A stretch of DNA of 64,000 bases from Pyrinomonadaceae bacterium. GTDB lineage: Bacteria > Acidobacteriota > Blastocatellia > Pyrinomonadales > Pyrinomonadaceae. Each line of letters begins with the position of its first letter. The stretch's first letter is position 1. The stretch is from NCBI GenBank assembly GCA_025054715.1, contig JANWYH010000001.1, positions 184,001-248,000 on the forward strand. The letters are read 5' to 3'. This document shows positions 1 to 64,000 of the stretch, one piece after another. The position numbers and the translations under genes are program-made. The notes under the pieces are model-generated. The model ran no database searches. It worked only from the letters and a program-made list of their open reading frames with translations, and had not been told where the DNA came from.

Positions 1-1996
1 CACCATAGCCAAAAGACAACGGATCTTCGTGAGCTATTATGACTCGTGAAGTTTTCTTTACGGATTCTGCAATTCTTTCCCAATCATAGGGAACGAGCGT
101 GCGTAAGTCTATTACCTCGACTGAAATGCCTTCTTTTTCCAACCTTTTTGCTGCTTCAAGGCTTTTCTGAACCAATGCTCCGAAAGTTACTATAGTTACG
201 TCAGTTCCTTCACGGACAATCTTTGCTTTTCCGAAAGGAATCATAAAGTCCTTACCCGGATATTGTGACTTGTTATAAACTTGACGATAAAGATGCTTAT
301 GCTCGAGAAAAAGAACCGGGTCATCGCATCTTATTGCTGTCCTAAGAAGGCCGTTTGCATCCAGAGCATTTGAAGGATAAGCTATTAAAATTCCGGGCGT
401 GTGAGCAAAAAGTGTTGTTCCTGATTGAGAATGATAGACAGCTCCGCCCTTTAGATATCCTCCTACTGGAACTCGAATCACTACCGGACATTTCCATTCG
501 CCATCACTTCGCCACCTCATTACGGCGAGCTCATTACGTATTTGGTGAAAGGCCGGAAATATGTAGTCGAAAAATTGGATTTCAACCACTGGCTTAAGTC
601 CGCGCGTCGCCATCCCGATTGCGCGTCCTACGATATTTGCCTCTGCAAGAGGAGAATTAAAGACGCGGGCTGAGCCGAATCTTCGCTGAAGATTTGCTGT
701 GACTTTGAAAACGCCACCTTTGCCTTTGACTCTGTCAAGGTATTGTTCTCGCGAGCAATCGGCAACATCTTCACCAAAGACAATTATCCGAACGTCTCGT
801 TCCATTTCTTCGTGAAGGCATCGGTTGATTAGATCAACCATAGTTCCTGGCGTTCCGTGAAGTTCTGCCCCTTCCTCTGTGTCAAATTCTTTCGAAGTTG
901 GGTCAACGTCGGGTGAGAACACATTTCTTAGTGCACTTTCTGGCGGCGGTTGTGGAGTATTGAGGGCGATCTCGGCTGCTTCGTTTACTTCTCGATCAAC
1001 TTCTTGTCTTATCTTTTCTAGATCTTCGGCAGTTGCCAAGCCTTCATTTATTAAAAACTCGGCATAGGTTTTCAGTGGATCAATCGCCGCTTCTTGTTGG
1101 CGTTCTTCTTCCGGTCGGTAAAGCCTTTCATCGTCAGAGAGTGAGTGTGAATAGGGGCGTATAACTTTTGCATGAATCAAAGCCGCACCTTTGCGTGCTC
1201 GGGTAAACTCTACGGCACGTCTGAAAGTTTCGTAGCTTTCAAGCGGTTTTGTTCCATCGCATTTTTGAACAAGAAGGTTAGGAAAGCCTTGAACTAACTT
1301 TGAAATATCGCCTCCGGCTGTTTGAACCTCAATCGGCACGCTTATAGCATAGCCATTGTCTTCTACTAAGAAGATCACCGGTAGTTTCAGGTTGCAGGCC
1401 GTATTCAATGCTTCCCAGAACTCGCCTTCTGAAGTAGTCCCGTCTCCTAGAGATACGTAAACTACTTCATCGCCTTTGAAGCCTTTAACCTTGTCTTGAA
1501 GCTCTTTGACTAAAGAGGCTCTGTAACTTGCTTCAGCAGCACCGACCGCTTGCAAGGCTTGCGTTCCTGTGGGCGAAGACTGCGATGGAACGTTAAGCTT
1601 CACACTTCCCCAGTGCGAAGGCATCTGTCTTCCGTGAGAATTCGGGTCTTTTTCTGCTCCAACCGAAGAGTAAAACATTTCTAGTGGAGTCATTCCAAGC
1701 TGAAGCATCAGCGCACGATCGCGATAATACGGGTAGAACCAGTCGTAACCGGGTTTTAGAGCTAGACCAGCCGCAACCGTAACTGCTTCATGTCCAGCCC
1801 CAGAAATCTGAAAGAAAACCCTGTTCTGACTTTTTAACTGTATCTCCTTATCGTCAATGCGACGAGATAAATACATCGTGCGATAAATTCCTACTAGCGT
1901 TTTCCTGTCAAGACCGCAATATTTGTCCTTTTTTGTCTCGTTTGTAGTTTTGCTAGTTTTATTGCTAACCTTTAATTTTCTAGGTGCCACTGCCAT
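1..1996 (-). CDS. 2-oxo acid dehydrogenase E1, alpha and beta subunits fused (partial, C-terminus outside window)
   Basis: Thiamine-diphosphate E1 component of a branched-chain 2-oxo acid or pyruvate dehydrogenase complex, which decarboxylates the 2-oxo acid and passes the acyl group to E2 lipoate. Reading back from ATG 1996, the alpha part (about residues 30-350) has SGAGHE, a YYRDRA motif and the ThDP signature [15 protein letters not shown] with EDNGYAIS. The beta part begins near residue 385 ([10 protein letters not shown]) and shows [20 protein letters not shown] and [10 protein letters not shown]. About 665 codons are present and the frame is open to base 1, so the C-terminus lies outside. 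E1 alpha and beta are usually separate genes; fused forms are known. The substrate (branched-chain or pyruvate) cannot be set from the sequence, and no E2 or E3 gene is in the window. Confidence 0.88.
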
Positions 1997-2034
1997 CTTC
2001 AATTTCCGTCTCTTTGAAAATTTCTGATGTGAAA

Positions 2035-2064
2035 ATTATAGCTTTTCTGAAGGGTCTTTCACAA
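2035..2064 (-). promoter_or_regulatory. Promoter for the E1 dehydrogenase gene
   Basis: On the minus strand a TTGTGA -35 (2064-2059) and a perfect TATAAT -10 (2040-2035) are separated by 18 nt. The predicted start near 2028 gives a leader of about 30 nt before ATG 1996. It sits just beyond the stop codon of the SpoIIM-like gene. Confidence 0.55.
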
Positions 2065-2070
2065 ACGGGC

Positions 2071-3060
2071 TTATAGTGAATCGTTGTTTGAGCCTCTTCC
2101 TGCCAAGAAAAGATAAGAATACATAAACAGACCACTCGATATTCCCGTGATAAACTTCAAAGAAGAAGGCAAGTCTGAAGGAGAGATGAACCCTTCTATA
2201 AATCCAGCTACTACTAAAAAGAAAGCAGCACCAAGAATTAAGCGGGTTGCGTCAAAGCCGGCAATTTTCAGAGCATCTATTCTTCTGTATTCTCCCGGAT
2301 CAGCGATTGAGTAACCAATCATGAGACCAGCTGCTCCGGCAATAAAAATGCAGCTAAGTTCGATAAATCCATGTGCCGAGACAAAAGCTAATAAATCAAA
2401 ACCAAAATCTGAGTTGACTGAATAACAAACGCCAAAAATTCCGCCGATTATTAGGGCATTTAAGGCAAGAATGTAAATGGTCCCGAGGCAAAAGAATACT
2501 CCGTAGGCAAATGCTTGAAAAGTTACCATGATATTGTTTGTGAGGATGTTAGTGGCTTCAATGGGATTGGCTTCATTAATTCTTAACCACCATTTATGGC
2601 CGCTTGCCGCATAACTTTTAACACTGCTTAAACCGAGAGCTTCTGCAAAGTTACTATCTACATAAGAGAGAACAAAGGAAAAAGTTGCTAAAACCGTAAA
2701 TAAAAAAGCCGAGAAAAGAAAATAATTGAGATGACGTCGAAAAGTTGCGGGGAAGTCTTTTAGAAAAAAGTTTTTTATGCGACTAAATCCCTGTGATTCA
2801 GCTCGATATATTTTCCCATGAGCGCGAATCACGAGACTATTTAGATACTTTATTAGTTTTGGGTTTTGATTTTCTACTCTTGCCACGGCAAGATCGGAAG
2901 TTGCACTTCTATAAAGCGCGCCTAGCCTTTTTATTTCATTTCTTGGCAAGAATCTAATAGGCTTTTTTTCGAGCTTTTCAATCAGCCGCTCAAGTTGCTC
3001 CCAATTTTCCATTCGCTCATTAACAAAGCGGTTTGTGTGCTTTTTCTTTCTGAAAATCAT
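2071..3060 (-). CDS. SpoIIM-family (DUF95) integral membrane protein
   Basis: 329-aa protein of the stage II sporulation protein M family. The N-terminal 95 residues are soluble and charged (WEQLERLIEKLEKK; LYRSATSDLAVAR is typical of non-sporulating members). They are followed by about five or six hydrophobic segments (roughly 113-135, 180-200, 205-225, 238-258, 270-290, 300-322). In sporulating Firmicutes SpoIIM belongs to a peptidoglycan-degrading complex, but the family is widespread in non-sporulators, often beside RDD or MoxR genes, where its role is unknown. No such neighbours are here. It diverges from the prenyl synthase gene, and a TATAAT lies 13 nt before its start. Confidence 0.8.
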   Translation of the reverse strand: MIFRKKKHTNRFVNERMENWEQLERLIEKLEKKPIRFLPRNEIKRLGALYRSATSDLAVARVENQNPKLIKYLNSLVIRAHGKIYRAESQGFSRIKNFFLKDFPATFRRHLNYFLFSAFLFTVLATFSFVLSYVDSNFAEALGLSSVKSYAASGHKWWLRINEANPIEATNILTNNIMVTFQAFAYGVFFCLGTIYILALNALIIGGIFGVCYSVNSDFGFDLLAFVSAHGFIELSCIFIAGAAGLMIGYSIADPGEYRRIDALKIAGFDATRLILGAAFFLVVAGFIEGFISPSDLPSSLKFITGISSGLFMYSYLFLAGRGSNNDSL

Positions 3061-3073
3061 CCCGTCTCAAACG

Positions 3074-3079
3074 ATTATA
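3074..3079 (-). promoter_or_regulatory. -10 element of the SpoIIM-like gene
   Basis: Perfect TATAAT read on the minus strand at 3079-3074, without a convincing -35. The predicted transcription start near 3067 would leave a leader of only about 7 nt before ATG 3060. Confidence 0.4.
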
Positions 3080-3101
3080 TCAGAAGTATTTGCTTGTTGG
3101 A

Positions 3102-3130
3102 TTGAAAAAACTTCTTTAAGAGTTGATAAT
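3102..3130 (+). promoter_or_regulatory. Promoter of the prenyl synthase-exosortase operon
   Basis: TTGAAA (3102-3107), a 17-nt spacer and GATAAT (3125-3130). The expected start near 3137 is almost at ATG 3140, so the mRNA would be leaderless or nearly so. No Shine-Dalgarno sequence is visible before the ATG. Confidence 0.5.
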
Positions 3131-3139
3131 TCAAATTAA

Positions 3140-4018
3140 ATGAGCGAGCTAGGGAAGTTTTGGAGTAGAGTAGGTCATTTAGTTGATTGTGAGTTAGACA
3201 GGCTTCTTCCGCAAGAGAATGTAGAGCCGGTGCGACTTCATGCGGCCGTTAGATGGAGTGTATTTGCCGGTGGAAAAAGGTTCAGACCTGCGCTTTTAAT
3301 TGCCGTTGGAAGCATTTTAGGTGCTGAAGAGAAAAAGCTTTTACGAACGGCTGCTGCGGTTGAAATGATTCATACTTATTCGCTTATACATGACGATTTG
3401 CCAGCGATGGACAATGATCAGATAAGACGTGGTCGGGCTACTTGTCATGTTAAGTTTGACGAAGCTACCGCAATACTCGCAGGTGATCTTCTTCAAGTCC
3501 TTGCATTTTCTGCAATAGCTGATGATGAGAATCTGAATGCAGATATAAAGATTAAGCTAATTAGTGAACTTTCAAAAGCGGCAAGCCAAATGGCACGTGG
3601 TCAGCAGCTCGATCTGGAGTCAGAAAAAAAGAAAATATCCTTCGCAGAACTAGAGGAAATTCATAAAAATAAAACTGGAGCGATGATTTGCTTTTCCGTT
3701 CGTGCTGGAGCAATAATTGCTGGCGCTTCAGACAAACAAATGCGGACTTTAACAGAATTTGCCTCTTTACTGGGTTTGCTTTTTCAGATAACTGATGACT
3801 TGCTTGACGTTACTCAAAGCACAGAGAAGCTGGGTAAAACCGCCGGCAAAGACTTAATTGCGGAAAAAGCAACCTATCCGTCATTTTATGGAATTGAAAG
3901 AACGAAGCAGTTAGCTAGAGAGGTTTATCTGAATTCTATTAGGACTTTAGAAGAGATACCAAAGGATACTTCTTTGCTAAAAGAGTTTGCGGAGTTTATT
4001 TTGAGTCGTGATAGATGA
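3140..4018 (+). CDS. Short-chain trans-prenyl diphosphate synthase (IspA type, FPP/GGPP synthase)
   Basis: 292-aa trans-isoprenyl diphosphate synthase that condenses IPP with allylic diphosphates to make farnesyl or geranylgeranyl diphosphate. The first aspartate-rich motif is DDLPAMD at residues 85-91, preceded by HTYSLIH as in IspA. GGKRFRP (44-50) binds IPP, and the second Asp motif is DDLLD (219-223) followed by KTAGKDL. Length fits the family. The gene is translationally coupled to the next one (ATGA overlap at 4015-4018), linking lipid-carrier or carotenoid precursor supply to the exosortase genes. CrtI-like genes elsewhere in the window make GGPP production plausible, but chain length cannot be read from sequence alone. 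Confidence 0.9.
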
Positions 4019-4887
4019 AGCTAGATCGGTTTAAGTTTGTATTGATCGTAGCATTGTTGATTTTTATCTATGCTGATATTTTGATCAAGCTCTTTCAAAA
4101 TTGGCTTTCTGACGAAAATTATTCACACGGACTTTTAATCCCTTTTGTAGTTTCACTAATAGTTTGGTTTGATAGAAAAAAGATTTTCTTCAACCGAAAC
4201 CCTCAGGTTGTTCTGGGATTATTGGTTATTTTGCTAGCTTTTCTCTTTCTTCTTTTTGGAACTCTTGCCTCCGAACTTTTTTTGCAGCGGGCATCGTTTA
4301 TTATAATGCTGGCGGGCATAGTCATTTATTTCTGGGGCTTGGAAGTTCTGAATTTACTTTTTGTAGCTTTTACTCTTTTAGCATTTTCTATACCGCTTCC
4401 GCAGATAGTTTTCAATAAGCTAACCTTTCCGCTTCAGCTAACAGCTTCTCAGATAGCAATTCGCGGCGTAAGACTTTTTGGTATTCCTTCGATAGTAAAG
4501 GGAAATGTCATAGAAATACTTCCTGTGGGAGCTACTCAAGCTGTGGCTTTAGAAGTCGTAGAGGCTTGTAGCGGAATAAGAAGCTTGATGACGCTAGCAT
4601 CGCTTGCTGTGCTGATCTGTTACTTCACAAGGGAAGAGCCTATAAGGTTTAGTCTAAAGAGCTTTGAGTTTTGGCATTTAATTATTTTGATCACTTCGGC
4701 AATTCCTATAGCTGTAATCGCAAATGCTTTTCGCGTAACTTTCATAGGTGTATTAACTTACTTTTACGGAAGGCAGGCTACAGAAGGTCTTTTTCATGAT
4801 TTGTCGGGCTGGCTGGTTTACATTCTGGCGTTTTTGATGCTTATTTTTGTAAATGTGGCTTTGAAACGACTGTTAAGAGGTAACTAA
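4015..4887 (+). CDS. Exosortase (archaeosortase/exosortase family)
   Basis: 290-aa polytopic transpeptidase that recognises C-terminal sorting signals (PEP-CTERM type) on exported proteins. At least seven hydrophobic stretches are visible. The three conserved catalytic positions are present: Cys185 in EACSGIRS, Arg240 in NAFRV and His261 in GLFHDLSGW. The gene overlaps the prenyl synthase by 4 nt and is followed 2 nt later by an EpsI-like gene. In proteobacterial XrtA systems EpsI can be fused to the exosortase; here it is separate. I saw no protein in the window ending in a PEP-CTERM-like tail, so its substrates lie elsewhere. Such systems usually accompany exopolysaccharide or biofilm production. 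Confidence 0.9.
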
Positions 4888-4889
4888 AG

Positions 4890-5546
4890 ATGGCCGAGAC
4901 TTTGATGGAAAATAGGTTCGCTTTGATTTTTTCGGTTTTAGTTGTCGGTGCAATCATAGTCAAATGGTTTGAATGGCGTTCGGACGTTGTAGTCTTGCGA
5001 AGACCGTTGCAAGAGTTCCCGAGGGTTTTAGGAGATTGGAGACAAATTGGAAGCGATATTCTTTTTGATGCAGAGACTGAAAACATACTGAGAGCAAGCG
5101 ATTACATAATGCGAGATTATGTTGACAGAGACGGAAAAGTTGTTAATCTTTACGTGGGTTATTATGATTCCCAACGCACGGGAGCCACTTATCATTCTCC
5201 TCAGAATTGTTTACCCGGTTCGGGCTGGCAGCTTAAGAATCCCAATCTTATGAAGGTAACTATGAGCAATGGAAAACGTTTTGATGCAAAATTTTATGTC
5301 ATAGAAAACTCGGAAAGCAGAGAGTTGATGCTTTATTGGTATCAAGGACGTGGTAGATTTCTATCCGACGAGTATCAAGATAAGCTTTATACCGTGTTTG
5401 ATAAAATCTTTCGGCGTAGATCGGATGGTTCTATAGTTCGCATTACAATTCCCTCAGACGAAAATGACGACGAGAGAAGTATTGATAAGCTTTTAGCTTT
5501 TTCAGTCGTTGTTGCGGAGAACTTGTCTGCTTTCGTTCCTGAATGA
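4890..5546 (+). CDS. EpsI-like exosortase-associated protein
   Basis: 218-aa protein with one N-terminal membrane anchor (about residues 11-26) and an extracytoplasmic domain. The conserved EpsI features are visible: PRVLGDWRQ, the YVGYYDSQRTGATYHSPQNCLPGSGW block (residues about 87-112, with the invariant Cys) and a MLYWYQGRGR motif near residues 150-159. Family members are encoded with exosortases and are needed for exopolysaccharide export or sorting, but their chemistry is not established. It starts 2 nt after the exosortase stop and its last 45 nt overlap the converging amidohydrolase gene. Confidence 0.85.
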   Translation: MAETLMENRFALIFSVLVVGAIIVKWFEWRSDVVVLRRPLQEFPRVLGDWRQIGSDILFDAETENILRASDYIMRDYVDRDGKVVNLYVGYYDSQRTGATYHSPQNCLPGSGWQLKNPNLMKVTMSNGKRFDAKFYVIENSESRELMLYWYQGRGRFLSDEYQDKLYTVFDKIFRRRSDGSIVRITIPSDENDDERSIDKLLAFSVVVAENLSAFVPE

Positions 5547-6554
5547 ACTGAACTTTTCCTCTTTAAGGTTGAGCCACTCCAAAGCAGTCTTGTAAAGTAG
5601 CTGTGCCTTTACTTCTTGCGGGTAGGGCATGTTTTCGATTAAACCGCTTGCGTATCTTTCGCCGAGCGGGAAGGGATAATCTGTTCCAAGAGCTACGCGC
5701 TCAGCTCCTACGAGATTTACAAGATAGTCGAGCATTTCTGCGGAATGAACGAGTGAGTCATAATAGATTTTGCGCAAATACTCTCTCGGGTTTCGGTGAT
5801 TGTCAATTGCGCACAAGTCTGGTCTTGTTAAAAAACCGTGTTCTATTCTTCCTATTGTGGCAGGGAAAGAGCCCCCACCGTGAGCAAAACAGATTCTAAG
5901 CCGAGGAAGTCGCTCTAAGGTTCCTGAGAAGATTAGAGAGCAGATCGCACGAGCTGTTTCTGCTGGCATTCCTACCAGCCAAGCTAGCCAATACTTTTGG
6001 ATATGCTCTTGGCCCATCATCTCCCAAGGATGAACAAAAACAGCCATTTCGAGTTCTTGACAGGCTAAGAAAAACTCGAAAAATTTTTGCTCGCCGAGAT
6101 TTTCCTGATTTACATTGGTTCCGATTTCAACTCCGACAAGACCGATATTCTTGCATCTTTCGAGCTCTTTTATCGCAAGCTCTGTGTCTTGCAAAGGAAC
6201 AGTGCCGAGACCAACAAAGCGCTTGGGATAAGCTTTGACAGTTTTTGCAATTTCATCATTTAGAAATTGCGATATTTGTAAGGCGTGTTCAGGCTTTGCC
6301 CAATAGCTAAACATTACTGGCACCGTGGAGAGCACTTGAACGGAAATGCCATGCTCATCGCATTCTTGGAGACGTTTCTCAGGTGACCAACAGTTTTCTT
6401 CGATCTCGCGAAATAGCTTTCCGTCGTCTCGTATCATTCGAGCGCATCCCGCTTTGTGATGTTCTATTTGAATGAATCCGCCGTAACCGAATTTTTCAGC
6501 CCATCTAGGCAGATTTTTAGGCAGAATATGAGTGTGGATGTCAATTTTCATCAT
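5502..6554 (-). CDS. Amidohydrolase of the ACMSD family
   Basis: 350-aa metal-dependent hydrolase/decarboxylase of the aminocarboxymuconate-semialdehyde decarboxylase-like amidohydrolase branch. The metal site begins at MKIDIHTHILP (HxH), with FVHPWEMMG, FAHGGGSFP and a C-terminal GTDYPFPLGE supplying the expected His and Asp ligands. Length fits the family. It starts at tandem ATGs, overlaps the 3' end of xthA by 14 nt and converges on the EpsI-like gene with a 45-nt overlap, so no terminator separates them. No other tryptophan or picolinate catabolic genes are nearby, so the substrate is unknown. Confidence 0.85.
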   Translation of the reverse strand: MMKIDIHTHILPKNLPRWAEKFGYGGFIQIEHHKAGCARMIRDDGKLFREIEENCWSPEKRLQECDEHGISVQVLSTVPVMFSYWAKPEHALQISQFLNDEIAKTVKAYPKRFVGLGTVPLQDTELAIKELERCKNIGLVGVEIGTNVNQENLGEQKFFEFFLACQELEMAVFVHPWEMMGQEHIQKYWLAWLVGMPAETARAICSLIFSGTLERLPRLRICFAHGGGSFPATIGRIEHGFLTRPDLCAIDNHRNPREYLRKIYYDSLVHSAEMLDYLVNLVGAERVALGTDYPFPLGERYASGLIENMPYPQEVKAQLLYKTALEWLNLKEEKFSSFRNESRQVLRNND

Positions 6555-7320
6555 AGCTAAATTCTGAAACTACAGGTGCGTGATCAGATGGTCTTTCCCA
6601 AGATCTTACTCTTTTATCTATCCAGCAATTTTTGCACTTAGAAGCTAGTTTTTCAGAGCTCCAAATGTAATCAATGCGAAGACCATGATTCTTTTGAAAA
6701 GCGCCCTCACGATAATTCCACCATGAGAACTCCTTAACATCTCCATTGATCTTGCGGAAAAGGTCAACAAATCCCCATTTTTTCAAATGTTGAAGAGCCG
6801 CTCTTTCGGGCTTTGAAAAATGAAGCTTACCTTCCCAAGCCTCTACACTCCAAACATCGCGTTCATCGGCTGCAATGTTGAAATCACCACACAGAATTAC
6901 GTCTTCTTGTGGACTAAATCTAGCATCAAAGAATTTCCTAAGTCTTTGCAGCCAATCAAGTTTGAAATAGAACTTCTCTGACCAGAGTTCAGTCCCATTT
7001 GGAACGTAAACATTTGTAATTTTAATGCCTTGAATCTCTGCACAGATCAGTCTTTTTGATGCGTTTTCATCGTCATCAGGTAAATTATAAATCGTGTTTT
7101 TAACGGGGTGTTTGGATAAAATAGCAACGCCATTATAGGATTTTTCGCCTAAGAAAACTGAATCGTATCCGAGTAGTTTTAGCTGGGCAAAGGGAAATTT
7201 ATCATCTGTGCATTTCGTTTCTTGAAGACAAAGAACATCAGCTTGGGTTTCCTCAAGCCATCTTAAGACTTGCTCTAAACGTATAAGAATTGAGTTTACA
7301 TTCCATGTAGCAATTTTCAT
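6541..7320 (-). CDS. xthA: Exodeoxyribonuclease III / AP endonuclease
   Basis: 259-aa member of the ExoIII (EEP) family that cleaves DNA at abasic sites and trims 3' ends in base excision repair. Motifs appear in the expected order: MKIATWNVNS, LCLQETK (catalytic Glu), NVYVPNG, GDFNIAADERDVW, LRIDYIW and the terminal SDHAPVV with the catalytic His. Length matches E. coli XthA (268). The gene is in a tightly packed minus-strand run; its start overlaps the stop of the M20 peptidase gene by 4 nt. Confidence 0.95.
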   Translation of the reverse strand: MKIATWNVNSILIRLEQVLRWLEETQADVLCLQETKCTDDKFPFAQLKLLGYDSVFLGEKSYNGVAILSKHPVKNTIYNLPDDDENASKRLICAEIQGIKITNVYVPNGTELWSEKFYFKLDWLQRLRKFFDARFSPQEDVILCGDFNIAADERDVWSVEAWEGKLHFSKPERAALQHLKKWGFVDLFRKINGDVKEFSWWNYREGAFQKNHGLRIDYIWSSEKLASKCKNCWIDKRVRSWERPSDHAPVVSEFSYDEN

Positions 7321-8459
7321 AAACCGAAAGGTTGAAGGATTAGCATAGAAAGAAGCGTTGTTCTATCGGGAATGTCGTCAATGCAAATATATTCTTCGAG
7401 AGTGTGCGCTCCATCGCCTTTGACTCCGAGACCATCAAGTACCGGCACGCCCATAGCGGCAATAAAGTTACCATCGGAAGCACCGCCGACCTGAGTTTCG
7501 CCTAGATCGTATCCGATCTGGCTAGCAAGAGATCTTGCATGTTCATAAAAGGCAACCATTTTTTCATCTCTTACAAGCGGTGGACGATTTATACCTCCCG
7601 TTACTTCTAGCTTTACACGGTTGTCAAAAGGTTCAAGATTTCTAATCTTATGGTCAATCTCAAGCGCTATCGCAGTGTCTGTGAATCTTACGTCAACGCT
7701 ACATTTTGCCTCTTCGGGAACGATATTAGGCTTGCTGCCACCTTTGATAGTGCATACTACGGCACTTGTTCCATTTTTATCATTTAGCTGATGAATTACT
7801 TCTATTTGTTTTGCAAGCTCTAAAATTGCCGATGCGCCACGCTCTGGTTCAAGTCCAGCGTGAGCTGGTATTCCGACTGCTTTAATCTTGTAACTAGCTG
7901 TGCCTTTTCTGCCTGTTTTTACTTTTCCATTTGCCGAAGGCTCACAAACTAAACAAGACACTGCCTTTGACGCTTCTCGCTCGACTATGGGTTTTCCAGT
8001 GCGGCTCCCTCTTTCTTCATCACACGATAAGAATATAGTTACAGGCAACGGAGGATTTTCAGAGGCTTTCTCGATGGCTCTTAAAGCTTCTAAGATCAGA
8101 ATGCAGTTAGCTTTCATATCAAAAATACCGCAGCCGTAAATTCGGTTTTTTTCGATTCTGGTAGGGTTTCTCTTTTTGCTACCGATATTGTGAACCGTGT
8201 CTGTATGTCCCACGATTAAAATCTGTTTGCTGCCCAAGCCAAAAGCGTGAATTATCAAATGCGTGCCTTGGCTTTTAGGAATCCGCTCGATTTTACTGAC
8301 GCAGGAAAGTTTTTTAGCTTTTGATTCGAGAAAATCAGCTATTTTCCTACTTGCTTCTTCGTTGTAGGTTGGTGATTCTATCTCTACAAATTCGCATATA
8401 TCGCTGATGATTTTATCCTGCCTTTCCTTTATAAATTCTCTTATCTTGTGGTAGTCCAT
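7317..8459 (-). CDS. M20 family metallopeptidase (carboxypeptidase G2-like)
   Basis: 380-aa zinc exopeptidase of the M20 family, resembling glutamate carboxypeptidase/ArgE-type enzymes. The dizinc site is visible: GHTDTV (His and catalytic Asp), CGIFDMKAN (bridging Asp), CDEERGS (catalytic Glu and ligand Glu) and a distal His near DGAHTLEEYI. The lid domain lies at about residues 180-290 (GTASYKIKAVGIPAHAG). No signal peptide is present, so it is cytoplasmic. It lies between xthA and the nuclease gene, with 4-nt and 8-nt spacing typical of an operon. The substrate cannot be named. Confidence 0.9.
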   Translation of the reverse strand: MDYHKIREFIKERQDKIISDICEFVEIESPTYNEEASRKIADFLESKAKKLSCVSKIERIPKSQGTHLIIHAFGLGSKQILIVGHTDTVHNIGSKKRNPTRIEKNRIYGCGIFDMKANCILILEALRAIEKASENPPLPVTIFLSCDEERGSRTGKPIVEREASKAVSCLVCEPSANGKVKTGRKGTASYKIKAVGIPAHAGLEPERGASAILELAKQIEVIHQLNDKNGTSAVVCTIKGGSKPNIVPEEAKCSVDVRFTDTAIALEIDHKIRNLEPFDNRVKLEVTGGINRPPLVRDEKMVAFYEHARSLASQIGYDLGETQVGGASDGNFIAAMGVPVLDGLGVKGDGAHTLEEYICIDDIPDRTTLLSMLILQPFGL

Positions 8460-8467
8460 AGAGATTC

Positions 8468-9403
8468 TTATTGAAAAATCTGGTTTAGAGTCATGCCGAT
8501 TCGGTAACCAGCAAGAACAAGCTGCCTTTCAGAGATTTCAAAAGCCTTTTTCTTGTATTCTGCTGATGGCATCTCAAATCTTTTTAGTGTAGAAGGATAA
8601 ACTTGCTCAGTTGCTATCTTAACTCCTTCTTCGTGCCAGCGGTCATATTTACCTATTTCAAGACTTAACTGCTGAAGAGGATATTTTTTCATCAGTCTAT
8701 TTGAGAGTTTTCGGATGAATTCTATATCGCAAGATGAACCACGCTTGATGTTGCGAACGATTATTGAGTCCCAATACCAATGTAGATTTTCTTGTTTTTC
8801 ACGAGGTGTGTCCTTGGGAGTCAGCAAAAAAAGATTACCTCCTCTATCGCCTTTCGGTTCTTGTTCAGTTACACGGGCTGAGTTGTGCAATGGCTGATGA
8901 ATGTCGCCTGCAACGTGCAAAAACCAAGCCAGTGCAATGGCTTTCTCAGCTTCTTTAACAGAAGAGTCTTTTAAGATGCGCTCAAATTCAAAAAGCTTTT
9001 CAACAGCCTTTCCTGCGTCCTCTCCTTCTGGATTTTCTAAAAACTCAACCTTACCGTTTTCTGCTTTCCAGAATTTATTTACGTAATGCCAACTACCTTG
9101 ATGATACTTTTGGTGTCGGATCGGAAAGTTGCGGTCTCTTACAAGGTCAGCCCATATAGAAGCCAACATAAAGAATTCTAGCCGTCTAACTTCCAAGGGT
9201 CTTGCATCATAGGATAGAAAAAGAGCGCTAAGATGAGAATCTTCTGGAGCCGATAGAAGAATCTCAATAGCTTTTTCACGCGCTCGAGGTGTCATTACTT
9301 GCCATGCAATATAAGCAGTAGTTTTATGTCCGACATCGTCCCAAGCAAAAACACTAGAAAAGAATTTAAGTAAAATTAACAGAAAAAGAGCTTTTTTTCT
9401 CAT
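8468..9403 (-). CDS. Exported S1/P1-type nuclease
   Basis: 311-aa secreted zinc nuclease of the S1/P1 family, acting on single-stranded nucleic acids or as a 3'-nucleotidase. A signal peptide ends SSVFA, so cleavage leaves WDDVGHKT as mature N-terminus. In this family the N-terminal Trp itself binds the zinc cluster, which strongly supports that cleavage. Other ligands fit: SWHYVNKF, FLHVAGDIHQPLH and LHWYWDS. Length is typical (about 270-310). It sits 4 nt downstream of the TPR gene in the same run. It probably degrades environmental nucleic acids in the periplasm or outside the cell, which would suit a scavenging lifestyle. Confidence 0.92.
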   Translation of the reverse strand: MRKKALFLLILLKFFSSVFAWDDVGHKTTAYIAWQVMTPRAREKAIEILLSAPEDSHLSALFLSYDARPLEVRRLEFFMLASIWADLVRDRNFPIRHQKYHQGSWHYVNKFWKAENGKVEFLENPEGEDAGKAVEKLFEFERILKDSSVKEAEKAIALAWFLHVAGDIHQPLHNSARVTEQEPKGDRGGNLFLLTPKDTPREKQENLHWYWDSIIVRNIKRGSSCDIEFIRKLSNRLMKKYPLQQLSLEIGKYDRWHEEGVKIATEQVYPSTLKRFEMPSAEYKKKAFEISERQLVLAGYRIGMTLNQIFQ

Positions 9404-9407
9404 AGTT

Positions 9408-11207
9408 TCACGGCTTTTGCTTAAGTCTTTCTATCGCTGACAAAGCTTCACGATAGGCTTGCTCATCTACGTTTCCGAGTTTTATTGCTTCTTGGTATTC
9501 GCGCAGAGCTGCCTCTATTTGGTCGTTGAATTCCAAAATTCTTGCGAGTGCAACATGTGCTCTTTGAATAAGAACCGGATCGGTGTCTGGAGTTGCCTGC
9601 AAGATTGCATTTCTGTAATTTGCCGCAGCTTTTCCGAGTCTTTCATCTCGTAGGTTTTCATCAAAGGCTATTTCGGCGTAAAGGCTAGCTACTCTTCCTC
9701 TGGCGTAGAATATTCTTGGATCTCCTGGATACTCCTGCATAAGGTTTGCTAAGAATTCATCTGCCTTTTCAAATTCCTTTTTCTTTATCATTTCTTCGGC
9801 TTGTAAAAGCTTTTCGGCAAGAGCCTTTTCACGTGGCGACAATTCTACCTGAATTTTTCGGGCCTCTTTTTTTTGGGTAGCTCGTTTTATCGCTTCAGCA
9901 AATTCTGTGAGTCTTTGCTTTTCTCGGGCAAAATTGATTGAAAGAATCATGTCTCGGAACGCACTAGCAATATCAAAGCCTGATTCTTCAATACCTTTAA
10001 GTTGCTCAGCAAAATGGAAAGCTAAAACAGCGCCTTTTTCATAAGCCTCTGACAAAAGTAAAGCCGATTCGTCCGCAAGCTCGGTTTTTAGTTTGTTCAA
10101 TTCTGCTACAATGTTACGTTTTTCATCATCTGTTTTTGCTGCGTCAATTTTTCTTCTTGCTTGTAGCGTTGCGGATTGAATTTTAGAGAATTCTTTTTGT
10201 TTTACATCTACGGCAATCACTGCAGAGCGAGCAACGGCGAGAATTGGGTCGAGCGAAACGTCTGGATTAATTTTTCTACGTTCTTCTAAAAGTTGTCTGA
10301 TTTGCTCGCGAAAGCCGAATATGTCCTTTGAGTTTTGCAGAACTAATGGGTCGAGAACAAACCTTAAAAATCCAAGCCGGGCATCTGAAAGACTTAGATT
10401 CGTTCCTGGCGGCACGACGACGTAATAATCGTCACCAATGTTACGGAAATTTATAGTGCCAGCAGGTGCAAGAATGTCTGGGACGACGAAGAACCTTCTT
10501 TCTCTTTCTCTCATTTCTGTTTTTTGTAGAGTGCGCTTGCTTTTTTCATCTTTTGTTTCAACCCTTATTTTTTCGAGATAAGTGATTTGCGGGCGAGTGT
10601 GAAGATATTCTAACAAATCGCGCACCATCGTAGCGGTTGAAGAGCGCATTTTATCGCCTTCATTTTGATATAACTTGTAATAATCTTCGATTTTTTTCTG
10701 TATGCCTGAACGGCGATAAAACTCACGAACAAGTGGTGCAAAATCCAAAACCTCTAGCAAATCTGCTGGCAGATCAACAGTTCTTTCTGGGTCCTGAAGC
10801 TCAGGAACAGGCGAAAGGGTATAAGCTAGCGAAACGAAGGCTGCTGAGATTTGCTCAGGAGTTTTGTCCGAGTGACGGCGCTTGTATTGCGTTAAGAAAA
10901 TCTGCATTCTTTGCTTTAATTCGGAGTTTACGGAAATTTCTTCGCGTAAACTTTTTCTGAAAGCTTCTCCTTGTGGAGTTAATTTTGTTTCTAGACCGGC
11001 AAATTCCAAAGATGCCATCACGACTATAAGGCGCCTGTCAGGTTCAATCCTAACTCCGTATCTAGTGAAATCAAAGTTTTGTCCCTCCTGTGTTGAAACT
11101 TGAGAGAAAAATATAAACAAAAAGAGCGCTAGGAGGACCTTTCTTCCTGCGCTCTGAAAAGCTGAAACAAGTTTAGAAACTAGCGAGAGCTTCTTCCTCA
11201 TTGTCAT
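9408..11207 (-). CDS. Exported protein of unknown function with C-terminal TPR repeats
   Basis: 599-aa protein with a hydrophobic N-terminal export signal ([14 protein letters not shown], cleavage probably near residue 40). The middle (about 55-330) is a domain I do not recognise, with [12 protein letters not shown] and [15 protein letters not shown] stretches. A charged helical region follows (about 330-450), then three or four TPR-like helix pairs (460-599: [43 protein letters not shown]). It resembles metal-dependent hydrolase folds in outline only: I see no HExxH, so I give no enzymatic function. Its start overlaps the 3' end of the STAS gene by 35 nt, implying co-expression with the anti-sigma module. 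Confidence 0.75.
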
Positions 11208-11517
11208 AAGTGTCGAAAACGGTTAAGAGTTTAGTAATAGCAAGAAGGTCTTGGACTTTTTGCGTAAGATTCAATAGTTTCAGGCTGCCACCTTCTTTGC
11301 TAACGGTGGTAAAACTTGAAACTAACTCACCTATACCGCTTGAATCTATGTAACTGACTTCTGCTAAATTTAGCAATATCTTTTTCTTTCCTTCACTAAG
11401 AAGGCGTCTTACTGCCGTTCTTAATGCGACGCTTCCTTCACCGATTGTTATCTTGCCTTCTAAATCAAGTATTGTAACGTCTCCGGCTTGCCTTTCTGAA
11501 ATTTTTAACTCTGACAT
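11173..11517 (-). CDS. STAS-domain anti-sigma factor antagonist
   Basis: 114-aa single STAS domain of the SpoIIAA/RsbV type. The phosphorylation loop is intact: [16 protein letters not shown], where the second Ser of DSSG is the usual kinase target. In partner switching the unphosphorylated form binds the anti-sigma kinase and frees the sigma factor. The kinase-like gene lies 29 nt upstream in the same operon. The TPR protein gene starts inside its 3' end. There is a possible ribosome binding site, GTTGGAGGAAAAG, ending about 1 nt before the ATG region. No sigma factor or PP2C phosphatase gene is in the window. Confidence 0.92.
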
Positions 11518-11546
11518 ACTTTTCCTCCAACAAAGTTTAGTTTTAG

Positions 11547-11969
11547 CTATATAAAATCCTTTTTAAAAAACTTACACATGCGGACTATCATTCCACCTTT
11601 TGAATCTTTTATCCATTCGACTTCTTCCATGAAGCTGCGCATAAAGAGAATGCCACGTCCACAGTTTTTGAGCAAGTTCTCTGGTTTTGTAGGGTCGGGT
11701 ATTGAATTCGGATCGAACCCATTACCAGAATCGCGAACTCTTACTTCGATACCTTTGCCTAGAGCAGTTAGGATTATTTCTACCTTTTTATTTTCGTCTA
11801 ATCCATTTCCATGCTTGACTGCGTTTGCTACTGCCTCTCTTACGGCTATGTCTATTGCATAGAGAGAATCGCTATCGAATCCGAAGGATGCAGCAAATTC
11901 GACCGCTTCATTTACGGCACGATCAATTTCATCTATCCGACTCGGAATTGACAATATCTTTTGCAGCAT
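11547..11969 (-). CDS. Anti-sigma factor serine kinase (RsbW/SpoIIAB-like)
   Basis: 140-aa GHKL ATPase-fold protein. The N box is [12 protein letters not shown], the G1 box [11 protein letters not shown] and the G2 region [15 protein letters not shown]. The size and the adjacent STAS gene identify an RsbW-type protein that binds a sigma factor and phosphorylates its antagonist. Many members in this family lack a true sigma partner and regulate other outputs such as secretion or biofilm. The gene follows mnmA by 52 nt. Since the STAS, TPR and nuclease genes follow closely, the module may be autoregulated, but that is inference. Confidence 0.9.
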
Positions 11970-12021
11970 CTTAACTTTTTTTACCCGCTTTCAGCCCTAA
12001 AATCAAGAACGCCGCTTTAGT

Positions 12022-13140
12022 TTATTCGGAGACTCTTTCAATCCAGCCACCGCCTAAGACTTCATCTTCTTGGTAAAAAACAGCTGCCTGACCAGGTGTT
12101 ATGGCTCTTTGAGGTTCATCAAAAATGATCTTTGCTCTTCCTCCCTCGATATTATAGATTGTCGCAAAAGCTGGTTCATGACGGTATCGAACTTTAACCT
12201 TTGCTCGGATTGACTCTTTTTCAAAATTTTCGGGCAAAATCCAGTTGACACTTCTTACGAAAAAGGTAGATGAAAAAAGCTCTTCTTCTTCACCTACGAT
12301 TATTCGATTCTTAGCCTTTTCTATCTTCACAACATAAAGAGGTTTTCCTTGAGCTATGCCTAGTCCGCGTCTTTGTCCTATAGTGTAGCGGTGGATTCCC
12401 AGATGCTTTCCGATTACTTCTCCTTTTGTATTGACTATTTCTCCAGGCAGAGGAAGTTCATCTTCTCGATCTTCCGTTTTTAGGTATCTTTCTATAAACT
12501 CCGCATAGTTGCCGTCAGGCACGAAACAGATCTCTTGAGATTCTGCTTTGTTTGCAGTGTAAAGCCCAAACTCAGAAGCGAGGTGTCGCACCTTTTCCTT
12601 TGTCATTTCGCCAAGCGGAAAAAGCGCCCTTGATAGCTGATCTTGTGATAGTTCCCAAAGAAAGTAGCTCTGGTCCTTCCAATGATTTCTCCCACGAAAA
12701 AGGCGATAAACCTTTTTTCTATTGTCGAATTCAACGCGAGCGTAATGTCCCGTTGCAACCTTATCACAGCCCAAGCTTTTTGCCAGCCGATCTAGTGAAG
12801 AAAACTTGAGTCTAGAGTTGCAAGCAACACAAGGAATAGGCGTTTCTCCTGACAAATAACTTTCAACGAAAGGTTCAACTATATCCTTTTCAAATTCACG
12901 TTCTAGATTTAAGACATAAAACGGTATCCCTAAACTTTCAGCTACCCGCCGGGCATCGTAAACATCGTCTAGAGAACAACATCTGCTAGGTAGTGGATCA
13001 CCGTTTTCATCTAATGATAGATTGCGACGTTGATTCCATAGCTGCATCGTAAATCCTATTAGTTCATGCCCTTCGTGCTTTAGAATAGCAGCCGCAGTTG
13101 AAGAATCCACTCCGCCGCTCATTGCTACAGCTATCTTCAT
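12022..13140 (-). CDS. mnmA: tRNA-specific 2-thiouridylase MnmA
   Basis: 372-aa ATP-dependent enzyme that thiolates U34 of Glu, Gln and Lys tRNAs. The PP-loop AMSGGVDSS is at residues 6-14. The catalytic cysteines occur in [11 protein letters not shown] and [10 protein letters not shown], with TGHYAR and [12 protein letters not shown] between domains. The C-terminal beta-barrel ends [15 protein letters not shown]. Full length for the family (about 360-370). A TATAAT lies directly before the start codon, but no good -35 accompanies it. Confidence 0.97.
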
Positions 13141-13297
13141 AAATTATAGTTTAGTCTTGACAAGGCAACTTATCCAAGCTTTTGATCTTCACAAACATAC
13201 TTTTCTTCTTGATCAGACGGATTTTGATTGTAAAGAAGAGCTTTTTGAGGCTATTTTTAAATTTGAAGCCAAAAGAAAGAAGTGGAAAAATAACTCG

Positions 13298-14251
13298 ATG
13301 CAAGGTAGAGAAATCTTAAGAGTTCAGAATCTAAAAAAGTATTTTCCAGTAGAAAGCACTGGCGAGGTTGTAAGGGCGGTTGATGACGTTTCATTTAGTA
13401 TCTTTGCTGGTGAGACTTTGGGGCTTGTTGGTGAGTCTGGTTGTGGAAAGTCAACCGTAGGGAAATGTATCTTAAGATTGATAGAGCCAACTGGTGGACA
13501 GATTTTCTTCAAAGATGAGAATATTCTTTCGTTGCATAAGGAAAGGCTGAGACAGCTTCGTCGCCAGATGCAGATTATATTTCAAGACCCTTACTCTAGT
13601 CTTAATCCTCGTTTGACTGTTTACTCGATCGTGAGTGAGCCCCTTAAAATTCACAACATTGGCACTGAAACAGAACGGCGAGAAATTGTTGCAGACCTTT
13701 TGAAAAAAGTAGGTCTCGATCCTGATTATATGAATCGTTACCCGCACGAGTTTTCAGGCGGGCAAAGACAGCGTATCGGCATAGCGCGCGCCATTGCTTT
13801 GAGACCAGAGCTAGTAGTTTGTGATGAACCAGTTTCGGCTTTGGACGTTTCGGTTCAAGCTCAGGTGATAAATCTTTTGCAAGATTTGCAAGAAGAATTT
13901 GGGCTTACTTATTTATTTATTTCTCACGGACTTGCCGTTGTTCGTCATGTCTCAAATAGAATAGCCGTCATGTATCTTGGAAGAATTGTTGAAATAGCGG
14001 AATCAGCTTCACTCTATGAGGACCCGTTGCATCCGTACACAAAAGCTCTTCTTTCGGCAATACCGGTTCCGGAACCAAAACGCAAGCGTGAGAGAATAAT
14101 TCTTCAGGGAGATGTTCCAACGCCTATAAACCCTCCTTCAGGTTGTAGATTCCGAACTCGTTGCCCTTTTGCAGTTGAGGAATGCTCAAGGGAAACCCCA
14201 CAGTTAAGACAAGTAAAACCAAATCACTTTGTAGCTTGTATTCTTGCATAG
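13298..14251 (+). CDS. Oligopeptide/dipeptide-type ABC transporter ATPase (OppF/DppF-like)
   Basis: 317-aa ATPase of peptide/nickel ABC importers. Walker A is [10 protein letters not shown]-loop QDPYSSLNP, signature SGGQRQR and Walker [12 protein letters not shown]. The oligo_HPY C-terminal extension has the four-cysteine pattern [14 protein letters not shown]...C that can bind an Fe-S cluster in relatives. The H-loop reads [11 protein letters not shown] where the family usually has SHDL. I start at ATG 13298, which matches family N-termini. The frame is open up to a TTG at 13157 (47 further residues), probably not translated. There is no partner ATPase, permease or binding-protein gene next to it, unlike most opp/dpp operons. 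Confidence 0.88.
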
Positions 14252-14328
14252 GTTTTTATAACTTACTTTTCAACAGGACTTGTTAATTTTTTATTTTTTA
14301 AAGAAAATTGAATCGAAGGAAGGTTTTT

Positions 14329-14772
14329 ATGAAAAGGCGACTTTGCAGCGACATAATGACTCGTGAAGTTTTAACTATTGATGCTGATAAGAGCATCTAC
14401 GAAGCCGCCTGCATGATGAAAGATAATGACATTGGAGCCTTGCCGGTAGTAGAAAATAACGAGCTCGTAGGCATATTGACCGATAGAGATATAGTTGTAA
14501 GAGCTGTTGCGGCAGGAATGGACATGAGAACGAGCGTTAGAGAAATAATGACAAAAGAAGTTTTCTCAATGTATGAAGATGATTTTGTTTTCAATGCTAT
14601 AAGGGAAATGGGTCAAAAGCAGATTCGTCGAGTTCCTATTCTCGATAGAAATGAACGTTTGGTTGGTATTATTTCAATGGCTGATATTGCTCTTGAAGCT
14701 GAAGATCAATTAGAGGTTGCCGAAGTTTTGGAAGACATTTCAAGTGGTAGAAGTTTTTGGAGAAAATTTTGA
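14329..14772 (+). CDS. Tandem CBS-domain protein
   Basis: 147-aa stand-alone protein with two CBS domains (about residues 1-60 and 72-130): DIMTREVLTIDADKS, GILTDRDIVVRA, EIMTKEVFSMYEDD, GIISMADIAL. Such Bateman modules bind adenosine nucleotides and act as energy sensors, often in stress responses. ATG 14329 is chosen over TTG 14308 because AAGGAAGG lies at ideal distance upstream. It is followed 24 nt later by hsp20 and then lon, suggesting a stress-related operon. Confidence 0.9.
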   Translation: MKRRLCSDIMTREVLTIDADKSIYEAACMMKDNDIGALPVVENNELVGILTDRDIVVRAVAAGMDMRTSVREIMTKEVFSMYEDDFVFNAIREMGQKQIRRVPILDRNERLVGIISMADIALEAEDQLEVAEVLEDISSGRSFWRKF

Positions 14773-14796
14773 ATTACACTCATCGGGAGAACAAAA

Positions 14797-15147
14797 ATGA
14801 AAGAGGGAAATATCTTTTTTAAGTTTGCAGTGCCAAAAGAGGTTCGATTTGCAGCAAGAAGTTGGGATCCAGCTGCCGATATTTACGATGCTTCTGACGG
14901 ATGGTTAATTAAAATCGAATTGCCGGGAATCTCGAGAGATGACTTTGAGATTAGTATAAAAGACAAAAAGCTTTATTTAAGTGGTGTTCGCCGTGATAAA
15001 ACCTCTTGCCGTGAAGGGCTCGTGCCTCGTCAAGTCGAGATCACTTATAGCCGTTTTGAAAAAACCTTTTTCTTTCCAGACGAAATCGAAGAAAGCAAAG
15101 TTGAATATCAAGATGGCTTCCTTTACATCTATGTTAAAAGGCACTAA
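14797..15147 (+). CDS. Small heat shock protein (Hsp20/alpha-crystallin)
   Basis: 116-aa sHSP, an ATP-independent holdase. The alpha-crystallin domain spans about residues 20-116: ADIYDASDGWLIKIELPGI at its start, VEITYSRFEKTFFFPDEI and the closing VEYQDGFLYIYVKR. The family GxL motif has degenerated to GFLY, and the usual C-terminal IxI/V tail is missing, which may limit oligomerisation. It lies between the CBS gene and lon, consistent with a protein-quality-control operon. Confidence 0.93.
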   Translation: MKEGNIFFKFAVPKEVRFAARSWDPAADIYDASDGWLIKIELPGISRDDFEISIKDKKLYLSGVRRDKTSCREGLVPRQVEITYSRFEKTFFFPDEIEESKVEYQDGFLYIYVKRH

Positions 15148-15221
15148 TCAGACCTTAGTAGCAGTCGAAATGACAAAATTTGCGATGCGAGTTTCACAAA
15201 TCACAAAAAGGAGCAAGAAAG

Positions 15222-17849
15222 ATGAACAAGCAGACAGATTTTGAGCTATTTGCTCAAGGAAAAGAAGCAAATTTTGTTTGCAAAGAAGAGTCTAGAGAGG
15301 AGAATGCAGATTCGAATTATGAGGACGATCCCGAAGAAGAGCATGAAGACTTTGTGGCTGAGATAAGACGCTTACTTAATTCTGATGATGAGAGTGAAAA
15401 GAGTAAAAATCAGCAAAAAGAAGCGATTTCTGCAGGGAAGCGCTTAGAGTTACCAGTTCTTCCGCTTCGCAAAACAGTAATTTTCCCAGAAGCTATAGTT
15501 CCTCTTGTGGTAGGGCGAAAAAAGTCAAAAGCTGCGGTTGAGGAAGCTATTGGCACTGAAGAAAAGCTACTCGTCGGTGTAACGGTAAAAAGCGAAGAAG
15601 ATGATGGTGAAAGCGATGCTTCTACTAGCGATGTCTATCAAGTTGGAATCTTAATTAACATAAAGAAATTTTTGCGTAGTGAAGATAACATACAGCTTAT
15701 TGTTCAGGGAATAGAAAGGGTTCGGATAATTGAATGGGTACAGGAAGAGCCATTTCTGAAGGCTACAGTAGAGGTTCTGCCTTTGCCACATGTCCGAGAG
15801 CCCGAACAAGTGGAAGCATTAAAGAGAAATATTAATGATCTTATTCGGCAAGCTTTTGACCTCATACCTAACATGCCGCCAGAGCTACGCATGAACATAC
15901 TAAGCACGGCTGATCCGCTGAGATTATCGTATTTTCTTGGTAGTGTTCTCGATTTCGGAAAAGAACAAGAGCAAAAAATGCTAGAGGCCGAGACTTTAGA
16001 CGATCTGCTGATGATCGTTCACGCTGCCATTGCTAGGGAAATTGAGATACTCCAAATTAGAATGAAAATTGCTTCCGACACACAAAGTGAAATAGAAAAA
16101 TCGCAGCGTGAGTATTTCCTACGCCAACAGCTAAAACAGATAAAGAAAGAGCTAGGCGAGGACGAGGAAAGCATTGAAAAAGCTGAAGTAGGAGAGCTGC
16201 GTAAAAAACTTGAAACAGCTGATCTTCCCGAAGAAGTAAGACTAGAGGCAGAACGTGAACTGAAAAGAATGGAGAAACTTCCTAACATTTCTCCTGATTA
16301 TCACGTCATCAGAACTTATCTAGAGTATATACTCGAACTTCCTTGGAATAAATTAACTGAAGATAAGCTTGATCTTGAAGAGACAAGGAGAATTCTCGAC
16401 GAAGATCACTATGGTTTGGAGGACGTAAAAGAGAGAATTTTAGAATTTTTGGCTGTAGTAAAGTTAAGACCTGATTCAAAGAGTCCTATACTTTGTTTCG
16501 TTGGACCTCCTGGCGTGGGAAAAACTTCTCTCGGAATGTCTATAGCTAGAGCGTTAGGAAGAAAATTCGAACGCATTTCTTTAGGTGGAATGCGAGATGA
16601 GGCTGAGCTTCGTGGACACAGAAGAACCTATGTGGGTTCTATGCCGGGTAGAATAATTCAGGCTTTACGAAAATGCGGCGTAAAAAATCCTGTTTTAATA
16701 CTTGATGAAATTGACAAGCTAGGTATGGATTTTAGAGGTGATCCAGCCTCGGCATTACTTGAGATTTTAGATCCGGCTCAAAACCATTCATTTAGAGATA
16801 ACTACATAAATCTACCTTTCGACCTGTCAAAAGTGTTTTTCATTGCAACGGCAAATCAATTATCACCTATACCAATGCCACTGCGTGATAGAATGGAAAT
16901 AATACAGCTTAGCGGTTATTCGGAAGCTGAAAAGTTGAATATAGCGAAAAAGTATCTTATCCCGAGACAGATTAAAGAAAATGGTCTGTCCGTAGAGCAA
17001 ATTGAAATAACCGAAGATGCCATAAGATTTGTGATCTCTTCTTATACTAGAGAAGCGGGCGTTAGACAGCTTGAGAGAACCATCGCAAAGCTGGTTAGAA
17101 AAATTGCATTTAGAGTTGCACGCGGCGAGGTATCAGAAAAGCAAATAATTGATATTCAAAAAGCTAAGGAACTTTTAGGTTCTCCCGTTTTTTATTCTGA
17201 AGAGGCTAGAAAAGAATTGCCTGTTGGAGTTGCGACAGGAATGGCATGGACAGAAGCGGGTGGAGAAATCTTGTTTGTAGAGGCGGCTCTTCTTCCAGGA
17301 GGGAATGGATTGATGCTTACGGGGCATTTAGGAGAAGTGATGAAAGAATCTGCACAAGCTGCAAGAAGCTATCTTTGGTCACATGCGAAGGACTTTGGCA
17401 TTGATCCTGAACTAATAAAAACCAATGGTGTGCATCTTCACGTCCCTGCCGGAGCAATCCCAAAAGATGGTCCAAGCGCCGGCGTAACTATGGCAACTGC
17501 TTTAGCTTCCATCTATACAGGTAAAAAGGTAAGGAGTGATACGGCAATGACAGGTGAAATAACACTATCAGGGCAAGTCCTTCCTATCGGCGGTGTTAAG
17601 GAAAAGGTGCTTGCAGCTCATAGAGCGGGGATTAAAAGAGTTATACTGCCGAAGAAAAATGAATCCGAACTAGAAAACATTCCTGAGGACGTAAGAAGAG
17701 GGCTTGAATTTGTATTTGTGGAAAGAATTGATGATGTTATCAAAGCAGCCTTTCAAGAAAATATAACTCAAAAAGACATACAGCAGGAAAGTGGCAAAAC
17801 TGATGGAGTTTTTGCTGAGGTTCCAAGCGAGTTCGTAGCGGAAAAATGA
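15222..17849 (+). CDS. lon: ATP-dependent protease Lon
   Basis: 875-aa cytoplasmic AAA+ serine protease that degrades misfolded and regulatory proteins. The LON substrate-binding domain begins at LPVLPLRKTVIFP (about residue 77). Walker A is GPPGVGKTS, with the LGGMRDEAELRGHRRTYVG region behind it. The protease domain carries GPSAGVTMATA (catalytic Ser) and GGVKEKVLAA (catalytic Lys). ATG 15222 has AAGGAG upstream; the frame extends to TTG 15180. An acidic extension of roughly 70 residues precedes the LON domain, longer than in most Lon proteins. The stop overlaps the next start (ATGA). Confidence 0.97.
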   Translation: MNKQTDFELFAQGKEANFVCKEESREENADSNYEDDPEEEHEDFVAEIRRLLNSDDESEKSKNQQKEAISAGKRLELPVLPLRKTVIFPEAIVPLVVGRKKSKAAVEEAIGTEEKLLVGVTVKSEEDDGESDASTSDVYQVGILINIKKFLRSEDNIQLIVQGIERVRIIEWVQEEPFLKATVEVLPLPHVREPEQVEALKRNINDLIRQAFDLIPNMPPELRMNILSTADPLRLSYFLGSVLDFGKEQEQKMLEAETLDDLLMIVHAAIAREIEILQIRMKIASDTQSEIEKSQREYFLRQQLKQIKKELGEDEESIEKAEVGELRKKLETADLPEEVRLEAERELKRMEKLPNISPDYHVIRTYLEYILELPWNKLTEDKLDLEETRRILDEDHYGLEDVKERILEFLAVVKLRPDSKSPILCFVGPPGVGKTSLGMSIARALGRKFERISLGGMRDEAELRGHRRTYVGSMPGRIIQALRKCGVKNPVLILDEIDKLGMDFRGDPASALLEILDPAQNHSFRDNYINLPFDLSKVFFIATANQLSPIPMPLRDRMEIIQLSGYSEAEKLNIAKKYLIPRQIKENGLSVEQIEITEDAIRFVISSYTREAGVRQLERTIAKLVRKIAFRVARGEVSEKQIIDIQKAKELLGSPVFYSEEARKELPVGVATGMAWTEAGGEILFVEAALLPGGNGLMLTGHLGEVMKESAQAARSYLWSHAKDFGIDPELIKTNGVHLHVPAGAIPKDGPSAGVTMATALASIYTGKKVRSDTAMTGEITLSGQVLPIGGVKEKVLAAHRAGIKRVILPKKNESELENIPEDVRRGLEFVFVERIDDVIKAAFQENITQKDIQQESGKTDGVFAEVPSEFVAEK

Positions 17850-18616
17850 AAGTAGCAATTATAACGGGAAGTTCGTCGGGTATTGGCTTTGCTATAGCAA
17901 AAAAAATGCTTCAAAATGGCTATGCTTGTGTTATAAACGGTAGAAGCGTCGAGAAACTTGAGAAAGCCCAGAAAGAGTTAAAAACGCTAAGCGATGAAAT
18001 GCTGGCTGTTAGAGCTGATGTTTCTAAAGAAGAGCAAGTAAAGGAATTGGTAGATAAAACCAAGGAAAAGTTCGGTAGAATTGACGTTTTAGTAAATAAT
18101 GCTGCAACCGTCGGTGTAGGCTACTCTGTTGAGGAAATGCCCGTTGAAGTTTGGGACGAAGTAATAAGAGTTAATCTGCGTTCAGTTTTTATTATTTGTA
18201 AAGCTGTGATTCCTCATCTTAAAGAGGCTGGAGGAGGCAGGATTATCAATATAGGCGGGCTTTCAGCAAAAAATCCATTGCCTTTTGCTGCTGCCGACGC
18301 TAGTGCAAAGGCGGGTGTGCTGGCATTGACCAGAACTTTGGCTGCTGAGCTTGGAAGGTTCAATATAACGGTTAATACGATAATTCCTGGTTTTCAACCC
18401 GACACCGAATTAGGAAGGGCGTTTAATGAAAGGCTTTCCAAAGCTTTCAACGTCACGCCGGAAGAATCTGTTTTTGCTACCAAGGCAAGAACCTTGATGA
18501 AAAGATTTGAGACTCTTGATGAGATAGCTGAAACAGTTTTATTTTTGTGTTCTGATGCTGGTCTTGCAATAACCGGGCAAAACTTAAACGTAAATTGCGG
18601 GTTGGCTACTTATTGA
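17846..18616 (+). CDS. SDR-fold protein lacking the catalytic Ser/Tyr
   Basis: 256-aa member of the short-chain dehydrogenase/reductase superfamily. The Rossmann nucleotide site is intact (TGSSSGIG at residues 7-14, NNAA at 84-87) and Asn110 is present. In the active site, the motif that is normally YxxxK reads DASAK: Asp151 replaces Tyr while Lys155 remains. The usual Ser position 13 residues upstream is Gly138, with the nearest Ser at 140. Classical hydride-transfer chemistry is therefore doubtful; it may be a binding or regulatory protein or use another acid. It is translationally coupled to lon by a 4-nt overlap and overlaps asnB by 7 nt tail to tail. Confidence 0.88.
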   Translation: MKVAIITGSSSGIGFAIAKKMLQNGYACVINGRSVEKLEKAQKELKTLSDEMLAVRADVSKEEQVKELVDKTKEKFGRIDVLVNNAATVGVGYSVEEMPVEVWDEVIRVNLRSVFIICKAVIPHLKEAGGGRIINIGGLSAKNPLPFAAADASAKAGVLALTRTLAAELGRFNITVNTIIPGFQPDTELGRAFNERLSKAFNVTPEESVFATKARTLMKRFETLDEIAETVLFLCSDAGLAITGQNLNVNCGLATY

Positions 18617-20484
18617 TTGAGATCAACAAATTTTCTATGCCAAAGCTCTAACATCCATAAAATCCATAGAGCATGAGATTGATTACGGCGGCCTAATTCG
18701 TGTTCTTTCAAGAGAGTTTTGATGTAAGATGAGTTGAAATAACCTCTTTCTATTGTTTTCCTTTCACTTAGGATTTGTCTAATCTCGGTTTTAAGTTCGG
18801 AGTTTATCCACTCTTCTATTGGAACCCCAAAACCTTGTTTTGGACGATATAAAATCTCGCTGGGCACGATTCCTTCCATAGCTTTTTTGAGAATATATTT
18901 TGTTTGTGAGCCATTTAGTTTCAAGTTGGATGGTATCGTTTGGACAAACTCTATAAGCTCTTGATCAAGGAAAGGCGCTCTTGCCTCCAAAGATACAGCC
19001 ATGCTCATTCGATCAACCTTTACAAGAATATCCGAAGGTAGATAAGTTTTGCTGTCAAGATATAGCAGATTGTCAAGCTTGTCTTTGGTTTTTACTTTCT
19101 TGGCTATTTGAACGTAGCTTTCTTCACCTTTACAGAAACTGCTGTTTAAGGTTTTTATGAAGTCACCTGAATACAACAGAAGTTTTTTAATTCGATTAAA
19201 GTAGGAAATGCTGTCAATATAACTCGGTATGAAATCTAGAGAAATGTTGTGTAAATAATACTTTCCCTTTACTGAATGCGGGATTGCTTGACTTAACCTA
19301 TTGAGTCCTTTTTTGAGAATACAGGGAAGAGATGGCTTGTTTTTTGCGTTGACGTAACGCGTATATCCTGCAAAAAGCTCGTCACCACCGTCGCCTGACA
19401 GAGTAACAGTTACATATTCCCTTGCCATTTTCGAAACCATATAAGTCGGTAAAGCCGATGAGTCAGCGAAAGGTTCGTCAAAGTGCCAGACCAGCTCATC
19501 AACTACCTTCACAAGATCAGGTGTCACGATAAACTCGTGATGTTCGGTTTGAAAATACTTTGCTGCGATTCTTGCAAATTTCAATTCGTTGAAACTATCT
19601 TCATTAAATCCTATGGAAAAAGTTTTAACGGGTTTGTCTAAGAGTTTACTCATCATGGCGACCACAGTTGAAGAATCAATCCCGCCGCTTAAGAAAGCTC
19701 CTAAAGGCACTTCCGAGATCAGCCTGATTTTGACAGCTTCTTGTATCTTCCAGCGCAGAATTTCGATGTATTCTTCTTCTGTTTTAGGAGTAGTAATGGT
19801 TTGGTATCTGAAATCCCAATATTTTTCAGTGTGAATCTTGCCGTCTTTATAAATCAAAAAATGACCAGGTTGCAACTTTTTTGCGTCTTTGAAGATGCAA
19901 AATTCCTCAGGAACATAACCGAAAGTTATAAAAGCGTCAAGAGCTGCCAAATCTATTTGACGGCTCAATCCGCCGTGCTCAATTAAGGCTTTTAATTCGG
20001 AACCGAAGACAAAATCTCCTTCTTTGGTAACGGCATAAAACAAAGGTTTTTTGCCTACTCTGTCACGGGCAATAAAGAGCGTATGAGACTTAAAATCATA
20101 GATTGCAAAGGCAAACATTCCTCGGAGCTTTTCAACGCATCTGACTCCAAACTGCTCGTATGCATGAAGGATGGTTTCCGTGTCTGAGTTTGTTCGAAAT
20201 TTATGTCCAAATTTTTCAAGCTCGGATTTTAACTCTCGATAATTATAGATCTCCCCATTAAAAATAATCGCCATGCTTTCATCTTCATTCCAGATAGGCT
20301 GGCTTCCGCTTTTTAAGTCAATAATGGCAAGTCTTTGCATTCCGAGTGTTACCTTGTCCTTTATGAGAATACCCTGTTCATCAGGTCCTCGATGCCGAAT
20401 AGCCGAGCACATTGCTTTTATTTTTTCTTGTCTTTCTTCAGGACTTAAGTTTTTGTTCGAGATGAATCCTGCGATTCCGCACAT
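18610..20484 (-). CDS. asnB: Asparagine synthetase (glutamine-hydrolysing)
   Basis: 624-aa AsnB-type amidotransferase that makes asparagine, or amidates a related carboxylate, from glutamine and ATP. The class II glutaminase begins MCGIAGF with catalytic Cys2, followed by RHRGPDEQG, NGEIYNY and SDTETILH. The synthetase domain has the PP-loop LSGGIDSS and the LSGDGGDELFAGY motif. Length fits the larger AsnB forms that include exopolysaccharide-linked paralogues. Its start lies within the 3' end of mpl (40-nt overlap). Confidence 0.93.
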   Translation of the reverse strand: MCGIAGFISNKNLSPEERQEKIKAMCSAIRHRGPDEQGILIKDKVTLGMQRLAIIDLKSGSQPIWNEDESMAIIFNGEIYNYRELKSELEKFGHKFRTNSDTETILHAYEQFGVRCVEKLRGMFAFAIYDFKSHTLFIARDRVGKKPLFYAVTKEGDFVFGSELKALIEHGGLSRQIDLAALDAFITFGYVPEEFCIFKDAKKLQPGHFLIYKDGKIHTEKYWDFRYQTITTPKTEEEYIEILRWKIQEAVKIRLISEVPLGAFLSGGIDSSTVVAMMSKLLDKPVKTFSIGFNEDSFNELKFARIAAKYFQTEHHEFIVTPDLVKVVDELVWHFDEPFADSSALPTYMVSKMAREYVTVTLSGDGGDELFAGYTRYVNAKNKPSLPCILKKGLNRLSQAIPHSVKGKYYLHNISLDFIPSYIDSISYFNRIKKLLLYSGDFIKTLNSSFCKGEESYVQIAKKVKTKDKLDNLLYLDSKTYLPSDILVKVDRMSMAVSLEARAPFLDQELIEFVQTIPSNLKLNGSQTKYILKKAMEGIVPSEILYRPKQGFGVPIEEWINSELKTEIRQILSERKTIERGYFNSSYIKTLLKEHELGRRNQSHALWILWMLELWHRKFVDLNQ

Positions 20485-21893
20485 ATATTTTCCTTCAAAG
20501 CATTTAAAAGTTTTTCATGAATACCTCCGAATCCACCGTTTGACATTATAGCCACGACATCGCCACTTTGAAGCTCTGGGACGATCTCTCTGACTATCGT
20601 ATCGGCATCTGGATAGAAAGATGCGAGTTTACCTTGTTGTTTTAGAGTCTCTACTAGTTTGTGAACGTCTAAGGTTTTCCCAATTTCGCTTGCTTTAGAA
20701 GCATTGTAAACACCCGCTATGATAACGTAATCTGCAAGTTTGAATGCTTTTGAATATGGTTCTTGAAAGACTGCCAGTCTCGAAGACCAGGTTCTAGGTT
20801 CAAAAATGGCAATAATCCTATTTTCGGGAAATTTTATTCTCAAAGCCTTGAGCGTTTCCTCAACTGCAGTCGGATGATGGGCGAAATCATCTATAACCGT
20901 TACTCCCTTTTCTACACCTCTAATCTCCATTCTTCTTTTTACAGACTTAAAAGTGTCAAAGGCTTCTTGGATTTTTTCTTTACTGATACCCCAAAAATTA
21001 GCTACTGCAATTACGGCTAGACAGTTTCTTACATTGAATTCTCCGATCAATGAAGTTTGAAACTCTCCGAAGAGCTTGCCATTATTGAAGACCTCGAAAA
21101 AGGTTTTACCTTCTGAAAATTTTATGTTTCGAGCCTGCCAATCAGCAGCTTCATTTAGTGCAAAAGTTTCCACTTTTGTAAAGAGTTTTCCTTTCATGCT
21201 TTGAAGCACATCCCTGACAGCTTCTGAGTCAATTCCACAGATAAGCCTGCCATTTCCTGGCACTAAATTCATCAAGCGTGAGAATTGATATTTAATCTCC
21301 TCAAGATCGCGGTAAATATCGGCGTGATCGAACTCTATGTTGTTTATAATTGCAACCTCTGGTAAATAATGCATAAACTTCGGCTTTTTATCAAAATAAG
21401 CTGTGTCGTATTCATCGCCTTCGATTATGAAATAAGGGCTTTCAGTTACGCGGAAACTAGAGTCAAAATTTTGTGCTATGCCGCCAACAAGAAAAGATGG
21501 GTTTAAGCCACCTACTTCGCAAACCCATGCGGCGAGGCTTGTAGTTGTGGTTTTTCCGTGAGTTCCTGCAACAACGAGACTCTTTTTGCCTCTGATGAAC
21601 TCTTCCTTTACTACTTCAGCTTGAGAACGATAAATGAGTTTTCGGTTGAGAACTTCTTCTAATTCTGGATTGCCTCGTGAGATGGCATTTCCAACGATTA
21701 TGCAATCTGCGCCTACGCTTAAATTTTCAGGCTTGTAGCCGTGTAGAATTTGAATGCCTAGCTTTTCAAGCTGAGTTGACATAGGCGGGTAAACGTTTTG
21801 GTCTGAACCTGTTACTTTGTGACCGCGAGCCTTCAACATTCCTGCAAGGCTCGCCATTGCTGTTCCGCAGATTCCGATTAAGTGATAGTGCAT
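20445..21893 (-). CDS. mpl: UDP-MurNAc:L-Ala-gamma-D-Glu-meso-DAP ligase
   Basis: 482-aa Mur-ligase family protein that recycles the murein tripeptide by attaching it to UDP-MurNAc. The N-terminus HLIGICGTAMASLAGML is diagnostic for Mpl rather than MurC. The ATP site is AGTHGKTTTT, with EGDEYDTAYFDKKPKF and DDFAHHPTAVEETL further on. Length is typical (about 450-480). It implies meso-DAP peptidoglycan, consistent with dapA and murI in the same window. The 40-nt overlap with asnB suggests a shared transcript. Confidence 0.95.
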   Translation of the reverse strand: MHYHLIGICGTAMASLAGMLKARGHKVTGSDQNVYPPMSTQLEKLGIQILHGYKPENLSVGADCIIVGNAISRGNPELEEVLNRKLIYRSQAEVVKEEFIRGKKSLVVAGTHGKTTTTSLAAWVCEVGGLNPSFLVGGIAQNFDSSFRVTESPYFIIEGDEYDTAYFDKKPKFMHYLPEVAIINNIEFDHADIYRDLEEIKYQFSRLMNLVPGNGRLICGIDSEAVRDVLQSMKGKLFTKVETFALNEAADWQARNIKFSEGKTFFEVFNNGKLFGEFQTSLIGEFNVRNCLAVIAVANFWGISKEKIQEAFDTFKSVKRRMEIRGVEKGVTVIDDFAHHPTAVEETLKALRIKFPENRIIAIFEPRTWSSRLAVFQEPYSKAFKLADYVIIAGVYNASKASEIGKTLDVHKLVETLKQQGKLASFYPDADTIVREIVPELQSGDVVAIMSNGGFGGIHEKLLNALKENICAESQDSSRTKT

Positions 21894-21947
21894 ACAATTA
21901 ATTTATGATAAGGAGTTAGAAGAAAATAGAAAACCTAAACAGTTGAT

Positions 21948-22400
21948 TTATTCTTGCGGAATCGTCGAACCTTTTGGGAAAAATTCTAAAGATGCTGAAT
22001 TTACGCAGTATCTCAGCCCTGTAGGCGGTGGCCCGTCTGGAAATACATGTCCTTGATGCCCATCACATCTAGCGCATCTTATTTCGATTCTTACCATTCC
22101 AAAAGAGAAGTCTCGATAGTATTTCAGGTGTTCTTCATCAAAAGGCGCAAAGAATGAAGCCCAACCAGTACCTGAATCGAACTTTGAATCTGAGGAAAAC
22201 AGCGGTAATCTACAAAGCTTACAGGCGTAAATGCCTTCTTCTTTATTGTAAGTCAAGCTTCCACAAAATGGCGGTTCAGTGCCATGATTTATCAAAACTC
22301 TATATGCTTCCGGGTCAAGTTTTCTGGCTAACTCCATTCTTTTTTCTTCGTCTATTGGAGTAATGTCGTAGCCAGAAGCAGATATTTTTCTGTTTACCAT
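21948..22400 (-). CDS. msrB: Peptide-methionine (R)-S-oxide reductase
   Basis: 150-aa MsrB that repairs methionine-R-sulfoxide. The structural zinc cysteines are in ACKLCRLPLF and RCARCDGHQGHVF; the catalytic motif RYCVNSASLEF is intact. No signal peptide is present, so it acts in the cytoplasm. A second resolving Cys is not obvious, so recycling may depend directly on thioredoxin. It stands alone between mpl and the arsR-type gene, with about 50 and 110 nt gaps. Confidence 0.96.
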   Translation of the reverse strand: MVNRKISASGYDITPIDEEKRMELARKLDPEAYRVLINHGTEPPFCGSLTYNKEEGIYACKLCRLPLFSSDSKFDSGTGWASFFAPFDEEHLKYYRDFSFGMVRIEIRCARCDGHQGHVFPDGPPPTGLRYCVNSASLEFFPKGSTIPQE

Positions 22401-22512
22401 AGCAAAATTTTAGCATAAATAGCCAAACAAATAACTCTTATGAAAATAGAGGAAACGCCTTAGCTGAGATATTCTACTCTTTCACTCTTTCAGCTTTATC
22501 TTAGAGGAAAAA

Positions 22513-22932
22513 TCACAATAGAAAGATTTCCAACTCTTTCTTGCACTCTTTAATTCTCGTATCTGTTTTAACAAATATGTTTGATTTTGGTAGTTTTTTC
22601 TCAGGTGATGTAATTATCTTGAAAAATTCCTTAATGTCGTGTTTCAGTTCATCTTGTTGTGATAACCAGCTAAGAATGTTTTTCAGTATTTCTGCGAAAT
22701 AAGGATTTTCAGGCTTAACTAGCCTGTAGTGTATCCATTTTCCGTCGCGGCGCCCCCTGACCAATTTTGCCTCTTTCAATACGGAAATATGGCGCGAGAT
22801 TTTAGGTTGAGGCTGCTTTAAAGTCTCACAAATAAGATTTATGCAAGCTTCTCCGTAACTAAGAAGATTTAGAATCCTAAGTCTAGTTTCGTCAGTAAAA
22901 GCAATGAAAAAAAGCCATTCTTGTTTTGTCAT
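22513..22932 (-). CDS. ArsR-family transcriptional regulator
   Basis: 139-aa winged-helix repressor. The HTH spans about residues 10-75 (RLRILNLLSYGEAC, QPQPKISRHISVLKEAKLV, GRRDGKWIHYRL). Cys30 is at the position of the ArsR metal-site Cys, but the second one (Cys35) is not at the ELCVCD position, so metal sensing is uncertain. A C-terminal extension of about 50 residues contains another Cys. It diverges from the PLP enzyme gene, and imperfect direct repeats in the shared 120-nt promoter region look like its operator. Confidence 0.9.
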   Translation of the reverse strand: MTKQEWLFFIAFTDETRLRILNLLSYGEACINLICETLKQPQPKISRHISVLKEAKLVRGRRDGKWIHYRLVKPENPYFAEILKNILSWLSQQDELKHDIKEFFKIITSPEKKLPKSNIFVKTDTRIKECKKELEIFLL

Positions 22933-22959
22933 TTCTTTAAATTCTTTTTTACTTAGGAT

Positions 22960-22976
22960 TTTAATTCAGTTTTTCA
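22960..22976. repeat. Operator candidate copy 1 (arsR side)
   Basis: Sequence TTTAATTCAGTTTTTCA, an imperfect copy of 23015-23031 about 55 nt away in direct orientation. It would lie in the 5' leader of the arsR-like gene. Confidence 0.4.
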
Positions 22977-22991
22977 ACGAATGCAATATAA

Positions 22992-23019
22992 AGTATATGT
23001 TTATAAAAATTGCTTTCAA
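22992..23019 (-). promoter_or_regulatory. Promoter of the arsR-like gene
   Basis: Minus-strand TTGAAA (23019-23014), a 16-nt spacer and TATACT (22997-22992). Its -35 is inside the second operator-like repeat. Confidence 0.5.
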
Positions 23020-23038
23020 TTCAGTATTTGAGTAGTAT
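23010..23038 (+). promoter_or_regulatory. Promoter of the Cys/Met PLP enzyme gene
   Basis: TTGCTT (23010-23015), a 17-nt spacer and TAGTAT (23033-23038). The predicted start near 23045 leaves only about 8 nt before ATG 23053, without a Shine-Dalgarno sequence. Confidence 0.5.
23015..23031. repeat. Operator candidate copy 2, between the divergent -35 boxes
   Basis: TTCAATTCAGTATTTGA shares TxAATTCAGTxTTT with 22960-22976. It overlaps the -35 elements of both divergent promoters, where bound repressor would block both. Confidence 0.4.
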
Positions 23039-23052
23039 TTACCTTCTGTAAG

Positions 23053-24228
23053 ATGAAAAAGGAAAAGTCTTTTTATACAAAAGCTGTTCACGTGGGAAGA
23101 GATTTAGAAAATCATTATGGGGCCTTAAACATTCCTATCTACAATTCTTCAGTTTTTGCCTTTACTGATGTTGAACAGGCGGCGGCTATTCACAGTTACA
23201 AAGAGGAAGGATACTTTTATGGTCGTCTTGGTAATCCCACACAAAAAGCTTTAGAGAAAGCAGTAGCCGAACTGGAAGAAGGTGAAGATGCTGTAGCCCT
23301 TGCTTCTGGGATGGCAGCTATTTCGGCCTGTGTGTTAACTTTTCTGAAAGCTGGCGATTGTATAGTTGCGCCGTTTTCTATGTATTCCACAACAACCCTT
23401 CTTTTTAAAGAGCTGAATAGGTTTGGAATAAAGGTAAAATTTATAGACTCTGTTGATGTAGAAAGTTATTCTTCTGCTGTTTGTAAAGATACAAAACTTT
23501 TTTGGATAGAAACGCCATCAAATCCCTTGCTTAGAATAACTGATTTGTCGGCCGTTGCAGAGATAGCAAATTCGAAAGGGATTATAACAGTAGCGGACAA
23601 TACCTTTGCTACTTCATTTAATCAAAAACCGTTAAACTTTGGTGTTGATCTTGTTGTTCACAGCGCAACTAAATATTTAGGTGGTCACAGTGATCTTTCA
23701 GCTGGTTTGATCGTTGGGAAGAAGGAATTTATTGAAGACATACGCCGCAAGGCTTTGAGATTATACGGTGGAAGCATTGCTCCTCAAGTAGCTTGGCTGG
23801 TTTTAAGGGGTATAAAGACTTTAGCTTTGAGAATGGAGAGGCATAATTACAACGCATCTGTTATAGCGAATATGTTATCAAGGCATAAGAAAGTAAGAAA
23901 GGTTTATTATCCAGGATTGACTTCTCATGAAGGCCATAATATTGCAAAAAAGCAGATGCAGGGTTTTGGAGGCATGGTTTCTTTTGATGTTGGAAGTTTT
24001 GAAGCAGGGAAAAAGTTAGTAAACAGTCTAAAGCTCTGCATTTTGGGGACTTCTTTAGGTGGTGTTGAGACTCTAATCCAGCATTCGGCATCTATGACTC
24101 ATGGTTCTTTGTCTGAAGAGGAAAGGAGCAAAGCAGGAGTTACTGACGGGCTTATAAGGTTGTCTGTTGGAATAGAGGACGTTAACGATATAATTGCTGA
24201 TTTGGAAGAAGCTTTCTCTGTTTGTTAA
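23053..24228 (+). CDS. Cys/Met-metabolism PLP enzyme (cystathionine gamma-synthase/lyase or methionine gamma-lyase type)
   Basis: 391-aa fold-type I PLP enzyme of the transsulfuration family. The PLP lysine is Lys207 in SATKYLGGHSD; YGRLGNPT, ASGMAAISA and ETPSNPLLRI are the other family blocks. The active-site loop reads PFSMYSTTTLLF where synthases have YGGT, so the reaction (synthase, lyase or sulfhydrylase) cannot be fixed. Length is full. The divergent ArsR-type gene and shared operator-like repeats suggest repression tied to sulfur amino acid status or a thiol stress signal. A terminator hairpin covers its last codons. Confidence 0.9.
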   Translation: MKKEKSFYTKAVHVGRDLENHYGALNIPIYNSSVFAFTDVEQAAAIHSYKEEGYFYGRLGNPTQKALEKAVAELEEGEDAVALASGMAAISACVLTFLKAGDCIVAPFSMYSTTTLLFKELNRFGIKVKFIDSVDVESYSSAVCKDTKLFWIETPSNPLLRITDLSAVAEIANSKGIITVADNTFATSFNQKPLNFGVDLVVHSATKYLGGHSDLSAGLIVGKKEFIEDIRRKALRLYGGSIAPQVAWLVLRGIKTLALRMERHNYNASVIANMLSRHKKVRKVYYPGLTSHEGHNIAKKQMQGFGGMVSFDVGSFEAGKKLVNSLKLCILGTSLGGVETLIQHSASMTHGSLSEEERSKAGVTDGLIRLSVGIEDVNDIIADLEEAFSVC

Positions 24229-24251
24229 ATCTGTGTTAACAGAGGCTTTTT
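24216..24251 (+). terminator. Intrinsic terminator overlapping the end of the PLP enzyme gene
   Basis: Arms CTCTGTT (24216-24222) and AACAGAG (24238-24244) form a 7-bp stem, followed by GCTTTTT. The 5' arm lies within the last codons and the stop codon sits in the loop. Confidence 0.5.
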
Positions 24252-24255
24252 AGTT

Positions 24256-24285
24256 TTGATAACTTTATGCAAATTTGTTTATGAT
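24256..24285 (+). promoter_or_regulatory. Promoter of pstSCAB-phoU
   Basis: TTGATA (24256-24261), an 18-nt spacer and TATGAT (24280-24285), giving a start near 24292 and a 30-nt leader with AGAAGAGG before ATG 24322. I see no clear Pho box. Confidence 0.5.
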
Positions 24286-24321
24286 ATGTTTTCAAAAACA
24301 TTTTTTCAGAAGAGGTTTGAG

Positions 24322-25326
24322 ATGAGAAAGCTGCTATCTATTCTTGTTTTGTTATTTCTTTTAATGAGTTGTGCGAAAAGGCAGGAATCTGAAAAACTTA
24401 TCAAAATAGATGGTTCTAGCACTTTATTTCCTGTTACTGAAGCGGTTGCTGAGGAGTTTCAAAAACAAAAGCAAGGTAAAATAAGAGTTACTGTTGGAAT
24501 TTCAGGCACTGGTGGTGGTTTCAAGAAGTTCATACGAGGTGAAATTGACATAGCGAACGCTTCTCGTCCGATTTTGAAAGAAGAAATGGAGCAAGCAAGG
24601 GCTAATGGAATAGAGTACATTGAGCTTCCAGTTGCTTTCGATGCTTTAACGGTTGTAGTTAACAAAGAAAACAATTGGGTTGATTACTTGACGGTTGAGG
24701 AACTGAAAAAAGTTTGGGAGCCCGAAGCTCAAGAGAAGATAACCAAATGGAGTCAAATTAGGCCTGGATTTCCTGATGAAAAAATAGTATTGTTTGGAGC
24801 AGGAGCAGATTCGGGAACTTTTGATTATTTTACCGATGCCATAGTCGGCAAGCCTAAGGCTAGCCGAGGCGATTATACTGCAAGCGAAGATGATAACGTT
24901 TTAGTCCAAGGTATAGAAGGCAACAAGTACTCTTTAGGGTACATTCCTTTTGCTTACTATGCCCCGCACAGTGATAGAATGAAAGCCGTTCCGATAAAAT
25001 GGGATAAGAACAAGGTTAAAGAACCAGTTGTTCCTTCTTTAGAGAACGTTCTTGCTGGTATTTATAATCCACTTTCAAGACCACTTTTTATCTATGTGAG
25101 CAAAAAGTCTTTGGAGGAAAAGCCGGAAGTTAGAGAATTTGTTGAGTTCTATCTAAAAATGGCAGCTACTTTAGCAAAAGAAGTGAAATATTTGCCCTTA
25201 CCTGAAAAGGCTTATGAAATGGGGCTTCAGCGTGTAGCTCGAATGCAAACAGGAACAGGTTTTGGTGGGATACCTGAGGTTGGATTAGGAATAGAAGAAA
25301 TTTTGAATCGTCCTCCGAAGTCGTAG
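24322..25326 (+). CDS. pstS: Phosphate ABC transporter substrate-binding lipoprotein
   Basis: 334-aa phosphate-binding protein. The N-terminus MRKLLSILVLLFLLMSCAK is a lipoprotein signal with lipobox LMSC, so it is membrane-anchored rather than free in the periplasm. IDGSSTLFPVTEAVAEEF and GISGTGGGFKKFIRGEIDIANASRP line the phosphate site, with GAGADSGTFDYFTDA as the second half of the pocket. ATG 24322 has AGAAGAGG upstream; the frame extends to TTG 24256, which would destroy the signal peptide. First gene of pstSCAB-phoU. Confidence 0.96.
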   Translation: MRKLLSILVLLFLLMSCAKRQESEKLIKIDGSSTLFPVTEAVAEEFQKQKQGKIRVTVGISGTGGGFKKFIRGEIDIANASRPILKEEMEQARANGIEYIELPVAFDALTVVVNKENNWVDYLTVEELKKVWEPEAQEKITKWSQIRPGFPDEKIVLFGAGADSGTFDYFTDAIVGKPKASRGDYTASEDDNVLVQGIEGNKYSLGYIPFAYYAPHSDRMKAVPIKWDKNKVKEPVVPSLENVLAGIYNPLSRPLFIYVSKKSLEEKPEVREFVEFYLKMAATLAKEVKYLPLPEKAYEMGLQRVARMQTGTGFGGIPEVGLGIEEILNRPPKS

Positions 25327-25352
25327 TGTTTGGAGGGCTAATTGCTAGAAAT

Positions 25353-26288
25353 ATGAATCCTGCATTAGAAGCGAGCAAAACAAATGCTGATGATTTAACT
25401 TCGTACGAAAAATTTATACGTTTGAAAGAGAAAGTTATAGAATCCCTACTCTTTCTTGCAGCTTTGTTTTCAATTACGATAACATTGGGGATTTTTGGAA
25501 TTTTAGTTTATGAGTCCTTAGCCTTTTTTAGCCATGTTTCTTTGATTGAGTTTTTGACCGATACGTTATGGACTCCGCTTTTTAGTCCACCGAGGTTTGG
25601 GATATTGCCTTTAGTTACTGGAACGCTAGTGACGACTGCGGTAGCTTTGATAGTTGCTTTACCAATAGGTTCGGTTGTTGCTATTTATCTCAGTGAATTT
25701 TCGCCGAGAGTAGTTAGGGAGGTCTTAAAGCCCGTATTGGAGCTATTAAGTGCCGTTCCGACAGTTGTTTATGGGTATTTTGCTTTGCTTTTTGTTTCGC
25801 CTTTGTTGCAGAAGATAGTGCCTGATCTTCCGACCTTTAACATGCTGAGCGCGGGTATAGTGATGGGAATAATGATAATTCCTTACGTTAGTTCCCTGAG
25901 TGAAGATGCAATGAGGGCTGTTCCAATGTCGCTTAGGGAAAGCTCCTATGCTCTGGGGGCAAATCGGATAATAACTGCTTTGAAGGTAGTATATCCAGCT
26001 GCTTTTTCTGGAATTGTGGCTTCGTATATCTTGGCGATTTCTCGTGCTTTGGGTGAAACGATGATTGTGGCGATTGCGGCTGGAATGCAGCCTAATTTAA
26101 CGCTTGATCCACGCGAGCCGGCAGCTACAATAACTGCGTTTATAGTTCAGGTAAGTTTAGGAGATTTGCCACATGGTAGCATTGGTTACCAATCTATTTT
26201 TGCTGCTGGTTTGACCTTATTTTTAATGACTTTAGTTTTCAACGTGATAGGATTTTACCTAAAGAGAAAATACAGAGAAGCTTATTGA
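25353..26288 (+). CDS. pstC: Phosphate ABC transporter permease
   Basis: 311-aa inner-membrane permease with about six TM helices (first near residues 30-55 from this start). The EAA loop is SLRESSYALGANR. Typical PstC motifs include SAVPTVVYGYFALLF and AISRALGETMIVAIAAG. ATG 25353 is used, but GTG 25326, which overlaps the pstS stop by 1 nt, is possible; GGAGGG at 25332-25337 is somewhat far from the ATG. Confidence 0.95.
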   Translation: MNPALEASKTNADDLTSYEKFIRLKEKVIESLLFLAALFSITITLGIFGILVYESLAFFSHVSLIEFLTDTLWTPLFSPPRFGILPLVTGTLVTTAVALIVALPIGSVVAIYLSEFSPRVVREVLKPVLELLSAVPTVVYGYFALLFVSPLLQKIVPDLPTFNMLSAGIVMGIMIIPYVSSLSEDAMRAVPMSLRESSYALGANRIITALKVVYPAAFSGIVASYILAISRALGETMIVAIAAGMQPNLTLDPREPAATITAFIVQVSLGDLPHGSIGYQSIFAAGLTLFLMTLVFNVIGFYLKRKYREAY

Positions 26289-26293
26289 AGCTT

Positions 26294-27199
26294 ATGGAAT
26301 ATTCGGAAATCATAAGAAAACGCAAACGAGAGGATTTTATTTTTAACGTTATAGGAATTTTCTGTACTCTAGTTGGGATAGTTACTTTAGGAGCTTTGAT
26401 TGTTGACCTCGTAATGGATGGTTTTCAGAAGCTAAACTGGCAATTTTTTACTTCTTATCCTTCTCGTTTTGCTGATAAGGCTGGAATTTTGTCGGCATGG
26501 GTGGGGACTCTTTTAGTAATGTTGGTAACTGCTGTTACGGCAGTGCCTCTCGGAGTTGCGGCTGGGGTGTATCTCGAAGAGTATGCTCGTAGGAATTGGC
26601 TTACTAGTCTTATAGAAATAAATATAGCTAATCTTGCAGGAGTGCCTTCTATTGTTTATGGTTTAATGGCTTTAGGATTGCTGGTTTATCAATTGCAGTT
26701 GGGACAGAGTATTCTAACTGGCGGGATAACACTTGCTTTTTTGATTTTGCCGATAGTTATAGTTTCTACCAGGGAGGCTTTGAGAACTATTCCGCAAGGC
26801 ATTCGAGAGGCCGCACTTGCTTTAGGTTCAACGAATTGGCAGGTTGTAAGGCATCATCTATTGCCTTATGCTACTGGGGGAATTTTAACTGGAGTTATAA
26901 TAGCTCTTTCTAGAGCCATAGGTGAAACGGCGCCTTTAGTTACCATAGGTGCACTTACCTTTATTGCGTTCTTGCCGCCATCGCCAATTCAATCTGAACC
27001 CCCTTATATTTCTTTTGATTGGATATGGTCGCCTTTTTCTGTTCTGCCCATACAGATGTTTAACTGGGTTTCGAGACCGGATAGAGACTTTGCAGTTAAT
27101 GCAGCAGGTGCAGGCCTTGCTTTAATTACGGCAACTCTCTCGCTTAATGCTGCAGCTATATTTATTCGTTACAGAATGAGGAAGAAGATAACTTGGTAG
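26294..27199 (+). CDS. pstA: Phosphate ABC transporter permease
   Basis: 301-aa permease partner of PstC with about six TM helices. [14 protein letters not shown], the EAA loop [15 protein letters not shown] and [16 protein letters not shown] are family hallmarks. A TTG at 26285 overlaps the pstC stop (TTGA) and would allow translational coupling; ATG 26294 is the more conventional start. Immediately followed by pstB. Confidence 0.95.
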
Positions 27200-27206
27200 G
27201 CTTTTT

Positions 27207-28004
27207 ATGGATTCTTTTTCTGAAAGGGAAACATTAGCTACAGAGAAGATAAAGGCGGAAGTCAGAAGGCTTAACTTTTATTATGGTAGTAAGCAAGCTC
27301 TGAAAAATATAAATCTTCGTTTTGCAGAGAATAAGGTAACTGCAATTATTGGACCGTCGGGTTGTGGAAAGTCAACTCTTTTAAGATGCTTAAATCGAAT
27401 TCATGATCTCTATCCTGATATTCGCTACGAAGGCGAGATTATTCTTTATCCGAGCCTTATAAACATAATTTCGCCAAAAGTTGATCCGCTTGAGATGAGA
27501 ATGCGTGTGGGAATGGTTTTTCAAAAGCCAACTGTTTTCCCAAAATCTATATTTGAGAATGTTGCTTTCGGACTACGTCTTCAGGGTGAGAAGAGTAAAA
27601 GTGTTATTGAAGGAAAGGTAGAAAAGGCTTTAAAAATGGCTTTTCTTTGGGAGGAAGTGAAAGACAGGCTCCACAGATCGGCTTATGATCTTTCCGGCGG
27701 ACAGCAGCAGCGTCTTTGTATTGCAAGGGTTCTCGCAACAAGACCGGAGATTTTACTTTTTGACGAGCCTACTTCAGCCCTTGATCCGACGGCTACGGCA
27801 AAAATCGAAGAGTTGATAGTTAGTCTCAAAGAAAAGATTACGGTTATCATTGTAACTCATAACATGCAACAAGCGGCTAGAATATCCGATTATACAGCTT
27901 TTATGTATCTTGGCGAATTGATTGAATTTGATAGAACAGCAAAGATCTTTCAAAATCCTTCTGAGAAATTAACAGAAGATTATATAACGGGGAATTTTGG
28001 TTAG
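27207..28004 (+). CDS. pstB: Phosphate ABC transporter ATPase
   Basis: 265-aa ATPase of the Pst importer. [14 protein letters not shown] is followed by Walker [10 protein letters not shown], the PstB-specific [13 protein letters not shown]-loop [13 protein letters not shown], signature [16 protein letters not shown], Walker [13 protein letters not shown] and H-loop [11 protein letters not shown]. Eight nt separate it from pstA and 3 nt from phoU, as usual in this operon. Confidence 0.97.
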
Positions 28005-28007
28005 AAG

Positions 28008-28679
28008 ATGCAACACCAAAGAATCATAGACAAACACTTAGAAGAACTAAAAGAGAAACTTCTGAACATGGGAGCTGCGGTCGAGAATGTTCTTCAGCTT
28101 GCAATCAAATCTCTAGTGCAAAGAGATGTTGAGCTTGCAAGAAAAGTAATAGAAACGGACAAGTTAATTGATGATGCTGAGATTGATATAGATCGCTTTT
28201 GCATAGAAACGCTGGCGTTGTATCAACCTGCGGCTCATGACTTAAGATTTGTTATTGCAGCAGCGAAAATTACGCCAATTCTAGAAAGAATCGCCGATCA
28301 CTCGACTAGCATAGCAGAAGCAACCGTAAGAATAAGCAAAGCTCCCGTTATGAAAGATTATCTAAATATACCTTCGGCAGCTCAAAAAGCAGGCGAGATG
28401 TTAAAAAACGCTCTGCAGGCTTTGACTTCTGAAGATGCAGAGCTAGCTCGTGAAATAATCAAAAAAGATAAAGAAATAGACCTTGACTACAAAATAACAT
28501 TTGATGGGCTTTTGAAGCAAATAATTGAAAATCCACAAATCACAACTACGGCGGCTCAACTTCTCTTTGTTGCAAAACACTTAGAAAGAATTGGCGATTA
28601 CATTAAAGATATTTGCGAGCTTACTGTCTATATGAAGGAAGCTGTATTTATAAAGCATCACGGAGAAAACAAGGTCTAA
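28008..28679 (+). CDS. phoU: Phosphate-specific transport regulator PhoU
   Basis: 223-aa protein made of two similar three-helix halves. Each half holds an E/DxxxD metal-binding motif: ETDKLIDDAEIDID near residue 50 and KKDKEIDLDYK near 155, with ARERIADHSTSIAE-like and LERIGDYIKDICE helices. PhoU restrains Pst transport and Pho signalling. No phoR or phoB gene is in the window, so the two-component partner is elsewhere or absent. Confidence 0.95.
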   Translation: MQHQRIIDKHLEELKEKLLNMGAAVENVLQLAIKSLVQRDVELARKVIETDKLIDDAEIDIDRFCIETLALYQPAAHDLRFVIAAAKITPILERIADHSTSIAEATVRISKAPVMKDYLNIPSAAQKAGEMLKNALQALTSEDAELAREIIKKDKEIDLDYKITFDGLLKQIIENPQITTTAAQLLFVAKHLERIGDYIKDICELTVYMKEAVFIKHHGENKV

Positions 28680-28681
28680 GC

Positions 28682-28710
28682 TTGTCGTATTACTCAAATA
28701 TTTGTATAAT
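28682..28710 (+). promoter_or_regulatory. Promoter of tRNA-Leu
   Basis: TTGTCG (28682-28687), a 17-nt spacer and a perfect TATAAT (28705-28710), with a TG just upstream of the -10. Predicted start near 28717. Confidence 0.65.
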
Positions 28711-28765
28711 AAGCTCTTGGCAAGATCTAGAGCTTTGAAACCTAAAGGATTGAAGAAAGAGGATT

Positions 28766-28850
28766 GCTGAGGTGGCGTAATTGGTAGCCGCGCCAGACTT
28801 AGGATCTGGTGCCGAAAGGCGTGCGAGTTCGAGTCTCGCCCTCAGCACCA
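28766..28850 (+). tRNA. tRNA-Leu (anticodon TAG)
   Basis: 85-nt tRNA with a 7-bp acceptor stem (GCTGAGG/CCTCAGC), encoded CCA (28848-28850), an extended variable arm as expected for Leu, and anticodon TAG at 28800-28802 in the loop CTTAGGA between CCAGA and TCTGG. It lies between phoU and tig, with a terminator directly behind. Confidence 0.97.
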
Positions 28851-28861
28851 ATTCCGCAAAG

Positions 28862-28890
28862 CCCGTCTTCCTTACCGGAGACGGGTTTTT
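28862..28890 (+). terminator. Intrinsic terminator after tRNA-Leu
   Basis: Stem CCCGTCT (28862-28868)/AGACGGG (28879-28885) followed by TTTTT, 11 nt after the tRNA end and 20 nt before the tig start. It could attenuate read-through into tig. Confidence 0.75.
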
Positions 28891-28909
28891 GAAATTAGGA
28901 GATTTGTTA

Positions 28910-30280
28910 ATGAAGGTAGAGGTAAAGGATATTTCTCAGTCAGTAAAAGAGGTGAGCGTTGAAGTAGAAGCTGAAGAAGTAAAAGAAGCTTATAAAAAGG
29001 TCTCACAATACTTTTCTAAACACGTTTCTGTTCCGGGTTTTCGCAAAGGACTTGCTCCTATCGAGATGGTGCGCATTCACTATAGAGACGAAATTCGGGA
29101 AAGAGTCATAGACGAGTTGGTTTCAAAGAAAGTTGTTCAAGCTTTGGAAGAGCGTTCTTTGTTTCCTGTTGTGCAGCCTAAGGTGTATCTGCAAGACAAG
29201 GATAAGCTAAAGCTGGACGGTAGCGAGCCTGCTACTTTTAGAGTCATCCTCGAGGTTATGCCTGAGGTGCCTTTAGTTGATACAAGTGACATAGAGCTTA
29301 TTCGCAGAGTTAGACCCGTAAAAGAAGAAGACATAGACGCCATTTTAGGCAGGCGGTTAGAGGATAACGCTGTCTTTGTTCCTATCGAAGGTAGGAAAGC
29401 CCAGAAAGGAGATACTATTTTTGTTGATCTGGAAGGGACTTTTATCGATAAGCCTTCGGAGGAAAAAATCGAACTAAAGGAAGTGGAAATTTTGTTAGGC
29501 GACGAAAGTATAGATAAAAACTTTAGTGAAAATCTGGAAGGTGTCGTGCAAGATGAGGTAAGGGAGTTTGTCATAGAATATCCTGAAGATTTTGCATCTC
29601 CACAGCTTGCGGGTAGAAAAGTAAAATACAGAGCAAAAGTGTTGTCGGTAGGACAGGTTGAGAAAGCTGAACTTAATGACGATTTTGCTAAAGAAGAAGG
29701 TTACGAGTCTCTTAACGCTATGAAAGAGGCAGTAAGAGAGGAACTGGAGAAGGAATTTCAAAAAGAGGCTCAAGTAAGACTTGAAAGAGAACTTCTAGAA
29801 AAGCTTTTTGAGAAATACAAAATAGAATTACCACCGTCCTTGGTCTTAGCAAGATCGAAAGAAATCTTTTCAATGAATCAAAAGGACTTTGAGAAGCTTT
29901 TAGCTTATACGAAACAATCAGAGGAGGAATTTTACAGAAGAGCCTTTAATATGTCGGCTAAGCTTGCAGAAGATGAGTTAAAAGAGGCTTTACTTTTCAG
30001 TAAATTCGCGGAAGAAAGAAAAATAGAAGTCAATGAGGAAGAGATCGAAGATGAAATAAAGAGGGTTGCCGGCGAGATGAATCTGCCAGTTGAAGCAATA
30101 AAAGGTTTTCTGGAGAGAGAGTCTGGAAGAAATTACAAAGAGCGGGTGAGAGACTTCTTAATGAGAAAAAAAGTTATCTCCATGCTGATTGATGAGGCAA
30201 AGATAACAGAAGGTGAATGGATCGAAGAAAAACAAGATAAAGAGATGACATCAGAGCAGAATGCTGATCAGAAGGATTAA
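28910..30280 (+). CDS. tig: Trigger factor
   Basis: 456-aa ribosome-associated chaperone and prolyl isomerase. The N-terminal ribosome-binding domain has the signature VPGFRKGLAPIEMVR (usually GFRxGKxP). A central FKBP-like domain (about 150-240: KGDTIFVDLEG) and a helical C-terminal arm follow. The acidic tail ends in QDKEMTSEQNADQKD. ATG 28910 has AGGAGA upstream; an upstream open frame running back into the tRNA is not coding. It precedes clpP and clpX, the classic tig-clpPX order. Confidence 0.96.
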   Translation: MKVEVKDISQSVKEVSVEVEAEEVKEAYKKVSQYFSKHVSVPGFRKGLAPIEMVRIHYRDEIRERVIDELVSKKVVQALEERSLFPVVQPKVYLQDKDKLKLDGSEPATFRVILEVMPEVPLVDTSDIELIRRVRPVKEEDIDAILGRRLEDNAVFVPIEGRKAQKGDTIFVDLEGTFIDKPSEEKIELKEVEILLGDESIDKNFSENLEGVVQDEVREFVIEYPEDFASPQLAGRKVKYRAKVLSVGQVEKAELNDDFAKEEGYESLNAMKEAVREELEKEFQKEAQVRLERELLEKLFEKYKIELPPSLVLARSKEIFSMNQKDFEKLLAYTKQSEEEFYRRAFNMSAKLAEDELKEALLFSKFAEERKIEVNEEEIEDEIKRVAGEMNLPVEAIKGFLERESGRNYKERVRDFLMRKKVISMLIDEAKITEGEWIEEKQDKEMTSEQNADQKD

Positions 30281-30365
30281 AAACTTTGATTTTTAGGAAA
30301 CGAATTGTAAAATCCTAACTGGAGAGCTTTATAACTAAAAACTTTTAAGGTGATTATATTCGAAT

Positions 30366-30947
30366 ATGTTAGTCCCAATGGTAATTGAGCAAACTTCGCG
30401 TGGCGAAAGAGCTTTCGATATTTATTCTCGTCTTCTTAAAGATAGTATTATTTTCATCGGCACGCCAATTGATGATACGGTAGCTAATCTGGTTGTTGCG
30501 CAGATGCTTTTTCTGGAAGCAGAAGATCCTGAAAAAGACATAAATCTTTACATTAACAGTCCCGGCGGCTCAATCACAGCCGGTATGGCAATTTACGACA
30601 CGATGCAGTTGATAAAAAATGACGTTGCTACGATCTGCATCGGTCAATGTGCTTCGATGGGAGCGTTGCTTTTAGCGGCTGGGACTAAGGGGAAGCGTTT
30701 TGCATTACCGCATTCAAGGATTTTAATTCATCAGCCTTCTGGTGGTGCTCAAGGTCAAGCAACCGATATTCGTATAATGGCAGAGGAAATCCTTAGAATG
30801 CGTGAAATGACTTCTAGAATTTTGGCAAAGCATACAGGTCAGGATTACGAACGAATTGAGAGAGATGTCGAACGGGATTTGATTTTCACGCCACAACAGG
30901 CAAAAGAATATGGTCTTATTGATGAAGTAATAGAGCGTCGCGAGTAA
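30366..30947 (+). CDS. clpP: ATP-dependent Clp protease proteolytic subunit
   Basis: 193-aa serine peptidase that forms the two-ring proteolytic barrel. The catalytic Ser is in [14 protein letters not shown], His in [18 protein letters not shown], and Asp in [15 protein letters not shown]. The N-terminus is short, [22 protein letters not shown], with little propeptide. It is followed by clpX after 3 nt. Confidence 0.97.
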
Positions 30948-30950
30948 GTT

Positions 30951-32198
30951 ATGCCTTTTAGTAAAAACGAAGAAGCTGTATATTGTTCTTTTTGTGGGAA
31001 GTCTCAAAACGAGGTCAGAAAGCTTATAGCAGGACCGAGGGTTTACATCTGCAATGAGTGCATAGACATTTGCAATGAAATAATAAATGCTGATAAAAGA
31101 AGCGAAACCGTTGCGAGTAGAGCTGTAATTCCAAAGCCTGTAGAAATAAAGTCTTTCCTAGATGAATATGTAATAGGACAGGAAGAAACTAAAAAGCGTT
31201 TGGCGGTGGCAGTATATCAGCATTATAAGCGAATTGAGCTTTCAAAGCGGCAAAGTAGCACAGATGTTGAAATTCAGAAATCAAATATACTCCTCATAGG
31301 TCCAACCGGCACCGGAAAGACTCTCTTGGCTCAAACTTTGGCGCGCTTTTTGAATGTTCCATTTTGTATAGTTGACGCAACCACTTTAACTGAAGCCGGC
31401 TACGTAGGTGAAGATGTTGAGAACATTATCTTGAAACTTCTTCAGGCAGCCGATGGAGATGTTGAAAGAGCACAGCAGGGAATAGTTTTTATTGATGAAA
31501 TTGATAAGATTTCGCGTAAAGATGAAAATCCTTCCATTACAAGAGATGTATCTGGTGAGGGAGTTCAGCAAGCCCTTTTGAAAATTCTCGAAGGGACGAT
31601 TGCAAACGTTCCACCGCAAGGCGGTAGGAAGCATCCACATCAAGAATTTATACCTGTGGATACGACAAACATCTTGTTCATTTGCGGTGGTGCTTTTGTA
31701 GGTTTGGAGAAAGTGATTGAAAGAAGACTTAGAAATAAGTCGCTAGGATTTCAAGCCGATATAAAACTATCAAAGCAGAGAATTAACGAAGCCTTACGTA
31801 ATGTTGAACCAGAAGATTTGATCAAATACGGTTTGATACCAGAATTTGTGGGACGTCTTCCTGTCATAGGAGTTCTTCATGAGCTTGATGAAGATGCATT
31901 GGTTAGGATTTTGACAGAGCCAAAGAATGCCCTTATTAAGCAATACCAGCGTAAGTTTGAATTTGACAACATTAGGTTGAAATTTACCGATGATGCAATT
32001 CGCTCGATTGCTCGTCAAGCACATCAAAGAAAAGTTGGAGCGCGTGGTTTAATGATGATTCTAGAAGAGTTATTGCTGGAGCCGATGTATCACTTGCCGT
32101 CACAAAAGAAGATAAAAGAATTAGTTATTACAAGTGAGATGGTCGAAAAGAGGACTCCGGTTTTTGAGGTTGTTTCAGACACAGAAGCTGCGGCTTAA
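30951..32198 (+). CDS. clpX: ATP-dependent Clp protease ATP-binding subunit
   Basis: 415-aa AAA+ unfoldase partner of ClpP. The N-terminal zinc domain has [11 protein letters not shown]...CNECIDIC. Walker A is [12 protein letters not shown], the pore loop GYVGEDVE, Walker [11 protein letters not shown], and the ClpP-binding loop reads LGFQ at about residue 264 within [10 protein letters not shown], the expected [LIV]GF motif. Co-transcribed with clpP, and ended by a strong hairpin terminator at 32197-32238. Confidence 0.98.
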
Positions 32199-32238
32199 AA
32201 AGAAAGCTGGACCTGAAAAAGCCCAGCTTTCTTTTTTT
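32197..32238. terminator. Bidirectional intrinsic terminator between clpX and the pil operon
   Basis: Arms AGAAAGCTGG (32201-32210) and CCAGCTTTCT (32223-32232) pair over 10 bp. The T run 32232-32238 serves clpX and the A run 32197-32201 serves the converging Roadblock gene. Confidence 0.8.
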
Positions 32239-32254
32239 GAGGAGGGAAAGATTT

Positions 32255-32620
32255 TTAGAAGACGAGCTCTTTTTCCAGCAATAGTTCAGCTCTTCTTAAT
32301 TCGTATCTGGCGCGCCCGAAGTTTCCTTCTGTAGAGAGCACCAAAGCAAGAAAATAATTTGAGCCGACGGTTCGAAAGACAAAAATCCCACTTTCTGTGG
32401 AAAGAGTCATTTCGTCTAATTTGCCAATGCCGATTTCTTTGTTTGTTCGTGATACATTTTTAATGATGGTCGAAAACTCAGCTACTGCAATATCAAGGTT
32501 CAAGTCTTTACCAACTTGACTCCAAACTTCTTCTACAGGAATGCCGTCCATTCCCATTACCAATGCACCTAGGCATCCTTCAGTTCTTAACATAGCTTCT
32601 TGCAAGATTTCTTTGAACAT
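32255..32620 (-). CDS. Roadblock/LC7-domain protein (MglB-like)
   Basis: 121-aa single Roadblock/LC7 domain: EAMLRTEGCLGALVMGMDGIPVEEVW at the start, then a KNVSRTNKEIGIGKLDEMTLSTESG strand region and a short C-terminal helix. In Myxococcus, MglB is the GTPase-activating partner of MglA and sets the pole at which type IV pili work. This gene lies 7 nt after pilQ and is the last gene of the pil run. No MglA-type GTPase is in the window, so pilus polarity control is inference. Confidence 0.82.
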   Translation of the reverse strand: MFKEILQEAMLRTEGCLGALVMGMDGIPVEEVWSQVGKDLNLDIAVAEFSTIIKNVSRTNKEIGIGKLDEMTLSTESGIFVFRTVGSNYFLALVLSTEGNFGRARYELRRAELLLEKELVF

Positions 32621-32627
32621 ATCTGTT

Positions 32628-34409
32628 TCAGGGCTTTTGAGTAGTAGGTTGAATAGCCGGTTGATTAGTAGGTTGAGTCGTTGTCATCGGAACGACAGGC
32701 AAAGTCAGTGGTTGAGTTGTTGGAGTCGTTGGTTTGGTTTGCGGAGCAGAGTTAGACTCGGGATTTCCTAAAGGAACAGGTTGGAGTATTGTAGTAGTTC
32801 TTGTTCCATCGCTTACCTTTGAAGGAAGTATATTGCCTTTCATGTCAGATCGGACTATGCGAGGAGTTATGAAGAATAATATTTCATTGCTTTGTCTAGA
32901 AACTGCTTTACGTTTGAAGAGGTTTCCTATGATAGGTATTTTTGAAAGACCCGGCGTTCTAAATAAATCTTCACCTTCTGCATCAAGCAATGCTCCACCG
33001 ACTACAGTTGTTCCACCGTCTGGAACGACGACTCTAGTTTTCATTCTTTGTGTATTAATGCCGGGAGTGCCACCGACCGCGATCGTTGTGCTAACCGTGT
33101 TATTTTCTGCTACCACGTCAAGGATAACTGTTCCGACATCAGTTATTTGCGGAGTTACCTCTAGTCTAAGTGGCACTGATACGTATTGAGTAGTGAAGAC
33201 GACTCCGCCTGCGTTTGCACCTGTTTGAGCAGTTACTACGGGAATTTGAGTTCCGCTTTCAATCTCGGCTTTTTGATTGTTTAAAGTAGTGACGCGCGGA
33301 GTAGCAATAGTTTTTGCCTGTCCTTTTCTTTCACCCATAGTAAGTAGAGCACTTATTTGTGCGGTGCCAAAGACACCTGTTGTAAGACCTATAACTGTAT
33401 TTGGAATGCTCGAAGATAGAGTATTGTCAGGTGGTATACCTAGACCTGTTGGAATTCCACGGGGATCTAAACCTGCTCTTTGGGGACCTTGCTGGCCGAT
33501 TCCACCAGTTCCAGTTCCACCGGTTCCAGTCCCCCCGCCGGTTCCAGTTCCACCAGTTCCAGTCCCCCCGCCGGTTCCGCCAGTTCCGCCAGTTCCGGTT
33601 GCCGCCGTGCCGGGAAGTGTTGAAAGCGAACCGGCGCTTCCGCGTTCACCTAAGACTACAGCAGCAAGCTGAAAGCCTAAATCTCGGCTAAAGTTTCTAT
33701 TAGCTGCTACTATGCGCACCTCGATTTCAACCTGTGGCTCGGGTTGATCGAGAAGTGCTACCAATTGGCGTATAGCATCAATATTTTCTCTTACATCTGT
33801 GACTATGAGAGTATTGCTTCTAGAGTCAACTTCTACAGAGCCACGTTTTGAAAGACGCTTCTTTACGATTCCTAGAATACCTTGATCTTCACCGCCGCCG
33901 CCACCGCCACTGATAACGCCTCCTTTGAAGCTAGTTTGAGAGGCACAAGAGCCAGCACAAGCGTAGTTTAGTCGAATAAACTCAGTAAAGAGCGGTGATG
34001 CTTCTAACTGACCTTCTCTGATTTTTGCTTCTATGGAAGCTTCATCAGCAAGAGTCTTGCGTTCGGCTATGCGTATTATAGGACCGTTTACCTGTGCTCC
34101 TAAGTCTTGTGACTGCAGGATTGAGTCAAGGGCAATATTCCAAGGAACATCGGTTATATTAACTGTTACGGGAACACTTTTTACGGATTTGTCAATTATG
34201 AAGTTAACTCCATATTGTTCGCTTATATAGTTCAATATGTCACGAATGTCAGCATTGACAACATTTAGGCTAATTGGTTCACCACGAAAACCGGGATCGC
34301 CGTAGCGCTTTCCTTCTTGCTGTGGTGCTACTCTTTGTGCCGATACGAAAGTAGTTGAAAGCACAAAAACTAGAGTCAAACAAAGTGCTTTAGCGTTTCT
34401 AAAAATCAT
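32628..34409 (-). CDS. pilQ: Type IV pilus secretin PilQ
   Basis: 593-aa outer-membrane secretin through which the pilus passes. A signal peptide (ending FVSAQ) is followed by an STN-like domain, ISLNVVNADIRDILNYISEQ to about residue 115, then an N-domain with NTLIVTDVRENIDAIRQLVALLDQPEP. The secretin core begins near VEIEVRIVAANRNFSRDLG and contains VVPDGGTTVVGG and a KIPIIGNLFKRKAVSR signature. Between about residues 260 and 308 sits a Gly/Thr-rich linker encoded by tandem DNA repeats. The C-terminus is a Pro/Thr tail of about 50 residues. There is no AMIN domain I can recognise. Last pil gene of pilMNOPQ. Confidence 0.93.
   Translation of the reverse strand: MIFRNAKALCLTLVFVLSTTFVSAQRVAPQQEGKRYGDPGFRGEPISLNVVNADIRDILNYISEQYGVNFIIDKSVKSVPVTVNITDVPWNIALDSILQSQDLGAQVNGPIIRIAERKTLADEASIEAKIREGQLEASPLFTEFIRLNYACAGSCASQTSFKGGVISGGGGGGEDQGILGIVKKRLSKRGSVEVDSRSNTLIVTDVRENIDAIRQLVALLDQPEPQVEIEVRIVAANRNFSRDLGFQLAAVVLGERGSAGSLSTLPGTAATGTGGTGGTGGGTGTGGTGTGGGTGTGGTGTGGIGQQGPQRAGLDPRGIPTGLGIPPDNTLSSSIPNTVIGLTTGVFGTAQISALLTMGERKGQAKTIATPRVTTLNNQKAEIESGTQIPVVTAQTGANAGGVVFTTQYVSVPLRLEVTPQITDVGTVILDVVAENNTVSTTIAVGGTPGINTQRMKTRVVVPDGGTTVVGGALLDAEGEDLFRTPGLSKIPIIGNLFKRKAVSRQSNEILFFITPRIVRSDMKGNILPSKVSDGTRTTTILQPVPLGNPESNSAPQTKPTTPTTQPLTLPVVPMTTTQPTNQPAIQPTTQKP
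33513..33578. repeat. 33-bp tandem repeat in pilQ
   Basis: Two head-to-tail 33-bp units (33513-33545, 33546-33578) differ at one base. They encode 11-residue Gly/Thr units of the PilQ linker; related shorter units extend on both sides, roughly 33495-33605. The reading frame is preserved because the unit is a multiple of 3. Confidence 0.85.
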
Positions 34410-34421
34410 AATCTCCTCCTA

Positions 34422-35132
34422 TTAAGGTTTCTTGTTTTTTTTGCTAGAACTTTTTTTATCGGTATTTTCTAGATTTTCCGGTTTTTTATTTAACATCTCT
34501 TCGAGCGGAGAAACTATTTTTTCCGGTGTAGTTTTAGTTTCTTGGTCCTTTGGCTCTTTGTTTACTCCAGCTGTTTGCTCTTCAGATTGTGTTTTTGCAG
34601 TGGTTTCTGTCGGAACGGTTCCAGCTAGTTCCTGTTCAAGAGAATATTTTCTTAGTGGTTTTGTCTCTTCTGAAGAGATAAATTTACCATTTGTAAACTT
34701 TGTTACCCGACGAAAAACTAATCTATTTTCTTCGACTGCGACAAGCTGGCCGTCGAAGAATTTTTCACCCGGATAGATTGTGTAAGACAGCTTGATGGGA
34801 GTTGCTTCTACGATAGCAGCATAGCCGCGTGGAGTTTTGAATATACCTGTTACGACAAGTTCATCCAAGGTTAAAACTGTTGTGACTTTTGGGATTGGTT
34901 GATTATTTAGAACAGCGTTTTCACGGAGTCTTCTATAATATTCGATTCTTTGTTGAATAGAAGGCGGTGCGACGGGTGAAGGTCCAGATTTTACTGTTCT
35001 GCCACTACCTGAAGGTGATGAAGTTTTAGGTTTAGCCCAGGCTGGTTTTGCGAATGGGTCGCGTGTTTGGGCTTCAGACATCGAAAAGCCAAAAAGTAGC
35101 AAGAATAACAAGATGCAAACTTTTTTTTCCAT
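34422..35132 (-). CDS. pilP: Type IV pilus assembly protein PilP
   Basis: 236-aa protein with an N-terminal signal sequence ending MSEAQ; no lipobox Cys is seen, unlike classical PilP lipoproteins. The core (about residues 85-160) carries LDELVVTGIFKTPRGYAAIVEA, the beta-sandwich domain that bridges PilNO to PilQ. A disordered, charged tail (KEPKDQETKTTPEK to KKSSSKKNKKP) follows. It lies between pilO and pilQ with short gaps, which supports the name where similarity is low. Confidence 0.82.
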   Translation of the reverse strand: MEKKVCILLFLLLFGFSMSEAQTRDPFAKPAWAKPKTSSPSGSGRTVKSGPSPVAPPSIQQRIEYYRRLRENAVLNNQPIPKVTTVLTLDELVVTGIFKTPRGYAAIVEATPIKLSYTIYPGEKFFDGQLVAVEENRLVFRRVTKFTNGKFISSEETKPLRKYSLEQELAGTVPTETTAKTQSEEQTAGVNKEPKDQETKTTPEKIVSPLEEMLNKKPENLENTDKKSSSKKNKKP

Positions 35133-35153
35133 AATCTCTTTTCCTCTTCATTT

Positions 35154-35828
35154 TTATTTTGCTAAAGGTGGTGCCGCTGGCGGAGCCTGTCCTGGTGGCG
35201 GTGGCGGCACCGGCACTTTTGGATTGGCCGGATTTTGACCTGGCGCTTGTTGAGATAGATTTTCAGGTGCTGCGTAGTAAGCCGTCAATAAGAATTGGGC
35301 ATGTAAGGTTCTGTCAGGTGTTTGCTCTTGAAGTTGTCTCAAGCTGAAGTCAGTTATTGAAACAATACGCGGTAGTTTTGCCATTCTATCAAAGAAAACT
35401 CTTAGATTATTGAAGTTGCTATCGACTTCGACTTCGACGGGTTTTGCCATGATGCCTTCTTGTTGGACGTCTTCTCTAGGGCTAAATCTCATGACTATAA
35501 GTTTGCTTTCGCGAGCCGTATCTTGTAAGCCTTGGAGGACGTTCGTAATTTCGCGTTCCTCAGGTAATAACACCTTTAACTCTTCATACTCGGCTTGTTT
35601 GCTTGCGTAGAGGGCGCGGAATTCGTTTATTCTTTGCGTAGCTATTTGTGCTGCTTGGTTTTTTGCTTTTAACTGCTCGATTTGTTCGTTTAAAGAGGAG
35701 ATTTCAGCTCTTGTTTCCGAAGTAATGAAGTAGTAAGCCAGAAACCAGAAAAAGGCTCCTACGACTACTAGAACTAAAAGTTGCCAATACCATTCAAGAC
35801 TTTTTAATCTTTCTATCATAGTTTTCAC
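35154..35828 (-). CDS. pilO: Type IV pilus assembly protein PilO
   Basis: 224-aa inner-membrane protein with one TM helix at about residues 14-34 (WQLLVLVVVGAFFWFLAYYF), a coiled coil at 35-75, and a ferredoxin-like periplasmic domain (LPEEREITNVLQGLQDTARES; KPVEVEVDSNFNNLRVFFDRMAKLPRIVSI). The C-terminal tail is Pro/Ala rich. PilO pairs with PilN to form the alignment subcomplex. It follows pilN after 1 nt. Confidence 0.9.
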   Translation of the reverse strand: MKTMIERLKSLEWYWQLLVLVVVGAFFWFLAYYFITSETRAEISSLNEQIEQLKAKNQAAQIATQRINEFRALYASKQAEYEELKVLLPEEREITNVLQGLQDTARESKLIVMRFSPREDVQQEGIMAKPVEVEVDSNFNNLRVFFDRMAKLPRIVSITDFSLRQLQEQTPDRTLHAQFLLTAYYAAPENLSQQAPGQNPANPKVPVPPPPPGQAPPAAPPLAK

Positions 35829-35829
35829 C

Positions 35830-36513
35830 TCAGTTTCTTGCTATCTGTCCTGGTTGGGAAACGCTAGCCTGCTGAGTTTGTTGATCAGAAGGCTTTTTAG
35901 AAGGATTGTAATTTGTGCGAATGGTAAATTCGACTATATCTATTTTCGCTGCACTTTGGTTTTCGGCTGCTGTTTGAACAGCTTGATTTTCTTTTCTTTG
36001 GGTTTCGATGTTCAGATTCGTGAAGAGACCCGAAGAAAACTCGAGGCTTCTACCAAACTGAGTTACCATATTTTCGTTTGGTGAATAACCTTTGATGGTA
36101 ACTACATCACCTTTCTGCTCAATGCTTTCCAAGTAAAGTTGTGGTAGCATAGCAAATCTTTCTCTTATTGCCTCGAGAACGGCACTCGGACCTGCCTGAG
36201 TTGATCTGAGTCGTTTGATTGCTTCAACGCGGGTGTCTATATTCTTTATCTTTTCTTCCAATTCTTTTTGTTCCTTAATTATTGCTTCGAGTTGAGCAGC
36301 GATTTTTCGTTGCTCTTCAAGTTGACGTTCTGCTTCAGCTTTTGCCATTTGTGTAGAAATTATGTCCCAGCCAATAAAGAGAACTGTAAGTGCAGCTACC
36401 ACTATTGACATGACTATAAGTCTCGATGCAGGGCTTGCTACCTTTTTTTCGACAGCTATGACAGGTGAGCTTTGACGTTCAGTTACCGATTCTAAAAGAT
36501 TTATCTTTATCAT
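35830..36513 (-). CDS. pilN: Type IV pilus assembly protein PilN
   Basis: 227-aa bitopic protein. It starts MIKINLLES, the conserved PilN cytoplasmic segment that binds PilM (usual form INLLP). A TM helix lies at about residues 32-50, then a coiled coil (KAEAERQLEEQRKIAAQLEAI) and a fimbrial-assembly domain ending in TQFGRSLEFSSGLFTNLNIET. Three nt separate it from pilM. Confidence 0.93.
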   Translation of the reverse strand: MIKINLLESVTERQSSPVIAVEKKVASPASRLIVMSIVVAALTVLFIGWDIISTQMAKAEAERQLEEQRKIAAQLEAIIKEQKELEEKIKNIDTRVEAIKRLRSTQAGPSAVLEAIRERFAMLPQLYLESIEQKGDVVTIKGYSPNENMVTQFGRSLEFSSGLFTNLNIETQRKENQAVQTAAENQSAAKIDIVEFTIRTNYNPSKKPSDQQTQQASVSQPGQIARN

Positions 36514-36516
36514 ACA

Positions 36517-37569
36517 CTAAACCCCTCTTATTGCTAATCCGACGGCTAGAGCCATTTCAGGCATTATTTCGCTTAAGTAGTCGGGATCAAACTTTTTCGT
36601 ATTAACTTTAATTTGGCGAAAAGGATCTAATACTTCCACAGGAAGTTCTAGTTTAGAAGATAGATATTCAGGAAGCCGTGCTAGCTTTGAACCTCCGCCT
36701 GAAATCAAAATTTTTTGGACATTAGTATTGTATCCTTCTTCCGAAGCGCGGAAAAAGTCAAAAGTTCTCTGAATTTCCATGGCAAGATATTCCATTGTAG
36801 GTTCAAGCAGATTCAAAATGGTTTGCTCATCGAAACCTTGAGATTGATTTCTGACTCCTCTTTTTATTGCTTCTGCTTGTTGAAAGCTTATGCCCAAGCC
36901 TTTCTGCAAAGCATCTGTGAATTGATTTCCACCCATTGTAATATCTCTCATAAAAAGAGAGGTTACACCACGAACGATATTTACATTTGTTGTTGAAGCT
37001 CCTATGTTCAGAAGGGCTACTACATCTGTTTCGTATGGCTGATAATTTACTTCATAGCAGTTTTGTAAAGCAAATGTATCAACGTCTATGGCAGAAGGTT
37101 GTTTCCCAGCAAATTGTATAGCCTGTTTTAGTATTTCGATTCTTTCTTTTCTGCAGGCTGCAATCAGAACCTTCGTATATTCGGGTGTTTGCTCTGTGAT
37201 ATGATAATCAAAATTTACTTCTGATGATCTAAATCCTAGTTGTTCTTCGGCATGCCAAACTATTGATTCTTCTAATTCCTCCTGACTCATCGGTGGTAAG
37301 ACTATTGTTTTTACTATTACTGAGTATCCACTTACGCCAGTAATTACTTGATCAGCTTTTATTTGATTTGTCTGAAAAGCGCTTTGAATGGCTTCGGCTA
37401 CAGTGTTAAGCTCCATTATCTGCCCTTCCACGATTGCCGTGTCAGGTAAGTTTTCGTAACCTATCCCTACAAGATTCAAATTATTAAGCTTGCCTTCGAG
37501 TTCTACTAACTTTATCGAGCTAGAGCCTATATCTAGTCCAGCAACGCTTTTCTTTTTACCAAATAACAT
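36517..37569 (-). CDS. pilM: Type IV pilus assembly ATPase-fold protein PilM
   Basis: 350-aa actin-like protein that recruits PilN to the cytoplasmic face. LFGKKKSVAGLDIGSSSIKLVEL is the phosphate-1 region; GASTTNVNIVRG and LISGGGSKLARLPEYL are the phosphate-2 and adenosine motifs. Full length for the family. First gene of the operon; AAAGGAG lies 9 nt before the ATG, behind a long structured leader. Confidence 0.95.
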   Translation of the reverse strand: MLFGKKKSVAGLDIGSSSIKLVELEGKLNNLNLVGIGYENLPDTAIVEGQIMELNTVAEAIQSAFQTNQIKADQVITGVSGYSVIVKTIVLPPMSQEELEESIVWHAEEQLGFRSSEVNFDYHITEQTPEYTKVLIAACRKERIEILKQAIQFAGKQPSAIDVDTFALQNCYEVNYQPYETDVVALLNIGASTTNVNIVRGVTSLFMRDITMGGNQFTDALQKGLGISFQQAEAIKRGVRNQSQGFDEQTILNLLEPTMEYLAMEIQRTFDFFRASEEGYNTNVQKILISGGGSKLARLPEYLSSKLELPVEVLDPFRQIKVNTKKFDPDYLSEIMPEMALAVGLAIRGV

Positions 37570-37735
37570 TACTTCTTACTCCTTTTTTAGAAAACGAAAT
37601 GAGTGCCTCAAGTTCTTTCTGGGGATGGGTTGCCGCCTTGAAAGTTGCAGCAAGTTCCAGAAAGGGGTTTTCGAGCGGGACACTAACATCGAACCGAGAC
37701 ACCCATTTCGCTTTTTGTTCCGACGAGCTAAGCAT
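37556..37735 (-). CDS. Possible 59-aa ORF inside the pilM leader
   Basis: An ATG at 37735 opens 59 codons that cover the structured leader and overlap the pilM start by 14 nt. The product would be charged and soluble, with ENPFLELAATF and HPQKELEALISF stretches. Much of the frame is base-paired RNA, and the opposite strand is also open, so the ORF may be a by-product of structure. If translated, ribosomes would disrupt the fold, giving a leader-ORF type of control. No similarity is recognised. Confidence 0.2.
   Translation of the reverse strand: MLSSSEQKAKWVSRFDVSVPLENPFLELAATFKAATHPQKELEALISFSKKGVRSNVIW
37595..37710 (-). ncRNA. Three-way-junction RNA in the pilM leader (candidate cis-regulatory RNA)
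   Basis: Read on the minus strand, P1 is 15 uninterrupted pairs (37710-37696 with 37609-37595, two G-U). P2 starts with no gap (37695-37689 with 37674-37666, a 2-nt bulge). One nt later P3 is 8 perfect pairs (37664-37657 with 37622-37615), capped by P3b of 7 pairs (37653-37647 with 37636-37630). Five nt join P3 to P1. The element ends 25 nt before the pilM start, just ahead of its ribosome binding site. I do not see the conserved bases of c-di-GMP-I, c-di-GMP-II or other classes I know. Strong structure is seen directly; riboswitch function is inference. Confidence 0.6.
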
Positions 37736-37765
37736 TGACGACCTACTTGCTGGCAATCTCAGAAT

Positions 37766-37809
37766 GTTTCAAGGCGACGTGAAACGCAACCGTATTTTTC
37801 AACGATTGC
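37766..37809 (-). promoter_or_regulatory. 5'-end hairpins of the pilM leader
   Basis: The predicted transcript begins with a 7-bp hairpin (37809-37803 with 37792-37786), immediately followed by a 5-bp hairpin (37785-37781 with 37770-37766). The first begins at the expected transcription start and could protect the mRNA 5' end. Confidence 0.4.
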
Positions 37810-37815
37810 AAAAAT

Positions 37816-37844
37816 AAACTACAACATTGTTAAAATCTTGTCAA
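37816..37844 (-). promoter_or_regulatory. Promoter of pilMNOPQ
   Basis: Consensus -35 TTGACA (37844-37839), a 17-nt spacer and TAGTTT (37821-37816). The start near 37809 gives a 240-nt leader before the pilM ATG at 37569. No other gene lies between. Confidence 0.6.
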
Positions 37845-37897
37845 CAGTTTTTTGAGGATTTTCTAAAAAAATTTCTCATTTTGACCTAAATAGTCAA

Positions 37898-38692
37898 TCA
37901 AAATGAATTGTGATTTAGAATCTTCTTTATTAGGGAGGCAGTCTCCTTTGGCTTTTCCAGAGGGAAAAGATGTGAGCCTTCTACTAAAATAAAGTTTTTC
38001 ATTTTAGGATGGCGTTTGGTGTAGGATAGAAAAGCGAGGCGACTTTCTACAGAGTCTTTGCCGCCGATAAAAGACAGTGGAACTTTTATCTTGTGATAAA
38101 TTTTCGGAATTATATGTGGAGTAGTTTTGTAGATTTCTGCTTCTATTGTTGGTTTGAATAAAAGCTCGAACCCTCCGTTTTTGGCAACTATGGCATGTTC
38201 TACGTAGTTTTGTAAAGTTTGATAGTCGAAGGAGCGAAATTTTGGTTTGTTTTTGAAATGTTCAAAGGCTTCTTGTTTTGTTTTCCAAAGGTTTTTTCTA
38301 GATTTGGTTGAGATTACAAGAGAGGTTTTGTCTATAAGCTTTGTGATTTTGGCAAGTTTAAGGATTTGACTACTTATTGGACTTATTAGAGGAGAGTCGA
38401 GTAGAACTATATGTTCGTAGAGTTCTGGATTTTCCACTGAGACAAGGATATGTAAAAGCCCGCCTAAAGAGTGTCCCAGTCCTATGATTGGTGTAAGGTA
38501 ACGCTGTTTAAGCTCGGTTCTTAATTCTTCTTTTAGAAAATCCCAGTTATCGGTTACTGGAAACTTGGGGTTGTGAGCAAGGCATTCCGTATAGTTTACT
38601 TCAAATTCGTCTGAAAGCTCTTGTAATAAGCTTTTGTATGTTAATGCTGGGAAACCGTTTGCATGTGCAAAATGAATAGTTTTCTTACTCAT
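37898..38692 (-). CDS. Alpha/beta hydrolase
   Basis: 264-aa serine hydrolase fold. FAHANGFPALTY is the oxyanion region, GLGHSLGGLL the nucleophile elbow with Ser at about residue 95, and VEGSHLFPLEKP near the C-terminus supplies the His. The acid is probably in SFIGGKDSVE. No signal peptide. It overlaps the GNAT gene by 8 nt. The substrate is unknown; HxNGFP-type members are often annotated only as alpha/beta hydrolases. Confidence 0.88.
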   Translation of the reverse strand: MSKKTIHFAHANGFPALTYKSLLQELSDEFEVNYTECLAHNPKFPVTDNWDFLKEELRTELKQRYLTPIIGLGHSLGGLLHILVSVENPELYEHIVLLDSPLISPISSQILKLAKITKLIDKTSLVISTKSRKNLWKTKQEAFEHFKNKPKFRSFDYQTLQNYVEHAIVAKNGGFELLFKPTIEAEIYKTTPHIIPKIYHKIKVPLSFIGGKDSVESRLAFLSYTKRHPKMKNFILVEGSHLFPLEKPKETASLIKKILNHNSF

Positions 38693-39191
38693 CGCTAATT
38701 ATATTCATCTTTTGCCAATATCCTACATCAATCCATCTACCTAGTTTATAGCCTACTTCGTAAAAATGAGCTACTTTTTTGAATCCTAGTTTTTCATGAA
38801 AGCGAACCGCCGTTTCATTCGGCAACGAAATTGCAGCAATCAAGGTATGAAAGTCTGTTTTTGCTAGTTCATCAAAGAGCTGCAAGTAAAGAGCGGTTCC
38901 TATTCCTTTATGGGTTTTATCTGCCTTTACGTAGATTGCTACGGAGGCCGTATATTCGAAAGCTCTATCGAGAAGAAATCTCTTTGAATAAGCATAAGCT
39001 AGGATCTCTTCTTTATCTTCCGCTACGAGGAAGGGGTAGTTTTCACTTATTATTTCATCTATTCGCCGAGCCATTTCGTTTGTGCTTATTGGTTCTGTTT
39101 CAAAGGTTTGTGGGCTATTTTCAACGTAGTAGTTGTAGATTTCGGTGATTTTTTGAACATCTGATTGGACATTGACGGGACGAATGTGCAT
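38685..39191 (-). CDS. GNAT acetyltransferase (phosphinothricin/methionine-sulfone type)
   Basis: 168-aa GNAT resembling the Pat/MnaT/YncA group. The N-terminus has HIRPVNVQSDVQKITEIYNYYVENSPQTFE, the acetyl-CoA site reads THKGIGTALYLQLFDEL, and the terminal LPNETAVRFHEKLGFKKVAHFYEVGYK is diagnostic. Relatives acetylate small amino acid analogues such as methionine sulfone or phosphinothricin. It is co-transcribed with the hydrolase and diverges from dapA. Confidence 0.88.
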   Translation of the reverse strand: MHIRPVNVQSDVQKITEIYNYYVENSPQTFETEPISTNEMARRIDEIISENYPFLVAEDKEEILAYAYSKRFLLDRAFEYTASVAIYVKADKTHKGIGTALYLQLFDELAKTDFHTLIAAISLPNETAVRFHEKLGFKKVAHFYEVGYKLGRWIDVGYWQKMNIISDE

Positions 39192-39301
39192 TTTTCTCCA
39201 CAGAGTTTTTTATCTAAAAAATAGTACTTTTTCAAGGTTTCGATAACCGATATTAGTAAAGGTTGTGTATTATAAAACTTATGGTGATGCAGGTTGAATG
39301 G

Positions 39302-40180
39302 ATGCAAGGTTGTGCAACTGCGCTTATTACTCCGTTTCGTAAAGATGGTTCGATAGATGAAGATAGTTTTCGTTTACTTGTTAAGAGGCAGATAGAAAAT
39401 GGAGTTAAGATACTCGTTCCCTGCGGGACGACGGGTGAGTCGGCGACAATGACTGAAGCGGAGCGGTTACATGTAATAAGAATATGCATAGAAGTAGCTC
39501 ATAAAGACAAAGCTAAAGTAATTGCTGGAACGGGTAGCAATAATACTGCTGCAACGATAGATTTTACGAGGAAAGTGCGTGAATTAGGAGCGGATGCTGC
39601 TTTGATTGTTGCCCCTTACTATAACAAACCTTCGCAAGAAGGTTTGTATGCTCACTTTGCCGAAGTGGCTAGGTCTGTAAGAGACTTTCCAATAGTGATT
39701 TATAATGTTCCTGGAAGAACTTCTTGCAATATTTCGGCTGAGACTACTTTAAGGTTAGCAAACGATTTTGAAAACATTGTTGCTACGAAAGAAGCTTCCG
39801 GTAACTTTTCCCAAATAATGCAGATATGTGCTTTTCGTCCGAGAGGCTTTAAGGTTTTTTCTGGTGATGATGCTATCACGCTTCCTCTAATTAGCATTGG
39901 AGCCGATGGACTCGTGTCGGTGGTTTCAAACGAGTTTCCAAAAGAAACTTCAGAAATGGTCGAAAAGGCACTAAGAGGGGCTTGGAGTTCTGCTAGAAGG
40001 CTTCACTATAAGCTTTTACCCTTGATGGAAGCAAATTTCATCGAACCAAGTCCTGCTCCTTGTAAGTTTGTTATGAGTCAGATGGGGCTTTGTGAGGAAA
40101 ACTTGAGACTGCCTTTAGTGCCTATTTCAGAGCCTTCCAGAAAAAAGATAAAAGAAATTCTCGAAAGGATAAAGCTGTAA
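39302..40180 (+). CDS. dapA: 4-hydroxy-tetrahydrodipicolinate synthase
   Basis: 292-aa class I aldolase that condenses pyruvate with aspartate semialdehyde, the first committed step to DAP and lysine. From this start, Thr43-Thr44 (CGTTGE), Tyr134 (VIYNVPGRT) and Schiff-base Lys163 (ATKEASGN) fall where expected. I chose ATG 39302 because MQGCATALITPF aligns with the family N-terminus; ATGs at 39281 and 39287 and a TTG at 39263 are alternatives. A TATTAT box lies at 39268-39273. It heads a short operon with a CrtI-like gene and mtgA. Confidence 0.96.
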   Translation: MQGCATALITPFRKDGSIDEDSFRLLVKRQIENGVKILVPCGTTGESATMTEAERLHVIRICIEVAHKDKAKVIAGTGSNNTAATIDFTRKVRELGADAALIVAPYYNKPSQEGLYAHFAEVARSVRDFPIVIYNVPGRTSCNISAETTLRLANDFENIVATKEASGNFSQIMQICAFRPRGFKVFSGDDAITLPLISIGADGLVSVVSNEFPKETSEMVEKALRGAWSSARRLHYKLLPLMEANFIEPSPAPCKFVMSQMGLCEENLRLPLVPISEPSRKKIKEILERIKL

Positions 40181-40187
40181 GACGGAT

Positions 40188-41654
40188 ATGAGGATCGTAG
40201 TAATAGGAAGTGGTTTTGGTGGACTTTCTGCTGCGATTCGGCTTCAAGCAAAGGGTCATCAGGTAATTATTTTGGAAAAAAGAGATAAGCCTGGCGGAAG
40301 AGCCTATGTTTACGAGATTAATGGTTTCAAGTTCGATGCTGGACCTACAATAATAACTGCTCCATGGCTAATTGACGAGCTCTTTCAGCTTGCGCAAAAG
40401 AAAACCGAAGATTATGTAAGACTTGTAAAGCTTGATCCCTTTTACAACATCCGATTCGAAGATGGAACCATCTTTCATTATAACGACGACAAGGAAAACT
40501 TGATCGAGCAGATAAGGAAGTTTAATTCAAAGGATGTAGAAGGTTACAAGAAATTTGCATCGAGTCTTGATGAGATTTATCGCGTCGGGTTTGAACTGAT
40601 TGATAAGCCTTTTTCAACTTGGTTTGATATGTTGCGGGTTGTTCCGAAGATGATAAAGCTTCGTTCAGATCGATCGGTTTACAGATTTGCTTCTCAATTT
40701 TTCAAAGATGAAAGCCTAAGGATTTGTTTTAGCTTTCATCCGCTTCTTATAGGTGGAAATCCTTTTACCGCAACTTCTATTTATGCAATGATTCATCAGT
40801 TAGAACAGGAATTCGGGGTTTGGTTTGCTATGGGCGGAACTGGTGCCCTTGTTAATGGTCTATGTCGCCTTTTTGAAGAAATCGGCGGTAAAATAAGGTT
40901 AAATTGTGAAGTTAAAGAAATCTCTGTAAACAAAAAGGGAGAAGCTGATGGTGTGATTCTAAAAGATGGAGAATTTGTCAAAGCAGATGCTGTAATTTCA
41001 AATGCTGATGTGGCATGGACTTATCTGAACTTGATACGACCGGAATTCCGCAAAAAATACACTGATAGGCGCGTGAAATCAATGTCTTACTCAATGTCAT
41101 TATTTGTTTATTACTTTGGCACGGATAGAAAATATCCGGAGTTTGCGCATCATGAAATTTTAATGGGACCGAGATATAAGGGGTTGCTTGATGACATTTT
41201 CAAGTATAAGAAGTTAGCTGAAGACTTCTCGCTTTACCTTCATAGACCGACAGCAACTGACGAGTCGCTTGCGCCGAAAGGTTGCGATTGCTGGTACGTT
41301 TTGTCTCCTGTTCCGAACCTAGAGAGCGGAACAGATTGGAAGAAGACGGCGCCAGTTTATCGTGATAAAATAGTGAAATATCTTCAAGAGCGATACCTTC
41401 CGGATTTATCAAAGCATATTGTTGTCGATCATTATATTGATCCTTTGCATTTCCGAGATGTTTTAAATAGTTATCTTGGCAGTGCCTTTTCGGTTGAGCC
41501 AGTTTTGTGGCAGTCGGCTTATTTTCGACCTCACAATAAAAGTGAAGACATTAGAAATCTGTATTTCGTCGGAGCTGGAACGCATCCGGGGGCAGGTTTG
41601 CCAGGTGTGATTTCCTCGGGAAAGATAGTTGCGAGAATGATAGACGGAGCTTGA
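40188..41654 (+). CDS. CrtI-family FAD desaturase (phytoene desaturase-like)
   Basis: 488-aa FAD enzyme of the bacterial carotenoid desaturase family. The ADP-binding motif is VVIGSGFGGLSAAIRLQAKGHQV with EKRDKPGGRAYVYE behind it; FDAGPTIITAPWL and HPLLIGGNPF are CrtI motifs, and the C-terminus has GAGTHPGAGLPGVISSGKIVA. It probably introduces double bases in the polyene backbone of phytoene or a related C30 substrate. No phytoene synthase (crtB) is in the window, though a prenyl synthase is at 3.1 kb. It lies between dapA and mtgA with 4-7 nt gaps. Confidence 0.88.
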   Translation: MRIVVIGSGFGGLSAAIRLQAKGHQVIILEKRDKPGGRAYVYEINGFKFDAGPTIITAPWLIDELFQLAQKKTEDYVRLVKLDPFYNIRFEDGTIFHYNDDKENLIEQIRKFNSKDVEGYKKFASSLDEIYRVGFELIDKPFSTWFDMLRVVPKMIKLRSDRSVYRFASQFFKDESLRICFSFHPLLIGGNPFTATSIYAMIHQLEQEFGVWFAMGGTGALVNGLCRLFEEIGGKIRLNCEVKEISVNKKGEADGVILKDGEFVKADAVISNADVAWTYLNLIRPEFRKKYTDRRVKSMSYSMSLFVYYFGTDRKYPEFAHHEILMGPRYKGLLDDIFKYKKLAEDFSLYLHRPTATDESLAPKGCDCWYVLSPVPNLESGTDWKKTAPVYRDKIVKYLQERYLPDLSKHIVVDHYIDPLHFRDVLNSYLGSAFSVEPVLWQSAYFRPHNKSEDIRNLYFVGAGTHPGAGLPGVISSGKIVARMIDGA

Positions 41655-41658
41655 AAGA

Positions 41659-42417
41659 ATGTGGTATTTGGTTAAGGTAACTTTCTTAATCTTTCTTGGT
41701 GCTTTTGCTTTCTGGCTTTTGTATGAATACTTAACTTTTCCAGATGTAAAAAAACTTCGCACGGAAAATCCTGTTACGACCGCATTGATAGAAGCTCGGC
41801 TTGAACAGGCTCGCTCAGAAGGGCGCGAGCCGAGAAAATTTATGATTTGGGTGCCAATAGAACGGATTTCATCGAATCTGCAAAAGGCGGTAATTGCTGG
41901 TGAAGACGCAAGGTTTGTCGAGCATAATGGTTTTGATTGGGAAGCAATACAAAAAGCTTGGGATGAAGCTGTAAAGGAAGGGGAGCGAGAAGCAAAAGCT
42001 GAAGGCGACTATGATCCGAACGATTGGATTCCGCCAATGCCTTCTTTTAAGCGGGGAGCTTCAACCATAACACAGCAGCTTGCAAAAAATCTTTACCTTT
42101 CCGAAGAGCGTTCCTTTTTGAGAAAAGCGCGTGAAGCCGTAATAACTTACTTTCTCGAAAGAGAACTTTCTAAAAAACGGATCCTCGAGCTATATCTAAA
42201 TGTTATCGAATGGGGCGATGGTGTTTATGGAGCAGAAGCTGCAGCAAGAACTTATTTCAAGAAATCTGCTTCTGATTTAACTGCAGCAGAAGCTGCTTAT
42301 TTAGCTGCTATGATCCCCTCACCTTTGAATGTTTTCAATCCAAAGAAAAACCCAAAGCGTGTTTTAAGGCGCCAGAAGATAATTCTTCGCAGGATGAACG
42401 CCGTAAGGATTCCCTAA
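41659..42417 (+). CDS. mtgA: Monofunctional peptidoglycan glycosyltransferase
   Basis: 252-aa GT51 enzyme that polymerises lipid II. One N-terminal TM anchor (about residues 5-20) is followed by the five GT51 motifs: EDARFVEHNGFDW with the catalytic Glu, GASTITQQLAKNL, KAREAVITYFLERELSKKRILELYLN, GVYGAEAAARTYF and a LAAMIPSPLNVFNP end. No transpeptidase domain. An insertion after GFDW (EAIQKAWDEAVKEGEREAKAEG) is longer than in MtgA of E. coli. It overlaps the converging DUF4112 gene by 4 nt. Confidence 0.94.
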   Translation: MWYLVKVTFLIFLGAFAFWLLYEYLTFPDVKKLRTENPVTTALIEARLEQARSEGREPRKFMIWVPIERISSNLQKAVIAGEDARFVEHNGFDWEAIQKAWDEAVKEGEREAKAEGDYDPNDWIPPMPSFKRGASTITQQLAKNLYLSEERSFLRKAREAVITYFLERELSKKRILELYLNVIEWGDGVYGAEAAARTYFKKSASDLTAAEAAYLAAMIPSPLNVFNPKKNPKRVLRRQKIILRRMNAVRIP

Positions 42418-42914
42418 TAAAAGAACTGCCAAATTTTTCCAATAATTGCCGTTATAAGATAAATGCTTGCCAAGATTGAAAACACAAGTAACAAAATCAA
42501 AGCACCGACGATGCCAAAGACAAAAGCGTAGTCTCCGAAAGTGCCGGAGTCTTTCTTCGTTGCTCTTTCACGAATCAGCTTGAGATTTCTCTGATTAGTT
42601 TTCCAGAAGAAATCAAAAATATCTCCAAAAAACGGGATAATTCCGGCTAGATAGTCAATCGCAATGTTAATAGCCATTCTTAAAATAGTAATTTTAGGAA
42701 CTCCATAACGGACACCAGCAATCAGAATATAGAACGAGACTAAGGTTGTTAAAGTGTCACCGAAGTTTGGTATTAGTCCGACGATAGCATCAAGTCCGAA
42801 ACGCCATTTTGTTCCCGGGATTCTGAAAAGTCCGTCTAAATAGTGAGCCAGTGTGTCTAGGCTTTCTTCAATTTCAATTTTTCTAATTTCTTCTTGTGTT
42901 TTTACGACTTTCAT
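42414..42914 (-). CDS. DUF4112 family membrane protein
   Basis: 166-aa protein with the conserved DUF4112 core: [31 protein letters not shown], then [23 protein letters not shown]. Two or three hydrophobic segments follow, the last at about 130-160. Function is not known. It is translationally coupled to the HEAT-cyclophilin gene upstream (4-nt overlap). Confidence 0.85.
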
Positions 42915-45046
42915 CTTCTCAATTTTGCTTTTTTAGAGCTGATTTCGATTATTTCTATCTTTAGAATCTTATCACCACGAACTATCGAATCAACTACTTT
43001 CATATCTTTTTCGTTGACGTAACCAAAGACGGTGTATCCGCCGTCAAGGTGTGGTTGCGGCGAGTGAGTAATGAACCATTGCGAACCACCTGTATCTTTT
43101 CCTGACAAAGCCATGCCGACGGCTCCACGTAAGTATTTAAGCATATTGATTTCACATCTTATTTGCCATCCTGGTCCACCGTTACTATCTCCTCTTGGGT
43201 CACCGTCTTGTATCACGAAGTTTGGAACCACGCGATGGATTTCCAGTCCATTGTAGAAGCCTCGACGAGCAAGCTTTATGAAATTATCAACTGTAAGCGG
43301 TGCTTCTTCTGGTTTTAACTCAATCGTAAAATCACCTTTTTCGGTTATAACCTTTGCTTTAATACGGTTTCGCCTTGAAATTGCACGCAAGTAATCAGCT
43401 GTTGTGCTAGTAGTTTGTCCAAGTTTTGTTTTATGCGAAGGTTTGTAAGGGTTTACGATTCCGACGAGATGATCGAATTTTTCTTGTTGCTGTTTATCTA
43501 TTTCATTCATTAAGATAAAGGCTTGTTTTCGGACGAGATAATTCGGCGAGCTGAAGGCTTCTTTAAGAAGCAATCTCGCTTTTTCTTTGTCAAGTTTTGT
43601 AATCGCCGAGAGAATTGCTAGTTGAGCGTCGTCATATTCGACATCTTTCATAAGAGATTTTCTGAAGGCTAGGGCAAGGGTTTTTGTGTTTGCTTCATTC
43701 GGAGCGAATTTTGTGATAAGCTCTGCTGCTTTGGCTCTTACGAATACGTCATCTGACTCTAGAGCCTTTCTTACGATTTCTTCAGCTTTTTCGGCTTCCA
43801 AAGAAACCATAGCTGAAAGGATTGATGGCTGCGACATTACGGGGGCTTTTTTCATTATGAGTTGTAGCAGTTGTATTGCTTGTGCTCTCAAGTTTTCCGG
43901 TAAGCCAGCAAATGTTTCTAAAGCCTGTGCTGTAGCGGCGTAGTCTCGCCACGTCTTGAGATTTCGGATTTCTTGGTTTAGAAGTTTTATGTAGTTTTCA
44001 GGTGCGATTCTAGCAAGAGCAATTTCTATTTCGGGTTCTAATCTAGTATTTTTTCTGAAATTTTTGATGAAACTGACAGCCTTCTCGTCATTTGAGTTTG
44101 CAAGTAAGAGTCCTATTGTAGTTGTGATTTCGAGGAGTTCATTTTTTTCGGGTGGATTTTTAAATTCTGATTTTTTTGCTAATTCTAGAAGTTTCTCAGC
44201 CTTTTCTATTAGTTTTTCGGAAGAGCTTTTTTCTTTTATAAAGCCGAGAGCACGGATAGAGGAGATTTGGACTCTTTTATCATCATCAGAAAGTGCTGCC
44301 TCAAGCAAAATGCCTGCGGAAGCTTTGTCTTCAGCTACACCTAGCGCGCGGGCGGCATTTGCACGCGCTATCGGGTCAGGATCAGTTAGAAGCATTATTC
44401 TTAGGGCTTCATTAAAATTTCTTGATCTCAGTCGGGCAATTGCGTTTGCTGCAGATGCTCTAATATGTGGATCAGTGTGAGTTAAGAAAAGAGAAACCGC
44501 TTTTTCTGAGTTCGTTGTTGGTGCTCTGAAGGTTGCGGTGAGCCCGAGCAAAATAAGCTCACGGTTTTGTGTTGTTTTTGTGGATTCTAATTCTAGTGTT
44601 TCAACGATAGCTTCACTTAATGCTTTTGCTAGTTCAAACTTTGGATTTGCCGAGGCGATTTTTCCAGCTGCCTCTATGGCGACTGCGCGTGAAGCTTCAG
44701 GTTGTTTTTCGTCTTCTAAAATTTTTAAAACAGCTTCGGCGCCTTTTATGGATTCTATCTCTCCCAAAGCGAAAATAGCGTTTAGGCGGACAGGTTCGTT
44801 TTTATCATTTAGGGCAATCTCGGAAAGAACGGTTACTGCACGTTCATCGCCTATTCTTCCTGCTGCGAGAGCAGCTCTTTTTCGGATTTCCGAATTTTGG
44901 CTTCTTAGCAGTGATTCTATTTTCTGGTCAAATTTTCTTTGGTCTTCGGCTTTTACTATCTCCAAGGCTACTTGGATTGGTATCTTTTCTTGCGCGCTGA
45001 TTTTAAGGATGCAAAGAGGTAACAAAATAAGAATAAAACTTTTCAT
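42911..45046 (-). CDS. Exported HEAT-repeat protein fused to a cyclophilin-type prolyl isomerase
   Basis: 711-aa protein from ATG 45046, which starts a clear signal peptide ([16 protein letters not shown]); ATG 45064 adds six residues. Residues about 30-540 are HEAT-like helical repeats, e.g. [20 protein letters not shown]-like units and [20 protein letters not shown]. Residues about 550-711 form a cyclophilin: [55 protein letters not shown]. The catalytic-site Arg of HRVVP and the QxxxT core are present. It probably acts on exported proteins in the periplasm, where the HEAT solenoid could hold clients. Confidence 0.9.
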
Positions 45047-45348
45047 ATCTCGTTTAGCAAACATTTGAATGTTATTTTACTGTTTCATCGGCCCCTCTCC
45101 AAGTCTTTCTTCTTAAAGTTTCTGCTTTACTAACGGCTGAATTATTGTGATGCATCTTTCAAGAAGCGGAAGATCAACTAAGTGACTAAAGCGAGAAGTT
45201 TTTTCATCAGCGTTAGGGTTCTCATGCTTTGAATGTAAGATGCTTTGTTTTTGAATGTGCAAAAGATAGAATGAAATTAAATTTTTGGAAAGCCTAAGAG
45301 CTTTTTATTTATGAGATTTTGGAGAGATTGAGTTTCTGATAAGAGCTT

Positions 45349-46929
45349 ATGTCGGCTGGTTACGATGTTATTGTCGTTGGTGCAGGACATAATGGTTTAA
45401 CTTGTGCTTGTTATCTAGCGAAAGCTGGTTTGAAAGTTGCGGTGTTTGAGCGGCGACACATTGTAGGAGGTGCAGTTTGCACGCAAGAAGATATAATTGA
45501 GGGATACAAGATTGATGTTGGTTCATCGGCTCACATAATGATTCATCTTACACCGGTTGTTGCTGAGTTGGAGCTTGAAAAATTTGGGCTTGAATACATA
45601 GATTGCGATCCCTTTGCCTATGCTCCCATGCCGGACGGAAAAGGGTCTATATTTTTTTGGAAAGATATTGAAAAAACCTGTGATTCGATAGCAACGATTT
45701 CGCCAGAAGATGCAGATCGCTATAGAAAATTTGTTGCTGAATGGGAGAGATTAAACGAGGCCGTTTTTGAGGCTTTCTTAAAACCGCCAACTCCCATGAA
45801 TCTTTTCAGGCATTTGATTTTAGGCAGCAGGTCTTCTAACCCGGCAGAGATGCTCCGCAAGATAATGACAAGTTACGGTTCATTGGTTAGGGAGACTTTC
45901 GAGCACGAAGGTTTACGTGCAGCTTTATGCTGGCTTGCGGCGCAAAGTGGACCACCACCCACGGCAATAGCTTCAGGTAATTTTCTCGGATGGCATTCTA
46001 TGATTCATCGCTCTGGCGTGAAACGTCCGCGCGGTGGAAGCGGTGCTTTGACCCAATCACTTGCAAGATGCTTGCAACATTATGGAGGAGAAATTTTTCT
46101 GAATGCTGAAGTTGAGAAAATAGAGCTAGCAGATTTTTCGGTTAAAGGTTTACGCACTCGTTCAGGAGAAAGGTTCGAGTCGAAAGTGATTGTTTCAAAC
46201 GCTCATTTTCATACGACATTCCTGAAACTTATCGGCAAAGAGAACCTTCCTACAGAGCTTTTGGAACGCGTAAAACAGACGCGCGTAGGTAACGGTTTTG
46301 GAATGATAGTTAGATGTGCTGTTTCATCGTTACCAGATTATATTGCTTTTCCAAGCAATAGCAAACCTGCTGAATGCCACAGAGGTTTACAGCTTCTTTG
46401 TCCTTCGATGGAGTATCTTGAAAATGCTTATACTGACTATTTGAAGGGACGTCCGTCTGAAAATCCTTGTGCTTTAGCAATGACTTTCTCGGCTATCGAT
46501 CCGACGATAGCGCCTGAGGGAAAGCACACTCTTTTTATTTGGGGGCAATACTATCCTTACAAGCTTTCAAATCACGAAAATTGGGAGGATATAGAAAAGC
46601 GAGAAGCTGAAAAGCTGATAAATGTAGTTAACCGCTATGCACCGAATGTGAAGGATTCGATCATTGATTATTTTATTCAATCGCCTGTCGATCTTGAGTG
46701 TAGAATCGGGCTTTTGCGGGGAAATGTGATGCATCTTGAGATGGATTTCGATCAAATGTTTCTTTTCAGGCCTTTGCCTGAAATGTCTTCATATCGAACA
46801 CCGATAAAAGGACTTTATTTGACGGGCGCTTCTACACATCCGGGCGGAGGCGTTTTCGCTGCTTCTGGGTATAATGCAGCAAAAGTTATTCTCAAGGATT
46901 TGAAAGGATTGAGAAGATTCTTTTGCTGA
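45349..46929 (+). CDS. FAD-dependent oxidoreductase of the CrtI/CrtO/PYROXD2 group
   Basis: 526-aa flavoprotein. The N-terminal Rossmann motif is [28 protein letters not shown] with GGAVCTQ after it; the C-terminus has [23 protein letters not shown]. It resembles the CrtO-type carotenoid ketolase and PYROXD2 branch more than true phytoene desaturases, to judge by AHNGL-type start and length. Substrate unknown. It is preceded by a 284-nt gap with no gene, and followed 27 nt later by an acyl-CoA synthetase gene. Confidence 0.83.
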
Positions 46930-46956
46930 GAAAAATTTGAGTTATCATTTGTGTAT

Positions 46957-48924
46957 ATGACCGAGAAGGCTACGTTTGAAAATCTGCCAGTTGTCTGGTG
47001 CCCAAGTGAAGATGTTATAGAGAAAACCGAATTAAAACGCTTCATGCGTCAAGTAGGCGTTGATAGCTGGGAGGAGCTTTATCGCTTCTCAATTGATGAT
47101 GTGGAGCGTTTCACGGCTGAGGTTTTAAAATTTCTAGGTATCGAATTTGACCCGCCTTACGAGAAACTTCTTGATTTATCGCAAGGAATTCAATGGGCGA
47201 AATGGTGTGTTGGCGGTGGCTTAAACATAACGAAGATGTGTCTTGATCGCTGGGTTAACGATAAAACTTCATCTAGTCTGGCGATAATCTGGGAAGGCGA
47301 AGAGGGACGAGTAGAGTCACTTACTTATGCAGAATTGAAAACAGCGGTCGAGGCTTGTGCAAGTGGATTAAGAAGACATGGGCTTAAAAAAGGTGATGCA
47401 ATCGGGATTCATTTACCGATGATGCCGGAAACAGTTGTTGCCCTTCTCGCTATAAATCGGATAGGTGCTATTGCAGTTCCGGTCTTCTCCGGTTATGGTG
47501 TTGAAGCGATAGCGACAAGATTAAATTCAGTTCAAGCGAAGGCTTTATTTGCTTGTGACGGGTTTCCGAGGCGCGGAAAAATCTTTGATGCGTTTGCTAT
47601 AGCTGAGGAAGCCGTTAAGAGATGCCCTTCGGTTGAGAAGGTTTTTTTAGTTAGCAGAATTGGACAGGCGATCCAAGCGGACACAGAAATAGTTAAATAT
47701 GAGGACTTAACGGCTTTTTCGGAAGCAGCTCATATAGAGCCAACTCAAGCTGAAGATCCGTTGATTATCCTTTATACTTCTGGCACTACGGGAAAGCCCA
47801 AAGGAATTGCGCATGTGCATTGTGGTTTTCCGATAAAATCTGCGCAGGATATGGCATTTGGAACTGATGTTGGTTTGGGCACTAGAATATGCTGGATTAC
47901 GGATATTGGATGGATGATGGGACCGTGGCTGATCTATGGAGCATTGATTTTAGGCGGTACAATTACTATCTATGATGGGGCGCCAGATTATCCGCAAGCG
48001 GATCGTCTGTGGGAATTTTGTTCAAAGCATAAAGTGGAAATTTTGGGCATTTCGCCCACTCTTGTTCGCTCGCTTGCATCACGCGGAGATGATTTGCCGA
48101 AAAAGCATGATTTATCGTCTTTACGGGCATTTGCTTCAACGGGCGAACCTTGGAATCAGTCGCCTTGGCTTTGGCTTTTTGAAAAAGTAGGTAATAGAAG
48201 AATTCCAATCATAAACTATTCGGGCGGAACTGAAATCTCTGGCGGGATTCTGATGGGAAACTTTTTGCTTCCTGTTAAGCCTTGTTCTTTTTCTGCTCCT
48301 TGTCCGGGCATTGATGCAGTTATTTTAGGAGAGGATGGAAGACCGGTTCAAAAAGGTCAAGTTGGTGAGCTTTGTATAAGGAAGCCATGGATAGGAATGG
48401 CACGCGGTTTTTGGAATGAGCCTGAAAGATATTTGAAGACTTACTGGTCTAGATTCGAAAATATATGGGTTCACGGTGACTGGGCGATGCAAGATTCTGA
48501 CGGGCACTGGTATATTTTAGGAAGAAGCGATGACACGCTAAAAATCGCGGGTAAACGCGTAGGTCCTGCTGAAGTAGAAAGCTTGCTTGTTTCGCATCCT
48601 TTGGTCATAGAGTCGGCAGTTATCGGCGTGCCTGATGAAATAAAGGGGACGAAGATGGTGGCTTTTTGCGTTTTAAAAGGAGAAGCTACTGAGGGTCTAA
48701 AAGATGAACTAAAGCAAATTGTAGCAAAAGAAATGGGAAAGCCTCTTGCTCCGTCTGAGATTTATTTTGTTTCGGCGTTACCTAAAACAAGAAACGCAAA
48801 ACTGATGCGGCGAGTCATCCGCGCTGCATATCTTGGTGAGGATGCAGGTGATGTTTCTGCCTTAGAAAATCCACAGGCAGTAGAAGAAATCAGAAAAACG
48901 AGTAGCTATGGCAAAAGCGCGTGA
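46957..48924 (+). CDS. Acyl-CoA synthetase (acetyl-CoA synthetase-like, AMP-forming)
   Basis: 655-aa member of the adenylate-forming family. P-loop [11 protein letters not shown]5 motif [12 protein letters not shown]7 [31 protein letters not shown], and the catalytic Lys in TRNAKLMRR near the C-terminus (family TRSGKxMRR). The N-terminal ACAS-type segment ([15 protein letters not shown]) is present, which supports short-chain acyl substrates such as acetate or propionate. Start: ATG 46957 rather than GTG 46951. Its end overlaps the CHAD gene by 17 nt. Confidence 0.9.
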
Positions 48925-49816
48925 AATTGAAAATCTTAATTGCCAAGAAGCAGCTTCAGAAGGCATTTTGAAAGTTCTTCTCACGAGAAGCGATGAAGTA
49001 ACAGAATTTGCAAAGCTTGCTTTAGAGAAGGGAGAAGATGCAGAAGTTATCCATGATTTAAGAGTTGCGATTAGGCGTTTGAGGAGCGCCATGAGAGATT
49101 TCTCGGATTTTCTTGACAGAAAACGGCTGAAGCCTTTGAGAAAAAAGCTGAAGGTGTTTGCTTCGGCGCTTGGGGCGGTGCGAGACAAAGACGTAGCCTG
49201 TGAGACTTTGAGAAAGTTGAGCCGAAAAGTAGAAGATAAAATCGTAGCGAAGACTATCTCATCTTTAATTGAGGAAGAAATTTCTGCTCGTAGAGAATTG
49301 TTTGAGACTTTTTTGAGTGAGTTGCCTGACCAGATCTCTGATTTAGAAAAACTTTTTCGCGAGTTTGAGTTCGCAGTAAAACCGACATCATTGAGTTTTG
49401 CTGAGCTAGGCAAAAGGGTTATATCCACGAACCTGGAAGAATTTTTGTTGCTTAGCCAGAGTTTTTACAAGCCTTTTGGCGTAGATGAACTTCACCGCTT
49501 GCGCATAGTCGGTAAGCGCCTTAGATATTCAATTGAGCTTTTTTCGATTTGCTATGATAGACAACGAGCTGATGCAATTGCCTATCAGGTTGCTGAAATG
49601 CAAGGTATCTTGGGCGAGTTGCATGACGCTGACATATGGATAGATACCATCGGGCAAAGATTAAAAGAAGGAAAAATCGAGGAAACATCTGGCATTTGGA
49701 TTTTATCAGAATTTGTTAAGCATAGAGATCGAAGTTATAGAAAAGCGCTTGAGCTTTGGGCAAACTGGCTCAAGAAAGATTTTGTCAAAGGTTTGAAAGA
49801 AGAGCTTTTAAGATGA
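48908..49816 (+). CDS. CHAD-domain protein
   Basis: 302-aa all-helical CHAD protein: [20 protein letters not shown] and [18 protein letters not shown] are the two signature repeats with conserved His and Arg/Lys that bind polyphosphate, with [12 protein letters not shown] between them. CHAD proteins associate with polyphosphate granules. There is no CYTH domain, so it is not a triphosphatase itself. It is translationally coupled to rdgB by an ATGA overlap and sits inside the 3' end of the synthetase gene. Confidence 0.9.
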
Positions 49817-50412
49817 AACTTCTTGTCGGAACGGGCAACAAAGGGAAGCTTTTGGAAATAACTGAGAAGTTTGGGGAACTACCGATAGAGCTAAAAAGCC
49901 TGAAGGACTTCCCTGAAATCTTGCAGCCTGAGGAAACCGGTCGAACCTTTGCGGAGAATGCAATTTTGAAGGCAAGATGGTATTCAACTCAAACAGGCTT
50001 GTGGACGTTGGCGGATGACTCTGGGCTTGAAGTGGAAGCTTTAGGGGGGTTGCCAGGAGTTATTTCGGCAAGGTATGCGGGTGTTGGAGCAAAAGATGAA
50101 GACAATATAAGAAAGCTTCTCGACGAGTTAAAAAATGAGCGGAATCGCTCAGCAAGATTTGTTTGCTCAATGGCGGTGTCTGATGAAAAAGGAATTTTAA
50201 GATTTCTTGCCGAAGGAGTTTGTGATGGTATAATAGCTTTTAAGCCAAGAGGCAAAAATGGATTTGGATACGATTCGGTATTCATTCCGAAAGGATTTGA
50301 CAAGACGTTTGGTGAGCTCTCCTCGCTGGTAAAACAAAAAATTAGCCACCGTGCTAGGGCCTTGCAGAAAATAATTTCATTTTTTTCTGATTTTATCGGC
50401 AACAAGACTTGA
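49813..50412 (+). CDS. rdgB: XTP/dITP pyrophosphatase
   Basis: 199-aa Ham1-family house-cleaning enzyme that hydrolyses non-canonical purine NTPs. LLVGTGNKGKLLEI is the substrate loop, EETGRTFAENAILKARWY and LADDSGLEVEALGG the metal site, FGYDSVFIPKGFDKTFGEL the base pocket, and SHRARALQK the closing motif. The start at 49813 overlaps the CHAD stop (ATGA); the frame runs back to 49756 but family alignment favours this Met. Confidence 0.96.
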   Translation: MKLLVGTGNKGKLLEITEKFGELPIELKSLKDFPEILQPEETGRTFAENAILKARWYSTQTGLWTLADDSGLEVEALGGLPGVISARYAGVGAKDEDNIRKLLDELKNERNRSARFVCSMAVSDEKGILRFLAEGVCDGIIAFKPRGKNGFGYDSVFIPKGFDKTFGELSSLVKQKISHRARALQKIISFFSDFIGNKT

Positions 50413-50437
50413 TCTTTGCCTTTTCTGTTAGTAAAAT
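50409..50437 (+). promoter_or_regulatory. Promoter of tRNA-Pro (and probably HU)
   Basis: TTGATC (50409-50414) overlapping the rdgB stop, a 17-nt spacer and TAAAAT (50432-50437); start near 50444. No terminator lies between the tRNA and the HU gene. Confidence 0.55.
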
Positions 50438-50479
50438 TCGCTATCTGTGATGGTTTTTATTTGAAAGCTTAGAATCCGT

Positions 50480-50556
<77 letters not shown>

Positions 50557-50621
50557 GTTCTTCAGTTTTGCTGCTTCTTTCAATGGAAGTGGCAATTTTC
50601 AAAGCCAAAGTGGAGGAAAAT

Positions 50622-50915
50622 ATGGCTAAAAAAGCGATGACACAGACTGAACTAGTTAATGAAATGGCAAAGAAATGCGGATTGAAAAAGGCACAGGTCA
50701 AAGACTTTCTCAACGCTTTAGCAGACCTTGCGAAAAGCGAAGTGAAAAAGACGGGAGAATTTATTCTGCCAGGCTTCGGCAAATTTGTGAAGGCTACTCG
50801 CAAGGCTCGTGAAGGGCGTAATCCTTCAACTGGCGCGGTTATCAAAATTCCTGCGAAAACGGTAGTCAAATTCCGTGTTAGCAAGGCAATGAAGGAAGCC
50901 GTTGCTGGTAAGTAA
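50622..50915 (+). CDS. HU/IHF-family DNA-binding protein
   Basis: 97-aa histone-like protein. The N-terminal helices carry MTQTELVNEMAKKCGLKKAQVKDFLNAL; the beta-arm signature is GFGKFVKATRKAREGRNPSTGAVIKIPAK, including the RNP tip that bends DNA. ATG 50622 is preceded by TGGAGGA; the upstream frame to 50568 is not likely translated. It follows tRNA-Pro by 65 nt and ends in a perfect palindromic terminator. Confidence 0.95.
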   Translation: MAKKAMTQTELVNEMAKKCGLKKAQVKDFLNALADLAKSEVKKTGEFILPGFGKFVKATRKAREGRNPSTGAVIKIPAKTVVKFRVSKAMKEAVAGK

Positions 50916-50926
50916 GCTATCTATCT

Positions 50927-50956
50927 AAAAAGGCAATCCATATGGATTGCCTTTTT
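50927..50956. terminator. Palindromic intrinsic terminator after the HU gene
   Basis: A perfect 30-bp palindrome centred on CATATG: A5-GGCAATCC arm followed by GGATTGCC-T5. It can work in both directions. Confidence 0.85.
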
Positions 50957-51013
50957 GGTTAATCTGGTGAAGTTATCGCTACAGGTTACTTGTCTTCAAA
51001 AATCGAGTTTCCT

Positions 51014-51769
51014 ATGCAAAAATTGGTTTTGGTCAGGCACGGTGAAAGCGAATGGAATAGACAGAATCGCTTCACTGGCTGGAAAGACGTAGAGCTTTCC
51101 GAAAAAGGAATCCAGGAAGCAATTCAGGCAGGTGAGCTTCTACGAAGCGAAGGATTTGTGTTTGACGAGGCTTATACATCGGTATTAAAGCGCGCAATAA
51201 AGACCTTGTGGTTGATTTTAGAAAAGATGGATTTGATGTGGATTCCGGAGATAAAGTCGTGGAAATTAAATGAGCGTCATTACGGCGCCCTTCAAGGTCT
51301 TAATAAATCCGAAATGGCAGCTAAATACGGTGAAGAGCAAGTTCTGATATGGCGTAGAAGCTATGACGTTCAGCCTCCTGAACTTTCTGAAACTGATGAA
51401 AGATTTTTAGAATTAAAAAAAGACCCTCGATATTTTGAGATAAATCCTGAAGACTTTCCAAAGACCGAATGCTTGAAGGACACAGTAGCTAGAGTTATTC
51501 CTTACTGGGAAACGGAGATAGCTCCTAAAGTCAAAAAAGGGAAAAGAATTATAATAGTCGCTCATGGCAATTCCATACGTGCTTTGGTCAAGCATCTAGA
51601 CAAAATAAGTGATGATGAAATCATAAAACTTAACATTCCTACAGGTATTCCTCTAGTTTATGAGCTAGATGAAAACTTAAAGCCTCTGAGAAGCTATTAC
51701 TTAGGCGATCCAGAAAAAGTGAAAGCTGCTCAAGAAGCCGTAGCAAATCAAGGAAAAGCAAAAGATTAG
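51014..51769 (+). CDS. gpmA: 2,3-bisphosphoglycerate-dependent phosphoglycerate mutase
   Basis: 251-aa dPGM interconverting 3- and 2-phosphoglycerate in glycolysis. [23 protein letters not shown] holds the phosphorylated His; [15 protein letters not shown] and [16 protein letters not shown] are the other active-site blocks. Length matches E. coli GpmA (250). ATG 51014 is chosen over TTG 50990. It is 8 nt ahead of the acyltransferase gene. Confidence 0.96.
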
Positions 51770-51777
51770 ACTAAAAG

Positions 51778-52608
51778 ATGCTTCCAGAGCCGTCTAATCA
51801 AGAACTTGAAGCCCTTTCCAAAATAGAACGTTTAGGATTCTTTCTTGCCCATCGAATGAATAAAGGAAAATGGAAGGATTTGATGACCTTTCTTCAAAGG
51901 CACATAGGTTCTTTGTGGATACATCTTTGCACTTACAACTTGATGAATATCTTTGGACTTGAGAATTTTGAAAAAACTGATCCTAAACGACCAATTCTTC
52001 TTGTGGCAAATCATCGCTCCTTCTTTGACATGTACGTTGTTTCAGCAATGCTTTTTAGAAAAACCAGACGGCGGTTTTACCTTTATTTTCCTGTTCGTGC
52101 TAGGTTCTTTTATAGCTCTATCCTCGGTTGGTTTGTGAACTTCATAATGGGCTGGTTTTCAATGTATCCGCCTTTTTTTCGCGAGGCTCGTGAGGTTCAG
52201 AAGCGTAGATTTGACAAGTTTTCACTAAGATTTTTAATTCATATTTGTTCTGAAGATAAACCAAACATAATTGGTTTTCATCCTGAAGGTAAAAGAAATC
52301 TAAACGACAATCCTTACAATTTTCTTCCTGCACAGCCTGGCATTGGCAAGGTTCTGCTAAACGCAAAACCGCAAGTGGTGCCTGTATTTATCGTTGGTTT
52401 AGGTAACAACCTTCCAAAGCAGATATTAGGAAATTGGTTTGGAGGCGAGAAGATAAGATTGTGGTTTGGCAATCCGCTTGATCTTTCAGAGTTTTATGCA
52501 AAGCCTGATAAACCCAGAACCCATAAAGAAATAGCTGATTTTTTGATGAAGAAAATAGCCGAGCTTGCTGAAAAAGATCGTCTCGCCTTTGGAAAGGTTT
52601 CCTCTTGA
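51778..52608 (+). CDS. PlsC-type 1-acylglycerol-phosphate acyltransferase
   Basis: 276-aa phospholipid/glycerol acyltransferase. The catalytic HX4D box is NHRSFFD; the second block is GFHPEGKRNLND (family FPEGTR), and VPVFIVGLGNNLP is the third. Hydrophobic segments around residues 85-125 suggest membrane association. The acceptor may be lysophosphatidate, but related enzymes acylate other lipids. Operon-like spacing after gpmA. Confidence 0.88.
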   Translation: MLPEPSNQELEALSKIERLGFFLAHRMNKGKWKDLMTFLQRHIGSLWIHLCTYNLMNIFGLENFEKTDPKRPILLVANHRSFFDMYVVSAMLFRKTRRRFYLYFPVRARFFYSSILGWFVNFIMGWFSMYPPFFREAREVQKRRFDKFSLRFLIHICSEDKPNIIGFHPEGKRNLNDNPYNFLPAQPGIGKVLLNAKPQVVPVFIVGLGNNLPKQILGNWFGGEKIRLWFGNPLDLSEFYAKPDKPRTHKEIADFLMKKIAELAEKDRLAFGKVSS

Positions 52609-52715
52609 CTACTTAAAAGATTTGCGATAAAAATTCGTTCGTAAGAGTATTTTGGCAATCTCAAAGCGGGTTTGCCTTAGGCAGTGATTTATTCATGGTA
52701 AGTCAAATGCTGTAG

Positions 52716-52744
52716 GTCAGAGTATAGCTTAAAGATACTCTGAC
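52716..52744 (+). promoter_or_regulatory. 10-bp hairpin in the leader of the peptidoglycan-binding protein gene
   Basis: GTCAGAGTAT (52716-52725) and ATACTCTGAC (52735-52744) pair perfectly over a 9-nt loop. No T run follows, so it is not a simple terminator; an operator or mRNA element is possible. AAGGAGGG lies 7 nt before the start codon at 52784. Confidence 0.45.
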
Positions 52745-52783
52745 AAAGCGGCTACAAAGGCAGTTTTACGTAAGGAGGGTGTT

Positions 52784-53389
52784 ATGAAGAAGTTGTTGGC
52801 TGTATGGATGATTATCTTGCCTTTTTTCGTGGCTGCATTAGCTCAACAACAAGCGAACACAAATCAGGAAACTAAAAAACAAAGAGCGCCAATTTTTCGA
52901 GCTACTAAAGAACAAATAGTTGAAGCTCAAAGAAAGCTACAAGTTCCTGAAACCGGTAGAATGGACGAAGCTACACGCGCTGCCATCAGGAAATATCAAA
53001 CAGAAAATGGTCTGAAGCCGACTGGAACACTAAATAGAGCGACACTCGAAAAAATGGGAATACAGCTTACTGAAAAGCAACAACAGATACCGGTAAATCC
53101 AGAACATCTTGCTTCTACGAAAAGCGAAGGTAAGAAACGCTCTGGACCGATTTTCCGTGCGAATAAAGAGCAGATAGAACGAGCACAGGAGATTCTCAAA
53201 AGCGGTGGATATTATGGTGGCGAAAAAACTGGTCGCCTTGATAAGGATACAAGAGAGGCCATAAAAAAATATCAAGAAGCAAATGGTTTGAAGAAAACAG
53301 GCACGCTAAACGCAGAAACTTTACAGAAAATGGGAATTGAGCTTACAGAAAAACAAAAGGAAATACTTCAAAAAAGATCGTCCCCTTAG
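52784..53389 (+). CDS. Exported protein with two peptidoglycan-binding (PGB_1) domains
   Basis: 201-aa protein. A signal peptide ends VAALAQQ. Two homologous PGB_1-type domains follow, about residues 45-98 and 133-190, each preceded by an APIFRATKEQI/GPIFRANKEQI lead and ending TLEKMGIQLTEKQ/TLQKMGIELTEKQ. The core signature DEATRAAIRKYQTENGLKPTGTL is repeated as DKDTREAIKKYQEANGLKKTGTL. No catalytic domain is attached. It probably anchors in the periplasmic murein. A strong Shine-Dalgarno (AAGGAGGG) suggests high expression. Confidence 0.88.
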   Translation: MKKLLAVWMIILPFFVAALAQQQANTNQETKKQRAPIFRATKEQIVEAQRKLQVPETGRMDEATRAAIRKYQTENGLKPTGTLNRATLEKMGIQLTEKQQQIPVNPEHLASTKSEGKKRSGPIFRANKEQIERAQEILKSGGYYGGEKTGRLDKDTREAIKKYQEANGLKKTGTLNAETLQKMGIELTEKQKEILQKRSSP

Positions 53390-53499
53390 GCATTGTGCTT
53401 AAAAGACTATTCAAAGAGAAGGATGCCTTAAGAGCATGCGAAGTAAACATAAGCTGAGCTGAAAGGCAACTTTCTTTGGAAAGCCTTACATAGGGTGAT

Positions 53500-54531
53500 T
53501 CATGCAAATAGGTTTTCTGCGTATTTATATGGGTCGAAAATGACCAAATCGTCTATTTTTTCACCTATGCCAACATAACGGATTGGTAGGGAAAGCTCTT
53601 TTGCAATGCTGACGGCTATACCGCCTTTAGCGGTTCCGTCTAGTTTCGTCAAAACTATACCCGTTACGTTTGAGGTTTTCAGAAACTTTCTTGCTTGTTC
53701 TAACCCGTTTTGACCTGTTACAGCGTCTATTACGAGCAAAGTTTCATGAGGAGCTCCTTCGACTTCACGAGCGGCAACGCGCTTCATTTTTTCAAGTTCT
53801 GCCATTAGATTTGATTTGTTGTGTAAACGGCCTGCTGTGTCAACTATCAGAACGTCTATGTTACGAGCCTTTGCTGACTTTATGGCATCGAAAAGCACAG
53901 CTGCTGGGTCTGTGCCTTGTTTTTGTTGGATTAAGCTTACACCAGCACGTTCGGCCCAAACTTTTAATTGATCGTTTGCCGCAGCTCGGAATGTATCCGC
54001 TGCACAAATTAAAACCTGATTTCCTTCGCTTTTAATTCGATGAGCTAGCTTACCAATGGTTGTTGTCTTGCCGACTCCATTTACGCCTACGACCATTATT
54101 ACATAGGGTTTCACTTTCGGATCGAAGCTTTCTTCGTTAGAAACGCCCGATAAACTAGCTTCTTGAAGTATATGCACTATTTCTTCTTTAATTGCAGTTT
54201 TTAATGCTTGTAGGTCATTTATTTGTCCGCGGGAAAGCTTCATGCGGATGGACTCTAGGATGTGAGTTGTTGTAGATACTCCTAAATCGCTCGAGATCAA
54301 GATTTCTTCAAGTTCTTCAAGCAATGTTTCGTCTATTTTCTTTGAGCCAGCAAAAATAGAATCGAGCTTTTCGGATATTGAAACGCGAGTTTTTTCTATT
54401 GCACGGGCAAATCGAAAGCTAAATTCTTTCTCGATTTTTTCTTCTTCAGCCTTTAACTCTTCGATAGTTTTATCCAGACCAAGAACAGATGTGGAGAACG
54501 AGTCTTGTCTTTTCCTACGCCAGAAAACCAT
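53500..54531 (-). CDS. ftsY: Signal recognition particle receptor FtsY
   Basis: 343-aa SRP GTPase that docks ribosome-SRP complexes at the membrane. The NG domain has G1 [16 protein letters not shown]2/insertion [14 protein letters not shown]3 [19 protein letters not shown] and G4 [10 protein letters not shown]. The A domain is short (about 45 residues), without the long acidic region of E. coli FtsY. ATG 54531 (MVFWRRKRQ) is used; a TTG at 54555 would add a hydrophobic stretch. Confidence 0.96.
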
Positions 54532-54564
54532 AAAAAAGATTATAACTAACGGCAAATATAGCTT

Positions 54565-55752
54565 TCAAAAGGCAGTATTTTCAGCGGAATTTATTAGTTC
54601 TTCAAGTCTTTGCTTGCTAATTCCATAAAGCTGTTTTATTGATTGTATTTTTTTGATAATTTGATCTGTGTTGGTTGCTTTGTGTTTTTTTACAGCTACA
54701 ATCATGTTGTTTTTCGGAGTGTGTTCAGGAGAGATAAATTCAAAAACTTTTGTCTTATATCCTTCTTTTTCAAGAAGAAGTGCTCTCAGTCCGTCGGTTA
54801 AAGTTTCTGCCGTCTTTTCCAGAAGAATGCCGTGTTTTAGGAGATCTTTAAGATAATCTGGTGGACTGATTTGAGGGCGTATTTCCTTATGACAGCAAGG
54901 GGCAACAAAAATTATCTCGGCATTTGCCTTGATTGCCTTAAAAATTGCATCGTCTGTTGCAGTATCGCAAGCGTGAAGTGCTATCAGTATGTCTGTTTGA
55001 GTGAGATTGTAGTCACTGATAAGTCCTTGGACAAAACTTAAGTTTTCAAACTCTGCAGCTTTAGCAATTGAGTTACATAGCTCAGCCATGTCGCTTCTTG
55101 CTTCTACGCCTATTACCTCGACATCAACTCCACGAACCGTTTTGAAATAGTCGTAAACTGAGAATGTCAAATACCCTTTTCCAGAACCCATGTCAACTAT
55201 TCTAAGCTTTTGTCGGTTTTTAAGCTCGGATTTATCAAAAAAACTAGCAACGATTTCAATAAACTTATTGATTTGCTTCCATTTATCTTGTTGCTTTTCT
55301 TTGATCTCTCCATTTTCTGCAGTAATGCCCAGAGCCTTTAAGTAGAAGACTTTTGGGTTTACAAAAGCGGGCTTTTCTTTGTTGTGTGAAAGTGAAGGTT
55401 TTGTCTTAAATGAAGGCTTGCCGAGGTTGAGTCTTGCGCGCCCTTTTTTGCCGATGTCAAGGTGATAGTCGTGTTCAAGTGTAAAAAGATGAGCACTAAA
55501 AAAGCTTTTTCCCAAAAGGTCACGTATTATCTTCAAGCTTTCTTGAACATCAAAGTTTTTTGCTACATCTCTAGTTTCATAGCGATAAAGGAAGAACATT
55601 CGCAGTCCTTTTTTAGTTTCAATGAGCCGCACCAGTATCTTCTGAAGGCTCTTATTTTCACCTTTATTGTTGCTTATGGTTAGTTTAAGGAAAGAGTGTT
55701 TTTTAATGGATTGTTCAAGTTCCGAGAAGAACTTTTCTATCTGCTCATTCAT
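54565..55752 (-). CDS. SAM-dependent methyltransferase (METTL25/Methyltransf_32-like)
   Basis: 395-aa protein. The N-terminal 150 residues are an unrecognised domain with LKLTISNNKGENKSLQKILVR. The methyltransferase domain has motif I RIVDMGSGKGYLTF (about residue 205), VIGVEARSDMAEL, LIALHACDTATDDAI and the diagnostic VAPCCHKEIR. The PCCHK motif and ALHACD are shared with eukaryotic METTL25-type proteins. The substrate is unknown; rRNA or tRNA is possible. 9 nt before the next gene start downstream (ftsY ORF). Confidence 0.85.
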   Translation of the reverse strand: MNEQIEKFFSELEQSIKKHSFLKLTISNNKGENKSLQKILVRLIETKKGLRMFFLYRYETRDVAKNFDVQESLKIIRDLLGKSFFSAHLFTLEHDYHLDIGKKGRARLNLGKPSFKTKPSLSHNKEKPAFVNPKVFYLKALGITAENGEIKEKQQDKWKQINKFIEIVASFFDKSELKNRQKLRIVDMGSGKGYLTFSVYDYFKTVRGVDVEVIGVEARSDMAELCNSIAKAAEFENLSFVQGLISDYNLTQTDILIALHACDTATDDAIFKAIKANAEIIFVAPCCHKEIRPQISPPDYLKDLLKHGILLEKTAETLTDGLRALLLEKEGYKTKVFEFISPEHTPKNNMIVAVKKHKATNTDQIIKKIQSIKQLYGISKQRLEELINSAENTAF

Positions 55753-55834
55753 TCTAGAAAAAATCTTGTAATGCAGAGTTTGAGTCCGTCAAGTTGGTCT
55801 GAGAACTTATTAGGCTAGCTTTCGAAAAAATCTG

Positions 55835-55911
55835 TGGTGCACCCTGCAGGACTCAAACCTGCGACCTTCTGATCCGAAGTCAGACGCTCTATTCAACTGA
55901 GCTAAGGGTGC
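55835..55911 (-). tRNA. tRNA-Arg (anticodon TCG)
   Basis: 77-nt tRNA on the minus strand with acceptor GCACCCT/AGGGTGC, encoded CCA, D-arm TTAGCTCAG and anticodon TCG at 55877-55875 in the loop CTTCGGA between TCTGA and TCAGA. Confidence 0.97.
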
Positions 55912-55921
55912 ACCAAAGCAG

Positions 55922-55949
55922 ATTATAGCAGATCGAAGAAGACTTTCAA
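55922..55949 (-). promoter_or_regulatory. Promoter of tRNA-Arg
   Basis: TTGAAA (55949-55944), a 16-nt spacer and a perfect TATAAT (55927-55922). The start near 55915 is about 4 nt before the mature tRNA end, leaving almost no 5' leader. Confidence 0.65.
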
Positions 55950-55976
55950 GTTGGATGCTGGCTTAATCTTGATCAA

Positions 55977-56867
55977 TCATTTTCCTAGTATCACTTTTGT
56001 ATCTTTTTGACTTTGCCACTCGAAGTAAGACCCATCGTAGAGTTTAACATTATAGCCTAAGTAACGAAGCGTGAAATATGCATGAGAGGCTTGCCCGCCC
56101 GTGCGACAGTAAACAACGTTGATTTTGTTAGGCGACGCTCCTGCTTGAGCGTATAGTTTTTTTAACTCTTCTTTCGGTTTCATTACTGGATTATCTCGGC
56201 TGATGATGTTCTGTTGCCAGAAAATGTTGAATGCTCCAGGTATATGACCTGGTCTAGTAATTCCCTCTCCGGGACGCTCGCCCTTGTATTCTTCAGGTGG
56301 ACGGGCATCTATCAAAGAAAAATTAGATGAGTTACGGTTTGTGATTAACCAAGATATATCACTCACTTGATCAATTCCGATAACAATATCCGGATTTAGT
56401 CGAATTATGAATTCTTCTGGGTTTGGCGTTACTGGAACAGTGGAAATGGGGCGTTTCTCAGCCTTCCATTTTTCTATTCCGCCATCGAGAACGGCGACTC
56501 TGCCTGAAAGTCCAAGATATTCTAAGGTAAAGAAAGCTCTGGCAGCAGCTAGTCCCTGCAAATCGCCGTAAAGGATGATCTTTTTGTTGTTACCTATTCC
56601 AAGATTTGTAAAGACTTTCTGCAAATTCTCGACAGAGTTAAGTTCATTTGGAATCCCATTTTTGGTCGTTACAATATCGCTCCAAGCTAGAAACCTAGCT
56701 TCGGGGATATGACCGTTCTCATAACTTTGGCGGTTAATACCTACATGCAAAACTACTACCTTGTCCAAATTTTTGGCTAGCCAGTCGGTCGAGACTAAAA
56801 CATTATCTTGTGCTTTCGGAATAAAACATAAAAGATGCAGGAAAATCAGAATGCATGCTTTCTTCAT
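55977..56867 (-). CDS. Exported rhodanese-like sulfurtransferase
   Basis: 296-aa protein with a signal peptide (ILIFLHLLCFIPKAQ) and two rhodanese domains, as in thiosulfate or 3-mercaptopyruvate sulfurtransferases. The first (about 30-150: GHIPEARFLAWSDI) is inactive; the second has SLIDARPPEEYKGERPGEGI, GHIPGAFNIFWQQNI and the catalytic loop VVYCRTGGQASHAYF with Cys. The CRTGG loop differs from the CGSGVTA of MST. Location in the periplasm is unusual for the family and suggests sulfane sulfur handling outside the cytoplasm. Confidence 0.9.
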   Translation of the reverse strand: MKKACILIFLHLLCFIPKAQDNVLVSTDWLAKNLDKVVVLHVGINRQSYENGHIPEARFLAWSDIVTTKNGIPNELNSVENLQKVFTNLGIGNNKKIILYGDLQGLAAARAFFTLEYLGLSGRVAVLDGGIEKWKAEKRPISTVPVTPNPEEFIIRLNPDIVIGIDQVSDISWLITNRNSSNFSLIDARPPEEYKGERPGEGITRPGHIPGAFNIFWQQNIISRDNPVMKPKEELKKLYAQAGASPNKINVVYCRTGGQASHAYFTLRYLGYNVKLYDGSYFEWQSQKDTKVILGK

Positions 56868-56947
56868 AGATTCTAATTATATCGGAAAGAAGCTTAAAGG
56901 TAACACTCAGCTTTTTTATTAAGGCGGCACTAGTTAGCAACGCAAGA

Positions 56948-58168
56948 TCAGTTTTGATTAAGGCGAGAAGTCTTTATATTCATAAGTAGTATGACGGCAC
57001 ACATTGAAAGAAAAGCGCCGAATATGAATGCAGAAGCCGAATTTGCCAGATTCCAGATGATACCAAAGATTAGAGAAGCGGGGAAAACAGTTATACTAAA
57101 TGCAAAGGCATAAAGACCGAAAGCAGTTCCTCTTTTTTCCTCGGGGACAAGGTCTGCTATGAAGGCTCTTTCTGTTCCTTCTGTGAAACCGAAGTAAAAA
57201 CCATAAATCAAAAAAAGCGTCCATATTTGCCAATCCTTTGATGCGAAGGCGAAACCGAGGTAAACAAGCGAATACAAGACCCAGCCAGAAAGTATTAGTT
57301 TTTTTCTGCCAAATCTATCAGAAAGCTCGCCACCTACAAGCGAACTTATAACCTTTGAGATGTGAAGCATTACCCACAGCAAAGGCAGAAGCCCCGTTGC
57401 AATACCTGCTTGCTGAGCTTTCAAAAGCAAAAAAGCATCTGTAGAATTGGAAAGCGTAAAAATCGAGACTGCTAATAGGAATTTTTTAAAATTTGGATCA
57501 AAGTCTTTGAGGCTAAACTTTATAACAATTTTTCCATCGGTGTTGTTAGGCTTGGCATCTTTGACGAAAAAGAATACCACAATTAGACTCAAAAAGGCAG
57601 GTATTGAAGCTATCAGAAAAATCTTTTTGTATTCTTCAGGAGAAGGATTATTGAAATCTTCTGCTAGTAGTAAGATCAGAACGAGCGAGATGATTGGGCC
57701 GATAACAGCTCCGAAATTATCTGCAGCACGATTCAAACCGAAGGCTAATCCTCTTACTTCTTTAGGCACTTCTGAAGCAAGCAAAGCATCGCGAGGAGCA
57801 CTTCTTATGCCTTTTCCAAGTCTATCAGCTAGTCTTACTAGCAAAACTTGATGCCAACTCGTTGTGAACGCCAAAAGCGGTCGAGCAATAGAAGACAGAG
57901 AATAACCTAGAAAAACCAGAGGCTTTCTTTTGCGGATTCTGTCGCTATATCGTCCGGAAAGTAGTTTTAACATCGAAGAAACGGATTCGGCTAGACCTTC
58001 TATTAAACCTATTGCAAATGGCGAAGTTCCAAGAGTTATTGTTAGAAAGACTGGAAGAAGTGGATAGATTATTTCGCTTGATGTATCGTTTAGAAGTGAT
58101 ACTAGGCTTAAGAAAAATACATTTCGAGGTAGCTTCTCGTAGCGACTAATTTTAGAATCGTTTGGCAT
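56948..58168 (-). CDS. MFS transporter
   Basis: 406-aa polytopic protein with about 11-12 TM segments. The A-motif loop is SGRYSDRIRKRKPLVFLGY, and GGELSDRFGRKKLILSG is the corresponding loop in the second half. LGKGIRSAPRDALLASEVP and FGLNRAADNFGAVIGPIIS are typical of a family that groups with MFS drug or sugar-phosphate-unlike transporters. No substrate assigned. It precedes no regulator; 3 nt separate it from the small membrane protein upstream. Confidence 0.88.
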   Translation of the reverse strand: MPNDSKISRYEKLPRNVFFLSLVSLLNDTSSEIIYPLLPVFLTITLGTSPFAIGLIEGLAESVSSMLKLLSGRYSDRIRKRKPLVFLGYSLSSIARPLLAFTTSWHQVLLVRLADRLGKGIRSAPRDALLASEVPKEVRGLAFGLNRAADNFGAVIGPIISLVLILLLAEDFNNPSPEEYKKIFLIASIPAFLSLIVVFFFVKDAKPNNTDGKIVIKFSLKDFDPNFKKFLLAVSIFTLSNSTDAFLLLKAQQAGIATGLLPLLWVMLHISKVISSLVGGELSDRFGRKKLILSGWVLYSLVYLGFAFASKDWQIWTLFLIYGFYFGFTEGTERAFIADLVPEEKRGTAFGLYAFAFSITVFPASLIFGIIWNLANSASAFIFGAFLSMCAVILLMNIKTSRLNQN

Positions 58169-58171
58169 AGA

Positions 58172-58390
58172 CTAGCGGGACTTTTGAACCGCAGGTTGCT
58201 TTTGGTCGCTTTTGCTAAAGCTATACCAAATAACCAAACTTCCTGTTATGGCTATCAGCATGATTAAAGCAACAAGAATAAGCCTTACGAGAATTTTTAT
58301 CGTCTTTCGCAAAACCAAGAAGACGAAAAAAGCAAAACCCGAGAAAAACGCGAAAAAAAGTAAAGCGAGAACCCAAACAGATTCAATCAT
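58172..58390 (-). CDS. Small two-TM membrane protein of unknown function
   Basis: 72-aa hypothetical protein with two hydrophobic segments (about residues 5-27 and 34-57) and a basic C-terminal tail. No family recognised. Its position, overlapping yacG by 8 nt and 3 nt before the MFS gene, supports translation. Confidence 0.6.
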
Positions 58391-58580
58391 TTTCTCTACT
58401 TCGCTCCTGAATAAGCTTTATATCTTCTTCTGAAAGAACCTCCTGGTCAGATGGGATTTTATATTCTTCATCTACCCATGCTCCTAAGTCAATAAGCTTG
58501 CAACGTTCTGAGCAGAAAGGTCGAAATGGGTTTCCTACAAATTCTGTTTCTTTTTTGCAATTTGGGCATTTTACTAACAT
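58383..58580 (-). CDS. yacG: YacG-like zinc protein (DNA gyrase inhibitor family)
   Basis: 65-aa protein with the four-Cys zinc site CPNC...[14 protein letters not shown], exactly the YacG signature. The E. coli protein binds GyrB and limits gyrase activity. The C-terminus is acidic ([16 protein letters not shown]). It is 4 nt after purH and overlaps the next small gene by 8 nt. Confidence 0.88.
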
Positions 58581-58584
58581 AAGT

Positions 58585-60219
58585 TCAATGCTTGAAGTGT
58601 CTTATTCTTGTAAATACCATCGAGATACCATATTCATCTGCCGCTTCGATAACCTCTTTGTCTCTGACAGAACCGCCCGGTTGAATAATTGCGGAAATAC
58701 CGTATTTAGCTGCTTCGTCAACATTATCGCGAAATGGAAAAAAAGCATCTGAAGCTAAGACTGAGCCTTTAAGAGAAAACCCTGATCTTTCTGCTCTCAT
58801 TGCCGCGATTTTTATTGAATCGAGACGATTCATTTGACCAGCGCCTATTCCTAAAGTTTGTAACTCATTTGCCAAAACGATTGCGTTAGATTTAACATGT
58901 TTGCAAACTTGCCAAGCAAAAAGCAAAGCTTGAATTTCAGCTTCAGACGGTCGTTTTTTAGTTACTACCTGAAGGCTTTCTTTATTAACTGCGGCGCAAT
59001 CTGGTGTTTGAACTAACATTCCGCCATCTATGCTTCTATATTCTAAACTAGGTTCTAAGAATTCCGCCTTTAATAAACGTAAATTCTCTCTTTTTGAAAA
59101 GATTTCCAAAGCCTCTTTTGTGTAATCAGGAGCGACAACGACTTCGGTAAATACTTTGATGACTTTTTCGGCGGTCTGTTCATCTACAGTCTTATTGAAA
59201 GCTACGATACCACCGAAAGCTGATACTGGATCGGTCGAAAGAGCTCTTTCATACGCTTCGAGAGTATTTTTGCCAATGCCAGCGCCGCAAGGATTTGTGT
59301 GCTTAACTATAACGCAAGCAGGATCAGTGAAGTCTATAACTGCTTTCCAGGCAGCATCTGCATCTAGATAATTGTTATATGACATTTCCTTTCCTTGAAT
59401 AATCTGAGCATTTGCTATGCCGCTGTTTCGATAGTCCGAAAAAGCATATACAGATGCGTTCTGTTGAGGATTTTCACCGTATCTGAGGTTTTTGATTTTT
59501 TTTAGCTTTAATTGAATTCGGTCAGGTAGGTTATGAGCTTTGGAATTATTTGTGAGAATTTCATCAATGATTTGCTTTGAAAGATTTGAAAGCTCGTTGT
59601 TTTCTATGTAATTTTTTGATATTTCAGCCATGAATTTTAGTATCTCGTTTTCATATTCAGCACTTAGGGCAAAGGCGTTAAGCGCCAAGAGTTGACGTGT
59701 CTGAAAGGAGAGGGCACCATTATTAGCTTTCATTTCTTCCATTATCGTTTTGTAAAACCGAGGACTTGCTACTACTGCAACGTCTTGCCAATTCTTGGCT
59801 GCGGCTCTAAGCATAGTTGGACCGCCTATGTCTATGTTTTCGACGATTTCCTGTAAGGTCTTATCTTTTCTTTTTAAAACTTCTTGGAAAGGATAGAGGT
59901 TGACTACGACTAAATCAATTGGATTTATCTGCAAAGATTGAATCTGTTCTAAATGCCTTGAATTTGTGCGTATTGCCAGGATACCACCGTGAATTTTTGG
60001 ATGTAGGGTTTTTACTCGTCCGTCTAGTATTTCAGGAAAGCCTGTTATCTCCGAAACCTCTTTGATCTTGATACCTTGTGATTTTAAGATTTTTGCAGTT
60101 CCGCCAGTTGAAATTATATCAACGCCGAAATCAGCCAGAAATCTGGCTAGATCGACTATGTTCGTCTTATCGGAAACGCTCAGAAGAGCACTATTTATTG
60201 GCTTAAAACCATTTTTCAT
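58585..60219 (-). CDS. purH: Bifunctional AICAR transformylase/IMP cyclohydrolase
   Basis: 544-aa enzyme for the last two steps of de novo purine synthesis. The N-terminal MGS-like cyclohydrolase begins [20 protein letters not shown] and contains [10 protein letters not shown]; the transformylase has the catalytic [12 protein letters not shown] (Lys-His) and [12 protein letters not shown], with the C-terminal [30 protein letters not shown]. Full length, slightly longer than E. coli PurH (529). Confidence 0.97.
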
Positions 60220-60353
60220 AAAAAGCTAGTTTAGCTTTCAAAAGCAGAATTTTCAAAAGCTTTGCAGTAAACGGTAAAGTCGTGGTAAACAGGAAACCTT
60301 AAGAGGAGAATCGGCCGAAGAACAGAAGACTCAAAAGGAGAAGAATTAGGTAG

Positions 60354-60407
60354 ATGATGATTTTAATTAGACTCATTGCTATCATTTTAATTGGTGTTTT
60401 CCAATGA
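60354..60407 (+). CDS. 17-aa hydrophobic leader ORF, coupled to the metalloprotease-like gene
   Basis: ATG 60354 opens a 17-codon frame, MMILIRLIAIILIGVFQ, that ends in a stop overlapping the next start (ATGA at 60404-60407). AAGGAG lies 12 nt upstream. It could be a leader peptide for coupling or a small membrane protein. Not confirmed; short frames can arise by chance. Confidence 0.3.
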   Translation: MMILIRLIAIILIGVFQ

Positions 60408-61831
60408 TTCAAGCTTTGTTTGTAATTTTTATCATCTTTTTTGGAGTAAACTTTGCGAAGGCAGGAGAACTTCGATTGAGCTTAGAAGCTAGTGGGCTAC
60501 ACGTACAAGGTGAGATTTCACATTTGGAGCTACGAGAGGTTAGTTTTTTGAGTAGCTATGCTCAGTTTTCTGGATTAGAAAAGCGAATTCAAAACTTGAG
60601 GTTTTTTAACGGGCAAGGATCTGAAGTCGAATATGAAGAGGTTTCGCCCGGGCGTTTTAGAACTAGTGAAGAGATATTTAGATTTAGCTACACAGTGAAT
60701 ACAAAGCTTTCGGATCAGCCAGCGGATTCAAGCATTTCTTGGACGAGCGAATCTTTAGGGCTTTTGCTGTTGAATGATTTGGTTTTTTTGCAGTTACAAG
60801 AGCTAGGTTTCAAAGTTTCTATTGAGCTTGCAGACGAATGGAAAAGTTTTTCCAATTGTGAAAAACTTTCTGAAAATGTTTTTCTGGCTCGTAGAGTATC
60901 AGAAGCCGTTTTTTTAATTGGGAAAGAGCTTCGCAGCAGTATTTTTCGGATAAATGAAAAGAGTTTTGAAATAGTCTTTGCTGGCAGGTGGCAGTTTTCA
61001 GACGAAGAAGCCGTAAGATCTGTAAAGGAAATCTTTTCTTGGTATGAGAAAAACATAGGGAAACTTGAGTTTGCTAGAGTTCAGATTTTTCTTATTCCTT
61101 TTCTTCAAGATAATGTTTTCGATAGATGGAATGCTCAGACTTTGGGAGCGACCGTCATCTTAGTTGCTGCGCCTAACTCTTTTGTGACAAATGCGATAGA
61201 TTCTTTTAATGATCGGATTCGGCATGAGTTATTACATTTGTGGATACCTAATTCTCTTGGCTTAAGCGGCAAATATGATTGGTTTTTTGAAGGTTTCGTG
61301 GTTTACCAAGCTTTAAAGACAGGGGTTCTTTTAGGACAGATTCGCTTTGAAGACTTCCTTTCGGCTATTTCGAGAGCTTTAAGTTTTGCGGCAAAGAATA
61401 GAAAATCTTTAATTGAAGCATCGGTAAGGCGTTGGCATGATTCCAACAGAGTTGTTTACTCGAAGGGGTTAGTCGTGGCTTTTCTGTTCGATATGAAACT
61501 AATGATCAAAGACGAGCCAGGGTTGGAAAAGGTTTTTCGTGAGCTTTTGAAAAGGTATAAGCTTGGTAGCAAGCATGATGGCAATCTTGTGATTGTCAAT
61601 TTGCTTTCTGAAATTGATCGCGAAACAGTAAAAAGATACATTGAAGGCACAGACGAGATAAAACTAGAAGACGTGCGTCATTTCGGAATTGAGGTAAGGT
61701 GGGAGGATGATAAGGCAAAACTGGAGATTACACGAAATTTAAGTCGTAAGCAGAAGAATTTGCTCAAGATGTTGGGTTATAATCAAACTTCTCATAAAAA
61801 TTTGCGTCAGATGAGAGTTTCGTCAAGATGA
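60404..61831 (+). CDS. Exported gluzincin-like metallopeptidase (M61/M1-type motif)
   Basis: 475-aa protein with an N-terminal signal peptide (residues 1-22, ending FAKAG). A beta-rich N-terminal half precedes the zinc motif RHELLHLWIPNSLGLSGKYDWFFEGFVVY at about residue 290: HExxH, then a Glu about 20 residues on, as in M61 glycyl aminopeptidase and M1 enzymes. Sequence outside the motif is not recognised, and no PDZ domain is present. Probably a periplasmic or surface aminopeptidase. It overlaps the downstream lipoprotein gene by 4 nt. Confidence 0.75.
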   Translation: MIQALFVIFIIFFGVNFAKAGELRLSLEASGLHVQGEISHLELREVSFLSSYAQFSGLEKRIQNLRFFNGQGSEVEYEEVSPGRFRTSEEIFRFSYTVNTKLSDQPADSSISWTSESLGLLLLNDLVFLQLQELGFKVSIELADEWKSFSNCEKLSENVFLARRVSEAVFLIGKELRSSIFRINEKSFEIVFAGRWQFSDEEAVRSVKEIFSWYEKNIGKLEFARVQIFLIPFLQDNVFDRWNAQTLGATVILVAAPNSFVTNAIDSFNDRIRHELLHLWIPNSLGLSGKYDWFFEGFVVYQALKTGVLLGQIRFEDFLSAISRALSFAAKNRKSLIEASVRRWHDSNRVVYSKGLVVAFLFDMKLMIKDEPGLEKVFRELLKRYKLGSKHDGNLVIVNLLSEIDRETVKRYIEGTDEIKLEDVRHFGIEVRWEDDKAKLEITRNLSRKQKNLLKMLGYNQTSHKNLRQMRVSSR

Positions 61832-62916
61832 AAAAGTTTGTAATTTTAACTGTTTTTCTGATGCAAACTTCGTGTGTTTGGGTAAGCGATGCTTTGAAGG
61901 ATTTTTATCGCAGTGCGATCGTTGGTGAGAAGGCTACGGTGATTGTAAGTCGTGCTTACATTCGTAGTTCCTATGCAGTTGTTGCGGCGGATTTACTTGA
62001 AGTTAGGCGTGGTGACATTTTGGATATTCTTGATGAGGTGACACATGAGAAGGTTAAGTGGTATCGTGTCAGAGCATATGACGATGACGCGACGGAAGGC
62101 TGGATCGAAGCACAGAATGTTATAGTCGGCAGTCTTCTTGAAAAATCAATAAAGCTAGCCGAAGAAGACAAAGAAATTGAAGCACAGGCACAGGGACAAC
62201 TTAGAGCCGCAGCAAAATTGAGGCTTTCGCCTGAGCTTCGAGAAGATAACGTTCTTTTAACGCTAGAAAAGAAGGGAGAAACTCAAATAGTCTTCGATAT
62301 AATTGCATGGAAATTCGTTCCAAAGCAAGATTTAGTAGATGGGGATGAAAGTCGAAAAAACGAGGAAATAGAAGAAGCAAAGCGAGAGAAAGAAGTGGAA
62401 ACAATAGATGAGAAATATGACATCTGGTACAAGGTTCGGTTGAATCGGTCTGTTTCTCCGGCACCTGCCGGGTGGATATTTGGAAGACAAGTGGATTTAT
62501 TAATTCCTCAAGACATAATGTATTACCAATATCAAGGAAAGCGTTTTGTGGCATGGCGTCGTATTGATTCATCAGAAACTAGTGATTCTGGACGCACAAT
62601 AAGACCGGGCAGCTGGATTGTCCTATCTCGTAGTAATACTGTAAAGGCTGAATCAGCCGAGCAAGAACCCGATTTCGATCAAATTTTAGTCTTTTATTAC
62701 GATAAATACAGCGGCACTCATGCTACGGTTTATCGAAGCGGCGAGGTTTGGGGTAAACTTCCCCTAACCATGGGCGGACAAGGGCTGAATAAAACTTTTA
62801 CGGTCAGAATTCGCAATAACAACGGCGAACTTGAAGAGAAAACCTTTGTAATTTTCAAAAACGTTAGGGGACACCTACAAGTTACGCCACCGTCTGATGT
62901 TCCAAAGGGCAGATGA
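61828..62916 (+). CDS. Lipoprotein with an SH3-like domain
   Basis: 362-aa protein. The signal ends with lipobox MQTSC (Cys at residue 16). An SH3b-like segment lies at about 28-95 (IVSRAYIRSSYAVVA, DILDILDEV, WYRVRAYDDDATEGWI), and a second at about 200-230 (WYKVRLNRSVSPAPAGWIFGRQVD). Between them is a charged helical stretch rich in Glu. The C-terminal 110 residues (LVFYYDKYSGTHATVYRSGEVW-like) are not recognised. It is co-translated with the metallopeptidase-like gene and may tether it or bind murein. Confidence 0.75.
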   Translation: MKKFVILTVFLMQTSCVWVSDALKDFYRSAIVGEKATVIVSRAYIRSSYAVVAADLLEVRRGDILDILDEVTHEKVKWYRVRAYDDDATEGWIEAQNVIVGSLLEKSIKLAEEDKEIEAQAQGQLRAAAKLRLSPELREDNVLLTLEKKGETQIVFDIIAWKFVPKQDLVDGDESRKNEEIEEAKREKEVETIDEKYDIWYKVRLNRSVSPAPAGWIFGRQVDLLIPQDIMYYQYQGKRFVAWRRIDSSETSDSGRTIRPGSWIVLSRSNTVKAESAEQEPDFDQILVFYYDKYSGTHATVYRSGEVWGKLPLTMGGQGLNKTFTVRIRNNNGELEEKTFVIFKNVRGHLQVTPPSDVPKGR

Positions 62917-62923
62917 TACTGAT

Positions 62924-63649
62924 TTATTGAAGTTTTGCAAGAGAGAGTCTTTGAATTTCTATAAGTTCGGAAATGCCTTTTTGAGCGAGTTTTATCATTT
63001 GGTTCATCTGCTCTATGTTAAATGGTTGCAATTCTGCAGTTCCTTGAACCTCGACAAAGTCTCCTTTTCCGGTGCAAACTACGTTCATATCAACTTCTGC
63101 CGCCGAGTCTTCTTCATAGCAAAGGTCTAAAAGAAGACAGCCTTTGATTATTCCAACGCTCACTGCTGCGACTTCTGAAATTATAGGGCTTTCTTTTATG
63201 GTTTGGCTCTTAAGTAGTCTATTACAAGCAATAGCCAGGGCTACAAATCCGCCAGTGATTGCAGCACATCTAGTGCCGCCATCAGCCATTATAACGTCAC
63301 AATCTATTGTTATTTGTCTTTCGCCTAATTTAGCGAAATCAACTGCGGCGCGCAGACTCCTGCCTATGAGCCTTTGGACTTCTTGGGTTCTTCCGGAAAG
63401 TCTCTGTATTTCCCGCTGAGTTCTGGTTTGAGTTGCGCGTGGAAGCATCGCATATTCTGCTGTTATCCAACCCGTTCCAGTACCTCTTAAAAATGGTGGG
63501 ACTTTTTCTTCTACAGTTGCAGTGCAAATGATCTTTGTTCGTCCCATTTCAATTAACGCTGAGCCTTCTGCGTAGGGCAATACATTTGGCGTTATCTTTG
63601 TTTTCCTCAACTCATCAAATGCTCTATTGTCGCTTCTTTTGTAACTCAT
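62924..63649 (-). CDS. rph: Ribonuclease PH
   Basis: 241-aa phosphate-dependent exonuclease that trims tRNA 3' ends. [42 protein letters not shown]-region, [26 protein letters not shown] with its phosphate-binding Arg residues, and [22 protein letters not shown] are the family blocks. Full length (E. coli 238). Its start overlaps the murI stop by 4 nt. Confidence 0.97.
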
Positions 63650-64000
63650 TTTTGACCTTGAGAAAATTTATGAGTTTTTAATCCATCTTCTCCGAGGAAT
63701 TCTACTTCTTCAAGTTTTGTTGGCGGGCTTCCCAAAAATCTTTCAGCTACTTTTGCAAATCTTTTCGCTGCGTCGGTTACGTAGAAATGATCCAGATCGT
63801 CGCAGATGTATCTCTTTTTTTTGGGCGGATGATTATTTTCCAAGCCTTCATTTTGCAAAATTCTCCTTACTTCTTCAGCACAAGCTTCGCCTGAGTCAAC
63901 TAGCTGAACGCTATCGCCGATGACCTTTCGGATTGTATTTTTAAGAATCGGATAGTGTGTGCAGCCTAAAACAAGAACATCTGGATTAAAAAGAACAACT
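63646..64000 (-). CDS. murI: Glutamate racemase (partial; N-terminus outside window)
   Basis: C-terminal 117 codons of MurI, which makes D-glutamate for peptidoglycan. The open frame runs off the window end. [13 protein letters not shown] holds the second catalytic Cys, followed by [16 protein letters not shown]; the tail ends [21 protein letters not shown]. The gene begins beyond base 64000. It is followed directly by rph with a 4-nt overlap. Confidence 0.93.

Follow-up and report, generated by a model that had tools for sequence, protein, structure and literature searches.

The pilM operon of Geobacter metallireducens is controlled by a c-GAMP riboswitch that acts as an ON switch (PMC9262584), and control of the pilM operon by a nucleotide-sensing leader therefore has precedent. 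In sister genera of the lineage considered here, within the same family, riboswitches of the c-di-GMP-I type lie between the promoter and pilM, exactly where the RNA described below is found, and c-di-GMP-I also occurs at pilM in one genome of another family (L114). Other leaders of the sister group carry neither c-di-GMP-I nor the new RNA.

The window analysed here, a stretch of 64,000 nucleotides from the genome of a Pyrinomonadaceae bacterium, contains a pilMNOPQ operon preceded by a 275-nt stretch with promoter and leader. The features of leader and operon, in the direction of transcription, are as follows:

37839..37844, minus strand: -35 box TTGACA, in the same place in 57 of 57 clade leaders
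37816..37821, minus strand: -10 box TAGTTT, within the conserved TGTA(A/G)(T)TTT
37786..37809, minus strand: H0, a hairpin where the transcript presumably starts, folding in 57 of 57 leaders
37770..37776, minus strand: motif a, CGCCUUG (consensus CGCCACC), 5' strand of the pseudoknot
37697..37712, minus strand: 5' arm of helix P1, from arm swaps, covariation and the covariance model
37664..37683, minus strand: inner-loop stretch with near-invariant unpaired C residues, from the alignment consensus
37657..37664, minus strand: 5' arm of P3 of the preliminary description, in the window's genus only
37647..37653, minus strand: 5' arm of P3b of the preliminary description, an alternative partner of a'
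37634..37640, minus strand: motif a', CAAGGCG (consensus GGUGGC), 3' strand of the pseudoknot, inside P1
37630..37636, minus strand: 3' arm of P3b, overlapping a'
37615..37622, minus strand: 3' arm of P3
37592..37609, minus strand: 3' arm of P1, from the same evidence as the 5' arm
37579..37585, minus strand: Shine-Dalgarno sequence AAAGGAG, of the AGGAG type found in 57 of 57 leaders
36517..37569, minus strand: pilM, first gene of the operon (PF11104, E 2.7e-66)
35830..36513, minus strand: pilN (PF05137)
35154..35828, minus strand: pilO (PF04350)
34422..35132, minus strand: putative pilP, from its position and without a Pfam match
32628..34409, minus strand: pilQ secretin (PF00263)

The leader lies directly upstream of pilM, in the position of a leader of a pilus gene, on the same strand, between the promoter and the first gene of the operon and with no terminator between them, which is the arrangement of a cis-acting leader. 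The 275-nt stretch folds at -80.1 kcal/mol compared with -65.4 (sd 4.4) for shuffled sequences (z -3.33), and none of 200 shuffles was as low as the native sequence. The promoter reported in the preliminary description is present, with a spacing of 17 nt between TTGACA (37844-37839) and TAGTTT (37821-37816) on the minus strand of the window, and the combination of TTGACA and the TGTA(A/G)(T)TTT box recurs at near-constant spacing in the 57 relatives. A strict consensus promoter scan of the window leader did not call this site because its -10 box is weak. At the other end of the operon, a gene for a Roadblock/LC7 protein (PF03259, 32255-32620, minus strand), a family that includes MglB-type polarity regulators, directly follows pilQ, and the PilQ secretin itself (32628-34409, minus strand) contains a long Gly/Thr-rich repeat stretch at 33470-33660.

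For comparison, pilM could be placed in 47 of 60 relatives and, family-wide, in 108 of 119 genomes, and upstream regions were fetched; genomes with a pilM at least about 64% identical to that of the window make up the set of 57 leaders. These leaders, roughly 240-300 nt long in this clade, share one plan: TTGACA, TGTA(A/G)(T)TTT, H0, motif a, a variable stretch and the 5' arm of P1, followed by a loop with conserved C-rich stretches, motif a', the 3' arm of P1, AGGAG and AUG. Motif a (UCGCCACC) lies about 62 nt past the -35 box and motif a' (GGUGGCAAA) about 150 nt downstream of motif a, each in 57 of 57 leaders. H0, which in the window reads GCAAUCGU...ACGGUUGC, had already been seen as a hairpin at the predicted start; across the 57 leaders it occurs in 52 distinct sequences with a mean z of -2.7.

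The strongest sequence conservation upstream lies around and overlapping the -35 box, where clade leaders such as L007 and L008 carry GTTNAACA...AAANA..TGTTGACA. This element, which looks like an operator or UP element, is partly present in sister genera also, and its GTTNAAC half is lost in the window's own copy.

Helix P1 (GCGAAAUGGGUGUC.../...GGCACUCAUUUCG in the window) carries much of the evidence for a conserved RNA. RNAalifold, applied to MAFFT core alignments, gave little or no structure, because P1 is rewritten between genomes and its 3' arm is misaligned; the remedy was to anchor on a and a', to swap arms between genomes and to use a covariance model. Cognate arms pair at a mean of -25.2 kcal/mol, compared with -15.9 for arms swapped between genomes. 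In the MAFFT alignment of 19 leaders, both sides are changed in 10 of 13 pairs, and in a model-fitted alignment of 51 leaders double changes occur at all 13 modelled pairs, with 158 doubly changed cells compared with 59 in shuffles and a covariation score of 0.578 compared with at most 0.141 for slid partners. This larger alignment, being fitted to the model, leans towards structure, while the arm-swap test uses no alignment of P1. Cognate pairing and covariation thus bear out the P1 of the preliminary description, and relatives show strong covariation, the lack of which that description had named as grounds for giving up the RNA. P1 encloses a' in 51 of the 57 leaders, and the distance from its end to the AUG is 20 nt in the window and usually 45-65 nt in relatives. 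Within the g9 subclade, L057, L065, L067, L068 and L070 are without a recognisable P1, and that of L066 is weak; all six retain the promoter, H0 and motif a, each carries a mismatch in a:a', and they possibly reflect decay or a changed structure.

A second long-range helix, overlooked in the preliminary description, joins motif a to motif a'. These motifs pair in 331 of 342 cells (three leaders having been re-anchored by hand), and sliding the motifs against each other lowers the paired fraction from 95% to 59% or less. The double changes (C-G to U-A, A-U to G-C, A-U to U-A and C-G to G-C) arose in at least five lineages (L002/L003, L004, L009, L048 and L073), which are not grouped on the PilM tree where tested, L048 being absent from that tree and L073 being represented by L148, beside L013. 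Motif a precedes P1 whereas a' is enclosed by it, which makes the a:a' helix a pseudoknot across P1, and the two helices together are shown, on comparative grounds, to make up a large predicted pseudoknot of the H type. In the window, part of a' is also used by P3b (UUGCUGC/GCGGCAA), and because of these shared bases the full P3b and the full a:a' are mutually exclusive; the calculated energies are -8.8 kcal/mol for a' in P3b and -10.1 kcal/mol for a:a'.

The other inner elements are less widely shared. All parts of the three-way junction first proposed for this leader are found in the window sequence, and P1 is conserved, but P2, P3 and P3b are of genus level at best. For P2 (UUGAC/GUCAA) no cognate preference was found across leaders, with two doubly changed pairs on the MAFFT alignment, and none was found for P3 (CUUUCUGG/CCAGAAAG in the window) or for the stem flanking a'. 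A C.A mismatch interrupts P3 even in the sister species L003, where P3b can form only with a bulge. A possible P0, pairing AGUUUUC after a with GAAAACU after P1, is visible in many leaders and weak on average. The 5-bp hairpin described after H0 (GUUUC/GAAAC) is indeed present in the window and holds motif a in its loop; more generally, small hairpins of many kinds, with at least three enclosing pairs, surround a in 47 of the 57 leaders, and such a hairpin is a possible alternative state. The loop of P1 has the family consensus UCAGUU-G-CCU-UC...CC...C, and its near-invariant unpaired C residues are shown by the alignment to belong to the conserved, predicted RNA. The conserved architecture, as far as sequence comparison can define it, is therefore a 5' hairpin with a long P1 and the a:a' pseudoknot, not a three-way junction.

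A covariance model of the P1 domain (R1), built from 19 leaders with the window's genus left out, finds the window at 37707-37596 with an E value of 4.5e-5. It also finds L003 (E 0.008) and 49 other leaders, of which one reaches no better than E 0.4, and it has no matches in sister-clade leaders. Run against 60 relatives and against 396 genomes from the phylum, R1 returns the pilM leaders of this clade plus scattered matches at chance level; three distant matches with E values of 0.002-0.004 among the 396 genomes are what chance gives. Neither the genomes that carry the RNA nor the rest of the phylum (396 genomes) yielded a second copy, and these searches show the predicted RNA to be a single-locus, lineage-restricted element that occurs before pilM only, once per genome. 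A single change accounts for the new RNA on the PilM tree, where its clade has an SH-aLRT value of 100.

On the same tree c-di-GMP-I is scattered over the sister group with several losses. It is plausible that the ancestor had c-di-GMP-I at pilM, a point left unproven because change counts do not root the state. Many genomes of the clade retain one c-di-GMP-I element away from pilM, so the clade has not lost c-di-GMP signalling, and the window's genome encodes nine GGDEF domains. In that genome a c-di-GMP-I-GGC element (G000:C11:496922-496997, plus strand; L102:423-498) ends at the start of a gene for a CAP (PF00188) secreted protein, and in six other clade genomes inspected (L103-L108) a similar CAP gene, followed by ispE, adjoins the c-di-GMP-I element.

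The sister group offers further observations. The same promoter type occurs with no recognised riboswitch before pilM in L018-L020, L023, L077, L079, L080, L082-L084 and L087, while L086 has by eye what looks like a decayed c-di-GMP-I element, no longer detected by Rfam. A short conserved Arg-rich ORF (...SRARKARMRLRQLHRRR... / ...RALKARARLRQQHRMR...) ends right at pilM in sister-clade leaders, including L014, L018, L019, L077-L081 and others, and was not seen in the window's clade; it is a putative leader peptide or small protein.

The leader RNA very likely has a cis-regulatory function, judging from its conservation and position. The reading that we favour as probable is that of a clade-specific cis-regulatory RNA of pilMNOPQ, a riboswitch-like pseudoknot sensor standing in for c-di-GMP-I; that it senses a small molecule has about an even chance. 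It is common for aptamers to be pseudoknots in which distant motifs close the fold and loop bases are invariant. Under the proposed mechanism, the RNA would sense something, and a bound ligand would stabilise a:a' against a local alternative, with a held by a small hairpin of its own and the window's a' taken up by P3b, giving two states. The fold set by the ligand would then change expression of pilMNOPQ in cis, the part that the c-di-GMP-I riboswitch plays in relatives, and a cyclic dinucleotide would be the first candidate ligand. Because the RNA always precedes the same operon, gene context is little guide to the ligand. We entertain more tentatively, and think somewhat doubtful, a bolder form of this reading, namely a new pseudoknotted riboswitch class, possibly for a cyclic dinucleotide, with a single origin in Acidobacteriota and replacing c-di-GMP-I at pilMNOPQ.

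It is also conceivable, if unlikely, that a global RNA-binding protein, or one belonging to the pilus system, recognises the pseudoknot and C-rich loop, for autoregulation of pilMNOPQ. Autoregulatory leaders are typically tied, as this RNA strictly is, to one operon with one copy per genome, and the near-invariant unpaired residues (CC..UC..CC...C) would suit a binding site; against this, sister genera use a small-molecule aptamer at the same site, and no candidate protein has been identified.

A purely structural role, in which H0 and the pseudoknot shield the 5' end or set the pace of transcription or of ribosome loading with no sensor involved, seems to us quite improbable. It would account for the presence, in every member, of H0 where transcription is predicted to begin and for the lack of a visible expression platform: a scan of the window leader finds no intrinsic terminator, and pairing of the Shine-Dalgarno sequence with upstream segments shows no cognate preference across leaders. 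P1 was considered as an intrinsic terminator, its 3' arm being U-rich in some members, and was rejected on a loop of more than 80 nt and the negative scan. A 5' stabiliser, however, could do without a conserved pseudoknot over a long range and without near-invariant bases in the loop.

That the RNA is a diverged c-di-GMP-I (GEMM) aptamer, and its fold not new, is very improbable, even though its position equals that of GEMM in sister genera. At the gathering score, Rfam 15 finds three tRNAs only in the whole window and nothing in the leader, where relaxed thresholds add only chance-level matches. The c-di-GMP-I models (RF01051/RF03167/RF03168) have no match in the window leader at E<=5 or in leaders L003-L013 at E<=2, whereas sister leaders score 44-60 bits to GEMM; moreover, the new RNA has pseudoknot topology where GEMM has a three-way junction, and neither P1 nor the span from a to a' has a GEMM counterpart. 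The preliminary description had seen neither c-di-GMP-I nor c-di-GMP-II here and had suggested a new cis-regulatory RNA, with an Rfam search as the check; that search, now run, matched no known class and supports the suggestion. The leader RNA fits no Rfam family and is best described as a structured cis-regulatory leader, a known kind of RNA, among which it forms a new family with a fold of its own.

A trans-acting small RNA sharing the pilM promoter is likewise hardly probable: its compactness, extensive folding and 5' hairpin would suit such an RNA, but it reads straight into the pilM Shine-Dalgarno sequence in all members, with no terminator between, and is never found apart from pilM. Protein coding, the other explanation of conservation that the preliminary description had raised, was rejected and is opposed by non-triplet length differences of 1-2 nt between close relatives (L039/L040, L074/L075); the longest ORF per leader has a median of 40 aa, and no shared ORF was seen by eye. 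Chance structure in an intergenic stretch, whose likelihood is negligible, is refuted by the covariation and the hold-out detection.

The pilM site of these bacteria is a natural experiment, in which genus groups carry a c-di-GMP riboswitch, nothing recognised or an unrelated pseudoknot. If the new RNA binds the same or a related signal, this would be an instance of a riboswitch standing in, at one site, for a riboswitch with a different fold; if its ligand is something else, the RNA would reveal that type IV pilus assembly has a new input.

Among known systems, c-di-GMP-I (RF01051, with the GGC and UAU variants RF03167 and RF03168) is alike in placing a structured aptamer between promoter and pilM in sister genera, some of which also have a similar upstream promoter. 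It differs in being a three-way junction of ~80-90 nt, compared with an H-type pseudoknot of more than 150 nt, in having no sequence or covariance-model match to the new RNA, and in the small Arg-rich ORF of the sister leaders. The c-di-GMP-II riboswitch (RF01786) is also a pseudoknot. It has another size and other conserved bases, and is absent from the relaxed-threshold matches in the new RNA. The c-GAMP (GEMM-Ib) riboswitch of G. metallireducens is likewise a leader RNA before the pilM operon, under control by a cyclic dinucleotide, but it combines a GEMM fold with an intrinsic terminator platform, neither of which is seen in the new RNA (PMC9262584). Finally, the main text of the surveys PMC2864571, PMC11109978 and PMC8632094 contains no pil-linked motif, and the orphan riboswitch candidates presented there share with the new RNA a conserved structure and a consistent downstream gene.
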